Shown here piece after piece: positions 1 through 64,000 of a stretch of 64,000 nt of DNA. Origin of the DNA: an uncultured Chitinophagaceae bacterium (GTDB taxonomy: Bacteria; Bacteroidota; Bacteroidia; Chitinophagales; Chitinophagaceae). The stretch lies in NCBI GenBank assembly GCA_938017685.1, contig CALIIL010000011.1:1-64000 (forward strand), written 5' to 3'. The translations under genes were made by a program, and so were the position numbers. The notes beneath the pieces are model-generated. The model did not search any database. It worked only from the letters and a program-made list of their open reading frames with translations, and was not told where the DNA came from. Numbering within the stretch: position 1 is the first letter of the stretch; each line of letters begins with the position of its first letter.

Positions 1-246
1 TATTTCATTAAACAAACTCAAATTATATTTACGATGCAAAAACAAAAAACTTCCAAAGACAGACAGACTTCCCACAACAAGTTTGTTTGCTTTGAAAGTA
101 AAATTAATCAAATCGATTACACACTTTTTTGTACACTACCAGTCAAAGGTGCTTCATGAACAAAATCTAGGCGGTAAATAATCGTTTACTTACGAATGTA
201 GTCGTTTGCAATCGGATGCGCGTATGATATAACTGGCTTGTAATAA

Positions 247-276
247 AAAACCCGTCACGAGTGCGTAACGGGTTTT
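247..276. terminator. Rho-independent-type hairpin downstream of the T9SS cargo gene
   Basis: AAAACCCGT...ACGGGTTTT inverted repeat just after the minus-strand stop at 295. Confidence 0.75.
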
Positions 277-294
277 AGATAAAACTTTAAACGT

Positions 295-2532
295 TTATCT
301 AACTAAAGTAACGTTTCCTTGGAATGTATTTTTAAATCCATTTCTCCATTTGGCTTCAATAAGGTATACAAATGTGCCCATTGGCTGATCTTTGTCACCA
401 TACTTACCGTTCCAACCACGACCATCGATGCGATCGGTTGTAAATATTGTTTTTCCCCAGCGGTTAAATATTTTCATGCTAAACTCAGTAACGCCAGATG
501 ATAATAATTGTCTTGGTAAGAAATAGTCGTTCGTGCCATCTCCATCAGGCGAGAAGGCGTTCGGAATATTTAAGTAACAATCGCGCTTAACCCATATACT
601 ATCCGAAGAGGTACATGCAGCGTTTGTTGCTTGCGCCCAATAGTATCCAGGATCAGAAACAGTTAATGAAGGTCCTTCAGAACCGTCACTCCATTTTAAA
701 ATTTGACTAGAGTTAAGCGTATTGCTTAGCGTTACCGCATCTGTAATTCCTGGACAGAATTCTTCATCCTCACCTAAATTAATTAGAGGATAATCGTTGA
801 CTGTAATTGTTTGTGTAATTACCGAGTCTGGACAAATAGCATAGAAACCAGTAAAAGTTACATCGTATGTACCAGCACTTTGAAATACGTGTGTTGGATT
901 ATGCTTATTGCTAATAATATTACCGTCGTCAAAATTGTATTGTGTAGCAATCGTGTTTGCTGCGGCAGTATCTACAAAATAGACTGGACTACCTAAGCAA
1001 ACCTCTGTTGGAGAAGCACTTATTTCGATATACGGTGGTTCATCTACAAATATATTTACACTCATACTGTCTTGGCAACCAAGAGTATCTGTAACAACAA
1101 GTTTTATAGTATAGTTCCCTGGGTTTTGATAGAAATGAGTAAATATTGCTGAGTTATTTGTTGTCGTTGTACCATCGCCAAAATCCCAAAAATTGTCTAG
1201 AAGAGCAAAATTAGGTACTGAAATATTGGATATAGCTACTGATTGTCTAAGACAGACAGAGTCTGGCGCTACAGAGAATACTGCTTCGATCGGATGATTA
1301 AGATTAATAGATTTGGTTATGGTATCACCTTCACAAACAGGGTTTGCTGCGAATAGTGTTACATCATAAATGTTTTGAACACCATACAGCTCTATTGGAT
1401 CAGTTTGTGCACTAAAACTACCATTTCCAAAATCCCAGAAGAAGTTTGTACCACCTGGCGCACCAGGTACAGAAGTATTGGTAAATATTACTGTGTCTTG
1501 ATCACAACCTAATCGTGATTCAAACTCAAAATCAGCATTAATCTTACCTGGCAACATGTTTAAAGTATCTGTAGCCCAAGTTGTATCACTATTACACCCT
1601 CCAATAATTCGTGCTCTGCAAATTACAAAAGGTGGGTAAGGACTTGTCAATGTAAGGTTGACTCCTGTATCTATTAAGGCATTGGTTGCTCCATTATACC
1701 AGAAATAATCTTTGATAAATGTATAAGTATCACCTGCTGGCTCAAAATTATGACTATCATTATTTACTGGGCCCCAAACGGTACCATTACGACCAGGAAC
1801 CATAAAGGCTGTCGTGCCTGAAGCATTTTGAATACCTTGATGAGCAACACCGCCGTTCCAAGTAGCACAAACAGGTTTAGCTCCAAGATTTACCTCAATA
1901 AGGTTCGTAAACTCATGCAATACAACTTGCTGTGAGTCAATCATTGAATTACAGCTAAACATTGGAACAGATGTCCAATTAATAATTAACTTACGACAAG
2001 GAGCCACCCCAATAGTATCCCAGGTTACAGTACCTCCAACATTAAAGTCAATATCGTGGTAACAACCCATGATAGTGTTGTTCATGTCTAGGTCGTTAAA
2101 TGGTGCAATTTGTCCATTCGTCATCCAGTTATTTGTAGCGGTTGCTCTTGATATATCAAAAGAAATTTGTCCATTAGAACCTATTACAAATTGATTATAG
2201 GTCTGTCCGAAGAAACAAAAATCAAAAGGAATTGGATATAATTGACTCCATGTATCATCCGTTGTTACAACAAATGTGTTAGCTCCAACCCAAGGATAGG
2301 GCACATAGGGAATTGAATTAATCGCGTATGTATCTGTCTCGTTTACAGCAAAGTTTGTGTTTACGTCTGCCTCGACTGTAAAGCTTACCGCTACATTGGT
2401 ATCACAAGGTTGGATCAATGTTCCACTAATCAAGTTTACATTAAGGGTTGCGCAAGGAGCTTGTGCAAATAGTTGTGCACTAGCACCTATTAATAGAACA
2501 GCAATTGAAGTAAGTAAAATTCTTTTAATCAT
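295..2532 (-). CDS. Secreted PKD-domain protein with T9SS type-B (gliding motility-associated) C-terminal sorting domain
   Basis: Signal peptide; repeated PKD-like 'FWDFGDGTTT'/'FFWDFGNGSF'; C-terminus 'NIPNAFSPDGDGTNDYF...FNRWGKTIF...W(N)GK...GTFVYLIEA'. Confidence 0.9.
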   Translation of the reverse strand: MIKRILLTSIAVLLIGASAQLFAQAPCATLNVNLISGTLIQPCDTNVAVSFTVEADVNTNFAVNETDTYAINSIPYVPYPWVGANTFVVTTDDTWSQLYPIPFDFCFFGQTYNQFVIGSNGQISFDISRATATNNWMTNGQIAPFNDLDMNNTIMGCYHDIDFNVGGTVTWDTIGVAPCRKLIINWTSVPMFSCNSMIDSQQVVLHEFTNLIEVNLGAKPVCATWNGGVAHQGIQNASGTTAFMVPGRNGTVWGPVNNDSHNFEPAGDTYTFIKDYFWYNGATNALIDTGVNLTLTSPYPPFVICRARIIGGCNSDTTWATDTLNMLPGKINADFEFESRLGCDQDTVIFTNTSVPGAPGGTNFFWDFGNGSFSAQTDPIELYGVQNIYDVTLFAANPVCEGDTITKSINLNHPIEAVFSVAPDSVCLRQSVAISNISVPNFALLDNFWDFGDGTTTTNNSAIFTHFYQNPGNYTIKLVVTDTLGCQDSMSVNIFVDEPPYIEISASPTEVCLGSPVYFVDTAAANTIATQYNFDDGNIISNKHNPTHVFQSAGTYDVTFTGFYAICPDSVITQTITVNDYPLINLGEDEEFCPGITDAVTLSNTLNSSQILKWSDGSEGPSLTVSDPGYYWAQATNAACTSSDSIWVKRDCYLNIPNAFSPDGDGTNDYFLPRQLLSSGVTEFSMKIFNRWGKTIFTTDRIDGRGWNGKYGDKDQPMGTFVYLIEAKWRNGFKNTFQGNVTLVR

Positions 2533-2654
2533 AAATAAAGTTCATTTGATGGTTCGAATTTAAACCGATGGTTAAAAATACTACAAATATGACGTTATTT
2601 CTACACTTTTGGTTTGTAAAAATGTGCGTTTGGACCAAAATATGACAATTATTT

Positions 2655-3740
2655 CTATGTTTTGGGTTTTGCGTTCATTTGAAATAAATGATAAACAAGG
2701 CTAAGCAACAGTAGCATAGCGACTAATTGATGCAATTGTGCATTCCATTCAAATACGCCCCAACCGTTTTTTACTGCCTTTGGCGAGTATAATACGGAGG
2801 TAATCCCTAGTAATAATTGCACAATGACAAGTATGGCTGGTAAAAAAACACTTTTTAAACCAGTAATGGCTTTTGCTTTCCAAGACCAGAGTAGTATGGC
2901 TACAAATAGAATATAGGCCAATGTTCTATGTATAAAGTGAACTGAAATTGAATGACTGAAAATGCTCTTGTTGAAAATGCTCGCAGGAACCCAGTCTCCA
3001 TTGATTGTTGGCCACGAAGGAGCGGCTTGTGCTGCTTTAAGCCCAGCCATAAATGCGCCATAAGTGAGTTGTATACCTAAGATTACAAAAACGACTAAGA
3101 TGATCTGTTTTTGCTTTGGAGTAATCTGAAGATTAAAACCAGCGGGGTATATATACTGCAGCGAGTACCAAAGTGTAAGACTTATAAGAAAAAGAGCCGA
3201 AATAAAATGCAAGGCCAGTTTAAAATGATCAACATAAAGATTAGAATCGTTAAGCCCACTTTTTACCATTATCCATCCGATTAATCCTTGACTCAAGCCA
3301 AGAATAAAAAGTGTGAGTAGCTTAATTAATAATGATTTAGAAACCATTTTTTTATAAATAAAATAGACAAGAGGAATAATAAACACAAAGCCAAGAAGCA
3401 TGCCCCATTCACGATGAAGCCATTCCCAAAAATAGATACCTTTAAAATCGGCTAAAGTGAAGTCAGCATTGATGTATTTGAACTGACCAATTTCTTTATA
3501 GTTATTAAACACCTCTGTCCAGTCAGCATCATTCATTGGAGGGATAGCGTCAAGTAATAGCCCCCATTGTGTCATCGAAAGCCCTGAGCCTGTCAATCGA
3601 GTTATACCTCCGAGTGCAATTTGAACAATAAGCATTCCTACGCCTAGCAAGAGCCATTGACCAATGATCTTATGACTACTATATCCATTGCGTGGTAAGT
3701 TGGGAGTTTCTAATAGATCGTTGGATGCTGTTGACTTCAT
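2655..3740 (-). CDS. ctaA: Heme A synthase (COX15/CtaA family)
   Basis: 'LGGITRLTGSGLSMTQW', 'WEWLHREWGMLLG', 'HRTLAYILF' motifs. Start moved from 3752 to the ATG at 3740 because a TAACTTTG promoter element overlaps the upstream start. Confidence 0.9.
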   Translation of the reverse strand: MKSTASNDLLETPNLPRNGYSSHKIIGQWLLLGVGMLIVQIALGGITRLTGSGLSMTQWGLLLDAIPPMNDADWTEVFNNYKEIGQFKYINADFTLADFKGIYFWEWLHREWGMLLGFVFIIPLVYFIYKKMVSKSLLIKLLTLFILGLSQGLIGWIMVKSGLNDSNLYVDHFKLALHFISALFLISLTLWYSLQYIYPAGFNLQITPKQKQIILVVFVILGIQLTYGAFMAGLKAAQAAPSWPTINGDWVPASIFNKSIFSHSISVHFIHRTLAYILFVAILLWSWKAKAITGLKSVFLPAILVIVQLLLGITSVLYSPKAVKNGWGVFEWNAQLHQLVAMLLLLSLVYHLFQMNAKPKT

Positions 3741-3749
3741 AATCAAATA

Positions 3750-3757
3750 CAAAGTTA
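3750..3757 (-). promoter_or_regulatory. Putative Bacteroidota -7 element TAACTTTG upstream of ctaA
   Basis: TTG-N18-TAACTTTG on the minus strand, 9 nt before ATG at 3740. Confidence 0.55.
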
Positions 3758-3826
3758 CTTTAGGATAGACGGCTGCAATAATTTGTTTATCGATTTATAT
3801 TCAAAAATGACTATTTTGCCGCAACA

Positions 3827-4402
3827 ATGCTGAGACCTTATTACAATAAAATTGGAATAGAAGCTGGCTGCGATGAAGCTGGACGTGGCTGCTTGGCAGG
3901 TCCGGTTTTTGCAGCAGCGGTTGTTTTACCCAATGATTTTTATCATCCTTTGTTAAATGATTCTAAGAAAATATCTGAGAAAGTACGAAATAAGTTGCGA
4001 CCGATTATTGAACAAGAGGCATTAGCTTTTGCAGTGGCGAAAGTATCTCCAAAACAAATTGATAAGATAAACATCCTACAAGCTTCTTTTAAAGCCATGC
4101 ATTTAGCCATCAATAAATTATCTATTGAACCTAATTTGTTATTGATAGACGGCAACCGTTTTGAACCGTTTAAAAAATTGGAGCATGTATGCATTATTCA
4201 AGGCGATGGTAAGTATGCTAGCATTGCCGCTGCGAGCATACTAGCCAAAACGTATCGTGATGATTATATGCTTAAGATGGCGAAGCAGTTTCCCCAATAC
4301 GGATGGGAAAAGAATAAAGGCTATGGAACAAAAATGCATAGAGATGCTGTTAAGCAATATGGGCTTACTAAACATCATCGACTAAGTTTTAGTATGGGAT
4401 AA
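3827..4402 (+). CDS. rnhB: Ribonuclease HII
   Basis: '[22 protein letters not shown]', 'LLIDGN', '[12 protein letters not shown]'. Confidence 0.95.
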
Positions 4403-4405
4403 TTT

Positions 4406-4423
4406 GGTTTATAGGGTTTATGA
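4406..4423. repeat. Solo copy of the GGTTTATAGGGTTTATGA repeat
   Basis: 18 nt identical to 34239-34256 in the array flanking the four-helix-bundle gene. Confidence 0.8.
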
Positions 4424-4489
4424 AGTTTTTATGCTTTATTTTTCCTTCATTAGCCCTTTTGCATTTGTGTGCTGTAATTTGGAGGCTTA

Positions 4490-5455
4490 TTAAAGAAAAT
4501 ACTTTCTATTTTCTTTGTACCAATCAAAGGCAACTTTTAGACCGTCTTGAACGGAAATCTTAGGGTCGTAATCTAGCTTTTCTTTGATTTTTGATATATC
4601 TGCTAAGCTATGAGGGATGTCTCCCACACGGAAAGGTCCATGTATTGGTTGCAAGTCTGATCCGGCTACATTTTTAATGGCATCAAATAACTGTAAGAGC
4701 GTTGTGCTCTCACCAAAAGCTACATTGTATACTTGATTTTCGGCCTCTTTATTATCTGTAAATAATGCTTTGATATTGGCCTGTACCACATTTTGAACAT
4801 AAGTAAAGTCTCGGCTAAAACTGCCGTCACCATTGATTGTGGGTGCTTCATTGTTTATTACCGCATCCATGAATAATGGAATAACTGCAGCATAAGCGCC
4901 TTTAGGACTTTGATAAGGACCAAATACATTAAAATAACGGAGACCAATAAAGCTCATGTCATAGGTCTTGCCAAATACATCGGCATAGAGTTCCATCACA
5001 TATTTTGTTACAGCATAGGGGGATAATGGCTTTCCAATAGTATGCTCTACTTTGGGCAAGCCCTCACTATCGCCATAGGTTGAAGATGAAGCAGCGTATA
5101 CAATTCTTTTTACACCGGCTTCTTTGGCTGCTGTAAATATGTTTATGGTCCCAGTAATATTCGTTTCGTTCGAAGCTACGGGATCGGCAATACTTCGTGG
5201 TACTGAGCCTAAGGCTGCTTGGTGGCTCACTCGGTCCATTCCTGCCATGGCCTCTTTACAAGCGTTAAAGTCGCATATATTCGCTTCAAAGAGTTCAAAC
5301 TTTGGATGGTCTTTCACCTCCAATAAGTTTTGATGATAACCCGTTTCAAAGTTATCCATTACACGCACTTTTGTTACTCGATCATCTTCCAATAATGCTC
5401 GTAATAAGTTAGAACCTATAAATCCTGCGCCGCCTGTAAGGAGTATGTTAGCCAT
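4490..5455 (-). CDS. NAD-dependent epimerase (WbpP/GalE-like UDP-sugar 4-epimerase)
   Basis: 'LLTGGAGFIGSNLLRALL', 'YAASSSTYGDSEGLPK', 'SPYAVTKYVMELYADVF'. Confidence 0.85.
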   Translation of the reverse strand: MANILLTGGAGFIGSNLLRALLEDDRVTKVRVMDNFETGYHQNLLEVKDHPKFELFEANICDFNACKEAMAGMDRVSHQAALGSVPRSIADPVASNETNITGTINIFTAAKEAGVKRIVYAASSSTYGDSEGLPKVEHTIGKPLSPYAVTKYVMELYADVFGKTYDMSFIGLRYFNVFGPYQSPKGAYAAVIPLFMDAVINNEAPTINGDGSFSRDFTYVQNVVQANIKALFTDNKEAENQVYNVAFGESTTLLQLFDAIKNVAGSDLQPIHGPFRVGDIPHSLADISKIKEKLDYDPKISVQDGLKVAFDWYKENRKYFL

Positions 5456-6122
5456 TTAATTCTTTGGGTTTTTCTGGAAGGCCTTTGAACCATTTGAAAG
5501 CTAAATTAGATTCGCTAAATAGGATATACCAAGCCGTTAAAAATATTATTTTAAAATCAGTTAGAAAAGATTGGTTCTTATTGTACCAAATTTCTAAGGC
5601 TCCTTTATATGGACCAATATGAGCTGCGTAAAAGGCATGTGGGTCCATATCTGACTCGGAGATTAACTTCTCTTCATCTCGAAATATTATGGAGCCAATC
5701 CCTGTTATGCCAGGCTTTGAATCATATACATGTTCTCTTATTCCATCGGGATAGGTATCAAAGTTTTTCTTTACTAATGGTCTTGGTCCAACAATACTCA
5801 TATCACCTTTTAGCACATTAAAGACTTGAGGGAGTTCATTCAATTTTGTTTTTCTAAGAAAATGACCGGCCGGCGTAATGCGAGGATCTTTACGCAGCGT
5901 AATCATGCCCGTGCCCATATTGGGACTGTTGAGCAACATGGTCGCAAATTTCATGATATTGAAACGCTCGTTCTTATATCCAATTCTTTCTTGAAGGTAG
6001 AAGATATGTCCTTCGCCAGTAAGCTTGAGGATAATAAACAATGGTATAAAGAGAGGTAGCAATATTAGCGTGACTAATAAGGCTAAGAAAAGGTCTCCAA
6101 GTCTCTTGATAAAGCTATACAT
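5448..6122 (-). CDS. Initiating sugar-1-phosphate transferase (bacterial sugar transferase family)
   Basis: 'FIKRLGDLFLALLVTLILLPLF', 'LRKTKLNELPQVFNVLKGDMSIVGPRPL', 'KPGITGIG'; start probably MYSFIKR at 6122 rather than 6167. Confidence 0.9.
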   Translation of the reverse strand: MYSFIKRLGDLFLALLVTLILLPLFIPLFIILKLTGEGHIFYLQERIGYKNERFNIMKFATMLLNSPNMGTGMITLRKDPRITPAGHFLRKTKLNELPQVFNVLKGDMSIVGPRPLVKKNFDTYPDGIREHVYDSKPGITGIGSIIFRDEEKLISESDMDPHAFYAAHIGPYKGALEIWYNKNQSFLTDFKIIFLTAWYILFSESNLAFKWFKGLPEKPKELNG

Positions 6123-6123
6123 A

Positions 6124-7341
6124 TTACATTTTCTGATCCAAATTTTTTCCTGTTTCAATATGTTCAAAACCAGGAAGAATTTCTTTCAGCAAACGTACGA
6201 CTTCTGCTTTGTTTGAGTGACGAGAAAATAGGGTTTTAATTGAATCAACAATTTCTGAAACTTGATCAATACTTTTCACGCCTTGAGTAGGGATGTAACC
6301 TAAGGATTCGAAATCAGTTAAGTTTACCTCTTCAGTGTCCGTAAAAAACTCTTCGTATAACTTCTCTCCTGAAGTGTCTGAGTCAAAAATACAAATAGGA
6401 TATTGCCTACTATCTTTGGTTAATGCGGCCGCCTTGCTTTTGGCTTCTTCTTCGGATGAGCATACATCTGCTTCATAGCCTAACTCAGTTAAAAAGTTGA
6501 GAGCAATATTCTTGAAGTTAATCAGGTCTTTTTCTGGATTTAATTTAGGGAAATAAATATCTCCATTCTTTCCTAAAATACAAGCCATTAAACAAATCTC
6601 ACCAGCCTCAATAGGGGATACAAAAAAGCGTGTAACATCGCTAGGGCAAGACAATGGCTGCTTTTTAAATAAGCGATTAATAAAGCCCTCTAGTAAACTA
6701 CCATTGGAGAAAGCAACATTGGCAAAACGAGCCGTTGTTATTTTAAATTCTTTAGAATAAGCCAATACCAAGTCTTCCATTAACTTCTTGCTTGCACCCA
6801 TAATGTTTACTGGGTTAGCCGCTTTATCTGTGCTTACGCAAAAGAAGTGTTTAGGTTTATTTTTCTTTAAATATTCCATGATGGTATGCGCCTTGAGCAC
6901 ATTGTTTTCAATCATTGCTTCAATGGAGTATTCATCCTTTTCACTTCTTACATGCTTGTGGGCTGCAAAGTTGGCAACAATATCAAAAGGTCCTTCATTA
7001 TCAATCATTTTATAAAAGACATCACTTCCGAAGTTGATTGGGTAGGACTTAAAATCTGTAGGCAGTGAAATGTCAATGCGGCTACGACAATCTCTTACAA
7101 ATTCCGTCAAGCCATTTTCATTCGTATCTACAATAACTAACTTGGCTGGTTCATAAGCCAATAGTCGTTGTGTATATGAAGAGCCAATAGTGCCGGCAGC
7201 TCCGATCACTAAAACGCGTTGACCTTTTATTTCTCGCAGTAAGTTTTCGGTATTGTTTTTTATATCTAAAGCAAATAAACTCTGCGTACGTCCAGTAATT
7301 TTATTGCCAATAAATGATTCTATGTTAAAGTTGAGATTCAT
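6124..7341 (-). CDS. CapD/FlaA1-like UDP-sugar 4,6-dehydratase
   Basis: 'RVLVIGAAGTIGSSYTQRLL', 'STDKAANPVNIMGASKKLMED', 'VAFSNGSLLEGFINR'. Confidence 0.85.
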   Translation of the reverse strand: MNLNFNIESFIGNKITGRTQSLFALDIKNNTENLLREIKGQRVLVIGAAGTIGSSYTQRLLAYEPAKLVIVDTNENGLTEFVRDCRSRIDISLPTDFKSYPINFGSDVFYKMIDNEGPFDIVANFAAHKHVRSEKDEYSIEAMIENNVLKAHTIMEYLKKNKPKHFFCVSTDKAANPVNIMGASKKLMEDLVLAYSKEFKITTARFANVAFSNGSLLEGFINRLFKKQPLSCPSDVTRFFVSPIEAGEICLMACILGKNGDIYFPKLNPEKDLINFKNIALNFLTELGYEADVCSSEEEAKSKAAALTKDSRQYPICIFDSDTSGEKLYEEFFTDTEEVNLTDFESLGYIPTQGVKSIDQVSEIVDSIKTLFSRHSNKAEVVRLLKEILPGFEHIETGKNLDQKM

Positions 7342-7413
7342 ACCTGCAAAAAACGCATTAATTGTGCATTATCCATATTTATTTCAACTAATTATGATTT
7401 TCTTTGCGAATGA

Positions 7414-8298
7414 ATGCGAATATTACTTACCGGTGCGTCAGGATTTTTAGGCAAGCAAATTTTTGATAAGCTAACCGCTAGTTATGATGTGATTACATTG
7501 GGTCGGTCTGCACAGTCTACTATTCAGGCAGATTTGTGTATGTCTATTCCAAGTTTACCAGAATTAAATGCCGTGGTTCACGTAGCAGGTAAGGCACACT
7601 CCATACCAGTAACCGAAAGTGAAATAAAAGAGTTTTATGAAATTAATTTTGAAGGGACTAAGAAACTTTGCAAGGCACTTGAAGAGAAGAGAAACGTTTT
7701 AAAATCATTTATTTTCATAAGTACCGTGGCCGTTTACGGATTGGAAAAAGGAGAGTGCATTTCTGAAGATGAACCATTGCTTGGAACTTCACCTTATGCT
7801 AAAAGTAAAATACAAGCTGAAGAATATCTGAAGGAATGGGGGCGTGAGAATAATATTCGTATTTTGATTCTAAGGTTGCCTTTGATTTTTGATTTTAAAG
7901 CTTCTGGTAATTTGGGTAAAATGATTAGCCAAATAGAAAAGAGACGATTTTTCGGGGTGGGTTCTAAAACTGGCAGTAAAAGCATAGTTTATAGCCAAGA
8001 TATTGCTAATCATATGTCAACTTTTTTAGAAAAAGAAGGTGTCTTTAATCTGACGGACGGCTATCACCCAACAATGAATGAAATTGCTGAGGTTATAAGA
8101 CAAAGAATAAATGTGCCTGCATTTAAAAAACTACCGCTTGGCTTATTAAAAGTGATGGCTCGTTTTGGAGATTTATTAGGGACACGAGCTCCATTAAATA
8201 CTGAAAAATTGAACAAGCTAATTAGTAACTTAACGTTCAATGATCAAGCAGCAAGGAAGAGGATTAATTGGAATCCTACTCGAATTATCGACTTATAG
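7414..8298 (+). CDS. NAD-dependent epimerase/reductase (WbpV-like)
   Basis: 'RILLTGASGFLGKQIFDKL', 'FISTVAVYG', 'SPYAKSKIQAEEYL'. Confidence 0.8.
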   Translation: MRILLTGASGFLGKQIFDKLTASYDVITLGRSAQSTIQADLCMSIPSLPELNAVVHVAGKAHSIPVTESEIKEFYEINFEGTKKLCKALEEKRNVLKSFIFISTVAVYGLEKGECISEDEPLLGTSPYAKSKIQAEEYLKEWGRENNIRILILRLPLIFDFKASGNLGKMISQIEKRRFFGVGSKTGSKSIVYSQDIANHMSTFLEKEGVFNLTDGYHPTMNEIAEVIRQRINVPAFKKLPLGLLKVMARFGDLLGTRAPLNTEKLNKLISNLTFNDQAARKRINWNPTRIIDL

Positions 8299-9495
8299 AT
8301 TTTTACTTTTAAGTAGATCTAGATAGAGCTTTTCAATATTTAGTACTAAGTTCCTTGTACTAAATTTATCTATTATATAATTAGACCTTTGTTTAGTTTT
8401 TGACGAATACTCTTCAAGTTTAGTAATCATTGTAATCAAGTTAGCCGCATAAGCATCTGTGTCTCCTTTTTCACTAAGCAAAGCAGATCCTTGTTCATCC
8501 ACAACATCAGCTACACCGCCAACTCTAGTTGAAACAATTGGCTTGGCCGCCGCCTGGGCTTCTAATAAAGTTACTGGTGTTCCTTCATTATCTGAACTAA
8601 GCGCAGCAATGTCTATACTGTTTATTATAGACGGTATATCTTTTTGATTATGAGCAAAGTAAATATCATAGTCTAGTTGTCCTTGACTATTTATATCTGA
8701 CCACTTTAATTTGAGTTGGTCGCATACCTCTTTCATTTCTTGTAACAAATCACCATCGCCAACCACTATTCCAACGACCTTTTTATTAAACTCATTTTTT
8801 GTTTTGCTAAATGCTGTTAGAAAGAGTGTATGATTTTTAATTTTTGTTACACGACCAATAATACCAATGGCAATTGTATCATTATCTATTTGCCAATCGT
8901 TTCGAAAGTTATGGAATTTATTATTCGTTGGGTGAAATCTGCCAAGTTCTAAGCCAAGTGGAATAACGGCTGCTTTTTCTCTATCACATATTTTATATTG
9001 GTCACAAATGTCATCGTGCTGGAGCTTACTTATTGTTATTATTTTTGAACTTTTGTTTGCGAGAAATCGTTCTATGCCTAAAAATATTTTGGTAACCAAA
9101 GGGCTGAAATATCCGCTAAAAACATTGCCATGAAATGTATGAACAATGATTGGTACGTGGCATATGTAGGCGGCTAGCCTTCCTAGTGTTCCTGATTTGG
9201 CAGCATGTGTATGCACAATTTGAGGCTTCTCTTTTCGGATAATTTTTATTATTTCAATTAGAGCTAGCAAATCTTGAAATGGATTCACTGAACGTTTCAT
9301 ATTCTTGATTGTTTTAGAATCGATATTGTGCTCTTTGAAAATATATGAACCGTCAACTTCTTCGGGCTCTGGAACGCCTACAATTAGTTTTGTTTCAAAC
9401 TTGTCGCTTAATCCTTTGGTTAAATAGGTTGCATGAAAAGTTGGCCCGCTAATTGAAGGTCTATGGAGAATTCTTAAAATTTTAATTTTGCTCAA
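8293..9495 (-). CDS. Glycosyltransferase, GT4-like
   Basis: 'HTHAAKSGTLGRLAA', 'IGIIGRVTKIKNHTLFL', 'EGTPVTLLEAQAAAKPIVSTRVGGV'. Confidence 0.9.
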   Translation of the reverse strand: MSKIKILRILHRPSISGPTFHATYLTKGLSDKFETKLIVGVPEPEEVDGSYIFKEHNIDSKTIKNMKRSVNPFQDLLALIEIIKIIRKEKPQIVHTHAAKSGTLGRLAAYICHVPIIVHTFHGNVFSGYFSPLVTKIFLGIERFLANKSSKIITISKLQHDDICDQYKICDREKAAVIPLGLELGRFHPTNNKFHNFRNDWQIDNDTIAIGIIGRVTKIKNHTLFLTAFSKTKNEFNKKVVGIVVGDGDLLQEMKEVCDQLKLKWSDINSQGQLDYDIYFAHNQKDIPSIINSIDIAALSSDNEGTPVTLLEAQAAAKPIVSTRVGGVADVVDEQGSALLSEKGDTDAYAANLITMITKLEEYSSKTKQRSNYIIDKFSTRNLVLNIEKLYLDLLKSKNL

Positions 9496-9576
9496 GAATA
9501 AATATTTTTTAGCAAATCTAATACTTTGTTGATTTGATAGAATTTTTTAATGCACATGATTTGAACTGGGTAATAC

Positions 9577-10677
9577 TTATTTCTGAATATTTAAGTTCTT
9601 GTAAAGTTCTATATGCTCTTCTAGCATTAGTTGAATGTCATATTTTTTAATATGGTCATATATTTGACTAATTTGCTTTTGGGCAAATTGTTGATCATTT
9701 AGGACTTGATCAATTTTTAATGAAACTTCATTATCATTTTCTACAAGGAAGTCTTTTGAAGGAACAATATCTTTAACACCAGCAACATTAGAACCTAGAA
9801 AAGGTTTATTGGCTGCGAGAGATTCTAATACCACACCAGATAAACCTTCATATTCCGTCAACAACATATTTAAATCAACGGACTTCATTAATTTAATAAT
9901 GTCTTGTCTAAACCCTAGAAAAATGATATTCGGCTGTGAAGCATATTTCTGTTTTAACGATTCTAATAACTCTCCTGTTCCAGCCAGTAATAGAAAGGTA
10001 TTTTCGTTTTTTAATGCAAGTACATTTTCAATAAGAAGCTTTTGATATTTAGATTTGATAAAGCGGCCAGCCATAAGAATAAAGCGTGAGTTACTTGCTT
10101 TTGGGACATTAATTTCTTGTGCCAATTGTTCCTTAGTATAAGGAGCTGTATTATTTATTACGCTAGTATTTATACCGTTATTAATTGTTCGAATATTTTT
10201 GTGGTTATTCCATTGATACAATACGTCACTTACTGATTGTGTTATGCCAATGATTGTATTGTATTGCTTGTACATAAACCGGTCTAATGGTTTGAAAATG
10301 AACTTATACTTGCCTCTTCTTTTGTTTTTATTACTATGTTCTGTATAAACAAGTTTAAGGTTTAGCCTAAAAAAATATTTAGAAAGTGCAACCCAATATA
10401 AGGTTGGGAATAAATGGACGTGTGCAAAGTGTTTATTTTTTAAGAAGCGTTTTAATTTAAATATTAGCAGCGGGTTATACACGCTACCTTTTGAGCAATA
10501 ATGAATGCTTACATTGGCATCTTTAATTGCTTGCACGTAGTCTTTATTCTCATTGCTGTCCGATAGTAATATAAGCGTAACATCATACCCCTTCTCAGCA
10601 TATAGCGGCAGTATATTTTTGAGTAATGTTTCGGCACCACCACCCGCTAAGCTTGATATTATGTGCGTTATGTTCAT
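9577..10677 (-). CDS. Glycosyltransferase, GT4-like
   Basis: 'SLAGGGAETLLKNIL', 'ILMAGRFIKSKYQKLLIENV', 'YEGLSGVVLESLAANKPFLGSNVAGV'. Confidence 0.9.
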   Translation of the reverse strand: MNITHIISSLAGGGAETLLKNILPLYAEKGYDVTLILLSDSNENKDYVQAIKDANVSIHYCSKGSVYNPLLIFKLKRFLKNKHFAHVHLFPTLYWVALSKYFFRLNLKLVYTEHSNKNKRRGKYKFIFKPLDRFMYKQYNTIIGITQSVSDVLYQWNNHKNIRTINNGINTSVINNTAPYTKEQLAQEINVPKASNSRFILMAGRFIKSKYQKLLIENVLALKNENTFLLLAGTGELLESLKQKYASQPNIIFLGFRQDIIKLMKSVDLNMLLTEYEGLSGVVLESLAANKPFLGSNVAGVKDIVPSKDFLVENDNEVSLKIDQVLNDQQFAQKQISQIYDHIKKYDIQLMLEEHIELYKNLNIQK

Positions 10678-11738
10678 TATTGGTTAATGCGATTTGAAAT
10701 GTAATCTTCTAATTTATTTACGATGCTATTCCATTTTAATTCCTTCTTTCTTTCTTTTAAATGTAGGATGATTTGGCAAGTAGCGTGAGAATCTTTATTA
10801 ATACTTATAATTGATTTAGTTAATCCAGCTGGACTAATCTCTTCTAAATAGTTGGCTCCGTTTATGCCAAATTGTTCCTTGAGGCCACCAATGTCTGAGC
10901 AGATTGTAGGTTTTAAATATGATAATGCCAGGGTTACCACGCCAGACTGAGATGCGCTGGTATATGGTAATAATAAAATATCGTGCTCATTTATTAGATC
11001 GTGTAGTTCCTGATTAGATAAATACTTGTTTATAATGTTTAGTTTCGGATGTGGCGCAGGTTCAGGAATTGAAAATGAACCTGCGATGGTAATATGTTTA
11101 TAAACATTTTTATCTAAGGTTTTCATAGCTTCTGTAATAAGATGAACACCTTTATATTGATTTATATGACCAATTAGTAAGTAGCTATAAGGAGCATTTA
11201 TTTTCTTTTCTTCAATATTTCGTTCCGCGTTAAAGAGGCCGTGATTGCTTACATATGTTGATTTATTTAAATTATGAAAGCTTAGTGTTTTATTTTTGAC
11301 GAACTCGCTTAAGAATATAATATCTGTACTTTTTTTAAGGCTAATAGGAATATATTTTTTCATCGACATTCCTTCTCTCGGCACTCCTTCATGTATAGTA
11401 TAGAATACTTTTTTTCCTAGTAATCGAAATGGTATTATGTATACTAAATCTAACCAGTGTGACCCTAAAACGAAGAGGGCTTTGTATTTATTGAGAAGAA
11501 GGATTTGTAATAGCAATACAATAAAAATTATTGGCGCACCAAGCAACAAGAAAAATAACCCAAAAAGCGCGCCTGGTTTTATCGGTATTTTTATTGATTT
11601 ACCTTTGAAGTGCCTCTCTTCCTCATATTTCGATTGGACTATTTTACAGTTGATGCTTAGGTGTTGCAATATGTATTGAGCATAAAGGACCGTGCCGCCT
11701 TTAACCCCAAGATTAACTACAAGTAATTTGTTCTTCAT
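10677..11738 (-). CDS. Glycosyltransferase, GT4-like
   Basis: 'YLLIGHINQYKGVHLITEAM', 'LLPYTSASQSGVVTLALSYLKPTICSDIGGL'; start adjusted to MKNKLLVVNL. Confidence 0.8.
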   Translation of the reverse strand: MKNKLLVVNLGVKGGTVLYAQYILQHLSINCKIVQSKYEEERHFKGKSIKIPIKPGALFGLFFLLLGAPIIFIVLLLQILLLNKYKALFVLGSHWLDLVYIIPFRLLGKKVFYTIHEGVPREGMSMKKYIPISLKKSTDIIFLSEFVKNKTLSFHNLNKSTYVSNHGLFNAERNIEEKKINAPYSYLLIGHINQYKGVHLITEAMKTLDKNVYKHITIAGSFSIPEPAPHPKLNIINKYLSNQELHDLINEHDILLLPYTSASQSGVVTLALSYLKPTICSDIGGLKEQFGINGANYLEEISPAGLTKSIISINKDSHATCQIILHLKERKKELKWNSIVNKLEDYISNRINQ

Positions 11739-11751
11739 GCTGAATAAATAA

Positions 11752-13716
11752 TTATTTACATGGTGATTTTTCAGACCTCTCATCTTGTTTAAGAAGGAAT
11801 TTATCAGGTGAAATTTTTATTATTTTGTATTTTCCTTTAATACGGTTCTGTGTTTTTAACTGATCTATATGCTGAATGATATTACTATTTCTAGGGAGAT
11901 AAATGGTACTATTATTACATACTAATTCCCCTCCATTTTTGATATTAATCTTACCTTGAAGATAAAGTTGTTTTCCAACTAATAATTTGCTCCCGCTAAA
12001 AATATTTAATGTTGCTTTTTTACCGATATAAATTGGGGAATTATTACTATTGAAAATAGCTCCATTGTCAATATCAACATTTATTCTTTCACAACTGTGT
12101 TCTCCAAAGACTATCGAGGAATTAATGCCATATTTCTTTATGTAAAAATCTCGGATTGTTGGACCGAACTGCCCTTTTCCACTAAAGCTAATATTGGCAG
12201 TTTGATTGTTTCCTCCTATGAATTTAGAATTATAAATATTTGTGGTTCTGTTGTTCTTAGACTTATTTTCGAATGAATTAGAGCCGGTAAAAGAAACCCC
12301 TTGCATTCTGCCAAAATCTTGACTTGTACTTGAGTTATTGATAAAAGTACAGTTGTTTATAATGTTCTTTTCATTTTTTTTAAGCGTAAGGTCTAAATTA
12401 TTGAACATAACAAAAAAGTTTCTACTTCCTGATGTTTCTAATGTACAATTATTGAGTTTAAACCGATCTAGAATTCTAAAGAGTGGTTGCTTAGGCATAT
12501 TCTTTGAAGTATTCTTAATGTTACAATTCTGGAATATTGTAAAGCCCGAGTTTATTAATTTTCGCCCTTTAGCTTTATATGCGCTAATTGTCCCATTAAT
12601 ATTACAGCTACTGAACACGAAGTTTCTATATCTTGTGTATCCCATATAAACGGCATAAACACGATTAGAGCTTATATCACAGTTATTAAAAGTTACATTA
12701 TCTGCTGCAGTAGCAAGGTTTAAACTCGCGGATCTACCATAGTTGCTTAACATTTTGCAATTATCAAACAAGCCGTTACTGATGGTTCTGCCATCTTTAC
12801 CAGTCTTTTCAATATCAACATTTGCACCCGGGCTATTGACTATTCCAATTTTATTTTTTTCGAAATAGCCGGTGTAATTAAATTCACAATTTTTGGCATA
12901 TAAATACTTGCCTCCTGTCCATGAAAATGCTTGACGTCCGTTGTAATATGACTTCACATTAATTAGGCGAATGTTCCATTTTTTATTGGTAGGGGGTTCT
13001 TTGAAATCAGTTCTTACATATAGTCCGTCCATGCCAAAATGATGTATGAAAACATTCTCTATATCAATATATTTTGCACCATTGTTTACCGCAATTCCAA
13101 TATTATTATTTTGCCAACCGCCTTTTGCTCTAGTCTGACCGCCTATTATATAATGGTCTGCACGGCCATCTATTTCTAAATTTTTTATTGTTACATTTTG
13201 CGATCGACCGCCTATGAAAAAAGCTGTTCCTGGATCGCCGTCATTATCTCTTGTTCTATTTGTTTCTTTTTGTCTCGTGCTGGGGTTAAAACACCCAAAG
13301 TACAATCCTTTAGGATAAGATAGTTTAGAAAGAATTTTTCCCGAGGATGATTTTTCTCCAATTATCTCAAGACCGTTAATCGGATTTGATTTTACTCCAA
13401 AGACGATGGGGTACGCTTGTCTTGAAAATTGTTTACTATTTCCAATCGTATAATCATATTTTGGTTTTCCAATAATGTAATTGCCAGCAGGAATGATAAG
13501 TTTACCTTTTTGATAAGGGTAGTTAATATTTTGGCTGTATTTATTACTAAACCAATCCGCTGCTTTGGCAAAAGCTTTAGAGTCGTCTTTACCATCATTG
13601 GGAATGGCTCCAAAGTCTTTTACTGACTTAATAATGGTTTTACTATTATTAGCTGTCGTGGCGCATGCAGAACAGCCAAGGATTATGATTAATAGAAATT
13701 GTCTAAGTTTGATCAT
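11752..13716 (-). CDS. Right-handed beta-helix (pectate-lyase superfamily-like) lipoprotein
   Basis: Lipoprotein signal 'LIIILGCSAC'; 'VKDFGAIPNDGKDDSKAFAKAADWF'; repetitive 'F.NC.I..N' solenoid pattern. Confidence 0.75.
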   Translation of the reverse strand: MIKLRQFLLIIILGCSACATTANNSKTIIKSVKDFGAIPNDGKDDSKAFAKAADWFSNKYSQNINYPYQKGKLIIPAGNYIIGKPKYDYTIGNSKQFSRQAYPIVFGVKSNPINGLEIIGEKSSSGKILSKLSYPKGLYFGCFNPSTRQKETNRTRDNDGDPGTAFFIGGRSQNVTIKNLEIDGRADHYIIGGQTRAKGGWQNNNIGIAVNNGAKYIDIENVFIHHFGMDGLYVRTDFKEPPTNKKWNIRLINVKSYYNGRQAFSWTGGKYLYAKNCEFNYTGYFEKNKIGIVNSPGANVDIEKTGKDGRTISNGLFDNCKMLSNYGRSASLNLATAADNVTFNNCDISSNRVYAVYMGYTRYRNFVFSSCNINGTISAYKAKGRKLINSGFTIFQNCNIKNTSKNMPKQPLFRILDRFKLNNCTLETSGSRNFFVMFNNLDLTLKKNEKNIINNCTFINNSSTSQDFGRMQGVSFTGSNSFENKSKNNRTTNIYNSKFIGGNNQTANISFSGKGQFGPTIRDFYIKKYGINSSIVFGEHSCERINVDIDNGAIFNSNNSPIYIGKKATLNIFSGSKLLVGKQLYLQGKINIKNGGELVCNNSTIYLPRNSNIIQHIDQLKTQNRIKGKYKIIKISPDKFLLKQDERSEKSPCK

Positions 13717-14858
13717 TTAAATTGTTTTTTTGATTTTGGGGAAAAGCCTTCCCAGTATGAACCTTCAAAGGTTTCGCTAAATATAGTATAATAGGGATTA
13801 AGTGATGCCCAAGATCTGCTGAGGGTAGAATATCCTTTAATTAATGAATAGAACGTTAGAAAGAAAATAAACATTGCTTTTCTATTAATTTTACTTAAAA
13901 TTATGAGAAGTAATGGAATTTCGAATATGTAGAACACTGTAGCTAGTCGTTGCATTATCGCAAAGTTAATTACGATGAAAAATATGCAATTCCCTACAAT
14001 AAATAAGTTTGAAAAGCCTTTAAACACCTTGTCCTTTGGTAGTATTTTATATTCTACATAGAAAAGAACAGGAAAAATAATTGCTCTTCTTGCAAGGCTT
14101 AATATTAATTTTTTTAATGCTGTGCTTTGGTCATTATAGCCACTTTTAAGGTTATTTGAGTAATAGTCAATTTTCCCCGCACCCTCTGTAGAAATACCAC
14201 CTAGGACAAATTCAGCTACTTTTAGAATTTGATCAGCTAATCCACTAAAGCCAATTACAATTGAACCAAGAAGCATAAGTGTTTTGATAAAAATTGAAAT
14301 GTTTCTATTAAAGATAAAATAAAATGGCAGAATCAATAGAACAGACGCGTGTATTGAGCCGGCAATAAGGACACCAATAAAAAACTTAAGAAAGTTTTTA
14401 TTTATCATGTAGCGCGATGACCACATTACGATGGACACTGCTAGCATTTGTCGGTTCGTTGATATATTACCGATATAAAAGCAGAATATTAAGAATACAA
14501 TGGTTAAATAATAATCTGAATGTTTCTTGAATGATGCAAATTGAAGTAAAGTTGCAGCACCGCACCAAACAAATAGCAGTACTGTGTAGTCCTCGAATAT
14601 ATTCCGAATGAAAATATTGAGAGCTGTCCAACCTGGCTCTCGCCCAGTTGTAAAAATTTTACCATAGTCAGTAAAATAATAGAAGAACTGCTTATAAAAT
14701 ATAAAATCAGTCCCAGTATTCCATTTTATCCCTCCAAGTATAATAAAAATGGTTAGGAAAAGATAAGAAAGTAATAATGTATACTTAGTATGCTTATGAA
14801 AAAGACAACCCAGTAGGTGAAAAAATAACGTCAGTATAATGAGAACTATATATAACAT
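13713..14858 (-). CDS. EpsG-like O-antigen/polysaccharide polymerase
   Basis: Polytopic membrane protein; 'GGIKWNTGTDFIFYKQFF' and 'STNRQMLAVSIVMWSSRYM', typical of EpsG/Wzy-type. Confidence 0.75.
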   Translation of the reverse strand: MLYIVLIILTLFFHLLGCLFHKHTKYTLLLSYLFLTIFIILGGIKWNTGTDFIFYKQFFYYFTDYGKIFTTGREPGWTALNIFIRNIFEDYTVLLFVWCGAATLLQFASFKKHSDYYLTIVFLIFCFYIGNISTNRQMLAVSIVMWSSRYMINKNFLKFFIGVLIAGSIHASVLLILPFYFIFNRNISIFIKTLMLLGSIVIGFSGLADQILKVAEFVLGGISTEGAGKIDYYSNNLKSGYNDQSTALKKLILSLARRAIIFPVLFYVEYKILPKDKVFKGFSNLFIVGNCIFFIVINFAIMQRLATVFYIFEIPLLLIILSKINRKAMFIFFLTFYSLIKGYSTLSRSWASLNPYYTIFSETFEGSYWEGFSPKSKKQFK

Positions 14859-14895
14859 TGTTGCTTACAACGCGATTTTGGAGCATGGAACACAA

Positions 14896-15789
14896 TTATT
14901 GGTCCTTGAAATGGACAAGATAGCCCAAAGGTAACATTAATATGGCCCACTTATTCTTTAAAAAACCAATCTTCTGTTTTAAATTGTATTGGGGGTATAA
15001 AAAACTAAATCGCCAAAAATGAGTGGCATAACGCATTCTGTGAATGATAGGAATTTTATTGAAACTAACCATTTTGGCATAGCCTATGAGCGTGGCATAA
15101 GGACAGTTTTTAATATGTTGTATATTATTCATGGTCAAGCCACCTTCTAAATATTCAGTAGTCCAAATAGCATTGTCAAAGTGCCTTAATTTGTATCCGT
15201 CATTGGCCATGGCATAAAATGCGTAGGTCAGTATGAGGTAGTATTCGTTTGGAGTTTTAGGGAAAGGATATTTTTTCATAATATCCGTGGTATAAACCTC
15301 AGCTTTATCGCCTTTAATATTGCGTCTAAAGCGATAGTCTATTAAATTACAATCAAGTACATCGTACGGAACAGGCCCTCCAATTACCTCTCCATTTTGA
15401 TAAGCGCGATGGCCTGATACACCAATTATATCCTTGCGTTCATTCAATGGTAGTGCTTGTACATCATCCCAATGGTTCTGTACTAATTCTAATGCGTCAG
15501 GCGTTAAAGTATCATCCGAATCTACAGTAAAAAATAACTCACCTTTGGTAATCTCTACAGCTGTGTTTGTTGCTACATGCTTTCCTTGATTTGCCTGTTT
15601 TTTGTATGTGATGTCTAGCTTGCCTTGTTTTATAAAACTGCCCACAAGCTCTTCCGTCTCATCCGTACTGCCATCATCAACGACAATCCATTCAAAATTT
15701 GTATATGACTGATTGCATAAACTATTATATAAGTGTTCAAGACAGAAGGCTCTATTATAAGTTGGTGTAAATACCGTTATCATATACAA
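14896..15789 (-). CDS. Glycosyltransferase family 2
   Basis: 'ITVFTPTYNRAFCLEHLYNSLCNQSYTNFEWIVVDDGSTDET', 'ELFFTVDSDDTL'. Confidence 0.92.
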   Translation of the reverse strand: MYMITVFTPTYNRAFCLEHLYNSLCNQSYTNFEWIVVDDGSTDETEELVGSFIKQGKLDITYKKQANQGKHVATNTAVEITKGELFFTVDSDDTLTPDALELVQNHWDDVQALPLNERKDIIGVSGHRAYQNGEVIGGPVPYDVLDCNLIDYRFRRNIKGDKAEVYTTDIMKKYPFPKTPNEYYLILTYAFYAMANDGYKLRHFDNAIWTTEYLEGGLTMNNIQHIKNCPYATLIGYAKMVSFNKIPIIHRMRYATHFWRFSFLYPQYNLKQKIGFLKNKWAILMLPLGYLVHFKDQ

Positions 15790-15853
15790 TAATTAGGTAG
15801 ATCGTAAATATAAGGCTTAAGGCTTAATATAAAATTTAACTGCTGAGCAATTC

Positions 15854-15883
15854 TTGTTAACTTAACATCTTCTTTTACCTTTG
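15854..15883 (+). promoter_or_regulatory. Putative TTG-N19-TACCTTTG promoter
   Basis: TTG at 15854-15856, TACCTTTG at 15876-15883. Confidence 0.65.
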
Positions 15884-15934
15884 GCAGCTCAAGGGTTAAG
15901 TCTGCAAAATGAGTTAACTATAAAAGTATTAACA

Positions 15935-16849
15935 ATGAATACCTCACCGGTTATTTTTAAAAGTAAGATTAAGCAAAGTGATTCAGTAGGCACACTTAAA
16001 AAAATATTGTTACATAGACGATTAAAAAAATCTGCTTCGGCTCATTTGAGAGAGAATAGAAAAAAACTAGTTGTTTTTTCTTTTGATCATATCGGTAACT
16101 CTATTAATGTATTTGGGGTACATGAAAAAGTGTATTTGGACTTCTTATTCCAATGGCTATCTAAAAAACATAAAGCGCTTATCGAAAAAACGTGCGCGCT
16201 AGATATCGGAGCCAATATTGGTAATCACAGTTTATACTTCTCAGACTATTTCAAAAATGTTTATTCATTTGAGCCGCATCCAAGAACTTTTGGTGTGTTA
16301 AAACTAAATGCTGAGTTGAGTAATAATATACAAGCTTATTGTATGGGCTTATCTAGTAAAGAAGGAAGCGCAGAGTTATTTGTTAATCAGGCTAATATGG
16401 GCAGTAACTCTTTAGTTGTTAGTAGCGGCGAAACTATACATATTAAGCTAGATACATTGGATCATGTGGCTGAGGGATGGAATGAACAAGAGGTAGGTAT
16501 GATGAAAATTGATGTTGAAGGTCACGAATTGGATGTATTGATAGGTGCAACAGAAACGATCAAGAAGCATCAACCTATTATCCTATTTGAGCAACACTCA
16601 ACTGATTTTAAAAATGGTGAATCTGAAGTTGTAAATAAATTAAATGAATTGGGGTATAAGAAGTTTGCGATTATTAATCACAGTCCAAATCTTTCTAATA
16701 AAATACCAAAATTGCTTCGTCAAGGTTTAACCGTTTTAGGAAGATTAATTTTAGGCAGCACAATGGAGTTAAGAATGGTAGAATCTATTACCCCTGGCAA
16801 TTACACTTTTATAGTAGCCTTGCCTGATAATATTGAAGGAGGTTACTAA
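15935..16849 (+). CDS. FkbM family methyltransferase
   Basis: 'ALDIGANIGNHSLYFS', 'VYSFEPHPRTFGVLKLNAELS', 'MMKIDVEGHELDVLIGA'. Start shifted from 15881, which lies inside the promoter element. Confidence 0.85.
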   Translation: MNTSPVIFKSKIKQSDSVGTLKKILLHRRLKKSASAHLRENRKKLVVFSFDHIGNSINVFGVHEKVYLDFLFQWLSKKHKALIEKTCALDIGANIGNHSLYFSDYFKNVYSFEPHPRTFGVLKLNAELSNNIQAYCMGLSSKEGSAELFVNQANMGSNSLVVSSGETIHIKLDTLDHVAEGWNEQEVGMMKIDVEGHELDVLIGATETIKKHQPIILFEQHSTDFKNGESEVVNKLNELGYKKFAIINHSPNLSNKIPKLLRQGLTVLGRLILGSTMELRMVESITPGNYTFIVALPDNIEGGY

Positions 16850-18158
16850 GATTAATATTGCCATGGATAAAATATTAATTATTACACATTACTTTCCGCC
16901 TAGTGGGCATACTTCATCTGAGCGCATTCACTCTTGGGCTACTACTTTTGCCAAGCAAGGAATTAAGCCAATTATACTTACAAGAAATTGGGGAGAAGGC
17001 GGCAATAATAAAGAACTTGCTTATATAGCCATAGGACAAAAAGTAGAAATTGAAAATAAAGATGGATACGAAGTGCATGCTTTACCCTTTAAGCCATGGC
17101 TCACCTTAAAGCTTTATTTAAAACTAATACATACCAGGCTTAAATTTATTTATCTAATAGTGTATGGCGTGCATCGCTTTCTAGAACCCTGGCTTGTATT
17201 GCCTTATTATAGGTACTTTAATCACTTAAAAAAATATGCCGATGAACAGCTTAGTAATAACCCTACTATAAAACATTGCATTATAAGTGTGCCACCCTTT
17301 GCCATGCTAAAGATTGGTTATGCGCTGAAAAAAATGCATCCCAATGTACATTTTATTGCAGATTATCGAGATGATTGGAGTACCAATGAGGTCTTTGTTA
17401 CACCTAAGAATAAATACTTGCGTAAGGTTTATACATTAAATGATAAGTATGCTGAAAAAAAATGGTTGAAAGCTTATTCTCTTTTTCTCTCTGTGAGTGA
17501 TAATTACGTAGAAAAAATTCAAACGCTTACTTTGACCAAAGGTCTAACGATTGAAAATGGGTATTTAAATCAGAATTATGAAAAACTTAATGGCAAAGTT
17601 GATCCGGCAAAATTTGTGATATGTTACGTTGGAACCTTATTGCATACACAGCCAATTGAGGTTTTTATAGAAGCAGTAAAGGAACTCGTGTTAGAAGCAC
17701 AGATGCCAATTGAGGTTATGTTTATTGGGGCAGAAGGTAAATATGAAAAAAGAATACAGTCATTAATTAAAGGGTTTGAACAATCGTTTAAATTTTTTCC
17801 TAGAATGTCCAAACAAGAATGTATAGTTAAGCAAGATCAATCAGATTTGCTTTTGCTGGTTGCACATACAGGTTTAAAAGGAACGCCTGGAAGTAAAATG
17901 TATGAATATTTGGCTTTGAAAAAATCTGTATTAGTATGCCCCTCAGATGGTGAAATAATAGAGCAAACATTAAGTCAGGCAAATGTTGGTTTTTTTGCGA
18001 GCAATAAGGAAGAATGTTTAATAGCCTTGCAAAAACTTGTTCAATCTAAAATCAAAAATGGTACTACCTATTGCCAGCCAAACCTTGTATTTATAGATAA
18101 GTATGACAGATCAAATATTGCAATTAAACTTTTAGAGCATCTTAAATCGAAAGATTAA
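16833..18158 (+). CDS. Glycosyltransferase (GT4-like); translation may start at MDKILIITHYFPP
   Basis: 'ILIITHYFPPSGHTSSERIHSWATTFAKQGI', 'FVICYVGTL', 'GTPGSKMYEYLALKKSVLVC'. Confidence 0.85.
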   Translation: MKEVTKINIAMDKILIITHYFPPSGHTSSERIHSWATTFAKQGIKPIILTRNWGEGGNNKELAYIAIGQKVEIENKDGYEVHALPFKPWLTLKLYLKLIHTRLKFIYLIVYGVHRFLEPWLVLPYYRYFNHLKKYADEQLSNNPTIKHCIISVPPFAMLKIGYALKKMHPNVHFIADYRDDWSTNEVFVTPKNKYLRKVYTLNDKYAEKKWLKAYSLFLSVSDNYVEKIQTLTLTKGLTIENGYLNQNYEKLNGKVDPAKFVICYVGTLLHTQPIEVFIEAVKELVLEAQMPIEVMFIGAEGKYEKRIQSLIKGFEQSFKFFPRMSKQECIVKQDQSDLLLLVAHTGLKGTPGSKMYEYLALKKSVLVCPSDGEIIEQTLSQANVGFFASNKEECLIALQKLVQSKIKNGTTYCQPNLVFIDKYDRSNIAIKLLEHLKSKD

Positions 18159-19195
18159 ATATTATTAATTATGATATCCGTTATTTCTTCAGCGGCTTGA
18201 CCATTGCCGTAAAGGCTAGTTTTGTGATTGCCCGGAATTTTCTTCAATTCATTTTTAATAAGTGATAGATCATCAAATATTAGAGCGTTCCAATTTTCGT
18301 TCAAGGTTTCAACCCACTCCGTTTCAGACCGCAGAGTAATACACTTTTTCTTTAGTATGTAAGCTTCTTTTTGCATGCCACCACTATCTGTAATAATTGC
18401 TTCGGCATATGTTTGGTAACTTACTGATTCTATATATCCTATCGGGTCAATACATTGTATGTTTTCATAATCATTAATATCTATGTCATAGGAATTAATT
18501 CTAGCTTTTGTTCTTGGGTGTATGGCCAAGATAGTTTTATGTGTAAGGATATTAAGATTTTGTAGTATTTGCAACATACGCTCTTTACTATCCGTATTAT
18601 AGGGGCGATGTATTGTTGCAAAATAGTATGGCTCTTCCTCTAATCTAGAAACTTTTTCTTTTACCAAATGTATCATGTCGCACATGACATCTCCAGTAAT
18701 ATGAATATTATCTACAATGCCTTCCTTATTTAAATTTGCAACGGCATCGGGCGTTGGACAAAACAGTAAAGAAGAAAAATTATCCGCAATAATTCTATTA
18801 ACCTCCTCGGGCATTTCTCTATTATAACTTCTTAAGCCTGCCTCAATATGAATAAGTGGAATATGCATTTTAGAAGCAACTAATGCACCGGCTAGTGTCG
18901 AATTTGTATCACCATATACTAGGATAGCATCAAAAGCTTCGTTTATACATACTTTTTCTATTTCGGTAAGCATTATGGCTGTTTGTTCGCCTTGAGGTTT
19001 ACTGCCGCCTAAATCAAAAAGATAATCTGGCTTTGGCATATTCAACTCATCAAAAAATACCTTACTCATATTATCATCATAGTGTTGCCCGGTATGTAAT
19101 GTTTTTGCAACAAAATGTTTTTGTAATTGTAATTGCATTGGTGCATGCTTTATAAACTGTGGCCTTGCTCCAATGATTGAAAGTATTTTTTTCAT
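18155..19195 (-). CDS. UDP-GlcNAc 2-epimerase family, non-hydrolysing (WecB/WbpI-like)
   Basis: 'IIGARPQFIKHAPM', 'LVYGDTNSTLAGALVASKMHIPLIHIEAGLRSYNREMPEEVNRIIAD', 'HITGDVMCDMI'. Confidence 0.92.
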   Translation of the reverse strand: MKKILSIIGARPQFIKHAPMQLQLQKHFVAKTLHTGQHYDDNMSKVFFDELNMPKPDYLFDLGGSKPQGEQTAIMLTEIEKVCINEAFDAILVYGDTNSTLAGALVASKMHIPLIHIEAGLRSYNREMPEEVNRIIADNFSSLLFCPTPDAVANLNKEGIVDNIHITGDVMCDMIHLVKEKVSRLEEEPYYFATIHRPYNTDSKERMLQILQNLNILTHKTILAIHPRTKARINSYDIDINDYENIQCIDPIGYIESVSYQTYAEAIITDSGGMQKEAYILKKKCITLRSETEWVETLNENWNALIFDDLSLIKNELKKIPGNHKTSLYGNGQAAEEITDIIINNI

Positions 19196-19201
19196 TATGT
19201 A

Positions 19202-19209
19202 CAAATGTA
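19202..19209 (-). promoter_or_regulatory. Putative -7 element TACATTTG upstream of the 2-epimerase
   Basis: Minus-strand TACATTTG 6 nt before ATG at 19195. Confidence 0.5.
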
Positions 19210-19252
19210 GTTTATATCGAAAAAATAAAAGAACAATTATATCCCTCGGATG

Positions 19253-20599
19253 TTAATCAAGCAAATGACTAATCTTTTCGATGATTTCAATCGATGTTTC
19301 ACAATAATAGGCAGATTGGCTTTCAATGAGATTCTGATAATTCTCAGCACCCACTGGATCAATTATGATACTAGGTATATTCAGTAGGTCGGCTTCAATA
19401 ATTGAGCCTGAATATCTTGATATGTGTAAGCTTGACCAAGATAGAATTACTGGAAGCACTGCATCATTAGCCTCTTCTAGATTGAAATGATTGATGTTAT
19501 TTTGGATAAGCTGCTCTCTAATTTTTCCTAAGCCATTTTTTCTAGTAGGATGTACGCGAAACCACCATTCTATATTCTTTAGCTTGCATTGTTGCATACA
19601 CTCAATGATAACTTCATCAACAAAATCAAATTGAAGTGTAACAAGAATAATCTTTTTATCTGTGGGCTTTACCAAATTGAATGATGCTATGTATTTATGC
19701 CACTTATTCCCCCCAACAATAGCTTGATGAAATTGTTGTTTTGAGGCCCACTTTCTTATTTCTTCGGCCGAATAATCGTCCCAGCAGTCAAATATCTTGG
19801 GTAAGATATTATAACCATTAAGTGGCACTTTGTTTAATCGTGTATAAGCAACATGCAAAGGACCTTGACCGCCATGTTGCAAATCAATCGTTTCAATCTC
19901 CAATTTATTTGCACAGTAATTTAAATAGTAAATACTATCAGTATAATATGCAACAGTGTATATGCACCTTGCTTTAGTTTTATAAAGCAGTTTATTAAAG
20001 AACCAACAATAATTATTTTTGTTACTTATTAGCTGTATTAAATAATTATTTATTTTTTCTTCTTCTTTCAGGTCAAAAGTGTTTGTGCTCTTTTTTATGC
20101 AGTTAAAAATTTCATTTAAAATAGTTTTATTTATTTTATTCAGTACTTCTTTTTTTCTAAATCTATTTAACAAATTTAGTATGCTCACCATCTGGATGGT
20201 ACCTTTTACATTTAAGTCAAATGGTTTATTGCTGGTATTGATGTACAAAAATTTTTCATTGTCAATAATTGGAGAGGAAAATTTATTTCTTATCACACCT
20301 TGAAATTTATCATTGTGATAAACGTTGGTGCAAAAAAGAGTATCATATTTTTTAGTGAAGAATAAGTAAAGGAATAAATTATAACCTCCGTTTAGATAAC
20401 TCGCTATTTTATCGAAATAATTATTTCTTTTTATACTTTTACGAGAGAATTTTTTTCGAGCAAATTTATTCACGTAAAGATTATAAAATATTCTATACTT
20501 AATAGCAGGCCATAAATGCATATCGTCGAACATTAAAGCATTTACATCAACTTCTCTTTCAATATCATTTAGGAGTTCTATAAGTTCCTCTCTATCCAT
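19253..20599 (-). CDS. Uncharacterised protein in polysaccharide locus, possible GT-B glycosyltransferase
   Basis: Long ORF; 'HGGQGPLHVAY' and 'SGSIIEADLLNIPSIIIDPVGAENY' resemble capsule/Kdo-type GT-B C-terminal motifs. Confidence 0.5.
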   Translation of the reverse strand: MDREELIELLNDIEREVDVNALMFDDMHLWPAIKYRIFYNLYVNKFARKKFSRKSIKRNNYFDKIASYLNGGYNLFLYLFFTKKYDTLFCTNVYHNDKFQGVIRNKFSSPIIDNEKFLYINTSNKPFDLNVKGTIQMVSILNLLNRFRKKEVLNKINKTILNEIFNCIKKSTNTFDLKEEEKINNYLIQLISNKNNYCWFFNKLLYKTKARCIYTVAYYTDSIYYLNYCANKLEIETIDLQHGGQGPLHVAYTRLNKVPLNGYNILPKIFDCWDDYSAEEIRKWASKQQFHQAIVGGNKWHKYIASFNLVKPTDKKIILVTLQFDFVDEVIIECMQQCKLKNIEWWFRVHPTRKNGLGKIREQLIQNNINHFNLEEANDAVLPVILSWSSLHISRYSGSIIEADLLNIPSIIIDPVGAENYQNLIESQSAYYCETSIEIIEKISHLLD

Positions 20600-21998
20600 T
20601 CAGTTTATTTGATAATTTATAAAGTGCACTTGCGCCTGCAATCATTACAAATATACTTAAGCCAACTTTGTATATTAGCTCAATATCTCTTAAGAAGTAT
20701 ACAGCAATACTCAAAGCTATCTGCAGCGCTAGCCAAAATAAGGGGTAAAATTTTACTGGGTTAACAGACTTAAATGATTTGAATGAATAAAAAATATATC
20801 CTTGAACCAATAGTGAAATGTAACCAGAAATAACTGCAAACTCAAAGCCAAACTTTGGTATGAAAATTAGATTTAGAACAACATTAATTACGCCAGATAA
20901 CAGCGTGACCTTAAATAGTTGCTTTGTTTTATTGAGAAAAAATAGCTTTTGTAATCCGCCAACATACATCGGTCTATAGCACTGTGCCATAATCAATAAA
21001 ATGGCTATGGAATAAAGAGTTTTAAACTCCTCTTTAGCAGCTAAGAAGGAAAAGACTTCCTTGAGCCATAAGCAACTAATAGAACAAATAATGAGTAAAC
21101 CAATTTGCCAAATAAAGATTAAGTTGCGTGCGGTAAGGTCTTTATTATTTTTGTAATTTTCTAATAGAAAGGGCGATATAGCAGTATTAGTAGCTTGTGC
21201 AACTGTGCCAAACAGGTTGCCAAAATTACCGGCAAATCCATAGCTGCCTAAATTATCTGTTGATACATCTAATCGTTCCATGACTACTCTATCCGAAGTA
21301 CGTTGTAAATAAGCAGCAATATTATGTGGGATAAGTGGCATGCCAATTTTCAATGATTCTTTAATAAACCGCCGTTTAAATTTAAATATGGGCTTGATTA
21401 ATTCTTTATAATTCAATGGTATCCAATAACTAATATTATACAACATCATACTAGCAAAAGTAGATATGAAAAATCCCATATAGCCCAGTTTTAAGATGGC
21501 TATGGTATAATAATTTAAAAATACAGCCAGTGTTCCAATAATAGCCGCTCTAATACCAATTTGTAATGGTTTTTTCTTGAGTTGATAATAGAGTTGCCCT
21601 ATTTCCATAGTTTGACCAAAGAATATGATGGGCAGTGTTGTAAGAGCAATAATCTTCCATTTATTTTCTTGCGCCTCAGGTGGAATGACAAAATAAAGTA
21701 ATGTTACAATGAGTAATCCGAAAAGTATATTCCATAAAAAGAGGAAGCCGTAAATCTGCCCCCATATTTTCTTAATATGGTTATTGTGCTTAAAAAAGGT
21801 GTTACTAAGCACCACTTTTAGACCCAAATCTTTAATTGCACCTAACATGGCTGTATAGGATACTACTATCGTAAAAATACCATAATCGGATGTCGTTAGA
21901 AACTTAGTAATTATTGGCAGAATAAAAAAACTGGCTAGTCTTGGTAACTGTGGAGCGACACCATAAATAAGACTATGAGAAAAAATCTTTTTAATCAT
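20592..21998 (-). CDS. Oligosaccharide flippase (Wzx/MATE-like)
   Basis: Polytopic; 'FSHSLIYGVAPQLPRLASFFILPIITKFLTTSDYGIFTIV'. Confidence 0.88.
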   Translation of the reverse strand: MIKKIFSHSLIYGVAPQLPRLASFFILPIITKFLTTSDYGIFTIVVSYTAMLGAIKDLGLKVVLSNTFFKHNNHIKKIWGQIYGFLFLWNILFGLLIVTLLYFVIPPEAQENKWKIIALTTLPIIFFGQTMEIGQLYYQLKKKPLQIGIRAAIIGTLAVFLNYYTIAILKLGYMGFFISTFASMMLYNISYWIPLNYKELIKPIFKFKRRFIKESLKIGMPLIPHNIAAYLQRTSDRVVMERLDVSTDNLGSYGFAGNFGNLFGTVAQATNTAISPFLLENYKNNKDLTARNLIFIWQIGLLIICSISCLWLKEVFSFLAAKEEFKTLYSIAILLIMAQCYRPMYVGGLQKLFFLNKTKQLFKVTLLSGVINVVLNLIFIPKFGFEFAVISGYISLLVQGYIFYSFKSFKSVNPVKFYPLFWLALQIALSIAVYFLRDIELIYKVGLSIFVMIAGASALYKLSNKLNG

Positions 21999-22668
21999 TG
22001 CTCATTAAATATTCGGCATGGTCAAAATCTTCAATAGTATCAATATCAATAGAATTTTGTCTATCCATGATGTAAGCAAATGTTTTGTCGGTATAATATT
22101 TTTTACTTTTAATTAGTGATGATTTAAATACATATATCGCACCGTTGGGGTAATATGTTTTTTTTAATTCTTGTCGGTTCCCTAATTTTTCATCTTTAAA
22201 AATGGGTGATAATCTCCCATCTTCTTCTAAATATTTATGCCAAAAAATGGAGTGTTGCTCTTCCGTATAACTAATTATTGAATCAGCATCTTTATTGTAA
22301 AACATTTCAATGGCTTGATCAATATCTTCACTTTTCCTCAGAGGAGAGGTAGGCTGGAGTACTACAAATTCATTATGTATCTTACTGAAATCTTGCTCCA
22401 GCTTATCTAATGTGTATATGTAGGCGTCAACAGATAGTGCTGTATCATTAGCTAATTCTATGGGTCGCATGAATGGAATTGAAGCGCCGCATTCTTGTGC
22501 TATATCAGCAATTTTTGGATCTTCAGTAGAAACTATTACTTCTGTAATATGATTAGCTTTCAAGGCAGCCTCTATTGTATAGGCAATTAAAGGTTTCCCG
22601 GCTAGTAATTTAATATTCTTTCCCGGTAGTCCTTTTGATCCTCCTCGTGCTGGTATAATGGCTAACAT
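21991..22668 (-). CDS. CMP-nonulosonate cytidylyltransferase (NeuA/LegF-like)
   Basis: 'AIIPARGGSKGLPGKNIKLLAGKPLIAYTIEAA', 'LQPTSPLR'. Confidence 0.9.
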   Translation of the reverse strand: MLAIIPARGGSKGLPGKNIKLLAGKPLIAYTIEAALKANHITEVIVSTEDPKIADIAQECGASIPFMRPIELANDTALSVDAYIYTLDKLEQDFSKIHNEFVVLQPTSPLRKSEDIDQAIEMFYNKDADSIISYTEEQHSIFWHKYLEEDGRLSPIFKDEKLGNRQELKKTYYPNGAIYVFKSSLIKSKKYYTDKTFAYIMDRQNSIDIDTIEDFDHAEYLMSND

Positions 22669-22673
22669 TGCTA

Positions 22674-23720
22674 TTAAAATTTTATCTGATTAATATCACG
22701 TTGTGCCTTTTCATAATCAGCAGGTTTGCCTACATCTAACCAATAGTTCGTGAGCGGGTAAGAGATTACTTTTCGTTTGTCAGCAATCGCCTGATCTAAC
22801 AGATCAGTCGCATTATAAAAAGTATTCTTAGGAATTGATTCTAGTATCTCTTTTTTGAAAAGATATATACCGCCATTAGAATAATAAGTATAAGTAGGTT
22901 TCTCTTTAAAATCTGTGATAATATTAGCTGATGTTTCTAGCACAGCATAAGGAATATCTACTTGATAAGGGATGCTGGCGATAGAAATGTCGGCATCATT
23001 TTTAATAAAGTCAAGAAAAAATTGCTCGTAATCTAAGTTGGTGAGTAAGTCAGAATTAGTAATTAACACATAATCATGTTTGTATTCTTTTACCTGAGAT
23101 ACAGCACCAATTGTTCCTAGTGGCTCATTTTCTTCAAGATAAGTAATGTCTATATTTTTATCTTTACCATCTCCAAAGTACTGTATTATTTGTTCTCCAA
23201 GATATCTGATGGATACATAAAAATCGTCAATGCCGTACAAGGCTAGGCGATCTAAATTATGCTCCATAATGGGCTTATCGCCTACGGGTAATAAAGGTTT
23301 AGGGGTAGTATCGGTAAGTGGCGCTAACCTTGAACCGCGCCCGCCTGCCATGATGATAGCATCTACAGGAAGGTAAGATTTAAGCAACCTAAAATTTATA
23401 ACATTACAAACAATACCCGCTTCATCAATAATGGGTAATATGCCATAATTGCTATTACGGTATTCTATTACTTTTTGAATGTCGTAATTATTCTTATTGA
23501 TATGTTTGGGGTTGGATTGTATTATTTCATCTACTTTTTCCGCAGTACTAATATCTTTTATTAAGGCACGTCTTACATCGCCATCTGTTAGCGAGCCTAT
23601 TAGTTTATCACTTGTATCCACTACAAAAAGAATGGCATCGCTAGCCAATTGATCCAATTGAACCAAGGCTTCTTTTATGCTCTTGCCGCTCTGTATTAAA
23701 TGTTCTTTATAGCTTCTCAA
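22674..23720 (-). CDS. CBS-domain nucleotidyltransferase (PtmE-like sugar-1-P guanylyl/nucleotidyltransferase)
   Basis: N-terminal CBS region 'LIGSLTDGDVRRALIK' plus 'IIMAGGRGSRLAPLTDTTPKPLLPVGDKPIMEH'. Confidence 0.85.
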   Translation of the reverse strand: MRSYKEHLIQSGKSIKEALVQLDQLASDAILFVVDTSDKLIGSLTDGDVRRALIKDISTAEKVDEIIQSNPKHINKNNYDIQKVIEYRNSNYGILPIIDEAGIVCNVINFRLLKSYLPVDAIIMAGGRGSRLAPLTDTTPKPLLPVGDKPIMEHNLDRLALYGIDDFYVSIRYLGEQIIQYFGDGKDKNIDITYLEENEPLGTIGAVSQVKEYKHDYVLITNSDLLTNLDYEQFFLDFIKNDADISIASIPYQVDIPYAVLETSANIITDFKEKPTYTYYSNGGIYLFKKEILESIPKNTFYNATDLLDQAIADKRKVISYPLTNYWLDVGKPADYEKAQRDINQIKF

Positions 23721-24819
23721 AATATTGTTTAATTTTTTCTATTATTTGTTGAGATACATGTTCTCTAAAATATACATTATCACCTTTGTAATTACCCATA
23801 TTATTAGCAAGTGACGCACTCTTAATAATCTCTGTCGCTTCAAAGTTACAATTCAAAATATTAGCACTTTGCGAACGCCCTTTTTGCCTATCCCCAACAT
23901 TAATTACATATTTACCAAAAGAAGCAGCTTCTACTATACCACTGGATGTATTACCTAGCAAATAATTGGCATAATGCATGGCATTAAAATAGTGTCGTTT
24001 GCCAAAATTTTCGATAAGACTTACTTTCTTGGGGAGTTCTTTTTTAAGCTGTTCTAATTTTAATCTAAATGCTGATGCTGCCGTATCGGCATTAGGCATG
24101 GTAATAACCAAATGAATATCTTGCCCAATCTGATTTAAAGATTCGTACATCTCCTTAGCATATCCTTGATTTTTTTGTGCTTGAACTGTTTCAGGATGAA
24201 ATGTTATAAGTACATATGGTACATCTGGAATGTCAAAGGTCTGTTTAAAAGAGAGTTCTTCATCAAACACTATATCTTTTAATGTGTCTAAACTTAATGC
24301 GCCTACATTCCAAACCTTGCTTCCTTCTGGAGCATATTTTTGTGCTTCTACTTTATATTCTTCTGTTGAAGTAAATAATAGACTTGAAGCCACACTAATT
24401 TGATGTCTATAAATATTGTCAATTGCACCTAGCGTTTTTTCCCCTGCATGGATATGGGCATATTTAATATTGAAGGGGATGCCTGCTTGCACAGCAGCAT
24501 TCATTTCAAAGCGATCACCAAGTACAATGACCAAGTCATAGGTGTGTTCTTCATAAAATGATGAGAATGCTTCGCAAACTCTCGCATAAGATTGCACGAT
24601 GGATGCTGTATCGTCAGATTCTAAGAGGTCAGTAACTTCAATGGTCGCACCGTAAGCATCATCTCTAATTTCTTTAATGCTTAACCCAAATTTAGGCATG
24701 AGATGCATGCCAAATGCAACGACAGTCAAGTCAAAAAATGCATCCTGAGACAGGTCTTGCAATAATGATTTATAGATACCGTAATCAGCTCTTGAACTTG
24801 TAAGTACTCCTATTTTCAT
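23707..24819 (-). CDS. Hydrolysing UDP/GDP-N-acetylhexosamine 2-epimerase (NeuC/LegG-like)
   Basis: 'GVLTSSRADYGIYKSLL', 'LVIVLGDRFEM', 'YAHIHAGEKTLGAIDNIYRHQISV', 'NTSSGIVEAASFG'. Confidence 0.9.
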   Translation of the reverse strand: MKIGVLTSSRADYGIYKSLLQDLSQDAFFDLTVVAFGMHLMPKFGLSIKEIRDDAYGATIEVTDLLESDDTASIVQSYARVCEAFSSFYEEHTYDLVIVLGDRFEMNAAVQAGIPFNIKYAHIHAGEKTLGAIDNIYRHQISVASSLLFTSTEEYKVEAQKYAPEGSKVWNVGALSLDTLKDIVFDEELSFKQTFDIPDVPYVLITFHPETVQAQKNQGYAKEMYESLNQIGQDIHLVITMPNADTAASAFRLKLEQLKKELPKKVSLIENFGKRHYFNAMHYANYLLGNTSSGIVEAASFGKYVINVGDRQKGRSQSANILNCNFEATEIIKSASLANNMGNYKGDNVYFREHVSQQIIEKIKQYFEKL

Positions 24820-25838
24820 GCAATATCTTCTTTTTGAATTAAATGAAATGAGGGCAAATCATTTTGTAGCTGACGCCCAATCAATTCATCTATTAACATA
24901 GGGCTAATACCTGAACCTGGTCTTATGCATATTAAATCATCTGCTGTAATGGTATGACCTGTTTTTAATGCTTTATTTGTATGTACACTTTTTCTTGCAA
25001 TGCTCTTATTCTTTTTTTCACTTTCACTCGGTTCTTTTATACCAGTACCACTAATAGCCCGTTCTATATTCCGAATACCATCGACCATGGCTTTTAACTC
25101 ACTTGGTTCTAAGGAAGCTCTATGGTCAGGTCCATCCATATTTCTATCCAATGTAAAATGTTTCTCAATAACTACAGCGCCTAACGCAACAGCAGCAATG
25201 GGCACTTCAATACCTAGGGTATGGTCAGAATAGCCCACCTCAACACCAAAGGTATTCTTTATGTCTAACATGGCTAGCAAGTTTACATCTTGCATCGGTG
25301 TAGGGTACTCTGTATTGCAGTGTAGTATTTGCAGCTTGCTTTTTTCAATACCGGCATCCGTTAAGACGTCAATAGCATCTTGAATTTCTGTTTTGTTAGC
25401 CATGCCAGTGGATAGTATAATTGGCTTTTGTTTACTTGCTATTTTTTGCAAGTACGGCTTGTTGGTTATTTCCCCAGATGGCACTTTAAATAAATCAATG
25501 CCTAAACTATTTAATAGGTCTACACTGTCCAAGTCAAAAGCAGTGGATAAGAATTTAATATTTTTGGATTTGCAATAAGCGATTAGTTCATGATGATCTG
25601 TTTCCGAAAGTTCTAATTTCTTCAACATTTCAAATTGACTTTCTTCCTGTTTGCCAGTGTTTTCTATTTGATAATCTGCTTTTTTAGTGGCCTCACTTAC
25701 TAATTTTTTGGCTATAAATGTTTGAAATTTCACATAGTCCACACCAGCTTTTGCAGCCGCATCAATTAACTGCTTTGCAATATTTATATCGCCATTATGG
25801 TTTACGCCGGCTTCTGCTATAATGAGTGTTTTGTTCAT
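24816..25838 (-). CDS. N-acetylneuraminate/legionaminate synthase (NeuB/LegI-like) with SAF domain
   Basis: 'IIAEAGVNHNGDINIAKQLIDAAAKAGVDYVKFQTF', 'GYSDHTLGIEVPIAAVALGA', 'EKHFTLDRNMDGPDH'. Confidence 0.93.
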   Translation of the reverse strand: MNKTLIIAEAGVNHNGDINIAKQLIDAAAKAGVDYVKFQTFIAKKLVSEATKKADYQIENTGKQEESQFEMLKKLELSETDHHELIAYCKSKNIKFLSTAFDLDSVDLLNSLGIDLFKVPSGEITNKPYLQKIASKQKPIILSTGMANKTEIQDAIDVLTDAGIEKSKLQILHCNTEYPTPMQDVNLLAMLDIKNTFGVEVGYSDHTLGIEVPIAAVALGAVVIEKHFTLDRNMDGPDHRASLEPSELKAMVDGIRNIERAISGTGIKEPSESEKKNKSIARKSVHTNKALKTGHTITADDLICIRPGSGISPMLIDELIGRQLQNDLPSFHLIQKEDIA

Positions 25839-26474
25839 TTAGTTTATTTTCTCTTTAGCGGGAATACCTACCAATAATTTATTATCCAATACATTTTGCG
25901 TTAGTACAGCGCCCGCCCCTATTATATTAGATGAACCTATTTTTTTATACTGCAACAATGTAGCGCTGGCTCCGATATTATTTTTACGACCTAAAGTTAC
26001 ACCACCAGAAACAACTACTGCAGGGTTAAGTACATTATGATTTTCAATATTTACATCATGACCAATCTGTACCCCTCTATTGATATAGTTGTTATTGCCA
26101 ATCATTATATCTGTTGTAATTAAGCAACCCATCTTGATAATATTCCCCACACCAAGCTTTACGCTGTGATGTATATCAATAGATGGGTGTACTAAATTAG
26201 GAAAGTTGTAGTTGGCATATTTTACGAATATTTTTTCGCGCATCTTAGCTTCGCCATGTGCAATAATTACAGCTACCTTTTTTTTAGTGGCTAAAAAATC
26301 GCTTTCTTCATATAATGAATAGTTTTTATTAAAGAAGAGAATAGATTTCTCAATACAATGTACATCTACAAATCCTTTTATTTCAAAGCTTGCGTCTGCA
26401 GCATTTATTTGTTCAATTAATTGAACGATTTCTTTTGCCGCGCCTCCTGTCCCTATAATGTATACTTCGGTCAT
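25839..26474 (-). CDS. NeuD/PglD-like sugar O/N-acetyltransferase
   Basis: 'YIIGTGGAAKEIVQLIEQI' followed by left-handed beta-helix hexapeptides. Confidence 0.85.
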   Translation of the reverse strand: MTEVYIIGTGGAAKEIVQLIEQINAADASFEIKGFVDVHCIEKSILFFNKNYSLYEESDFLATKKKVAVIIAHGEAKMREKIFVKYANYNFPNLVHPSIDIHHSVKLGVGNIIKMGCLITTDIMIGNNNYINRGVQIGHDVNIENHNVLNPAVVVSGGVTLGRKNNIGASATLLQYKKIGSSNIIGAGAVLTQNVLDNKLLVGIPAKEKIN

Positions 26475-27620
26475 TTAAAGAATTACTGTACTGGGCAAAT
26501 TTACCACTCTATCTTCCAACCACATAGCATTTTCCAAAGCATCTGTCTGGCAATGCTTATACATAGGTAATTTATTCATGAGTTGCCAGATAGGTCTTGT
26601 GCCTACTTTGCTCTCGTTGGTTATGCTTAAAAAAGCATCACGTTCTTCTCTGTTTTCTAATATGACTGCATTGAGCCAATAGTTAGAGATTGAATCAGCT
26701 GGTTCATTTAAAAATTGTAAGCCCAGGGTATCACAGATTGTTCTGTAGCTTTCTGCTAGTTTTCTTTTGCTTGCTATAAAGGTTGGTAGCTGTTCTAGTT
26801 GCGCACAACCCAATGCAGCGTTAATATTAGGCATCCGATAGTTATAGCCAATTTCATCATGCGCATATTCCCAAGCATGTGGCATTTTGGCTTGTGTTGT
26901 AATATGTTTTGCCTTCTTGGCAAGCACTACATCATTCGTTAGAATCATGCCGCCGCCGCCTGTTGTCATTACTTTATTACCATTAAAGCTTATAGCTCCA
27001 ACCAGTCCAAAGGTTCCCGTATGTTTTCCCTTATAGTAACTACCTAAGGATTCTGCTGCATCTTCGACCACGGCAATATTGTGTTCATTGCAAATGCTTA
27101 CTATTTCATCTATTCTAGCGGGATGTCCAAAGGTATGCATGGGTACACAAGCGCTGATGCGTTTGTTCGTTTTCTTGTTTACGCAATGACCATCTACTTG
27201 TGTTGTTTCGTTTTCTAGAAACGTTTTTAACGCAATAGGGCTTAAGCCTAAGGTATCTTTATCTACGTCTAGGAATATGGGTGTTGCGTTACAGTATTGA
27301 ATAGCGTTAGCGGTTGAAATGAAGGTTAAAGGCTGTGTTATCACTTCATCATCTTGCTCTACACCGGCAACGATTAATCCAATTTGGATGGCAGCTGTTC
27401 CATTCACTGTTACTATGGCATGTTTGGCACCTGTATACTCAGCAATTTGCTGTTCAAACTGATCTACAAATTTTCCTACACTAGATACAAATGTTGAGTC
27501 TATACACTCATTTAAATACTCTTTTTCTTTACCGTTAAATGTTGGTTCATGCAAATAGATGGGTTCTTCAGTAGAGAATAGCGTCTGAATTTCTTTAATA
27601 AGTTCTGCATGCATATTCAA
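26475..27620 (-). CDS. LegC-family/DegT PLP-dependent aminotransferase
   Basis: 'AIVTVNGTAAIQIGLIVAGV', 'VVEDAAESLGSYYKGKHTGTFG', 'SFNGNKVMTTGGGGMI'. Confidence 0.9.
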   Translation of the reverse strand: MNMHAELIKEIQTLFSTEEPIYLHEPTFNGKEKEYLNECIDSTFVSSVGKFVDQFEQQIAEYTGAKHAIVTVNGTAAIQIGLIVAGVEQDDEVITQPLTFISTANAIQYCNATPIFLDVDKDTLGLSPIALKTFLENETTQVDGHCVNKKTNKRISACVPMHTFGHPARIDEIVSICNEHNIAVVEDAAESLGSYYKGKHTGTFGLVGAISFNGNKVMTTGGGGMILTNDVVLAKKAKHITTQAKMPHAWEYAHDEIGYNYRMPNINAALGCAQLEQLPTFIASKRKLAESYRTICDTLGLQFLNEPADSISNYWLNAVILENREERDAFLSITNESKVGTRPIWQLMNKLPMYKHCQTDALENAMWLEDRVVNLPSTVIL

Positions 27621-27628
27621 TTATTTTA

Positions 27629-28648
27629 TTATTTGGCGTACATTCTTTCAATCATCTCAACAACCTTTAAGCCTTCCAAGGCATTGACTGTAATAGGCGC
27701 TCTTCCTTTCAAAACATCTACTACATTTTCAATGACATAATGGTGATTAGCGGCACTACCTTTATAGGCACCATAATCATTGCCAGGGTTGGTAGGAGCG
27801 AGCTCAGGCATTTCATAATCCTTCACATTACATACTTCTACTTGATCCATGTATTGGCCGCCAATTTTTACACTGCCATTTTCTGCAATCACGGTTAATG
27901 AACTTTCTAAATTTTTATTCCAAACCGAAGTTGAAAAATTAATACAACCTGTTCCACCATTGACAAAGTCAAATTGAACCATGCCTGAATCTTCTTTTAA
28001 TTGCGTCAATCCTTCATGGTTAAAATTGTTCATTTGAGAGCGTATGTTGCTTACATCGCCAAACAGCCAATATAAAATATCAATAAAATGAGAGAATTGT
28101 GTAAACAGCGTGCCTCCATCTAATTTGGCATCTCCATGCCAGCTATCGGCTTTATAATAACGATCATCTCGGTTCCAGTAGCAGTTTAACTGCGCCATAT
28201 AGATATTTCCTAATTTACCGCTGACCATGAGTTCTTTCATCCAAGCACTTGGCGGGCTGTATCTATTTTGCATCACACAAAAAACTTGTTTTTGCTTATT
28301 TAATGCACTGAATATTACTTTTTCGGCATTGTTCTTGTCTAAGGCCATGGGTTTTTCAATAACCACGTGTTTATCATGTTCAATACATAATAAGGCTTGG
28401 TCTGAGTGAAAACCATTAGGAGAAGCAATATTGACCACATCAACCTCTTTAGCTATATCACTTTCTAAGAAATCTTCTAGGCTTTTAAAAAAAGTGGCAT
28501 TAGCGTAACTTTCAATACCCAAAGTATTTTCTGGCTTAACATCAATCAAAGCAACTAACTCTGCTTCTTCATTTCTACTTATCATCTCAGCATGACGCTT
28601 CCCAATATGGCCACACCCGACAATCGCAAATTTTATTTTGTCACTCAT
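27629..28648 (-). CDS. Gfo/Idh/MocA family oxidoreductase
   Basis: 'FAIVGCGHIGKRHAEMI', 'NIASPNGFHSDQALLCIEHDKHVVIEKPMAL'. Confidence 0.92.
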   Translation of the reverse strand: MSDKIKFAIVGCGHIGKRHAEMISRNEEAELVALIDVKPENTLGIESYANATFFKSLEDFLESDIAKEVDVVNIASPNGFHSDQALLCIEHDKHVVIEKPMALDKNNAEKVIFSALNKQKQVFCVMQNRYSPPSAWMKELMVSGKLGNIYMAQLNCYWNRDDRYYKADSWHGDAKLDGGTLFTQFSHFIDILYWLFGDVSNIRSQMNNFNHEGLTQLKEDSGMVQFDFVNGGTGCINFSTSVWNKNLESSLTVIAENGSVKIGGQYMDQVEVCNVKDYEMPELAPTNPGNDYGAYKGSAANHHYVIENVVDVLKGRAPITVNALEGLKVVEMIERMYAK

Positions 28649-28666
28649 AAAGAGTACAAATTTAAT

Positions 28667-29245
28667 CTAAGATACTTTAGTTACTACATCATTTGCCAAC
28701 TTATAACGTTCCTGGCTCTCTTCGCATATAGCTTCGCCAGCTTCATTAAACACTAATCGATGACCGTATTCGCTCATCCAACCAATCTGTTTGGCTGGGT
28801 TGCCTACTACTAAGGCATAACTAGGTACTGTTTTTGTTACCACGGCACCAGCTCCAATAAAGGCGTAATCGCCAATATCATGACCACATACGATAGTTGC
28901 ATTAGCACCAATGGATGCGCCTTTGCCCACATGTGTCTTATCGTATTGTCCGCGACGGTTCACGCCAGAGCGAGGATTTGTTACATTGGTAAATACGCAG
29001 CTAGGTCCAAGAAAAACATCATCATCACAAGTAACACCTGTATATATAGATACATTATTTTGAATTTTTACATTTTTACCGAGCACCACTTCTGGGGATA
29101 CAACTACATTTTGCCCCAAATTACAATTTTCGCCCAAGGTGCAATTTGACATCACATGGCTAAAGTGCCATATTTTAGTCCCATCGCCAATATTGCAGTT
29201 GGCATCTATGACAGCCGTTTCATGTGCAAAGTAGTTTTGTTCCAT
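28667..29245 (-). CDS. WbpD-like hexapeptide acyltransferase
   Basis: 'IGDGTKIWHFSHVMSNCTLGENCNLGQNVVVSP', 'GANATIVCGHDIGDYAFIGAGAVVTKTVPSYALVVGNPAKQIGWMS'. Confidence 0.9.
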   Translation of the reverse strand: MEQNYFAHETAVIDANCNIGDGTKIWHFSHVMSNCTLGENCNLGQNVVVSPEVVLGKNVKIQNNVSIYTGVTCDDDVFLGPSCVFTNVTNPRSGVNRRGQYDKTHVGKGASIGANATIVCGHDIGDYAFIGAGAVVTKTVPSYALVVGNPAKQIGWMSEYGHRLVFNEAGEAICEESQERYKLANDVVTKVS

Positions 29246-29253
29246 AATAAGGT

Positions 29254-30027
29254 CTAAAATACTATAAAATAGGGATTGAGTAAGTTTTCTTTATTATAAA
29301 TGAGTGGCGTTAAGCTAGGATGCTCAAATACTTCGTAGCCTAAACCTAATAATACACCATGTGCCGCAGCCGTATCCCACTCCATCGTTGGAGCAAATCG
29401 TGGATAAATATCTGCACCATTCTCCGCAAGTACTAGGAATTTTAGAGAACTTCCCATGCTTACTGTACTAGGATTGCTCAATTCATTGATAAAATCTTCC
29501 GTCTCTTGACTTAAGTGCGATCGAGATGCTACGATTCTTAAGCCATCCTGTTGTTTAAGAAGATTCAATTCCGTTGGTGTTGTTTTAGGTTTTAAGGTTT
29601 CTGTCTTTTCATTCACTTCAAGCCAAGAACCTTCGCCTTTTACACCAAAAAATAACTTATTTAATACGGGAACAAAAACCACGCCCATTATAGGAATTCC
29701 TTTTTCAACAAGTGCAATATTTACAGTAAACTCACCATTTCGTTTAATAAATTCTTTGGTTCCGTCTAATGGGTCAATGCACCAATATTGATCCCATTTT
29801 TTTCTATCTGCAAAAGGTATTTCGTATCCTTCTTCACTAAGAATAGGAATATTCGTTCCCTCCAAAAAAGAAATAATTACATCATGTCCTTTTTTATCTG
29901 CCTTAGTTAAAGGGGAAGAGTCTGATTTTAAATCTACATCAAAATCATCGGTATCATAAATAGCCAAAATTTCTTCACCCGCTTTCAAAGCGGCTTTCTT
30001 TGCTATGGCTAATAAATCTTTCATCAT
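29254..30027 (-). CDS. cysQ: 3'(2'),5'-bisphosphate nucleotidase
   Basis: 'SDSSPLTKADKKGHDVI', 'WCIDPLDGTKEFIKRNGEFTVNIALV', 'EWDTAAAHGVL'. Confidence 0.92.
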   Translation of the reverse strand: MMKDLLAIAKKAALKAGEEILAIYDTDDFDVDLKSDSSPLTKADKKGHDVIISFLEGTNIPILSEEGYEIPFADRKKWDQYWCIDPLDGTKEFIKRNGEFTVNIALVEKGIPIMGVVFVPVLNKLFFGVKGEGSWLEVNEKTETLKPKTTPTELNLLKQQDGLRIVASRSHLSQETEDFINELSNPSTVSMGSSLKFLVLAENGADIYPRFAPTMEWDTAAAHGVLLGLGYEVFEHPSLTPLIYNKENLLNPYFIVF

Positions 30028-30035
30028 TTTAGAGT

Positions 30036-31295
30036 TTATCCTCTAATCATACCGGCTGCTACAGTAGCATTGGTTTTTTCATCTACCAAGATTACAGATC
30101 CTGTAATTCTGTTACGGCTGTAACTATCTACAAACATTGGCTTAGTTGTACGGATTTTGATACGAGCAATATCATTCAATTGAATTTCTTTGTCTTCTTC
30201 ATTTCGGTGAAGTGTATTGATATCCAATTTGTATTGGATTTCTTTAATCATACAACGCTCTTCATTTGAAGTATGTACGATGGTATATTTTCCGTTGAGC
30301 TGCAAAGGCGTTTCGTCAAACCAACAAATCATAAGGTCTAAATCCTGCGTTGAGTTGGGCTGATTATTTACTCGAACAATCATATCGCCTCGGCTAATAT
30401 CTATTTCATCTTCTAATAAAATAGTAGCAGACATTGGCGGGAAAATTTCTTGCAACTCACCATCGAACGAATCAATTTTTGCAATTTTTGAAGTGAAGCC
30501 AGATGGTAAAACAGCTACCTCATCACCTTTTTTAAATACACCACCAGCAACTCTTCCTGCATATCCTCTGTAGTCATGATACTCATCACTCATAGGCCGA
30601 ATCACCGTTTGAACTGGGAAGCGACAATCAATAAAGTTTTCATCATTACTAATATGGACATTTTCTAAATAATACATTAACGACGAACCGCCGTACCAAG
30701 GCATATTGTCACCTTTATTTACCACATTGTCTCCGACCAATGCTGAGATTGGAATAAACTCAATATCATGAATATCCAATCGAGAGCTAAACTCTTTGAA
30801 ATCAGCTTTAATTTGATCATAAACGTCTTCCTTATACTCAACTAAATCCATTTTATTAATACAAACTAATAAGTGTGGTATTTGTAATAAAGAGGCGATT
30901 ATTGCGTGACGCTTTGTTTGTTCTACAACTCCTTTACGAGCATCAATTAATATCAAGGCCACATTAGCCGTTGATGCACCTGTAACCATATTTCGTGTAT
31001 ATTGAATATGACCTGGAGTGTCGGCAATAATGAACTTACGCTTTGGAGTGGCAAAATATCGGTAAGCCACATCAATGGTAATGCCTTGCTCTCGCTCAGC
31101 TTTTAATCCATCGGTTAGCAAAGCTAAATTTACATTTGCTTCACCTTTTTTTTCACTAGCAATTTTTATTGCATCGTATTGATCTTCAAAAATTGATTTA
31201 CTATCATAGAGCATACGACCGATCAAGGTGCTTTTTCCATCATCAACACTTCCTGCTGTTGTGAAACGTAATAATTCTGTTTTTTGTCCGCTCAT
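30036..31295 (-). CDS. cysN: Sulfate adenylyltransferase subunit 1
   Basis: 'RFTTAGSVDDGKSTLIGRMLYDSKSIFEDQ', 'ADTPGHIQYTRNMVTGASTA'; start probably MSGQKTELL at 31295. Confidence 0.93.
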   Translation of the reverse strand: MSGQKTELLRFTTAGSVDDGKSTLIGRMLYDSKSIFEDQYDAIKIASEKKGEANVNLALLTDGLKAEREQGITIDVAYRYFATPKRKFIIADTPGHIQYTRNMVTGASTANVALILIDARKGVVEQTKRHAIIASLLQIPHLLVCINKMDLVEYKEDVYDQIKADFKEFSSRLDIHDIEFIPISALVGDNVVNKGDNMPWYGGSSLMYYLENVHISNDENFIDCRFPVQTVIRPMSDEYHDYRGYAGRVAGGVFKKGDEVAVLPSGFTSKIAKIDSFDGELQEIFPPMSATILLEDEIDISRGDMIVRVNNQPNSTQDLDLMICWFDETPLQLNGKYTIVHTSNEERCMIKEIQYKLDINTLHRNEEDKEIQLNDIARIKIRTTKPMFVDSYSRNRITGSVILVDEKTNATVAAGMIRG

Positions 31296-31362
31296 CTTTT
31301 TAAATATCTTGAATTTGTAAAGTTTGTTTGGTATTTCTTTTAATCTTTTAAAAGAAGTTTGA

Positions 31363-32268
31363 CTAAAAATATCCTTGTTTCTTTCTGTCTTCCATCGCTG
31401 TTTCGGAACGTTTATCATCAGATCGCGTACCACGTTCTGTAACTCGCGTCATAGAAACTTCTGCAATAATGTCGTCCAATGTTTCAGCGTTTGACTCAGC
31501 TGCACCGGTACAACTCATATCGCCTATCGTACGAAAGCGTACTTTCATATCTTTTAGTTCTTCTGTGTCTTTTCGTTGCATATAATCAGAGTCAGAATAT
31601 ATAACACCATCTCGTGTAAAACACTTTCTAGTATGTGCAAAGTATAAAGACGGCAACTCAACTTTTTCTTCTTTTAAATATTGCCAAACATCTAATTCGG
31701 TAAAGTTTGAAATTGGAAATACTCTAAAGTGCTCGCCAAAGTTCTTTTTTCCATTAAACGTATTCCATAGTTCGGGGCGTTGATTTTTCGGATCCCATTG
31801 TCCAAATTCATCACGATGTGAAAAGAATCGTTCTTTCGCTCTTGCTTTTTCTTCATCTCTTCTTCCTCCACCAAAAGCAGCATCGTATTTACCATCTTCC
31901 AATGCTTTTAATAAGGCAGCAGTTTGTAATCCGTTTCTACTAGCATGAATCCCCGTTTCCTCTTGTACTAATCCGTTATCAATAGCTTCTTGTACAGAGC
32001 CTACTAAAAGCTTTGCACCCATATCGGCCACCCATTTGTCTCTAAAAGCAATTGTTTCAGGGAAGTTATGTCCTGTATCAATATGCATTAAGGGAAAAGG
32101 CACCTTTGCTGGAAAGAATGCCTTTTTTGCCAAATAAGACATTAAGATCGAATCCTTACCACCAGAAAATAGCATTACAGGATTTTCAAATTGTGCAACT
32201 GCCTCGCGAATCACGTATATGGCCTCTGATTCGAGTTCTTTAAGATGGTTTAAATAGTAACTGCTCAT
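31363..32268 (-). CDS. cysD: Sulfate adenylyltransferase subunit 2
   Basis: 'VMLFSGGKDSILMSYLAKKAF', 'LMHIDTGHNFPETIAFRD', 'AFGGGRRDEEKARAKERFFS'. Confidence 0.94.
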   Translation of the reverse strand: MSSYYLNHLKELESEAIYVIREAVAQFENPVMLFSGGKDSILMSYLAKKAFFPAKVPFPLMHIDTGHNFPETIAFRDKWVADMGAKLLVGSVQEAIDNGLVQEETGIHASRNGLQTAALLKALEDGKYDAAFGGGRRDEEKARAKERFFSHRDEFGQWDPKNQRPELWNTFNGKKNFGEHFRVFPISNFTELDVWQYLKEEKVELPSLYFAHTRKCFTRDGVIYSDSDYMQRKDTEELKDMKVRFRTIGDMSCTGAAESNAETLDDIIAEVSMTRVTERGTRSDDKRSETAMEDRKKQGYF

Positions 32269-32861
32269 TAATATTTTATTAAAGGTTGGGCAAAGTTAAA
32301 TAATTTATCTACGCATTCGGCAACTGACTGTGAGGTAGTTATTATCTCAATAGCTGGATTTTCGGGAGCTTCATAAGGAGAACTAATTCCGGAGAAGTTC
32401 CTGATTTCTCCAGCGCGGGCTTTTTTATATAGCCCTTTTACATCCCTATTTTCGCATATTTCTAGCGGAGTATTAATAAATACCTCCACAAAATCATCGG
32501 CTCCAATTATACTTTTCGCCTTTTCTCTAGCAGCTATTGTGGGACTAATAAAAGATACTAAGCTTATAACACCATTATTGAGATATAATTTGCCAATCTC
32601 AGAAATTCTTCGAATGTTCTCCTGGCGATCTTCCATGTTAAAACCAAGATCACTGTTTATACCGCTTCGAATATTATCACCATCCAATACTTGTGTAAAG
32701 TAACCTTCGGAAAACAATTTCTTTTCGAAATGTTCAGCGATTGTACTTTTTCCTGAACCAGATAAACCCGTAAACCAAAAGACTTTGGAGGATTGCCCTA
32801 ATTTTTTTTCTTTAGTTTTTCGTGAAACTATTCTTTCGAAATCGGGGTGAATATTATTCAT
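32268..32861 (-). CDS. cysC: Adenylylsulfate kinase; true start MNNIHPDFERIV
   Basis: 'VFWFTGLSGSGKSTIAEHFEKKL', 'VLDGDNIRSGINSDLGF'. The track's extra 34 N-terminal aa are a DUF2061-like remnant read in another frame. Confidence 0.9.
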   Translation of the reverse strand: MNNIHPDFERIVSRKTKEKKLGQSSKVFWFTGLSGSGKSTIAEHFEKKLFSEGYFTQVLDGDNIRSGINSDLGFNMEDRQENIRRISEIGKLYLNNGVISLVSFISPTIAAREKAKSIIGADDFVEVFINTPLEICENRDVKGLYKKARAGEIRNFSGISSPYEAPENPAIEIITTSQSVAECVDKLFNFAQPLIKY

Positions 32862-32862
32862 T

Positions 32863-33090
32863 CTATTTAATTTTTTTTCTAAGTGCACCTCTTGGAATTG
32901 ATTGCCAAGCTCTTTCGTGCAGGTAATAAAGTACAAATTTAGTAAAGACTTCAGTGTCTCCAATTTGTAATGCTGAACTTGTATTACCAGTTAAGCAACA
33001 ATTATGGTTGTTATACTTCCAACAGTTCGCCAACAAATGCCTTTAAGAATACTTCTTACATGTGATTCTTTTTTGATTGCACTTTTATGA
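32863..33090 (-). pseudogene. Decayed DUF2061-like gene (copy 2)
   Basis: Minus strand reads 'KSAIKKESHVRSILKGICWRTVGSITTIIVA', frameshift, then 'LTGNTSSALQIGDTEVFTKFVLYYLHERAWQSIPRGALRKKIK*'; stop is 1 nt before cysC ATG; no clear start codon. Confidence 0.75.
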
Positions 33091-33134
33091 CAATCTGCTG
33101 GAATAACTTTTTTTGCATAGGTTCAAAACAATTT

Positions 33135-33356
33135 CTATTGTCTTACAACACCCAATGGTATGTTCTGCCAAAGACGTTTGTAAGCATAATATAATAAAAA
33201 TTATATTGAAGTATCCCATAATACAATGGTAGATGCCGTATGACTTTCTCCAAGAATTAGCCATGAAATTAGCAAGGTGTCTAATGTTCCAACTAAACGC
33301 CAAGTGATACCTTTGCTTATGCTCCGAGCGTGCGACTCTTTGATTTTCTGAGACAT
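33135..33356 (-). pseudogene. Decayed DUF2061-like gene (copy 1), in-frame TAA at 33201-33203
   Basis: 'MSQKIKESHARSISKGITWRLVGTLDTLLISWLILGESHTASTIVLWDTSI*FLLYYAYKRLWQNIPLGVVRQ*', collinear with copy 2. Confidence 0.75.
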
Positions 33357-33359
33357 ATC

Positions 33360-34223
33360 TTACGCCTTTAATATACTTCTCAAATAAACGCCATAGCCGC
33401 TTTTTTTCAACAAATCGGCTTGGCGCATGAGTTCATCCTCCCCAATATAACCCATGCGGTACGCTACTTCCTCTATACAACCAATTTTAGTGCCTTGTCG
33501 TTTTTCGATAACACGGACAAACTCTGAAGCATCGCTCAATGAGTCAAAAGTGCCGGTATCTAACCATGCTGTGCTTCTATCCAGTATTGAAACTTTAAGT
33601 TTTTGTTGCTCAAGGTATACTCGATTCACATCTGTTATTTCGTACTCGCCTCTCGCTGAAGGAGCTAAATTTTTGGCAATCTCAACGACTTCATTATCAT
33701 AGAAATATAGTCCTGGTACAGCATAGTTGGATTTTGGGTTTTCAGGTTTTTCTTCTATAGAAATAGCTTTATTATGTTCATCGAACTCAACAACACCATA
33801 GCGCTCAGGATCCGAAACAGGATAGGCAAATACATAAGCACCATCTACATTATTCAATTTCTGTAGTTGTCGGCCGAGACCTGTTCCCCAAAAAATATTA
33901 TCGCCTAATACGAGAGCCACTTTTTCACTACCAATAAAGTCTGCACCAATCACAAAAGCTTGCGCTAATCCGTTGGGAACTTCCTGTACCGCATATTGAA
34001 TATCACATCCTAATTCTGTGCCATCGCCTAGTAAGCGTTTGAACTGATCGTTATCTTCTGGTGTAGTAATTATTAGTATCTCCTTTATTCCAGCCATCAT
34101 TAAAACGGACAAAGGGTAATAAATCATAGGCTTATCATAGATGGGCATGAGTTGTTTTGAAATGCCCTTGGTAATTGGGTACAATCTGGTGCCAGAACCA
34201 CCGGCTAATATTATTCCTTTCAT
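33360..34223 (-). CDS. rmlA: Glucose-1-phosphate thymidylyltransferase
   Basis: '[42 protein letters not shown]'. Confidence 0.96.
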
Positions 34224-34238
34224 TTTTTATTTTTTTGA

Positions 34239-34272
34239 GGTTTATAGGGTTTATGAGGTTTATCGGATTTAT
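34239..34272. repeat. 9-bp tandem array GGTTTATNN x4
   Basis: GGTTTATAG GGTTTATGA GGTTTATCG GATTTAT. Confidence 0.85.
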
Positions 34273-34287
34273 CTGTTCTTTGGAGAG

Positions 34288-34653
34288 TTATGTGGTTTCA
34301 GTTGATTTTTTTAGAGCATTTATTTTATATGCAACCAATGTTATTTTCTCTCTTGTCTTTTTGTATTCGGTTTCCGTTAAGTATTCAAGTTCACGAGCAA
34401 TGATAATATGATTTAAGGTCTCTATTAAACTGCTAAACGCGATTGTGTAAAACCGCGCTTGATCTTTCTTCCCAGATCTTGCTGAGCCTTCGGCAATATT
34501 AGAATTTACAGAATTAGCAGAACGCTTAACTTGAGAAGTCAATCCATATATTTCTTCTTTTGGAAAAGCTTTACTAAGATTATATATTTCAATAGTTAAC
34601 ATTTTAGCATCCTGCCAAACGCTTAGTTTCTCAAATGAAAATACTTTTGTCAT
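34288..34653 (-). CDS. Four-helix-bundle (23S rRNA intervening-sequence / S23-type) protein
   Basis: 'FEKLSVWQDAKMLTIEIYNLSKAFPKEEIYGLTSQVKRSANSVNSNIAEGSAR'. Confidence 0.9.
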   Translation of the reverse strand: MTKVFSFEKLSVWQDAKMLTIEIYNLSKAFPKEEIYGLTSQVKRSANSVNSNIAEGSARSGKKDQARFYTIAFSSLIETLNHIIIARELEYLTETEYKKTREKITLVAYKINALKKSTETT

Positions 34654-34672
34654 AAAAATAGTAAAACTAAGT

Positions 34673-34709
34673 ATAAACCCCTCTAAACATCATAAACTCC
34701 ATAAACCTA
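34673..34709. repeat. Inverted-orientation 9-bp array (ATAAACCNN)
   Basis: ATAAACCCC TCTAAACATC ATAAACTCC ATAAACCTA; reverse complement matches the left array unit. Confidence 0.8.
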
Positions 34710-34710
34710 T

Positions 34711-35757
34711 CTAAGAATACATTTTATCATAGTAATTTGCATAATCACCCGATGTTACATTCTCCAACCAATCTTTATTTTCAAAGTACCAATCTATTGT
34801 TTGTGATAATCCTTCTTCGAAGGTTACAGAAGGTGTCCAGCCTAACTCTTTTTCAATTTTTGTTGCGTCAATGGCATAGCGCATATCATGCCCGGCTCTA
34901 TCTTTTACAAAGGTAATTAGCTTTTGTGCGGTGCCAATTTCTCTTCCTAACTTCTCATCCATTTTATCGCATAGTAAGCGCACTAAGTCAATATTACTCC
35001 ATTCATTATGCCCGCCAATATTATAGGTTTCCCCTTCTTTTCCCTTGTACAATATGGTGTCAATAGCCACGGCGTGATCTTTTACAAAGAGCCAGTCACG
35101 CACATTATCACCTTTACCATAAATAGGCAGTGGCTTATCGTTTAGGATATTATTAATCAAGAGCGGGATTAATTTTTCAGGAAAATGATTAGGACCGTAG
35201 TTATTAGAACAATTGCTAATAACGATTGGCATACCATAGGTATGATAAAAGGCACGTACTAAATGATCGCTACTTGCTTTACTTGCCGAGTATGGACTGC
35301 GCGGATCATAAGCCGTATCTTCATAAAAGAAACCAGTCTCACCCAATGAACCATACACTTCATCCGTTGATACGTGATAAAATTTCTTTCCATTATAATT
35401 TCCGTTCCAATGTTTTTTGGCTGCTTGTAACAAATTGCCCGTTCCAATAACATTCGTTTCGACAAAAGCCATAGGATTAGTGATAGATCGATCTACATGG
35501 CTCTCGGCAGCGAGATGAATAATATGTGTAATATCTTTTTCTACAAATATTTTTTCCATTAAAGCACCATCAACAATATCTGCTTTTATGAATTCGTAAT
35601 TCGTTGCTTTTTCAATATCCTTAATATTTTCTAAGTTACCTGCGTAAGTAAGTGCATCCAAATTATAAATGTTGGCATCTGGGTATTGGGTGACCATACG
35701 GCGCACTACATGCGAACCAATAAATCCTGCTCCTCCTGTTATTAAAATATTTTTCAT
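34711..35757 (-). CDS. rmlB: dTDP-glucose 4,6-dehydratase
   Basis: 'ILITGGAGFIGSHVVRRMV', 'FYHVSTDEVYGSLGETGFFYEDTAYDPRSPYSASKASSDHLVRAF'. Confidence 0.96.
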   Translation of the reverse strand: MKNILITGGAGFIGSHVVRRMVTQYPDANIYNLDALTYAGNLENIKDIEKATNYEFIKADIVDGALMEKIFVEKDITHIIHLAAESHVDRSITNPMAFVETNVIGTGNLLQAAKKHWNGNYNGKKFYHVSTDEVYGSLGETGFFYEDTAYDPRSPYSASKASSDHLVRAFYHTYGMPIVISNCSNNYGPNHFPEKLIPLLINNILNDKPLPIYGKGDNVRDWLFVKDHAVAIDTILYKGKEGETYNIGGHNEWSNIDLVRLLCDKMDEKLGREIGTAQKLITFVKDRAGHDMRYAIDATKIEKELGWTPSVTFEEGLSQTIDWYFENKDWLENVTSGDYANYYDKMYS

Positions 35758-35829
35758 AAAAATAGAAGTAGTAAAGTTATAGAAAAGGTTCTGACATCTC
35801 GATAGTTATTGGAATAACTGTAATAATTT

Positions 35830-37518
35830 TTATTTAAGTTCACCCTCAGCGCCCACTTTATCTCTGCGCCAAGCTACTTGCTCGGGTAGTTGCTCAGAAA
35901 ATGTATCCCGCAAGATCCATTTGGTCCAACCTTCTTTGATTTTGTAATGGGCAGGTAGTGAAAATATAAAGTCTACTAAATCATGATTTAAATAAGGTAA
36001 GCGTATTTCTACTCCATGTGCCATTGAACTTCTATCAGCATAGCGGAGCAAGGTTTGCAGCTTGCCGGCACTACAATCGTGGCTCAAATGCTCATGGAGG
36101 GTGTTAAAAACATATTTTCTCGGAAAACTATGGCTATGCTCAGCTTGGTAGAGCGTTTTATCAATTTTTGCATGTCTAAACTGGTCTAGCTTTTGCTTCC
36201 AAATTCTAATGTCGGATAGTTTTTCTCCAAAAAGGAGTGACAGCATATTCTGACGTCTAAAGAATTTATAATCGTTGATAATACCGGCTTTGGCTAATTC
36301 ATTAAAGACTTTGAGCTCTTTTTTATAAATGGTCTGATTAAGTGAGCGCATTTCCTTTAAAAAAGTAAAGTAATATGCATGATAACCGGCAAATACTTCA
36401 TCAGCACCTTGTCCGTCAAGTAATACTTTAATCCCATGTTGCTTAGCTAGCTCATATACTTTGTATAATATATAAGGACTTTCGTCAATAACGGGCTCTT
36501 CTTGATTAGACAAAAATTGCTTTTTCTGCGCTTCAAAATCAGCTAAATGCGGCGTTGTTGTAAATGAGCTTACACCAACCTTTTCAACGGTTTTTTGTAT
36601 AAAGGGACTTTCATCTTTGGCAAAGCCTGGAAATACAGCACTAAATGTTTTCAGCTCATTGGAACCAATGCTTGATTGGACTAATGTCGCAATGAGGCTG
36701 CTATCTAAACCGCCGCTTAAGCTGCATCCCACAGCCACATCACTACGTAAGCGACGCGATATGGATTGTTTTAATAGATGACTGAGTTGTTCATTAACTT
36801 CATACGCATTGCCGCTAAATGCGTTATTGCTTATTTGATAATATTGTTCAATGGAATAGGTATTACTTTTTATATCCAAGAGCAAATAATGTGCGTGAGG
36901 CAAGCTGTTGATATTATTGAAAAAAGTAACACTTAAATCGGAAGGGTTACACATAAAACCATAAGCCAAGTAATTATATTCCATGGTCCGGTTAGGGCTT
37001 TTCTCAACACCGGATGCCCAAAGGGCTTTCATTTCACTACCAAAAATGAATTGTCCGTTTTTATGAGAATAATAGAGAGGTTTCTCTCCAAAGCGGTCCC
37101 GAGCACAGAACAGTTGTTCTGTAACTTGGTCATAAATCGCAAAGGCAAACATGCCATCAATCCTAGCTAAACAAGCTGTTCCATAGTGCGCATAGAGTGC
37201 TAGGAGTACTTCAGTATCTGTATTGGTATGGAATTGTTGCCCTTGCTCAACCAAATCTTGGCGTAACTCTAGGTAATTGTATATTTCTCCATTGAATGTA
37301 ATGGTATAACGGCTTTGGTAATGCATAGGCTGTGCTCCTATGTCGGATGTTTCAATAATAGACAAGCGACGATGCGCTAAACCTACATTTCCACTTGCAT
37401 CAAGCCATTGTCCTTCGCCATCAGGTCCGCGGTGCGCTATGGCATCACTCATTTTTTTGAGGGTTACCAATCCGTTCTCAAGCTTATTTTGCAATACTAT
37501 ACCTGCTATTCCGCACAT
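35830..37518 (-). CDS. asnB: Asparagine synthase (glutamine-hydrolysing), shortened C-terminus
   Basis: 'MCGIAGIV' (Cys2 nucleophile), 'AHRGPDGEGQW', 'SLSGGLDSSLIATLV', 'LLDGQGADEVFAGY'; ends right after 'AWRRDKVGAEGELK'. Confidence 0.9.
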   Translation of the reverse strand: MCGIAGIVLQNKLENGLVTLKKMSDAIAHRGPDGEGQWLDASGNVGLAHRRLSIIETSDIGAQPMHYQSRYTITFNGEIYNYLELRQDLVEQGQQFHTNTDTEVLLALYAHYGTACLARIDGMFAFAIYDQVTEQLFCARDRFGEKPLYYSHKNGQFIFGSEMKALWASGVEKSPNRTMEYNYLAYGFMCNPSDLSVTFFNNINSLPHAHYLLLDIKSNTYSIEQYYQISNNAFSGNAYEVNEQLSHLLKQSISRRLRSDVAVGCSLSGGLDSSLIATLVQSSIGSNELKTFSAVFPGFAKDESPFIQKTVEKVGVSSFTTTPHLADFEAQKKQFLSNQEEPVIDESPYILYKVYELAKQHGIKVLLDGQGADEVFAGYHAYYFTFLKEMRSLNQTIYKKELKVFNELAKAGIINDYKFFRRQNMLSLLFGEKLSDIRIWKQKLDQFRHAKIDKTLYQAEHSHSFPRKYVFNTLHEHLSHDCSAGKLQTLLRYADRSSMAHGVEIRLPYLNHDLVDFIFSLPAHYKIKEGWTKWILRDTFSEQLPEQVAWRRDKVGAEGELK

Positions 37519-37690
37519 GTAGCACAAATGTCAATTTTTCATTGGACAAATGGTAAAAAAAGCGAAGGTTTATCCTAATATTTTAAGCTTAAACTTTTCT
37601 TGTCTAAGTCAGTATTCATAAAGGTTTGGCTGGATAGTGCATATATCGTGTGCTCTTTCTGGAAATTATTTATAATTTGACATTTAAATA

Positions 37691-37723
37691 TTTGTGATTT
37701 TCCACAATGCAGACTTACATTTG
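37691..37723 (+). promoter_or_regulatory. Putative TTTG-N21-TACATTTG promoter of the atpBEFH operon
   Basis: TTTG 37691-37694; TACATTTG 37716-37723. Confidence 0.55.
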
Positions 37724-37746
37724 CGCCGAAATTGAAACATCACTCT

Positions 37747-38808
37747 GTGAAGAAACAAATTTTCATAACAATCCTCAGCATTTTCGCCTTCTTGGCTATG
37801 CCAGCCTTGAGCTCGGCCAACCCGCATGGCGATGCACATGAGGAAAAAGAGGGTTTAGATATCAAAGGTGAGATTTTTGGTCACATCCGTGATGCACACG
37901 ATTGGCATATAACAACCATCGGTGAAAACCACATTACTATTCCATTACCTATTATATTGTTTCAACCTGGTAAGGGTTTGGATGTTTTTATGTCTTCAGC
38001 TTTTCATCATGGACAAGAGTCACATGAGGGTTATGCTTTAGATCATACATCGGGTAAGATTGTTGCAGAAAATGGTGCTGACTTTTACGATATATCAATG
38101 ACACGAAATGTAATATCTATGATATTATCTATTCTGTTCATGTTATGGTTATTTATTGGCATAGCAAGAAAGTATAAAAGTGGTCAAGGCTTAAGTTCAG
38201 CACCGAAAGGAATACAGAATGCAGTAGAATCCGTTATTGGGTTTATAAGAGAGTCTGTTGCTGAACCTAACTTAGGTAAAGGAGAGTATAGAAAATATAT
38301 GCCTTTCTTATTGACGCTGTTTTTCTTCATTTGGATTAATAACATTTTTGGTCTAATCCCTTTTCCTCCTGGATCGGTTAATGTAATGGGTAATATTGCT
38401 GTAACTTTAGTGCTAGCATTAATGTTCTTTGTGGTTATGTTAGCTAATTCTAAAAAGGCATTTTGGGTGCATATGTTCAACCCTCCTGGAGTACCATTAG
38501 GCATTAAGTTTATTTTAGTACCGATTGAGATTATTTCAAACTTAGTTATCAAACCTGCTGCATTGGCAATACGTTTATTTGCTAATATTTTTGCAGGGCA
38601 CGCTATTATCTTGAGTATTATCTTATTAATATTCATTTTTGGTCAATTAAGCAGTATTGCTGGTTGGGCTTTTGTACCAGTATCCATTGGGTTCTCGGTA
38701 TTTATGTTTTTCTTGGAGCTGTTGGTTGCGGCTATCCAAGCCTTTATATTTACTAACCTGGCCGCGGTGTTCATAGGACAAGCCATTGAAGATCACGACC
38801 ATCATTAA
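37747..38808 (+). CDS. atpB: F0F1 ATP synthase subunit a
   Basis: GTG start gives signal-like 'MKKQIFITILSIFAFLAMPALSSA'; 'MPFLLTLFFFIWINNIFGLIPFPPGSVNVMGNIAVTLVLAL', 'ALAIRLFANIFAGH'. Confidence 0.93.
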   Translation: MKKQIFITILSIFAFLAMPALSSANPHGDAHEEKEGLDIKGEIFGHIRDAHDWHITTIGENHITIPLPIILFQPGKGLDVFMSSAFHHGQESHEGYALDHTSGKIVAENGADFYDISMTRNVISMILSILFMLWLFIGIARKYKSGQGLSSAPKGIQNAVESVIGFIRESVAEPNLGKGEYRKYMPFLLTLFFFIWINNIFGLIPFPPGSVNVMGNIAVTLVLALMFFVVMLANSKKAFWVHMFNPPGVPLGIKFILVPIEIISNLVIKPAALAIRLFANIFAGHAIILSIILLIFIFGQLSSIAGWAFVPVSIGFSVFMFFLELLVAAIQAFIFTNLAAVFIGQAIEDHDHH

Positions 38809-38837
38809 ATCGTTTATTTTTAAAATCAATATATAAC

Positions 38838-39080
38838 ATGGAATTATTAACAGTATTATTAGATGGAATGGCAGCAGCCGGTGGAGCTATAGGTGCAGGT
38901 ATTGCAGCTTTAGGCGCAGGTGTTGGTGTAGGTCAAATTGGTAAAGCTGCATTGGAATCAATGGCTCGCCAACCAGAAATTTCTGGTGACCTTCGTTCGA
39001 ACATGATTCTTGCAGCTGCATTGGTTGAGGGTGTTGCCCTTTTCGGTGTAATCGCAGGTATCTTGGCTATCGTTCTTTAA
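38838..39080 (+). CDS. atpE: F0F1 ATP synthase subunit c
   Basis: 'GGAIGAGIAALGAGVGVGQIGKAALESMARQPE', 'AALVEGVALFGVIAGILAIVL'. Confidence 0.96.
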   Translation: MELLTVLLDGMAAAGGAIGAGIAALGAGVGVGQIGKAALESMARQPEISGDLRSNMILAAALVEGVALFGVIAGILAIVL

Positions 39081-39104
39081 GCCTAACAACATATAACTAT
39101 TAGG

Positions 39105-39130
39105 CTCATCCTGGTTTCGGCCAGGATGAG
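39105..39130. other. Perfect 10-bp intercistronic hairpin between atpE and atpF
   Basis: CTCATCCTGG-tttcgg-CCAGGATGAG, no T-tract. Confidence 0.8.
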
Positions 39131-39177
39131 TTAGATGGTATTTAGAACAAAAAAAATTAACGTAATTAAATAAAATT

Positions 39178-39672
39178 ATGGAATTATTATTACCAGACTT
39201 TGGTCTCTTTCTTTGGACGCTTATAGCGTTCTTGATATTCTTTTTCTTATTGAAAAAGTTTGCTTGGAAACCTATACTTGGTGCGCTCGAAGAGCGTGAA
39301 AGTGGTATTGCTGATAGCATTGCTACTGCTGAGCGAGTAAAGAAGGAAATGGCTGACATGAAAGCTGAGAACGAAACATTATTGAGCGAAGCAAGAGCTG
39401 AGCGTACATTAATGATCAAGGAAGCGAAGGAAACCAAAGACAAAATGATTGCTGAAGCTAAGGATGAGGCTAAAAGTGAAGCGGCAAAAGTAATTGCTGA
39501 TGCACGTGTTCAAATTGAGAATGAAAAAATGGCTGCTTTGACCGACGTGAAAAATCAAGTAGGTAACTTAGTTATTGAAGTCAGTGAAAAAGTGTTGCGT
39601 AAGGAATTGAGTGACAAAAGAGCACAAGAAAATTATATAAGCCAATTAGCGTCAGAGATAAAACTCAACTAA
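39178..39672 (+). CDS. atpF: F0F1 ATP synthase subunit b
   Basis: 'LLPDFGLFLWTLIAFLIFFFLLKKFAWKPIL' followed by long charged helix. Confidence 0.93.
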   Translation: MELLLPDFGLFLWTLIAFLIFFFLLKKFAWKPILGALEERESGIADSIATAERVKKEMADMKAENETLLSEARAERTLMIKEAKETKDKMIAEAKDEAKSEAAKVIADARVQIENEKMAALTDVKNQVGNLVIEVSEKVLRKELSDKRAQENYISQLASEIKLN

Positions 39673-39717
39673 TACCGCAGGTATGAATTTGAAAAATAAA
39701 TATTAAGGAAAATTCTA

Positions 39718-40284
39718 ATGAGAAACCCAAGACTTGCCACACGATATGCTAAATCAATTATGGACCTTGCTCAAGAGCGTGGTCAAGTAAAAGAGGTACA
39801 TGAAAGTATTGATTCTTTGGCAAAAGCAATTGGTGAGAATAGAGAGTTGGCCCTATTATTTAAAAGTCCTATCATCAAGTCTGATGCAAAAAGTAAGATG
39901 GTAGCGCCTATTATGGATAAGCTTGGAAGTGATGAGCTTACTCGTGGTTTCGTAAACTTGGTTATTGCTAAAAAAAGAGATTTCTTCCTAGCTGAAATAT
40001 TAGTTGCATTTCAAGATTTATACAAAGAGCAAAATAATATTGCTACCGTAAATCTTACCGTGGCTCATGACTTAGCTCCGGAGCTAAGAACAAAACTAGA
40101 GCAAGCTATTAAATCTCAGTTGGAAGGCAAAGAGATAGACTTGCATATTGATGTGAAAGAAAGTTTGATTGGAGGTTTTGTGCTAGAAAGCAATAATAAA
40201 ATGTTTGATGCAAGCATTGCACGAGATTTAAAAGATATTAAGAGCCAGTTCATGAAGAACATTTACGTTCCGAACATTAAATAA
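39718..40284 (+). CDS. atpH: F0F1 ATP synthase subunit delta
   Basis: 'ATRYAKSIMDLAQERGQV', 'ESLIGGFVLESNNKMFDASIARDLKDIKSQF'. Confidence 0.92.
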   Translation: MRNPRLATRYAKSIMDLAQERGQVKEVHESIDSLAKAIGENRELALLFKSPIIKSDAKSKMVAPIMDKLGSDELTRGFVNLVIAKKRDFFLAEILVAFQDLYKEQNNIATVNLTVAHDLAPELRTKLEQAIKSQLEGKEIDLHIDVKESLIGGFVLESNNKMFDASIARDLKDIKSQFMKNIYVPNIK

Positions 40285-40310
40285 TATAGCCTACTAACAA
40301 TATTATTGAA

Positions 40311-40335
40311 GCCGCATTTTCTATGCGGCTTTTTT
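40311..40335 (+). terminator. Rho-independent terminator after atpH
   Basis: GCCGCA-ttttcta-TGCGGC followed by T-run. Confidence 0.9.
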
Positions 40336-41185
40336 ATTTTAGAGAACGAATTCTATTCTTTACTTCCTCATACTTCTCCCAAGGAATAAAATGGTTGCCG
40401 CCATCAATTTTTATAATAGAAAGCTGTGAGGTGTCAAATTGCGTTTTAAGATATTGCACATTGGGTTCGCAGGGTACCATATTATCGTCTGTGCCATAAA
40501 TACCCATAATCGGTGTTTTTATCTTGGCTAAGCCGCTTTCATACTTTTTTAAATCATCCTTTAACCAAAGCAGTTCTAGAATACCTTGTTGGAACGAACC
40601 AGGAGTAATCCAGTTTAAGATTGGACTACTAAATAGGTTTAACTGCCATTCTTCTTTCTCGGCAGTAGGACAAACGCTACCAGCAAGAATAATACAACGC
40701 TCGTAAAGCGAATCGTTATCTGCACATAGTTGCAATACGAGCGGCCCTCCGTAGCTATGACCGATCAATGTAATTGCTTCTCCCGCTAATTTATTTTTTA
40801 CAAAGGCAGATATGATTTGGCTTTGTTCAAATAGGTTTTTGGCTTGGCCATAATTACTTTGACCAAAGCCGGGTCTGTCTATACTGATGAGTTGATAATC
40901 TTGATGCCAAGTACTATCCATAAAATAATCCCAAGCAAAATCCCAACTGCCAGGTGAACCATGAACAAATAGTAGTACAGGTTTGTTCTTATTGCCGATA
41001 CTTAGGTAGTGCAAGTTGTTGTCCTTAAACTTAAAATGATTGGTTTCTAGCTTAAAACCTTTTTGTTCAAAAGCGGCGATTGAATCAACATCGTTTTGCC
41101 AGAATACAAATAAGTATGGATTGATGATTGCCCAAAGTATTAGAATGAGCAAGCTGGAGAGAGCTATTTTATTTAGTCTTGTCAA
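40334..41185 (-). CDS. Alpha/beta-fold hydrolase
   Basis: 'LLFVHGSPGSWDFAWDYF', 'ISIDRPGFGQSN', 'ITLIGHSYGGPL', 'IYGTDDNMV'. Confidence 0.9.
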   Translation of the reverse strand: MTRLNKIALSSLLILILWAIINPYLFVFWQNDVDSIAAFEQKGFKLETNHFKFKDNNLHYLSIGNKNKPVLLFVHGSPGSWDFAWDYFMDSTWHQDYQLISIDRPGFGQSNYGQAKNLFEQSQIISAFVKNKLAGEAITLIGHSYGGPLVLQLCADNDSLYERCIILAGSVCPTAEKEEWQLNLFSSPILNWITPGSFQQGILELLWLKDDLKKYESGLAKIKTPIMGIYGTDDNMVPCEPNVQYLKTQFDTSQLSIIKIDGGNHFIPWEKYEEVKNRIRSLK

Positions 41186-41194
41186 TTAATATTG

Positions 41195-42691
41195 CTAATT
41201 TTCTGTCTTGATATCTTGAGGCCAGTATATGGTATAATTTTCTAGATTTTTAGATTTGAACTTTCTCGTCAAAAAGCTATTCCATCTATGTTCTCGGCGT
41301 AATACTATTTTATCAATTTGATACTTCTTTAAATCAGTATAGAAAGCAGTTGTGTCTTTTCTAAAAGTATAATAATTCATATTTCCATTGATATAATATT
41401 GTCTATCATAACTAAGGAGGTTAGCTATTTCATCATTGTAAATAACTTGGTCCTTAGCCTGGAGATATGGTGTTAGTTGTTTTTTACTTTCTGTTTTTGC
41501 AGTGTAGTTTAGTTTTTCGGATGTGTTATGTATGCTTTGATTAATATTTTTAATATGCAAGTAGCTGCTTAGGATAATTATAGGGCTTAGGAATAAGAGT
41601 ACTTTCTTATTTGTAAAGCAAAGAACAGCAAGCAGTACCAATGAGCCAAGGATATAACGCTCTTCAACAAGGACAAAAGAGTATATGCCCACGGCGGCTG
41701 TGGCAAATAAAAATATAGGCAGGACAGAGTTGATTTCTTTTCTTTTTATAATCACGGACCAAGCGCCTAGAATTAATCCAAAGAACACAATAGGGATATA
41801 TTTTAACCTTCGGAAAAAACCAACAATCTGCGTTTGGAATATGTCTATTCCTTTGCCAATACCATAATTACTTTCATAATTATAAGTTCCTGCTTCACAC
41901 AAGCACAAGGGCAAGTCTTCCCATGAGAAGTAAGCATACTCATGTGGTTTTGGTGCCAAAGACATGGTGCTGGCTATATCAATATCTTGTAATGAATACA
42001 GTACATTAAAGTTGTAACTGGCACTAGACGTTATTTCCCAAAGGCCATATTTAGAATAACAAAGCGCCAACCACGAAAATGTAAGTATAGCAATGGTCAG
42101 AATATATTTGACAAATAGGCTTGCTGCTTTTCTATCATTTGCCATGCGCTGAATATATAAAATGCAAATAGGGAGTAGGCAGATAAATAGGAAAGCATAC
42201 TTGCTAAAAAAACAAGCAAAATGCAGGAGCGCTAAACTGAAGGGTTTTTGTAATAAGTCTTTAAAACTAATATGATAAACCAAGGCCAGAAAAAAAGCAA
42301 AGGAAGGAACATCGGCCAAGAGGCTAAATGAATACAAGGAAAGAAATAAAGCAATCTCAATGCAGAAAATTACAGGAAATATTGAAACGCGTTTTTCTCC
42401 TAATAATCGAATGGAGATCTTAGCAGTATAAAGTATGACAAAAAATGAAATGAGATTTAGCATGCGCGCACCTTCAAAAAAACTAAAGCCTAATTTATAA
42501 AGTATGGCAAGCTCAATAGAAAAAAATGGAGACCAATAGGAATTAATGGCTTCTTGAAAATGCCCGCGGGCATAATGCTCAGCTATAGAAAAATAAGACA
42601 ATTCATCGCCAAGAATTAAAATAGGGTTGTCGTTGAAAACCATATAAAATGTAAACCACGATAAATGGAATGAATAAAGCCAACCACACAA
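41195..42691 (-). CDS. Polytopic membrane protein, GT-C-like
   Basis: Many TM segments; early 'GDELSYFSIAEHYARGHFQEAINSYWSPFFS' resembles GT-C acidic-motif loop. Confidence 0.55.
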   Translation of the reverse strand: MCGWLYSFHLSWFTFYMVFNDNPILILGDELSYFSIAEHYARGHFQEAINSYWSPFFSIELAILYKLGFSFFEGARMLNLISFFVILYTAKISIRLLGEKRVSIFPVIFCIEIALFLSLYSFSLLADVPSFAFFLALVYHISFKDLLQKPFSLALLHFACFFSKYAFLFICLLPICILYIQRMANDRKAASLFVKYILTIAILTFSWLALCYSKYGLWEITSSASYNFNVLYSLQDIDIASTMSLAPKPHEYAYFSWEDLPLCLCEAGTYNYESNYGIGKGIDIFQTQIVGFFRRLKYIPIVFFGLILGAWSVIIKRKEINSVLPIFLFATAAVGIYSFVLVEERYILGSLVLLAVLCFTNKKVLLFLSPIIILSSYLHIKNINQSIHNTSEKLNYTAKTESKKQLTPYLQAKDQVIYNDEIANLLSYDRQYYINGNMNYYTFRKDTTAFYTDLKKYQIDKIVLRREHRWNSFLTRKFKSKNLENYTIYWPQDIKTEN

Positions 42692-42816
42692 ATCGTTGAT
42701 GGAAGATTTCTTTATTGAGTTGACTATATATTTTTGAAAAAATCAGTGCTTCAAAAATATTGAATTATTGAGCTATTATCAATAGTATTTCTACAGAGTA
42801 AAAAACTGAAGACTAT

Positions 42817-43719
42817 TTAATCCAAAGAAAATTCTATCGGTAAGGTAAAACGCACAGGAACTGCCTCACCATTTTGTATCCCAACCTTCCATTTAGGCAT
42901 ATTTTCAATTACTCTTATTGCTTCTTTGTCTATGTTTTTTGAAACACTTCTTTTTACTTGAATATCAGAAACCATTCCATCTTCATTGATTTGGAAGTCT
43001 AGAATAACACGCCCTTCTATTTTCTTTCGTTGTTCTTTTCGCGGGTAACGAATGTTTGTATTTAAATATTTGATTAAGGCGCTTTCTCCACCTGGAAATT
43101 CTGGTTGTTGTTCTACCATACCAAAAACTTCCATTTTCTTTGGAGGAAGAGCTATTGGCACGCCAGCAGTAATATCTTGCGGAGGTATTGGTTCAACAAT
43201 TACTTCACCTCTAATACTTTCATCTATTTTTTGAATGGTATCAATAGGAGCAATTTCTCCTATATCAATCGTATCGCCCATCAATATCTCAGGATTGGCG
43301 GGCTTGCCCATAGTGTGTGTTTGACCTTTGGATTTTGCTTCTTTATTGCATTTTTCTCCATTGTTCTTTTTCTCTCCATGATCATTGGTCTGAGCATCGC
43401 AACCAACCATGCTCAACATAAACACAGATAGTGAAGCCAAAGCCAAGCGCACAAAATGTTTTCTAGGTCTTATATGCACAATGGGTTCATGCACTTGGTC
43501 TAATTGATCATTACGAAATATGCCGCAAGTCTTTTTTTTAGATAAGTGATTAAGCACCTCCTCCTTGCTCATGGCGGTAAAGTCTATGACTTCTTTAGCA
43601 CATTGCCCACAGAACTTTCCTTTGTCCGTATTGGGCATGTTATTGATGTTTTCGTGGCAGGGATAAATCAAATCTAACTTCATAGTACTATAACGATGCA
43701 TTTGATAGTTGTATTGCAT
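42817..43719 (-). CDS. Energy-transducer TonB-like protein with N-terminal Cys-rich domain
   Basis: C-terminal 'YPRKEQRKKIEGRVILDFQINEDGMVSDIQVKRSVSKNIDKEAIRVIENMPKW'; N-terminal 'KGKFCGQCAKEVIDFTAMSKEEV'. Confidence 0.88.
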   Translation of the reverse strand: MQYNYQMHRYSTMKLDLIYPCHENINNMPNTDKGKFCGQCAKEVIDFTAMSKEEVLNHLSKKKTCGIFRNDQLDQVHEPIVHIRPRKHFVRLALASLSVFMLSMVGCDAQTNDHGEKKNNGEKCNKEAKSKGQTHTMGKPANPEILMGDTIDIGEIAPIDTIQKIDESIRGEVIVEPIPPQDITAGVPIALPPKKMEVFGMVEQQPEFPGGESALIKYLNTNIRYPRKEQRKKIEGRVILDFQINEDGMVSDIQVKRSVSKNIDKEAIRVIENMPKWKVGIQNGEAVPVRFTLPIEFSLD

Positions 43720-43849
43720 AATATTTTTTTAATTATTATCCTTACAACTTTATCCTGTCTGTTATTACTTATACACTTTTGTTTAAAACAATAAATAAGA
43801 GAGTGCTTATCTAAACTTAACTTCGTTTTATAAAATTAATAAACCTTGC

Positions 43850-44036
43850 ACTAAAAGGGGAATCACGTTAAAATCGTGAGCTGTTGCGCAACTGTAATCA
43901 TAAAGTATTTTATGTAAGCCAGAACACCTTCGCTAGTTTATTGAATTTTGCTTTCGCACAAAAAGCAAGTATTCAAAAGCATACATTGGTCTGTCGTAAT
44001 AAACGATTGTATTCTTGACCTGTACGTTTTACGATG
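43850..44036 (+). ncRNA. Cobalamin (B12) riboswitch upstream of nrdB
   Basis: Core GGGGAATCACGTTAAAATCGTGAGCTGTTGCGCAACTGTAA ... GTAAGCCAGAACACC; outer limits approximate. Confidence 0.85.
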
Positions 44037-44069
44037 ATTACTTTTTGGGCATAAAAATAAAAAAGTAAT
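44037..44069 (+). promoter_or_regulatory. Start-proximal hairpin, candidate expression platform
   Basis: ATTACTTTTT (44037-44046) pairs with AAAAAGTAAT (44060-44069), 4 nt before ATG at 44074. Confidence 0.6.
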
Positions 44070-44073
44070 AATT

Positions 44074-45048
44074 ATGAGCATTTTTAAAAAACGAGTACAC
44101 TACAAACCATTCGAGTATCCAGAAATCCTAAGCTTTACGGAGGCAATTAATAAATCATTTTGGGTGCATTCAGAAGTAGACTTTACGGCCGATGTCCAAG
44201 ATTTTCATTCTCACTTGACTGAAAATGAAAAACAGGTTGTCAAGAAAAGTTTGCTGGCTATTGCACAAATAGAAGTGGCTGTAAAATCATTCTGGGGCGA
44301 TCTGCATAAGCATTTGCCCAAGCCAGAATTTAATGGATTAGGCAGCACCTTTGCGGAGTGTGAGTTTAGACATTCAGAAGCTTACTCACGCTTATTAGAA
44401 GTGCTAGGTTACCATCATGAGTTTGAAGCAATCCTTGAAGAAGATGTTATAAAAAACAGAGTAAGCTACCTTAGCGATGCGCTAGAGTTTACAAAATCAG
44501 AGGATAATAAGCAATACGTGATTTCGTTAATTCTGTTTTCTATTCTTATTGAAAATGTTTCTCTTTTTAGTCAATTTGCTATCATACTCTCATTCTCAAG
44601 ATTTAAAGGTGCTATGAAAAATGTAAGCAACATAATTGCTTGGACATCCATAGATGAACAAATACATGCAAATGCTGGTATTTATATTATCAATGAAATA
44701 AAGAAAGAGCACCCAGAGTTTTTTGATGAAAATGCAGAAAAAATTATTAATGAAACGATTATAAAATCAATAGAAGCTGAAGCTAATATTTTAGATTGGA
44801 TTTTTGTAGATGGTGAGATTGAGCATGTAAGTAAAAAAGACTTGCTAAATTTCATGAAATTTAGAGCTGATGAAAGCTTAGAAAAAATAGGTATGCAGAA
44901 AATATTTTATATCTCTAATGAAGAGTATCAACCCATGGTATGGTTTGAGGAAGAAGTACATGCCAATAGTTTAGATGACTTTTTTGCAAAGCGACCAGTA
45001 GATTATACTAAGCATGATAAAAGTATCACAGCGGCAGATTTGTTCTAA
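44074..45048 (+). CDS. nrdB: Class I ribonucleotide reductase small subunit
   Basis: 'FTEAINKSFWVHSEVDF', 'ECEFRHSEAYSRLLEVLG', 'WTSIDEQIHANAGIYI'. Confidence 0.92.
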   Translation: MSIFKKRVHYKPFEYPEILSFTEAINKSFWVHSEVDFTADVQDFHSHLTENEKQVVKKSLLAIAQIEVAVKSFWGDLHKHLPKPEFNGLGSTFAECEFRHSEAYSRLLEVLGYHHEFEAILEEDVIKNRVSYLSDALEFTKSEDNKQYVISLILFSILIENVSLFSQFAIILSFSRFKGAMKNVSNIIAWTSIDEQIHANAGIYIINEIKKEHPEFFDENAEKIINETIIKSIEAEANILDWIFVDGEIEHVSKKDLLNFMKFRADESLEKIGMQKIFYISNEEYQPMVWFEEEVHANSLDDFFAKRPVDYTKHDKSITAADLF

Positions 45049-45060
45049 ACTAATATTTTA

Positions 45061-45447
45061 ATGGAACAATACAAAGACCGCATCAAGCAAGCAGAGACGA
45101 GAATATTTAAGGTTGTATTTCCTCATACGACCAACCACTACAATACCTTATTTGGCGGCACGGCCATGTACTTAATGGATGAAGCTGCGTTTATGACCGC
45201 CACTCGATTTAGCAGAAAAAAAGTAGTGACAGTATCTTCAAGTAAAATAGATTTTACAGAACCGATACCCGCCGATACGATTATAGAATTGGTAGGTACG
45301 GTAATAAAAATAGGGAACACCAGCATGGAAGTACAGGTAGAAATATTTCAAGAAAATATGTACGACCACAACCGAAAAAAATCAATCACTGGCACATTTA
45401 CTTTTGTGGCTATTGATAAAAATGGAAAAGCAATAAAAATTACATAA
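45061..45447 (+). CDS. Hotdog-fold acyl-CoA thioesterase
   Basis: 'VFPHTTNHYNTLFGGTAMYLMDEAAFMTATRFSRKKVVTVSSSKIDFTEPI'. Confidence 0.9.
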   Translation: MEQYKDRIKQAETRIFKVVFPHTTNHYNTLFGGTAMYLMDEAAFMTATRFSRKKVVTVSSSKIDFTEPIPADTIIELVGTVIKIGNTSMEVQVEIFQENMYDHNRKKSITGTFTFVAIDKNGKAIKIT

Positions 45448-47099
45448 TGAACAACGAAAGACTATGGTGGCTAAATGATGAAAGCCAACAGATACTAAAC
45501 AGAGGCTATTTACTAAAAGGCGAAACGGTAAAAACTGCGATTGAGCGTGTGGCAACAGCCGCGGCAAAACGTTTGTACAAACCAGAATTAATTGAGCCTT
45601 TTATTGAAATGATAGAGAAAGGTTGGATGAGTTTAAGCTCGCCGATCTGGGCTAATATGGGCACCGAAAGAGGCTTGCCTATATCGTGTTTTAATGCTTA
45701 TGTACCTGATTATATTGAAGGCATTACACACAAGCTGGGTGAGGTTATTATGCAAACGAAAATTGGGGGTGGCACTTCGGGTTACTTTGGTGAGCTGCGT
45801 GAGCGTGGTAGCGCAGTTACAGATAATGGAAAGAGTAGTGGCGCGGTTAGTTTTATGAAATTATTTGATGCAGCCATGGATACGATTTCTCAAGGAGGAG
45901 TTCGCCGTGGTGCATTTGCGGCCTATTTAGATATTGACCATGCTGATATTCATGAGTTTTTAAAAATAAAAGATATTGGTAATCCAATTCAAAATTTATT
46001 TTATGCCGTATGCGTGCCTGATTATTGGATGCGTGATATGATTGATGGCGATGCGGATAAAAGAGAAATTTGGGCCAAGGTATTAGAGAGCCGACAACAG
46101 AAAGGTTTACCATATATTTTCTTTACAGATAATATTAATAAAAATAAACCACAGGTGTACAAGGATAAGAATATGAATATTTATTCTAGTAACCTCTGTG
46201 CCGAAATTGTGTTGCCATCTTGTAAGGACGAGTCTTTTATTTGTTGCTTATCATCTATGAACTTAGAGCTTTATGATGAATGGAAAGAGACCAATGCGGT
46301 GCAATTAGCAATTTACTTTTTGGATGCAGTACTACAAGAATTTATTGTTAAAACAGAGGACAATCATTACCTAGCTTCAGCCAATCGTTTTGCTAAGCGA
46401 CACCGTGCTTTGGGTCTTGGTGTTATGGGTTGGCACTCTTATTTACAAAAAAATAATATTCCTTTTGAAGGTTTAAAGTCTAAAAGCTTAACGAATACCA
46501 TATTTAAGAACATACAAGAAAAAGCAATAAAGGCCAGTGAAGAGTTAGCCAATATATATGGTGAGCCTGACGTGCTTAAAGAGTATGGAAGAAGAAACAC
46601 TACACTCATGGCTATTGCTCCCACGACTTCATCGTCGGCTATATTGGGGCAAGCCTCACCAGGTATTGAACCGTTTAGCAGTAATTATTATAAGGCAGGA
46701 TCAGCTAAGGGAAACTTTATGCGAAAAAATAAATACCTCAATGCATTACTTACTAAGAAAGAGTGTAATACTGAAGAGATATGGAGAAGTATTATGCTAC
46801 AACACGGAAGTGTACAACACTTAGATGAGCTCACGGCTGAAGAAAAAAGTGTGTTTAAAACATTTAAAGAAATTAGTCAACTGGAAATTATACAACAAGC
46901 GGCACTCCGTCAGAAATTTATAGACCAGTCACAAAGCTTAAACATTAATATTCCTTCTGGGCTTTCTATTAAAGAGGTTAATAAATTGATTATTGAAGCC
47001 TGGAAGTTGGGCGTTAAAACATTGTATTATCAGCGTAGTCAGAGTGTGTCTAAAGAATTTGTTTCTGATATTGTAAGTTGCTCTAGTTGTGAGGCGTAG
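45447..47099 (+). CDS. nrdA: Class I ribonucleotide reductase large subunit lacking N-terminal ATP-cone
   Basis: 'SSPIWANMGTERGLPISCF', 'GGTSGYFGELRERG', 'NLCAEIVLP', 'TLYYQRSQS' and C-terminal 'CSSCEA'; begins directly at the catalytic-domain N-terminus. Confidence 0.93.
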   Translation: MNNERLWWLNDESQQILNRGYLLKGETVKTAIERVATAAAKRLYKPELIEPFIEMIEKGWMSLSSPIWANMGTERGLPISCFNAYVPDYIEGITHKLGEVIMQTKIGGGTSGYFGELRERGSAVTDNGKSSGAVSFMKLFDAAMDTISQGGVRRGAFAAYLDIDHADIHEFLKIKDIGNPIQNLFYAVCVPDYWMRDMIDGDADKREIWAKVLESRQQKGLPYIFFTDNINKNKPQVYKDKNMNIYSSNLCAEIVLPSCKDESFICCLSSMNLELYDEWKETNAVQLAIYFLDAVLQEFIVKTEDNHYLASANRFAKRHRALGLGVMGWHSYLQKNNIPFEGLKSKSLTNTIFKNIQEKAIKASEELANIYGEPDVLKEYGRRNTTLMAIAPTTSSSAILGQASPGIEPFSSNYYKAGSAKGNFMRKNKYLNALLTKKECNTEEIWRSIMLQHGSVQHLDELTAEEKSVFKTFKEISQLEIIQQAALRQKFIDQSQSLNINIPSGLSIKEVNKLIIEAWKLGVKTLYYQRSQSVSKEFVSDIVSCSSCEA

Positions 47100-47330
47100 T
47101 AATTATATAAATTTTAAGCACTACTCTGTAACTCTTTATTTTTCTGATGGTTTTTTTTATATATTATAAATTTTGAACAACTTGAAATATACCATAATAA
47201 CAATAGCAACTATACTAATAATGAGTGCAGCGTTTCAATGTTATAAGTCTGTAGTTACAGATTACGATGTAATGAAGCAGCAAAAAAAATCACTAAAAGC
47301 TGTGCTTTAGCCAAGGCTAAAGAGGGATAA

Positions 47331-47367
47331 TAAAAGCAGTAAGGCCATCATGACTTTACCGCTTTTA
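47331..47367 (+). terminator. Imperfect terminator-like hairpin downstream of nrdA
   Basis: TAAAAGC(A)GTAA...TTAC(C)GCTTTTA. Confidence 0.5.
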
Positions 47368-47418
47368 TATTTTATGAGTGCGTACACAATAAAGGGCACA
47401 GTACTTATTGCATAAAAA

Positions 47419-47443
47419 AACCGTCTCAAATATTGAGACGGTT
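47419..47443 (-). terminator. Rho-independent terminator of atpA
   Basis: AACCGTCTCAA-ata-TTGAGACGGTT; minus strand continues into T-run. Confidence 0.88.
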
Positions 47444-47466
47444 CTAGATTAATTATTTTTTAAGTT

Positions 47467-49044
47467 TTATTTAAACTGAGGGATCAGGTTCTTAGCCAAT
47501 TCTTTCATGCTTTCAAGACCTTCTTTCGGTAACTTCCCTTTTTTAAATTCTGCTAATAGTTCTGGCATTTTGTTCTCCATTTCTAATAAGAACTGCTCTT
47601 CAAATTCCTTCATTCTATTTACAGGTACCTCACGCACTAAGTTATTTGTACCTAAGAATACAATAGCCACTTGCTTCTCAACTGAGAAGGGTTGGAACTG
47701 CCCTTGCTTTAAAATCTCCACGTTACGAGCACCTTTATCTAATACAGATTTAGTTGCTTCATCTAAGTCACCACCAAATTTAGAGAAAGCCTCCATCTCA
47801 CGATAAAGTGCTTGGTCTAGTTTTAATGTACCGGCAACTTTTTTCATTGATTTAATTTGAGCACTACCTCCCACACGTGATACCGAAATACCTACGTTAA
47901 TTGCAGGACGGATACCTGAGTTAAATAAGTTAGTCTCTAAGAATATCTGACCATCCGTAATAGAAATTACATTCGTTGGGATATAAGCACTTACATCACC
48001 TGCTTGTGTTTCAATAATTGGTAAGGCTGTTAATGAACCACCACCTTTTACTTTACCTTTTAAGCATGTTGGTAAGTCATTCATTTGACTAGCAATCTCA
48101 TCATTCCCAATCACTTTTGCAGCACGCTCTAATAAGCGAGAGTGTAAGTAGAAAACATCACCAGGATATGCCTCACGACCTGGAGGACGACGCAATAATA
48201 AAGATACCTCACGGTAAGCTACTGCCTGTTTAGACAAATCATCAAATACGATTAATGCCGGACGACCCGTATCACGGAAGTACTCACCAATAGCAGTACC
48301 TGCGAATGGTGCGTAGAACTGTAATGGAGCAGGATCTGCTGCCGAAGCTGCTACAATAGTAGTGTAGGCCATAGCACCATGCTCTTCCAATGTTTTCATA
48401 ACCTGAGCAATGGTCGATGCTTTTTGCCCAATAGCTACATATATACAAAATACAGGCTCACCTGCATCGTAAAATTCTTTTTGATTAATAATCGTATCAA
48501 CACATATCGCAGATTTACCAGTTTGTCTATCTCCAATAACCAACTCACGCTGTCCACGACCTACTGGTATCATAGCATCAATGGCTTTAATCCCTGTTTG
48601 TAATGGCTCAGTAACTGGCTCACGATATATAACACCAGGTGCTTTACGCTCAATAGGCATCTCAAACAATTCACCTTCAATCGGACCTTTGCCATCAATA
48701 GGCTCACCTAGCGTATTGATTACACGACCCAACATACCTTCTCCTACTTTAATAGAAGCAATACGTCCTGTGCGCTTAACCTTATCACCTTCTTTAATAC
48801 CTGTGCTCTGACCCATAAGTACTACACCTACATTGTCTTCCTCCAAGTTTAAGGCAATCGCTTGTGTGCCATTTCCAAACTCAACCAACTCTCCAGAACT
48901 TACGCCATTAAGGCCGTAAATACGAGCGATACCATCACCCACTTGAAGAACAGTTCCTACTTCTTCCAAATCGGCCGAAGGGTTAAAATTGCTTAATTGC
49001 TCACGTAATATCGAAGAAATTTCTTCTGGTTTTATATCTGGCAT
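47467..49044 (-). CDS. atpA: F0F1 ATP synthase subunit alpha
   Basis: '[18 protein letters not shown]', '[30 protein letters not shown]', '[20 protein letters not shown]'. Confidence 0.97.
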
Positions 49045-49147
49045 AAATATGCGTTTTTATTAGGGCGCAAAGGTAAGACGGCTATGCCGAAAATCACAAA
49101 AAAACAAATGTCAAATATCAAAGATTTTGAAACTTAAACTTTAAGGG

Positions 49148-49495
49148 TTATTTGTTTTTTAGTTCTTTAATTTCCTTCCCTAAAGATTTTACCATATCTA
49201 CTATTGACTTAATGACTTCAGGATCAGAATAAAAATTATGTTGAATTTGATTTACGGAAGCTTTATCTGAAAAATGGCTATTAAAAATATTAAAAGCCGT
49301 CATTGGAATAAGCTCGAATACTGGAATGTCAAGGGCTTCAGCAGTTCGATTAATTTCATCCCAAGTTGGTGATTTTTTACCTCTTTCAATATCTGATAAG
49401 CGATGAGTGTCTATTTTAATTAAGTCAGCAAGTGTTGCTTGGTTAATATCTTTTTTCACACGTGCAACTTGTATTTTTTTACCTATAGATTCCAT
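49148..49495 (-). CDS. XRE-family helix-turn-helix regulator
   Basis: 'IGKKIQVARVKKDINQATLADLIKIDTHRLSDIERGKKSPTWDEINRTAEAL'. Confidence 0.88.
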   Translation of the reverse strand: MESIGKKIQVARVKKDINQATLADLIKIDTHRLSDIERGKKSPTWDEINRTAEALDIPVFELIPMTAFNIFNSHFSDKASVNQIQHNFYSDPEVIKSIVDMVKSLGKEIKELKNK

Positions 49496-49591
49496 ATAAT
49501 TTGTAAATATAGAATATAGTTTGGATGCGGAAATATTTTGTTTTCAAGAAGTTAATCGATATTTGTTTTGAACAAAGAAAATTGAAGATTT

Positions 49592-49996
49592 ATGAAAAAT
49601 ATGAAAATTTTCTTTGGTGTTTTGGTGTTGCTTTTTACTGGCGTTACAGTTAGCGCTAAGCATACACAAATTACCAAAGAAAATCAAGGTCCAGATGGCT
49701 TTAAGTATGTGCATGAATTTCACGACCAAGCATCAAATACTCTTTCTTGTAAGGAGCCTGGAACTAACTTGTGCGCTTGGCTGAAACATTCGGGAAGTAG
49801 TTATACAATAATTGGTAATGGAACCGATTATTTAGTCGATGATTTAGTAGCCTATGCCGAAGGGCAAATGGATCAAGGGCTTAATTCTGGCACTACAGTT
49901 TTTCCAGGTCAGGTTTTAGTAACATGGGAAACAACTGAACTTGGATATGTAATAACAATATTAAACGGAACTGATTTTCCAGAACATTTAAAATAA
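49592..49996 (+). CDS. Small secreted protein, CK[ED]PG family copy 1
   Basis: Signal peptide; paralogous to next two ORFs. Confidence 0.8.
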   Translation: MKNMKIFFGVLVLLFTGVTVSAKHTQITKENQGPDGFKYVHEFHDQASNTLSCKEPGTNLCAWLKHSGSSYTIIGNGTDYLVDDLVAYAEGQMDQGLNSGTTVFPGQVLVTWETTELGYVITILNGTDFPEHLK

Positions 49997-50001
49997 TAAA
50001 A

Positions 50002-50406
50002 ATGAAGAATATTAAAATTTTAATTTGTGCAATACTATTTATACTATCCTCTAATATTGCTAAAGCTAAGCATACACAAATAACCAAAGAAAATGGAGGT
50101 GCAAATGGGTATAAACATGTAACAGAAATTCGAAATGAAACATCAGATATTCTCAATTGTAAAGAACCTGGTTATTCGAGTTGCACATTCACTAAAGACA
50201 ATGGTCATGGACTTACCATCATAGGAAATGGAACCGATTATTTAGTAGAGTATTTAGTAGCCTATGCCGAAGAACAAATGAACCAAGGTGTTGCCTCTGG
50301 TATTACAGTTTTTCCAGGTCAGGTTTTAGTAACTTGGGAAACAACGGAATATGGGTATATAATAACAATATTAAACGGAGATGATTTTCCAGAACATTTA
50401 AAATAA
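50002..50406 (+). CDS. Small secreted protein, CK[ED]PG family copy 2
   Basis: Shares 'KHTQITKEN', 'IIGNGTDYLV..LVAYAE.QM.QG', 'TVFPGQVLVTWETTE.GY.ITILNG.DFPEHLK' with copy 1. Confidence 0.8.
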   Translation: MKNIKILICAILFILSSNIAKAKHTQITKENGGANGYKHVTEIRNETSDILNCKEPGYSSCTFTKDNGHGLTIIGNGTDYLVEYLVAYAEEQMNQGVASGITVFPGQVLVTWETTEYGYIITILNGDDFPEHLK

Positions 50407-50413
50407 AATAATT

Positions 50414-50806
50414 ATGAAAAGAATAAAAGAAATAGGAATGATTTTAGGGTGCTTATTTTTAATTGTCTCAAGCTCATATGCAAAAGAGGTTGTAATAGTA
50501 AAGAAAAATGAAGGTGCTGATGGTTTTAAGTATATCTACGAATGGTGCAATGGTTCATTTCATTCATTGTATTGCAAAGATCCTGGATATTCTAGCTGTT
50601 TTATTGGCAATCATGGAAATTTGGCTCATTATGGAGGCTATACAATGGATCAAGTGTATAGTATTGTTGAAGATGCAATAGCAATGGGTAATATACCAGG
50701 TAAGTTAATTCAAGAGAATGTTGTTATTACATGGCAATATTTAGAGGACGATGAGTTGCAAATTAAAATTTACACAGAATCTGATATACCTTTACAAATG
50801 CAGTAA
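50414..50806 (+). CDS. Small secreted protein, CK[ED]PG family copy 3 (divergent)
   Basis: 'NEGADGFKYIYEWCNGSFHSLYCKDPGYSSC' matches 'GGANGYKHVTEIRNETSDILNCKEPGYSSC' of copy 2. Confidence 0.75.
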   Translation: MKRIKEIGMILGCLFLIVSSSYAKEVVIVKKNEGADGFKYIYEWCNGSFHSLYCKDPGYSSCFIGNHGNLAHYGGYTMDQVYSIVEDAIAMGNIPGKLIQENVVITWQYLEDDELQIKIYTESDIPLQMQ

Positions 50807-50819
50807 CTTCAGTATTTAT

Positions 50820-52055
50820 ATGATCGCAAACCATAAATTAATACTATTTTTTATCACCATTATCATGAGTTCTTGCCAGGCGCAACAACTTTTTATTAGT
50901 AGTAACAAGATAAATACCAATATAAGTAGCACTATACCTGCTAATGAAATATATTACGATATAAATAATTCAAGTTTATTTTATCTACACAAGCCCAACA
51001 AGAATAAGTTAACAATATATAAATCGGCTTTAAAATCAACGAATAAAAGCCAATCAGATTCAGTAACGCTAGTCATTAATGATTATGATAATATAGTTGA
51101 TTTGGCGGTAAGTAATGATGAAAAGATTGCTTTGCTAACCTATGATAGTTTGTACATCTATAATAAATCCAGCTTGGAATACAAGAATGCTGTAACAGAT
51201 GTTACCAATGTCAAAATTATTAATGACAGCACACTTCTATTATATCAAGTTTATAATACCCATCCGCTGGATGGTTTTACAGGAGCAAAGCTTCAAGTGA
51301 TAAAAAAGAGAAATAATACCTATACAACAGGCGAGTCCAAATTGATGTTTTATGAGGGGATTCAATTCAGCCATAGGGTTAAACATTGGGTTGCAGTCGC
51401 AAATAATAAAATCTATCTAACCAAAACGCTCAGTCAAAAATCGATAGTAATGGATGTAGATTTGAATGTTCTCAAAGAAATACCTATAAAGAATAATTTT
51501 CAGAACAATAATATTCAATCGTATCTGGATAGCATAACTATGAGTAAACTAGCGATTGTGGATAGTATGTCCATGAACAAGGTTTCTACAAGAGAAATTG
51601 TAACTTATTTAAGAAGAAACAGAAGCTTTAGTGTTAAATCTTTTTACTATGATACCTTATTAAGTATCGATAGTTCAATTTTTAGGGTCGAAAAAGTTTT
51701 TGCATTTAAGCATTATCTAATCTATTCCAAGAAGTTTCCGAATGCTAGAGATGCGGAAAGAAAAATTGATATCTATGATCTAAAAAAACATAAGAGAGTT
51801 ATAACAGATAAATATTTTTCATTAAATCGAGATCCTATAAAATCAGAGCAAGACTTAGTTCCATTAGGACTTTCGTATAGTAATAAAATTGCCTATAACT
51901 CAGATGGATTATTGGTACAATATTCAGGTCAATCATACATACCAAATAAAATTAAATATCCAATATCGAGAGAAGATTTAAAAAAACAATTGAACAACTA
52001 CTACTTGGACCATGACGGAACAGGTACTTTCTTTGTTTATAGCATTAATCCATGA
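50820..52055 (+). CDS. Uncharacterised lipoprotein, possibly beta-propeller-like
   Basis: Start adjusted to MIANHKL; lipobox 'IIMSSCQAQ'; blade-like repeats of short beta segments. Confidence 0.65.
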   Translation: MIANHKLILFFITIIMSSCQAQQLFISSNKINTNISSTIPANEIYYDINNSSLFYLHKPNKNKLTIYKSALKSTNKSQSDSVTLVINDYDNIVDLAVSNDEKIALLTYDSLYIYNKSSLEYKNAVTDVTNVKIINDSTLLLYQVYNTHPLDGFTGAKLQVIKKRNNTYTTGESKLMFYEGIQFSHRVKHWVAVANNKIYLTKTLSQKSIVMDVDLNVLKEIPIKNNFQNNNIQSYLDSITMSKLAIVDSMSMNKVSTREIVTYLRRNRSFSVKSFYYDTLLSIDSSIFRVEKVFAFKHYLIYSKKFPNARDAERKIDIYDLKKHKRVITDKYFSLNRDPIKSEQDLVPLGLSYSNKIAYNSDGLLVQYSGQSYIPNKIKYPISREDLKKQLNNYYLDHDGTGTFFVYSINP

Positions 52056-52510
52056 TTAGAGTAATCTTTATTTTATTGTTTATGAATTTCGGCGCCGAAG
52101 CGCAAGACTATGACCTTGATAATTTACGTACAATAAGAAATGAACCAGTCACTTATGATAGTGATAAAAGCAATATAATAATTACAACTACAAATAAAAT
52201 TTGTTATAACTGCCTCTTGCAATTGGACAGCACTATGACTATTGATACAAATAGTCATAGTCTATATTTGGTAATGGTTGCCAAAGAATATAATGTTCTC
52301 AGCATAAAACAATTTAAGCGTATGGTTGCTAAAGCCTTTACGAAAAATAGTCCGTACATAAACATATTAGTGAATATAGATGCTAAAAATATCAATATTC
52401 TCTCGCCCTTCATGCACTATCAAGCACTTAATAGGAAATTAGTCTATTTATCCTATGAGTGTTTATTTCAAAAAAATAGAGTATACTCGTTAAAAGAGAT
52501 TTTGAGATAA
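52052..52510 (+). CDS. Small secreted CxxC protein, possibly redox/thioredoxin-like
   Basis: Signal peptide and 'NIIITTTNKICYNCLLQLDSTM'; ATGA overlap with upstream gene. Confidence 0.55.
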   Translation: MIRVIFILLFMNFGAEAQDYDLDNLRTIRNEPVTYDSDKSNIIITTTNKICYNCLLQLDSTMTIDTNSHSLYLVMVAKEYNVLSIKQFKRMVAKAFTKNSPYINILVNIDAKNINILSPFMHYQALNRKLVYLSYECLFQKNRVYSLKEILR

Positions 52511-52787
52511 AACATATTAAAAAAATTGGTGATGTGAAAGAAACCCATCATCAACAAGCCTTTCCGACGTCAGAAAGGTTCATCTATCAGTCGGAAATCT
52601 GTCCATACAGATCCGTGAATATTAGAAAAGCAAGTCCAGGCGAGGTTAGTCCAAATAATTTGCCACCACCCGTTCCATATTTCACTAATTTCTACAAAGA
52701 TGGTAAGCGTGTGGAACAGGAATAATTGAGGTTGAATCTGTTTACAACAAATTATTAAGATTAGCATTTAACTCAGTATGCTTGAAT

Positions 52788-52795
52788 TATATTTG
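52788..52795 (+). promoter_or_regulatory. Putative -7 element TATATTTG upstream of dnaN
   Basis: TATATTTG 17 nt before ATG 52813. Confidence 0.5.
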
Positions 52796-52812
52796 TCCCA
52801 AACTAAGAAAAA

Positions 52813-53928
52813 ATGAAATTTATAGTATCCTCGGGAACCTTGCACAAGAACTTACAAAACATTGTAGGTATTATTGGTACGAACAATGTATTGCCAATAC
52901 TCGAAGATTTTAAGTTTGATATAGATAGCGATAAACTAACTATCTCAGCCACTGATTTAGAGACCTTTATGAAGGTAGAAGTTGAGCCAAGTTCTGCTGA
53001 AGGTAAAGGAAGCATTTGTATTCCTGCCAAGGTATTGATGGAGTACTTGAAAAACTTAAGTGAGCAACCAATAACGTTCGAAATCAAAGACGATTTTGGT
53101 ATAGACATTACAAGTGGTAGTGGTAAGAGTAAAATGGTTGGAGAGGATGTAAAGAACTTCCCGCCGGAGCCTAAGACAGGTGGTTTATCTTCATTTACAA
53201 TGCCAGCTGCTGAGTTAAGTGATGCGATTGCTAAGACATTGATTGCAGTTAGTCAAGACGATATGCGCCCAGCAATGAGTGGTGTATTTTTTGATATTGC
53301 TAAGGATAGCGTAACCTTCGTATCTACCGATGCGCACCGTTTAATCCGTTGTATTAAAACAGGGGTTGGAAGTGCAGAAGCAGGAAGTTTTATTGTTCCT
53401 AAAAAATCATTGAACCAATTAAAGAACACATTGCACTCAGCAACAGAAGTAACAATATCTTACGACGAAAGTGTAATCATGGTTGAAGGTGAAAAGCTTT
53501 TGATGATGTCTCGCTTAATTGATGCTAAGTTCCCAGATTATAAAGCAGTAATTCCTGCTAACAGTCCATTTAAATTAACGGTTTCAAAAGCTGAATTTTT
53601 AAGCAGCTTGCGTCGTGTAAGTGTATTTGCCAATAAGACTACTAATCAAGTAGAGCTAAATATTAAAGGTTCTAGCTTAGAGTTAAAATCTAATGACTTG
53701 GATTACTCTTATGAGGGTGACGAAAAAATGAATTGTAACTACGAAGGTGATGATATGAAAATTGCTTTCAATGCGAAGTTCTTAGTTGAGATGCTACCAT
53801 TAATCGAGGATGAAGAAATTCTAATGGAGTTAAGTCAGCCGGCTCGCCCAGGAATTATTAAACCTATTGAGGAAAAAGAGAATGAGGATTTACTTATGCT
53901 CGTTATGCCTTTGATGATTAATAACTAG
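52813..53928 (+). CDS. dnaN: DNA polymerase III beta sliding clamp
   Basis: 'MKFIVSSGTLHKNLQNIVGIIGTNNVLPILEDF', 'PAMSGVFFD', 'FVSTDAHRLIR', C-terminal 'LLMLVMPLMINN'. Confidence 0.95.
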   Translation: MKFIVSSGTLHKNLQNIVGIIGTNNVLPILEDFKFDIDSDKLTISATDLETFMKVEVEPSSAEGKGSICIPAKVLMEYLKNLSEQPITFEIKDDFGIDITSGSGKSKMVGEDVKNFPPEPKTGGLSSFTMPAAELSDAIAKTLIAVSQDDMRPAMSGVFFDIAKDSVTFVSTDAHRLIRCIKTGVGSAEAGSFIVPKKSLNQLKNTLHSATEVTISYDESVIMVEGEKLLMMSRLIDAKFPDYKAVIPANSPFKLTVSKAEFLSSLRRVSVFANKTTNQVELNIKGSSLELKSNDLDYSYEGDEKMNCNYEGDDMKIAFNAKFLVEMLPLIEDEEILMELSQPARPGIIKPIEEKENEDLLMLVMPLMINN

Positions 53929-54392
53929 GATTTACTTCCTAGTTTTTTCATTGCTTCTATTAATTTATCGTTGTTAAACCCTTTGTGTAATTCTGTTAGC
54001 ACTAATCTGTTTTTATGATTACTAGGCAGGTCGTTTAATGACTTGTCATCATCAAGGATTAGAAAATTACTTATGTTTCTATCTTTAATAAATTGGAGTA
54101 GTTCTTCTTTCCTATTTTTACAATTTTTGTAAATGGGGATGAACTCTTTAATCGGGTTGGTTATTTTCCTATGTTCAAATATTTGATTAAAGTCATGAAT
54201 AGATTTAGATGTTCTGCGAGACGAACTTAGGAATATTTCGCAGGTCCAACTATCCAATAACTTGTTTAGATGAGTGATGCAGTTTTCATTGAATTTGGAA
54301 TAGCCATCTGTATCTATTTCATCTGGTTTCCAATTAGGAGTTGTGATTAATACACCATCTAAATCCAAAATAATTGTAAGTAAAGTTTTCAA
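53925..54392 (-). CDS. HAD-like phosphatase-domain protein
   Basis: 'TIILDLDGVLITTPNW', 'IFLSSSRR', 'NFLILDDDKSL'. Confidence 0.7.
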   Translation of the reverse strand: MKTLLTIILDLDGVLITTPNWKPDEIDTDGYSKFNENCITHLNKLLDSWTCEIFLSSSRRTSKSIHDFNQIFEHRKITNPIKEFIPIYKNCKNRKEELLQFIKDRNISNFLILDDDKSLNDLPSNHKNRLVLTELHKGFNNDKLIEAMKKLGSKS

Positions 54393-54404
54393 AGTTTACA
54401 GCAA

Positions 54405-56081
54405 TTACTTCCCAGATAATAACTTATTGTAAGCCTGCGTGTCATTCAGTATTTCTACTGCTTTGGCCAATTCTTTGTCGTCAATCAATCCATTCTCAAA
54501 CTTACCTCGTTGGTAATAATAGCGAGATACAATTTCGTTTTGTAAAGACATTTTGATCTGTTTTTTATTCTTGACTAAATCTTGTTCCTTATCATGAGAT
54601 AAAGCATTTTTCAAGCCTTCATAATCACTTTTTACACTCGCAAAGTATTGTTCTTTCTCAGCTGCTTTTTTAAATTTTTCTAACGCTTTCTCGGCATTTG
54701 TCTTGTACGAATAGTCTTTGCCTTTGAGCCATGTTCTAAAGTCTTCAAAGTCTGCATCAGTTAATTCAAACTGACTAGCGGATGCTATGCTCGGATGTTT
54801 TTTGACATATTCAATAGCGTAGTCAAAGATGTAATATTTTCTAAATAGGGTGGGAATTATAGGTCCCGCTTTTTCTCTTTCTACTTTTACATCAGGCTCT
54901 ACGCCACCTCCGTCAAATACAGTGCGACCATTCTTAGTTTTAAATTTTGTCTTTAAGCTATCCGCTATTTTACCAAGACTTCCATCTTCTTTTCTATTGC
55001 TGTAATCTATCGCTTGTATGCAACGACCACTTGGAGTGTAGTACTTGGCTGTAGTTACTTTAAGTTTGGAATTGTAGCTCAAAGATTTAGTCGTTTGTAC
55101 CAATCCTTTACCAAAGCTTTTTTGTCCAATAACGACACCTCTATCCAAATCTTGTAATGTGCCTGATACAATTTCAGAAGCCGAAGCACTGCGGTTATTT
55201 ATCAATATTGTTACCGGAATATTTTCGTCCCAAGCAGGTCGAGATGTTCTAAAATCTTTATCCCAATCCTTTGCTTTTCCTTTAGTAGAAACGACTAACT
55301 GATTTTTTCCTACAAAGAGGTTACAAATATTTACTGACTCGTCTAACAGACCACCGGGGTTTCCTCTTAGGTCTAGAACAATACCTTTCATATTTGGTTT
55401 TACTTTCTTTAAGCTGTCTAAATTTTTGAGTAATAGGTTACTACATTTTTGGGTAAACTGTGTTAAGCGCGCATAGGCAATATTCTTATTCTCGCCCACA
55501 AAACCTGCGAAGGGTACACTGGTTACTTTAATTTGTCCGCGTGTGATTGTTTTAATACTTTCTGCTTTTGTAAATGCGTCTTTGATGGTAAGTTTCACTT
55601 TAGTGCCTGGTGACCCTTTCAAGAAATCACTAACATCCGACACTGATTTTCCTGCTGTGCTATTCCCGTCTATGGCAATAATTAAGTCTCCTGCTTTTAA
55701 GCCAGCTTTTTGTGTTGGGCTATTTTCATAGGGTTCATCAATGGCTACAAAGCCATCTTTTTGTATAACTGTTGAGCCAATTCCGCCATAGCTTCCCGTT
55801 GTTTGGAAGCGGTAGTTTTGTATATCATCTTCAGTAATATAATTGGTATAAGGATCGAGCTCTGCAAGCATGGCGTCAATGCCAGTCTTCATAGCTTTAC
55901 CTGGTTCAATAGGGTCAACATATGACTCGTTAAGCTCTTTGAATAAGCTAGCAAAAACTTCTAAGTTTTTAGAAATCTCAAAATAATTATCACTGGCTTG
56001 CTGCGCTTTTAATGGCTGAAAGGTTACAAGTGTTATGGCTAATAATATAAATAGTGCGCGGAGGTTTTTTGACATCTTCAT
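54405..56081 (-). CDS. ctpA: S41 C-terminal processing peptidase
   Basis: PDZ 'GSYGGIGSTVIQKDGFVAIDEPYENSPTQKAGLKAGDLIIAIDG', catalytic 'LINNRSASASEIVSGTLQD', 'VIGQKSFGKGLVQ'. Confidence 0.93.
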   Translation of the reverse strand: MKMSKNLRALFILLAITLVTFQPLKAQQASDNYFEISKNLEVFASLFKELNESYVDPIEPGKAMKTGIDAMLAELDPYTNYITEDDIQNYRFQTTGSYGGIGSTVIQKDGFVAIDEPYENSPTQKAGLKAGDLIIAIDGNSTAGKSVSDVSDFLKGSPGTKVKLTIKDAFTKAESIKTITRGQIKVTSVPFAGFVGENKNIAYARLTQFTQKCSNLLLKNLDSLKKVKPNMKGIVLDLRGNPGGLLDESVNICNLFVGKNQLVVSTKGKAKDWDKDFRTSRPAWDENIPVTILINNRSASASEIVSGTLQDLDRGVVIGQKSFGKGLVQTTKSLSYNSKLKVTTAKYYTPSGRCIQAIDYSNRKEDGSLGKIADSLKTKFKTKNGRTVFDGGGVEPDVKVEREKAGPIIPTLFRKYYIFDYAIEYVKKHPSIASASQFELTDADFEDFRTWLKGKDYSYKTNAEKALEKFKKAAEKEQYFASVKSDYEGLKNALSHDKEQDLVKNKKQIKMSLQNEIVSRYYYQRGKFENGLIDDKELAKAVEILNDTQAYNKLLSGK

Positions 56082-56161
56082 TCGTCTACAATCTTTACCT
56101 GCAATTTAAATGATTATTTATAGATAGACTAAAGTGCCATTCACAGCATTGTGTTAAAAAG

Positions 56162-56374
56162 CTATGGTACAGGATCGTAGCCATGGCTGCCCCAAGGAGC
56201 GCACCGTGCGATTCTCTTAATGGCTAGCCAAGTGCCTCGCGCTGTGCCATGCTTCTTAATGGCTTGTACGGTATACTCGCTGCAGCTCGGTGTGTACCTG
56301 CATTTTCCTGGTCCTAATAATGGAGATATGGAATATTGGTAGATCTGAATTAGAAATAATAAAATCTTAGACAT
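56162..56374 (-). CDS. yidD: Membrane protein insertion efficiency factor YidD
   Basis: '[56 protein letters not shown]'. Confidence 0.97.
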
Positions 56375-56738
56375 GACTCGCTTTTTTAAAAGCTTTATAA
56401 AGTGCTTTTTGCAATTCGTTTAAAGGTAATAATTCTTTACCGCTATATATAACCATAATATGCCACGACTGTTTGGGATTGAATAAGGCTTGCAGCTCAT
56501 CTTTCTGTAATCGATAAGCTTCCTTGCACAAGCGTTTTATTCTATTGCGTTGTACAGCTTTAGGGTATTTCTTTTTTGGGGCTGCAAATCCTACTTTAAT
56601 ATTATTCAGTTCTTTCTTGTCCGTAGCTAAAACTAGTAACTGAATAGGTGCAACAAAAAACGCTTTTCCTTTTGAGAAAAGCGTTTGAATATCTTGCTTA
56701 TTGCTTAGCTTCTCTCTTTTATTTAGAGAGTATAGCAT
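56367..56738 (-). CDS. rnpA: Ribonuclease P protein component
   Basis: '[21 protein letters not shown]', '[29 protein letters not shown]'. Confidence 0.95.
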
Positions 56739-56741
56739 AGC

Positions 56742-56897
56742 TTACTTAACTGTCTTTTTATCAGAAACGGTCAATTTATGACGTCCCTTTTTTCTGCGAT
56801 TCGCAAGTACCGTACGGCCACCTGGCGACTTCATGCGCTTGCGAAAACCATGTGTGGTATTTCTCTTTCTTCTACTCGGTTGGTATGTACGCTTCAT
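56742..56897 (-). CDS. rpmH: 50S ribosomal protein L34 (absent from the ORF track)
   Basis: Minus-strand translation [51 protein letters not shown]. Confidence 0.97.
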
Positions 56898-56955
56898 AAT
56901 GAATTATTTTTAAAGGATGGCAAAGGTATATTGAAGTTCAGAAACTGCCAAAGTT

Positions 56956-57483
56956 TTAAGGCGTTTCATATTTATAACCTACATAAGTAGTTTTGGACTG
57001 TGTACTGTTTAATGGGTCGTTCTTAAATAAGGTAATTGTAATGACATCGTTATTTAGACTCCCATTACCTACAAATGCAGCACTACCAACGGTTTGTTCG
57101 GTTATATTAACCATATTGCCCGTTACTTTGGCTTCCCAACCATCAAAACTAGCTGTATCTCTAATTGATACAAATTTTATTAAGTTACGTACTTGTGGGT
57201 CTGCTGTTACGCGTATTGTATCATCATTATCATAAATAATAGTGTTGTCTATCAACTCCGTGCGAATAACGGCATAATGGCTTTCAAATTTTTGGTTGGC
57301 CGGTGTGGTACAACTATCACCTTCCCAAGAGTCTATACATACACACTCTCCATCCATGCAAAGACCGTTGTGCTCGCATACAATGTCTCTTGCCTTACAA
57401 GCGTTATATTGACAGCTACTAAGGCTTAATAAGCCTGCACCTGCTACAAATAATAGTATAATAAGAATATATTTTTTAGTCAT
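56956..57483 (-). CDS. Lipoprotein with EGF-like module
   Basis: Lipobox 'LSLSSCQYN'; 'CKARDIVCEHNGLCMDGECVCIDSWEGDSC'. Confidence 0.8.
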   Translation of the reverse strand: MTKKYILIILLFVAGAGLLSLSSCQYNACKARDIVCEHNGLCMDGECVCIDSWEGDSCTTPANQKFESHYAVIRTELIDNTIIYDNDDTIRVTADPQVRNLIKFVSIRDTASFDGWEAKVTGNMVNITEQTVGSAAFVGNGSLNNDVITITLFKNDPLNSTQSKTTYVGYKYETP

Positions 57484-57494
57484 GTATTGAGTTA

Positions 57495-58016
57495 TTATTG
57501 ATCTTGAAAACGTTCACCGTTGAAATCACATGAGAATTTATTTGGACCGTCCTCATCTTCGGTTAAGTAGAGCACGACAAACTCGCCATTTACATAGCCA
57601 TTACCGCTATAAGTCGTTCCATTGATACTCTGCTCAGCAATGGTTAAGTTTATGCCCTCAACCGTTCCAATAATGCTTATCCCTTGATCAAATAAGTTAT
57701 AAATATCAACTTCGTTAGGTGCTACACCCGGGTTGATAATAAAGCTGCGCGCTGAAGGTAGTCCGCCATTACAGCGATAGGTACCATCCCAAGTACCAAT
57801 AAATTTTTCGTAAGCTTTGAATTGGCATAGTGGACCATCAAATCCATCGGCACATACGCACCTGCCATCTCTACAAATTCCATTGTTCTTACATACAATA
57901 TCCGAGCAAGGATCATTGCATGATACAAGAGATGTGGATAACGCTAAAAGCATAAACCCAATAACACTAACAAATACGGCTTTCCATGATTTCATGCGAT
58001 AAAGAATTATTAACAA
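57495..58016 (-). CDS. Lipoprotein with EGF-like module (paralog)
   Basis: 'LSTSLVSCNDPCSDIVCKNNGICRDGRCVCADGFDGPLCQFKAYEKFIGTWDGTY'. Confidence 0.8.
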   Translation of the reverse strand: MLIILYRMKSWKAVFVSVIGFMLLALSTSLVSCNDPCSDIVCKNNGICRDGRCVCADGFDGPLCQFKAYEKFIGTWDGTYRCNGGLPSARSFIINPGVAPNEVDIYNLFDQGISIIGTVEGINLTIAEQSINGTTYSGNGYVNGEFVVLYLTEDEDGPNKFSCDFNGERFQDQ

Positions 58017-58054
58017 ACATAATAAATCCTATCTAATTAAAAGGCATGATGGGG

Positions 58055-59092
58055 TCATTTTTTTAGGGCGTTCCAGCCTTGTGCCTCTAGGTCATATTCA
58101 CTGCCTGATGTACTGACCATCTTACAGCCATCTTCGGCTTTTGTAATATGCCCAATCACTGATATTTCGTCTGAAGCCGTTATTTTGTCAAAATCGGCTT
58201 GTGGTATTGTAAATAATAGTTCATAATCCTCTCCACCATTGAGTGCAGCAGTTGAGCTAGCTAAGTTCATTTCTTGTGCCATTAGTTTTGTTGCATTTTC
58301 TACGGGCAGTTTTTCCTCATAAACTCGGCAACCAACACCAGATTGATCAGTAATATGAAATAGCTCAGAGCTTAATCCGTCACTAATGTCAATCATACTC
58401 GTGGGGTGTATCTTATGTTCATTCAACCAATTGATAATATCACGGCGCGCTTCAGGCTTTAATATACGTTCCATTATATATTCATGCCCGGCAAGGTTTG
58501 GTTGTATCTCAGGGTTTTCAAGGAATACGTTTTTTTCTCTTTGCATAAGTAATAGCCCCATATATGCAGCACCCAAATCGCCGGATACGCATATTAAGTC
58601 ATTTTCTTTGGCCCCTTTACGACTTATGTAGCCGCTTTCATTTACCTCGCCTATAGCGGTTACACTTAATACCAATCCAGACTGTGAGCTGGTTGTATCT
58701 CCACCAATTAAATCTACTTTGTAGCGCTCGCATGCTAGCATTACTCCTTCGTACAACTCCTCCAATGCTTCAATAGTAAAGCGGCTTGAAATAGCTAGGC
58801 TAAAAGTTATTTGAGTAGGTTCAGCATTCATTGCGTAAATGTCTGAAAGGTTTACAACCACTGCTTTGTAGCCCAGATGTTTTAAAGGCTGATACATTAA
58901 GTCAAAGTGAACACCTTCAACCAGCATGTCGGTACTTACAACTGTTTGTTTAGCCAAATTGTCTAAAACAGCTGCATCATCGCCAATGCCGAGCAAGGTC
59001 GATGCATTGTGTAATTCTACATTCTTAGTGAGGTGCTTGATTAATCCGAACTCACCTAGTTCCGATACATTAGTTGTACTATTTTCAGCCAT
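58055..59092 (-). CDS. thiL: Thiamine-monophosphate kinase; start probably MAENSTT at 59092
   Basis: 'LGEFGLIKHL', 'GIGDDAAVLD', 'VSTDMLVEGVHFDLMYQPLKHLGYKAVVVNLSDIYAMNAEP'. Confidence 0.93.
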   Translation of the reverse strand: MAENSTTNVSELGEFGLIKHLTKNVELHNASTLLGIGDDAAVLDNLAKQTVVSTDMLVEGVHFDLMYQPLKHLGYKAVVVNLSDIYAMNAEPTQITFSLAISSRFTIEALEELYEGVMLACERYKVDLIGGDTTSSQSGLVLSVTAIGEVNESGYISRKGAKENDLICVSGDLGAAYMGLLLMQREKNVFLENPEIQPNLAGHEYIMERILKPEARRDIINWLNEHKIHPTSMIDISDGLSSELFHITDQSGVGCRVYEEKLPVENATKLMAQEMNLASSTAALNGGEDYELLFTIPQADFDKITASDEISVIGHITKAEDGCKMVSTSGSEYDLEAQGWNALKK

Positions 59093-59096
59093 GGGG

Positions 59097-59104
59097 CAAA
59101 AGTA
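59097..59104 (-). promoter_or_regulatory. Putative -7 element TACTTTTG ending 4 nt before the thiL ATG
   Basis: Minus strand TACTTTTG-CCCC-ATG. Confidence 0.5.
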
Positions 59105-59202
59105 ATTCATTGTTCGGAGCAAGCCATTATTTGCAACTTGCAAAATCATTTTTTTTATGAAAAACTCAACAGAAATTAAATATTTCTCATCAAGCCTTGG
59201 AC

Positions 59203-59210
59203 TACATTTG
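59203..59210 (+). promoter_or_regulatory. Putative -7 element TACATTTG
   Basis: 13 nt before ATG 59224. Confidence 0.5.
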
Positions 59211-59223
59211 TGCGCTGCAATAA

Positions 59224-60267
59224 ATGAGGATGAACAATATTAAAACCACAAATACTTTATTACTCCTATTGGTTCTACCGGTACTATTTTATATACTACA
59301 TATACTGTCGTTCATTTTTATACCGCTCATTTTTGCCATGTTCATTGCGCTAATGTTCCTGCCATTGATGCGTTGGTTAACGACTAAGAAAGTGCCTAAA
59401 ATTGTAAGCATTGTAATCGTTATTCTTATAATTGGGCTAGTGCTTAAGCTTAGTGCCTCACTCATTTCAATATCTAGTAATGAAATACGTACAGCTGGTC
59501 CAGAGCTCAAAGTAAATGCGGAGGTAAAAGTGACGAATCTGTTGTTGAAAGCCGAAAATTATTTTGGCTTACCGCGTCATGAAGAAGCTGATGTCATATC
59601 TCATTATTTGGGACAATTGAATGTGATGGATAATGCTGGCAAGGTCTTGAGCTTTGCCAACAGAACTTTGATGATGATATTGATGATGTCATTTTTTGTC
59701 GTGCTCTTCTTGGCTGAATCGGTTAATGTAGAGCGGGTGTTAAAGAATACTATTTTTAAAGTCAAATTCTCTTCGGTAAAGACCTTTATGCAAATTGAAA
59801 ATGATATTGTCAAGTTCTTTAAAGTAAAGTTTATCATTAGCCTATTTACCGGTATTGGCTTTAGTTTGGCTTGTGTGGCTTTTGATGTGAGCTTCCCTAT
59901 TTTCTGGGGTCTATTTGCATTTCTAATCAATTTTGTACAAATGGTAGGTTCTGTAATATCAGTTATTCTCCTTGCTTTATTTGCTTTTATTGAGTTGGAT
60001 TATGATACCACCTTGCTTTTATTCATTATTGTTATTACGGCAGTGCAAGTCATTATGGGCGGTATATTAGAACCTATCTTTTTAGGTAAGACATTTTCAA
60101 TTAATGTTATTACCGTACTGGTTATGCTTATGTTTTGGGGCTTTCTGTGGGGTGTGCCGGGTATGATACTTTCTATACCTATGACGGTATTCTTAAAAAT
60201 AACTTTAGAAAAATTTCCAAGAACTCAGATGCTTGCTCGCCTCATGGATGGCCGCGAACTGATTTAG
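59224..60267 (+). CDS. AI-2E family transporter
   Basis: Polytopic membrane protein; 'FIIVITAVQVIMGGILEPIFLGKTFSINVITVLVMLMFWGFLWGVPGMILSIPMTVFLKI'. Confidence 0.9.
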   Translation: MRMNNIKTTNTLLLLLVLPVLFYILHILSFIFIPLIFAMFIALMFLPLMRWLTTKKVPKIVSIVIVILIIGLVLKLSASLISISSNEIRTAGPELKVNAEVKVTNLLLKAENYFGLPRHEEADVISHYLGQLNVMDNAGKVLSFANRTLMMILMMSFFVVLFLAESVNVERVLKNTIFKVKFSSVKTFMQIENDIVKFFKVKFIISLFTGIGFSLACVAFDVSFPIFWGLFAFLINFVQMVGSVISVILLALFAFIELDYDTTLLLFIIVITAVQVIMGGILEPIFLGKTFSINVITVLVMLMFWGFLWGVPGMILSIPMTVFLKITLEKFPRTQMLARLMDGRELI

Positions 60268-60377
60268 AAGGTACTTTTCTTTTTTTTACTAAATATAATT
60301 TTGGTGGAATATGCTTACGTATTTCAATTTATTCTATAGAATAGGTAATATTGAATAGTTATCTTTTGCTGCCTTCG

Positions 60378-60385
60378 TACCTTTG
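60378..60385 (+). promoter_or_regulatory. Putative -7 element TACCTTTG ending 4 nt before the OXA-like ATG
   Basis: TACCTTTG-TGCC-ATG. Confidence 0.5.
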
Positions 60386-60389
60386 TGCC

Positions 60390-61247
60390 ATGAGAACAAA
60401 TCATTTCTTGCTGCTGTCCATTTTGCCGCTGCTTTTACTTATTTCTTGCGACAGAAATAATATTCATGAAAAAGAAAATTGGGGTACAATTTTTAACGAA
60501 TATGGTGCAGAAAATGCCTGTATGGAAGTGTATGATAATACCCACGACCAAGTATTCGTTTATAATATTCCAAGAATGAGTGATTCGCTTTCGCCAGCAT
60601 CAACATTTAAAATATTAAACTCTTTAATTGCTTTAGAAACAAATCTCGCAGCGGATATCGATTACGTAATTCCTTGGGACGGAGTAAAAAGAGAAAATGA
60701 AAATTGGAACCAAGACTTAACCATGCAGCAGGCATTTAACTATAGTTCGGTTCCTTATTATCAAGAATTGGCACGTCGTATAGGAAAAGATACGATGCAG
60801 CACTTCTTAGATACTGTTCGTTATGGTAATAAGAATATGGGCGGTTCTATAGACCAATTTTGGTTAGATGGTAGCCTGCTTATTTCTTCTGACGAACAAG
60901 TTGGTTTTTTAAAGAGAATGTATTTTTATAAACTTCCTTTTTCTGATAGAGCGCAACGCTTAACACGCAAGTTAATGCTAGCGGAAGAAAATGATGAATA
61001 TAAATTATATTACAAAACGGGCACGTCGGATGCAGGAGATAAATACGTAATACACTTAGTTGGTTTCTTGGAGAAAATAGAAGTGCAGAAAAAAGTACAA
61101 ACGGATGCAATGGAAACAAATTACCGTCCTTACTTTTTTGCCATGAACTATGAGACAAAAGATAAAAATGTAGATTTAGGTAAAACAATAAATGATCGCG
61201 TAGAAATCGCAAAGCGTATATTTAAAGAATTAGAAATCATAAAATGA
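60390..61247 (+). CDS. Class D (OXA-like) beta-lactamase family lipoprotein
   Basis: Lipobox 'LLLISCDRN'; 'SPASTFKI' (SxxK), 'YSSVPYYQ' (SxV), 'RYGN', 'FWLDGSLLISSDEQVGFLK', 'KTGTSD', 'FFAMNYE'. ATG at 60390 preferred over TTG at 60351. Confidence 0.87.
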   Translation: MRTNHFLLLSILPLLLLISCDRNNIHEKENWGTIFNEYGAENACMEVYDNTHDQVFVYNIPRMSDSLSPASTFKILNSLIALETNLAADIDYVIPWDGVKRENENWNQDLTMQQAFNYSSVPYYQELARRIGKDTMQHFLDTVRYGNKNMGGSIDQFWLDGSLLISSDEQVGFLKRMYFYKLPFSDRAQRLTRKLMLAEENDEYKLYYKTGTSDAGDKYVIHLVGFLEKIEVQKKVQTDAMETNYRPYFFAMNYETKDKNVDLGKTINDRVEIAKRIFKELEIIK

Positions 61248-62422
61248 TAAGCGTAGCCGAAGCCAGAAATTTATTACAGCAACATATTGCAACAACAGAT
61301 ACAGAGGAAGTTTCGTTATATAATGCTCTAGGGCATTTTGCAGCAGAGGCTATTGAGTCACCTATTGATATGCCAAGTTTTACTCAGAGTGCCATGGATG
61401 GTTATGCTTTACGCTTTGAGGATTACGAAAAGAAAATACCACTCTATAACGAAGGAGAAATTGCAGCAGGAACAACGCTAGTCAGCGAGGTCGATGCAGA
61501 ACATTGTATTAGAATATTTACTGGTGGCTTGGTTCCTCCTGGAGTGGATACGATTGTAATGCAAGAGCAAGTAGAAGCCAACGAAAAGCACATTACGATT
61601 ACAACGGATAGTTTAAAGCAAGGTGCCAATATTAGAGCAAAAGCATCCCAATGCAAAGCGGGTGATGTTGTACTAGAAAAAGGTGGGCGTCTTACCCCAG
61701 CTGCTTGTGCAATGTTGGCAGGGTTAGGTATAGAGCGAATTAAGGTGTGCAAAAAACCAAGTATTGATATTGTAGTTACAGGCAATGAATTAATGCGCCC
61801 GCCAGAAACATTGCGCGATGGTAAAGTGTACGAAAGCAATTCTTTTGCCTTGAAAAATCTGTTGAAGCAAATGCAATTGGATGATATACGCATTAAGAAA
61901 GCGGCAGATTTAGAACAAGATATTCATCAGAAAATTGGTGATGGTTTAAAGGCGCAGGTATTATTAATTACAGGCGGCATTTCGGTTGGAAAGTACGATT
62001 TAGTCAAGGAGGCTTTGGAGAAAAATGGTGTACAAGAAATATTTCATAAGCTCGCGCAAAAACCTGGTAAGCCATTATATTTTGGAAAGAAGGGTAACAC
62101 TTTAGTTTTTGGATTACCAGGAAATCCTGGTTCGGTTATGAGTTGTTTTTATCTTTTGGTAAAAAAAGGATTGGAGCAAATGATGGGTAGCAGCGCTTCG
62201 TATAATGCCGAAATTAAAATGCCATTGGCTAATGATTTTAATAAAAAAGCAGGTAAGACTACTTTCTTAAAAGGAAAATTTAAAAATAATAAAGTAGAAA
62301 TATTAGACCATCAAGAGTCGTATAAACTAAACGGTTTAGCAGTGGCAGATTGTTTTATTGAGATACCCGCGGAGTCACAAATATTACATGAAGGCACTTT
62401 AGTTGATGTACATTTAATTTAA
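61244..62422 (+). CDS. moeA: Molybdopterin molybdotransferase
   Basis: 'DMPSFTQSAMDGYALRFEDY', 'RIFTGGLVPPGVDTIVMQE', 'VLLITGGISVGKYD', 'GLPGNPGSVMSCF'. Confidence 0.95.
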   Translation: MISVAEARNLLQQHIATTDTEEVSLYNALGHFAAEAIESPIDMPSFTQSAMDGYALRFEDYEKKIPLYNEGEIAAGTTLVSEVDAEHCIRIFTGGLVPPGVDTIVMQEQVEANEKHITITTDSLKQGANIRAKASQCKAGDVVLEKGGRLTPAACAMLAGLGIERIKVCKKPSIDIVVTGNELMRPPETLRDGKVYESNSFALKNLLKQMQLDDIRIKKAADLEQDIHQKIGDGLKAQVLLITGGISVGKYDLVKEALEKNGVQEIFHKLAQKPGKPLYFGKKGNTLVFGLPGNPGSVMSCFYLLVKKGLEQMMGSSASYNAEIKMPLANDFNKKAGKTTFLKGKFKNNKVEILDHQESYKLNGLAVADCFIEIPAESQILHEGTLVDVHLI

Positions 62423-63006
62423 TGGAAGTTGGCGTTTATATATTAGCCGGTGGCAAAAGTAAGCGCATGGGAGTGGATAAGGCGCAACTAAAAATTGGCC
62501 ATAAATGCCTAATAGAATATGTGTTAGATGTTGCCTATAAAATAAACAAGAATCCAATTATTGTTAGCAGTAATAAAGCGCATGAGAAGTTTGCCACTTG
62601 TATTCCAGATGTAAATGTAGAGGGTGGTCCAGCGGTTGGTATTTTAACAGCTTTGTCGCATGCTCAGTACGAACAGAACATTATACTTAGTTGTGATATG
62701 CCTTTGGTTGATTTGATGATGTGTGGTCCCGATAGCTATCGGGATGATGTCATGGTTGCTAAGGGGATAAATATGAATGCTGACATTGTATGTTATGGTG
62801 GTGATTTTCTTTATCCTTTTCCTGGGATGTATTCTAAAAGAATTTTGTCAAAATGGAAAGGCTTGTTAGATCAAGGTGAGAATAAATTACAGCGAATGAT
62901 TAAAAGCTTTGCTTATAAAAACTTGGCAATCGAAGATCAAGAATTATTTTTAAATGTAAATACACCTGAAGACTTGATAAAAGCAGAAAATAAATTAAGA
63001 TCATGA
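62422..63006 (+). CDS. mobA: Molybdenum cofactor guanylyltransferase
   Basis: 'YILAGGKSKRMGVDKAQLKIG', 'VEGGPAVGILTAL', 'ILSCDMPLV', 'NVNTPEDL'. Confidence 0.92.
   Translation: MEVGVYILAGGKSKRMGVDKAQLKIGHKCLIEYVLDVAYKINKNPIIVSSNKAHEKFATCIPDVNVEGGPAVGILTALSHAQYEQNIILSCDMPLVDLMMCGPDSYRDDVMVAKGINMNADIVCYGGDFLYPFPGMYSKRILSKWKGLLDQGENKLQRMIKSFAYKNLAIEDQELFLNVNTPEDLIKAENKLRS
62727..62744. repeat. 18-bp perfect palindrome TCCCGATAGCTATCGGGA inside mobA
   Basis: Self-reverse-complementary; flanked by 8-bp direct repeats GATGATGT at 62715-62722 and 62743-62750. Confidence 0.95.
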
Positions 63007-63227
63007 ATATTTTATACTTTGGACAATTGGTCGATATTACTAAAACAGCACAAGAGGAGTTATCAGATTGTAAGGATTTGAATGCTTTAAAAATTATGCT
63101 TGAAGAGAAGTATCCCTTGCTCAAAGAGAAGGCTTATATATTTTCAGTGAATCAAAAAATTGTACAAGAGACCAGCTTGAATAATGAAGATGAGGTTGCA
63201 CTTATGCCGCCTTTTAGTGGAGGGTAA
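63003..63227 (+). CDS. moaD: MoaD/ThiS-like sulfur carrier
   Basis: Small beta-grasp ORF ending in 'EVALMPPFSGG' with C-terminal GG. Confidence 0.92.
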   Translation: MNILYFGQLVDITKTAQEELSDCKDLNALKIMLEEKYPLLKEKAYIFSVNQKIVQETSLNNEDEVALMPPFSGG

Positions 63228-63419
63228 TCTATAGTAAGTCATTTATGTTGCCATTAGAAAGAATAGCGTTAAGAAAAAATATATTTGTAGCGTTAAAAAT
63301 CAATCCACTGTTTGAGCTTGTATAAGGTTCAATTTTATTAATATTGTTGCAGCGAGTTTGGATTGGTTTAGCTTCAAAAATATTTTTTTAGTTATTATTT
63401 CTGAAGGCTTGATTTTTTG

Positions 63420-63445
63420 CTACTTTTTTATCAAGAAAAAAGTAG
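63420..63445. repeat. Perfect 10-bp stem hairpin CTACTTTTTT-atcaag-AAAAAAGTAG
   Basis: Direct reading. Confidence 0.8.
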
Positions 63446-63479
63446 AAGCATTAAATAGTTGTGCTTAGTACAAATAATT

Positions 63480-63487
63480 TAAGTTTG
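63480..63487 (+). promoter_or_regulatory. Putative -7 element TAAGTTTG upstream of moeB/thiF
   Basis: 11 nt before ATG 63499. Confidence 0.45.
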
Positions 63488-63498
63488 CTTATAACCGC

Positions 63499-64000
63499 AT
63501 GGACGTTCATTTTTTCAACAGATATCAACGACAAATACAGCTCAAAGAGTTTGGATTGGAAGCGCAACAAAAGCTTAGCAATGCCAAAATATTAATTGTG
63601 GGTGTAGGAGGACTAGGCTGCCCTGCGGCACAATATTTAGCGGGTGCAGGTGTTGGCAATATTGGATTGGTTGATGGTGATAAAGTAGAGTTGCACAACT
63701 TACACCGACAAGTATTGTACGCGACGGAGGATGTTGGAAAATCAAAAGTGGAAGTTGCACAACAAAAGTTACAAGGGCTAAACCCAAGTATTGACATTCA
63801 TATTTTTAATGAACACATTACGGCTGACAATGTTTTTGATATTGCAGCGGACTATGATTTTATTTTAGATGGAACAGATCAGTTTGCCACGCGCTATTTA
63901 TTAGATAAGTATTGTGTATTGGAAAGCAAGGTATATGTTTATGGATCGGTTTATGCATTTGAAGGGCAAGTGGCATTGTTTGATTATGCAAAGAATAATA
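63499..64000 (+). CDS. moeB: MoeB/ThiF E1-like adenylyltransferase, truncated by window end and absent from track
   Basis: MDVHFFNRYQRQIQLKEFGLEAQQKLSNAKILIVGVGGLGCPAAQYLAGAGVGNIGLVDGDKVELHNLHRQVLYATEDVGKSK...DGTDQFATRYLL. Confidence 0.93.
   Translation, partial: MDVHFFNRYQRQIQLKEFGLEAQQKLSNAKILIVGVGGLGCPAAQYLAGAGVGNIGLVDGDKVELHNLHRQVLYATEDVGKSKVEVAQQKLQGLNPSIDIHIFNEHITADNVFDIAADYDFILDGTDQFATRYLLDKYCVLESKVYVYGSVYAFEGQVALFDYAKNN

What the first reader, a model, noticed from the sequence alone, without database searches (positions are those of the whole stretch)
49592..52510. Tandem family of small secreted CK[ED]PGxxxC proteins followed by a lipoprotein and a CxxC secreted protein
Three adjacent ~130-aa signal-peptide proteins share a two-cysteine motif (CKEPGTNLC, CKEPGYSSC, CKDPGYSSC). 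Copies 1 and 2 are nearly identical in their 3' halves while copy 3 is divergent, which suggests duplication with gene conversion. The cluster continues into a lipoprotein with repetitive beta segments and a secreted CYNC protein, all same-strand and tightly packed, downstream of a divergent XRE regulator. I recognise no described system; it could be a secreted effector/adhesin or peptide set with its surface partner and disulfide helper.
Basis: partly seen in the sequence, partly recalled or inferred. Interest (0 to 1): 0.7.

Follow-up and report, generated by a model that had tools for sequence, protein, structure and literature searches.

The report
Secreted disulfide-protein cassette with propeller partner
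The three small secreted proteins, the lipoprotein and the CxxC protein form a real, apparently undescribed gene cassette that recurs in fixed order in distant members of this bacterial phylum, probably encoding a disulfide-bonded exported protein, a beta-propeller that binds it, and a dedicated thiol enzyme.

Summary
Three tandem ~130-aa signal-peptide proteins with a C-x7-C motif precede a 411-aa lipoprotein and a 152-aa secreted CxxC protein, on one strand with gaps of 5, 7, 13 and -4 nt. Copies 1 and 2 are mosaic (dS 0.14 in the last 34 codons, 1.18 around the Cys motif), as gene conversion predicts.

No Pfam, NCBIfam or PADLOC family was met, and the layout small-propeller-thioredoxin recurs in 19 cassettes from 17 genomes of two classes, plus a rearranged variant. 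Profiles built without the window recover its proteins (E 7e-20, 4e-17, 2e-8). Among 398 genomes of the order, small protein and propeller occur in the same five. One genome fuses propeller and CxxC protein. The lipoprotein family models as a beta-propeller; the CxxC protein is thioredoxin-like. The Cys pair is kept in 25/26 cassette-linked small proteins but 1/5 orphans.

Best reading: an acidic, exported, disulfide-bonded small protein, matured by a dedicated thiol oxidoreductase and bound by a propeller. Biological role unproven. Similar layouts built from other families exist in the phylum, so I call it a new variant. The XRE gene is only a neighbour.

The parts
49592..49996 (+). small secreted protein, copy 1 (134 aa, signal peptide, CKEPGTNLC)
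   Evidence: leave-one-out profile E 2.5e-19
50002..50406 (+). small secreted protein, copy 2 (134 aa, CKEPGYSSC); 3' third converted with copy 1
   Evidence: leave-one-out profile E 6.9e-20; dS mosaic
50414..50806 (+). small secreted protein, copy 3 (130 aa, CKDPGYSSC), divergent
   Evidence: leave-one-out profile E 4.3e-15
50820..52055 (+). predicted lipoprotein (411 aa) of a secreted beta-propeller family
   Evidence: leave-one-out profile E 3.9e-17; family model and Foldseek
52052..52510 (+). secreted thioredoxin-like protein (152 aa, CYNC), start overlaps the propeller gene by 4 nt
   Evidence: leave-one-out profile E 2.3e-8; thioredoxin-type matches of relatives
49148..49495 (-). divergent XRE-family regulator (115 aa); neighbour, not a conserved part of the cassette
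   Evidence: HTH_3 E 1.4e-6; not found beside other cassettes

Best explanation
One functional cassette. The small proteins are exported through Sec and carry one conserved cysteine pair (C-x7-C). The thioredoxin-like protein is their dedicated extracytoplasmic thiol oxidoreductase and forms or resets that disulfide. The beta-propeller (lipoprotein in the window, lipobox-bearing in some relatives, apparently soluble in others) binds the folded small protein as holder, receptor or protective partner in the periplasm or at the outer membrane. Shown here: linkage, fixed gene order, a propeller-thioredoxin fusion, a propeller model for the family, thioredoxin-like sequence, and coupling of the cysteine pair to the cassette. 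Inferred: export, disulfide chemistry, physical binding. Guess: the output is a released or surface-held effector or binding protein that diversifies by duplication and conversion.
For: 19 cassettes in 17 genomes, always small protein, propeller, thioredoxin on one strand; propeller and thioredoxin genes overlap in 15 of 18 and are fused in L082. Same five genomes of 398 for small protein and propeller; 7 of 8 strong propeller genomes of another class have the small protein adjacent. Leave-one-out recovery. Propeller model pTM 0.69, Foldseek 493 matches at E <= 0.001. CxxC invariant, Ser/Thr-Pro before a late strand, weak DsbG and thioredoxin matches. Cys pair in 25/26 cassette-linked against 1/5 orphan small proteins. 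Precedent: Bacteroides lack the general disulfide machinery, and a thiol oxidoreductase gene beside bacteroidetocins is needed for full activity (PMC6671954).
Against: No experiment. The thioredoxin-like family is the weakest link: L019, L053 and L054 are poorly recovered. The model of the small protein is low in confidence (pLDDT 61), and the propeller model is of a relative (20-21% identical), not of P0004. The Cys-pair count is small and not corrected for relatedness. G858 has propeller and thioredoxin without a detected small protein, and orphan small proteins exist.
Confidence: 0.5

Rival explanations
1. Toxin-immunity cassette: the small proteins are secreted antibacterial proteins, the thiol oxidoreductase matures them and the propeller protects the producer.
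For: Tandem, mosaic, fast-diverging small genes; sporadic presence, about 1% of the order; bacteroidetocin loci of the phylum pair a Cys peptide with a thiol oxidoreductase (PMC6671954); DUF5128 propellers sit beside double-glycine Cys peptides and a peptidase-ABC exporter in L109.
Against: The small proteins are strongly acidic (median charge -6.4) and about 100 aa when mature, unlike cationic bacteriocins; no exporter beyond a signal peptide; bacteroidetocin loci have no propeller and no immunity protein.
Confidence: 0.22
2. Periplasmic subunit complex on the logic of methylamine dehydrogenase (from memory: small Cys-bearing subunit, propeller subunit, thioredoxin-like maturation factor MauD): the small protein is a stable subunit on the propeller, with an enzymatic or binding role.
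For: Same three kinds of part; one Trp (W112 of P0002) and two Gly columns are nearly or wholly invariant in 30 small proteins; propeller and thioredoxin fused in L082; acidic, soluble small proteins.
Against: No Pfam or NCBIfam match to any dehydrogenase subunit in any member; usually one Cys pair, not many; only one invariant Trp; no linked cytochrome, radical-SAM or MauE-like gene seen; several small proteins per propeller and conversion between them fit a subunit poorly.
Confidence: 0.13
3. Redox sensor: the small protein's disulfide reports envelope redox state through the thioredoxin-like protein, read by propeller and XRE gene.
For: Conserved Cys pair and CxxC partner; XRE gene beside the cassette in the window.
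Against: The XRE gene is not conserved with other cassettes; no membrane signalling gene is linked; conversion and rapid divergence are unusual for a sensor.
Confidence: 0.08

Closest known systems
Bacteroidetocin loci (PMC6671954)
   Same: Small exported Cys-bearing product encoded beside a thiol oxidoreductase, in Bacteroidota
   Different: 42-residue double-glycine peptides with a peptidase-ABC transporter and a five-TM protein; here Sec-type signal peptides, ~100-aa acidic proteins and a propeller, no transporter
DUF5128 (PF17170) propeller loci with small Cys proteins (L108, L109, L110, L113; no paper found)
   Same: Layout: small exported Cys-bearing protein beside a secreted propeller, with a thioredoxin-like gene in L110
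   Different: Small proteins not detectably homologous; propellers only at the edge of detection (best E 7e-5; no significant hhalign match for the L085 set)
DUF4221 / BF0058-type exported propellers (PDB 3s9j, 4raa)
   Same: Predicted fold; highest TM-scores among the 50 listed PDB matches (0.50-0.58)
   Different: No sequence match in Pfam or PDB searches
Thioredoxin-like periplasmic proteins (DsbG, TlpA types)
   Same: CxxC after a strand, Ser/Thr-Pro before a late strand; weak matches E 0.017-0.03 in PDB and 0.0025 in Pfam
   Different: Below family cut-offs; no CGPC or CPHC site
NVEALA (PF14055) and DUF6520 (PF20130) small secreted proteins
   Same: Small secreted proteins of the same phylum; DUF6520 gives a sub-threshold hit over signal peptide and Cys region (E 0.005)
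   Different: No match over cut-off in any member; the one marginal NVEALA locus read has no propeller or thioredoxin neighbour

Membership tests
Beta-propeller fold (middle gene) | closed ring of four-stranded blades | tested here: inconclusive
   Model of relative L057, pLDDT 68, pTM 0.69; Foldseek list dominated by propellers. P0004 itself not modelled; kinship E 3.9e-17
DUF4221 / DUF5128 propellers | profile match over cut-off | tested here: not met
   No Pfam match in 15 members, no PF17170 match in G000
Thioredoxin superfamily (last gene) | CxxC active site after a strand, cis-Pro-like residue | tested here: met
   C51 and C54 invariant in 13 members; Ser/Thr-Pro in most
Thioredoxin superfamily (last gene) | profile match over cut-off | tested here: not met
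   P0005 none; relatives E 0.0025 at best
DUF6520 | score over 25.4 bits | tested here: not met
   17.7 bits for P0002
NVEALA | profile match over cut-off | tested here: not met
   No match in any small protein nor in G000
Bacteroidetocin-type bacteriocin locus | double-glycine leader and peptidase-ABC transporter | tested here: not met
   Signal peptides, no transporter in the cassettes
Toxin-immunity system | growth inhibition and self-protection | not testable with these tools
   needs a bench assay
Methylamine dehydrogenase (Mau) | homology of subunits to MauA, MauB, MauD | tested here: not met
   No such Pfam or NCBIfam match

The most novel reading that the evidence does not exclude
The cassette is one lineage of an undescribed, phylum-wide class of exported disulfide-protein systems, in which unrelated small Cys proteins (this family, signal-peptide Cys proteins as in L108 and L110, double-glycine peptides as in L109) are each paired with a secreted beta-propeller as cognate partner and often with a dedicated thiol oxidoreductase.
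Probability: 0.3. Interest if true: 0.75.

Novelty: new variant of a known kind. Interest (0 to 1): 0.55.

Why it matters
It adds two protein families that no library searched here models (the small protein and its propeller) and ties them with a thioredoxin-like partner into one conserved unit. If the reading is right, it gives a concrete substrate for extracytoplasmic disulfide formation in a group where the general machinery is reported missing in Bacteroides (PMC6671954), with a testable rule: the cysteine pair persists where the thiol enzyme is linked. It would also suggest a job for some of the many unexplained secreted propellers of Bacteroidota, as partners of small exported proteins.

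Tried and rejected
Chance ORFs: rejected by conservation across genomes. NVEALA kinship: PF14055 gave one sub-cut-off match in 119 genomes, with no propeller or thioredoxin neighbour. DUF6520: sub-threshold, largely signal peptide. PADLOC: nothing for the five cassette genes. Spurious matches of the small-protein profile: G428 lies inside a 2,117-aa ORF, G678 has no such gene, G456 is a 43-residue match in a 728-aa frame; G860 and G895 are marginal and were not read. hhalign of A6 and A7 against the neighbouring set in L085: no significance. Foldseek of the small protein: nothing. Papers on NVEALA, DUF5128 or DUF4221: none relevant. Propeller tree: branches too long to decide vertical or horizontal descent (AU p 0.28). 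Promoter scan: no more hits than shuffles.

Full report
Three small signal-peptide proteins (134, 134, 130 aa) at 49592-49996, 50002-50406 and 50414-50806 are followed by a 411-aa predicted lipoprotein (50820-52055) and a 152-aa secreted CYNC protein (52052-52510), all on the + strand. Gaps are 5, 7, 13 and -4 nt. An XRE gene lies divergently at 49148-49495. The flanks are housekeeping genes: the neighbouring ORFs read as ATP synthase alpha and DNA polymerase beta clamp (my reading of the translations).

Copies 1 and 2 are a mosaic. Synonymous divergence is 1.18 in codons 31-72, which hold the Cys motif, 0.80 in 73-100 and 0.14 in 101-134. Partial gene conversion leaves this pattern; selection on protein sequence alone would not be expected to lower dS in one segment. 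Copy 3 is about 30% identical to the others.

No cassette protein of the window matches a curated family over its cut-off in Pfam or NCBIfam, or any PADLOC model. Among relatives, the small-protein and propeller families have no convincing Pfam or NCBIfam match either, and profile searches of the PDB give nothing useful for those two.

The families are nevertheless real. A search of 100 relatives with copy 2 found a two-copy locus in G086 whose downstream genes repeat the window's layout. A profile of six small proteins found the family in five genomes among 398 of the order (a sixth match, G428, is spurious), and each of the five has the small protein, the ~400-aa secreted protein and the CxxC protein together. 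Searching the order with the ~400-aa family recovered the same five genomes and only two marginal fragments besides. So within the sampled order the two families co-occur completely. G003, outside that sample, has a lone small protein.

One phylum-wide and two overlapping class-wide searches added cassettes in a different class. tabulates 19 cassettes in 17 genomes: always one strand, small protein first, then propeller, then CxxC protein, with extra small or propeller copies in some. Propeller and CxxC genes overlap in 15 of 18 and are one protein in L082, where the propeller and thioredoxin profiles both match strongly (E 4e-34 and 2e-20). G779 (L047) is a variant: small protein and propeller, with a CxxC-bearing 571-aa protein upstream instead. 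Seen from the propeller, 7 of 8 genomes with strong matches in a sample of 104 carry the small protein next to it; the eighth (G858, 67% complete) has propeller and CxxC gene alone, and G532 has two weaker propellers without partners.

To make sure that inclusion in the alignments does not create the kinship, each locus was left out in turn. Profiles from the other genomes recover the window's small proteins at E 6.9e-20, 2.5e-19 and 4.3e-15, its propeller at 3.9e-17 and its CxxC protein at 2.3e-8. The CxxC family is the weakest: L019, L053 and L054 are recovered poorly or not at all.

Folds. The propeller of relative L057 was modelled with four sequences (pLDDT 68, pTM 0.69). Foldseek gives 493 PDB matches at E <= 0.001; nearly all of the 50 listed are beta-propellers, as far as their names tell, and the highest TM-scores belong to exported Bacteroides proteins, BF0058 (4raa) and the DUF4221 protein BVU_1028 (3s9j). 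The small-protein model is too weak to name a fold (pLDDT 61; strands, one helix at 82-94, three strands). The CxxC family has its cysteines in the expected strand-CxxC-helix place and a Ser/Thr-Pro before a late strand in most members, with weak matches to DsbG-like and thioredoxin-like proteins.

Cysteines and cassette. Of 26 small proteins in cassettes, 25 keep the C-x7-C pair (the second copy in L048 has neither; L085 has one extra residue between). Of five orphans (L003, L050, two in L083, L087) only L050 keeps both. Fisher's test on 24/25 against 1/5, before L114 was added, gives p 0.0009, uncorrected for relatedness. The genomes of L003 and L083 have no detected propeller, while those of L050 and L087 have cassettes elsewhere. 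Cassette-linked proteins are acidic with one exception, and the orphans less so on the whole.

Interpretation. Gene order, overlap and fusion argue that propeller and CxxC protein act together; the Cys-pair rule argues that the CxxC protein acts on the small protein. In Bacteroides the general disulfide machinery is reported missing, and deletion of a thiol oxidoreductase gene next to the bacteroidetocin peptide attenuates toxin activity (PMC6671954). I therefore read the cassette as an exported disulfide-bonded small protein, its dedicated thiol oxidoreductase and its propeller partner. Binding and chemistry are inferred. Antagonism is possible, but the proteins are acidic and larger than typical bacteriocins. 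The XRE gene looks like a neighbour only.

Wider setting. PF17170 (DUF5128) propellers in other Bacteroidota sit beside other small Cys-bearing exported proteins: with a thioredoxin-like gene in L110, apparently without in L108 and L113, and with double-glycine peptides and a peptidase-ABC exporter in L109. In L085 a set of small protein, 431-aa protein and CxxC protein stands directly before our cassette. These are not clearly homologous to our families, apart from weak signals, so the resemblance is one of layout. I found no paper describing either, within an open-access library only. For these reasons I rate it a new variant rather than categorically new.

Noticed in passing
window 56956-58016 (-): Two adjacent ~175-aa lipoprotein-like paralogues with an EGF-like Cys stretch (CxxxxxVCxHNGxCxxGxCxCxxxxxGxxC).
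   Followed up: no
window 52511-52812 (+): Stretch between cassette and DNA clamp gene with a hairpin (CCTTTCCGACGTCAGAAAGG, 52559-52578) and a 63-aa GTG ORF without family match; may be a terminator and a gene remnant.
   Followed up: partly
L109 (2493-14558, -): Double-glycine Cys peptides, a peptidase-ABC transporter, an HlyD-like protein and several DUF5128-type propellers in one locus: looks like an exported-peptide system with propeller partners.
   Followed up: partly
L110 (1301-4754 and 16176-19758): Small Cys-bearing signal-peptide proteins, DUF5128-type propellers and a thioredoxin-like gene, twice in about 20 kb.
   Followed up: partly
L083 (5390-6310, -): Two orphan members of the small-protein family without the Cys pair, in a genome with no detected propeller; near-identical C-terminal parts and divergent N-terminal parts, a mosaic like that in the window.
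   Followed up: partly
L047 (6770-10469, -): Upstream of the small protein, a 571-aa protein with an N-terminal CLSCG thioredoxin-like stretch and a 517-aa neighbour, perhaps further thioredoxin-propeller fusions.
   Followed up: partly
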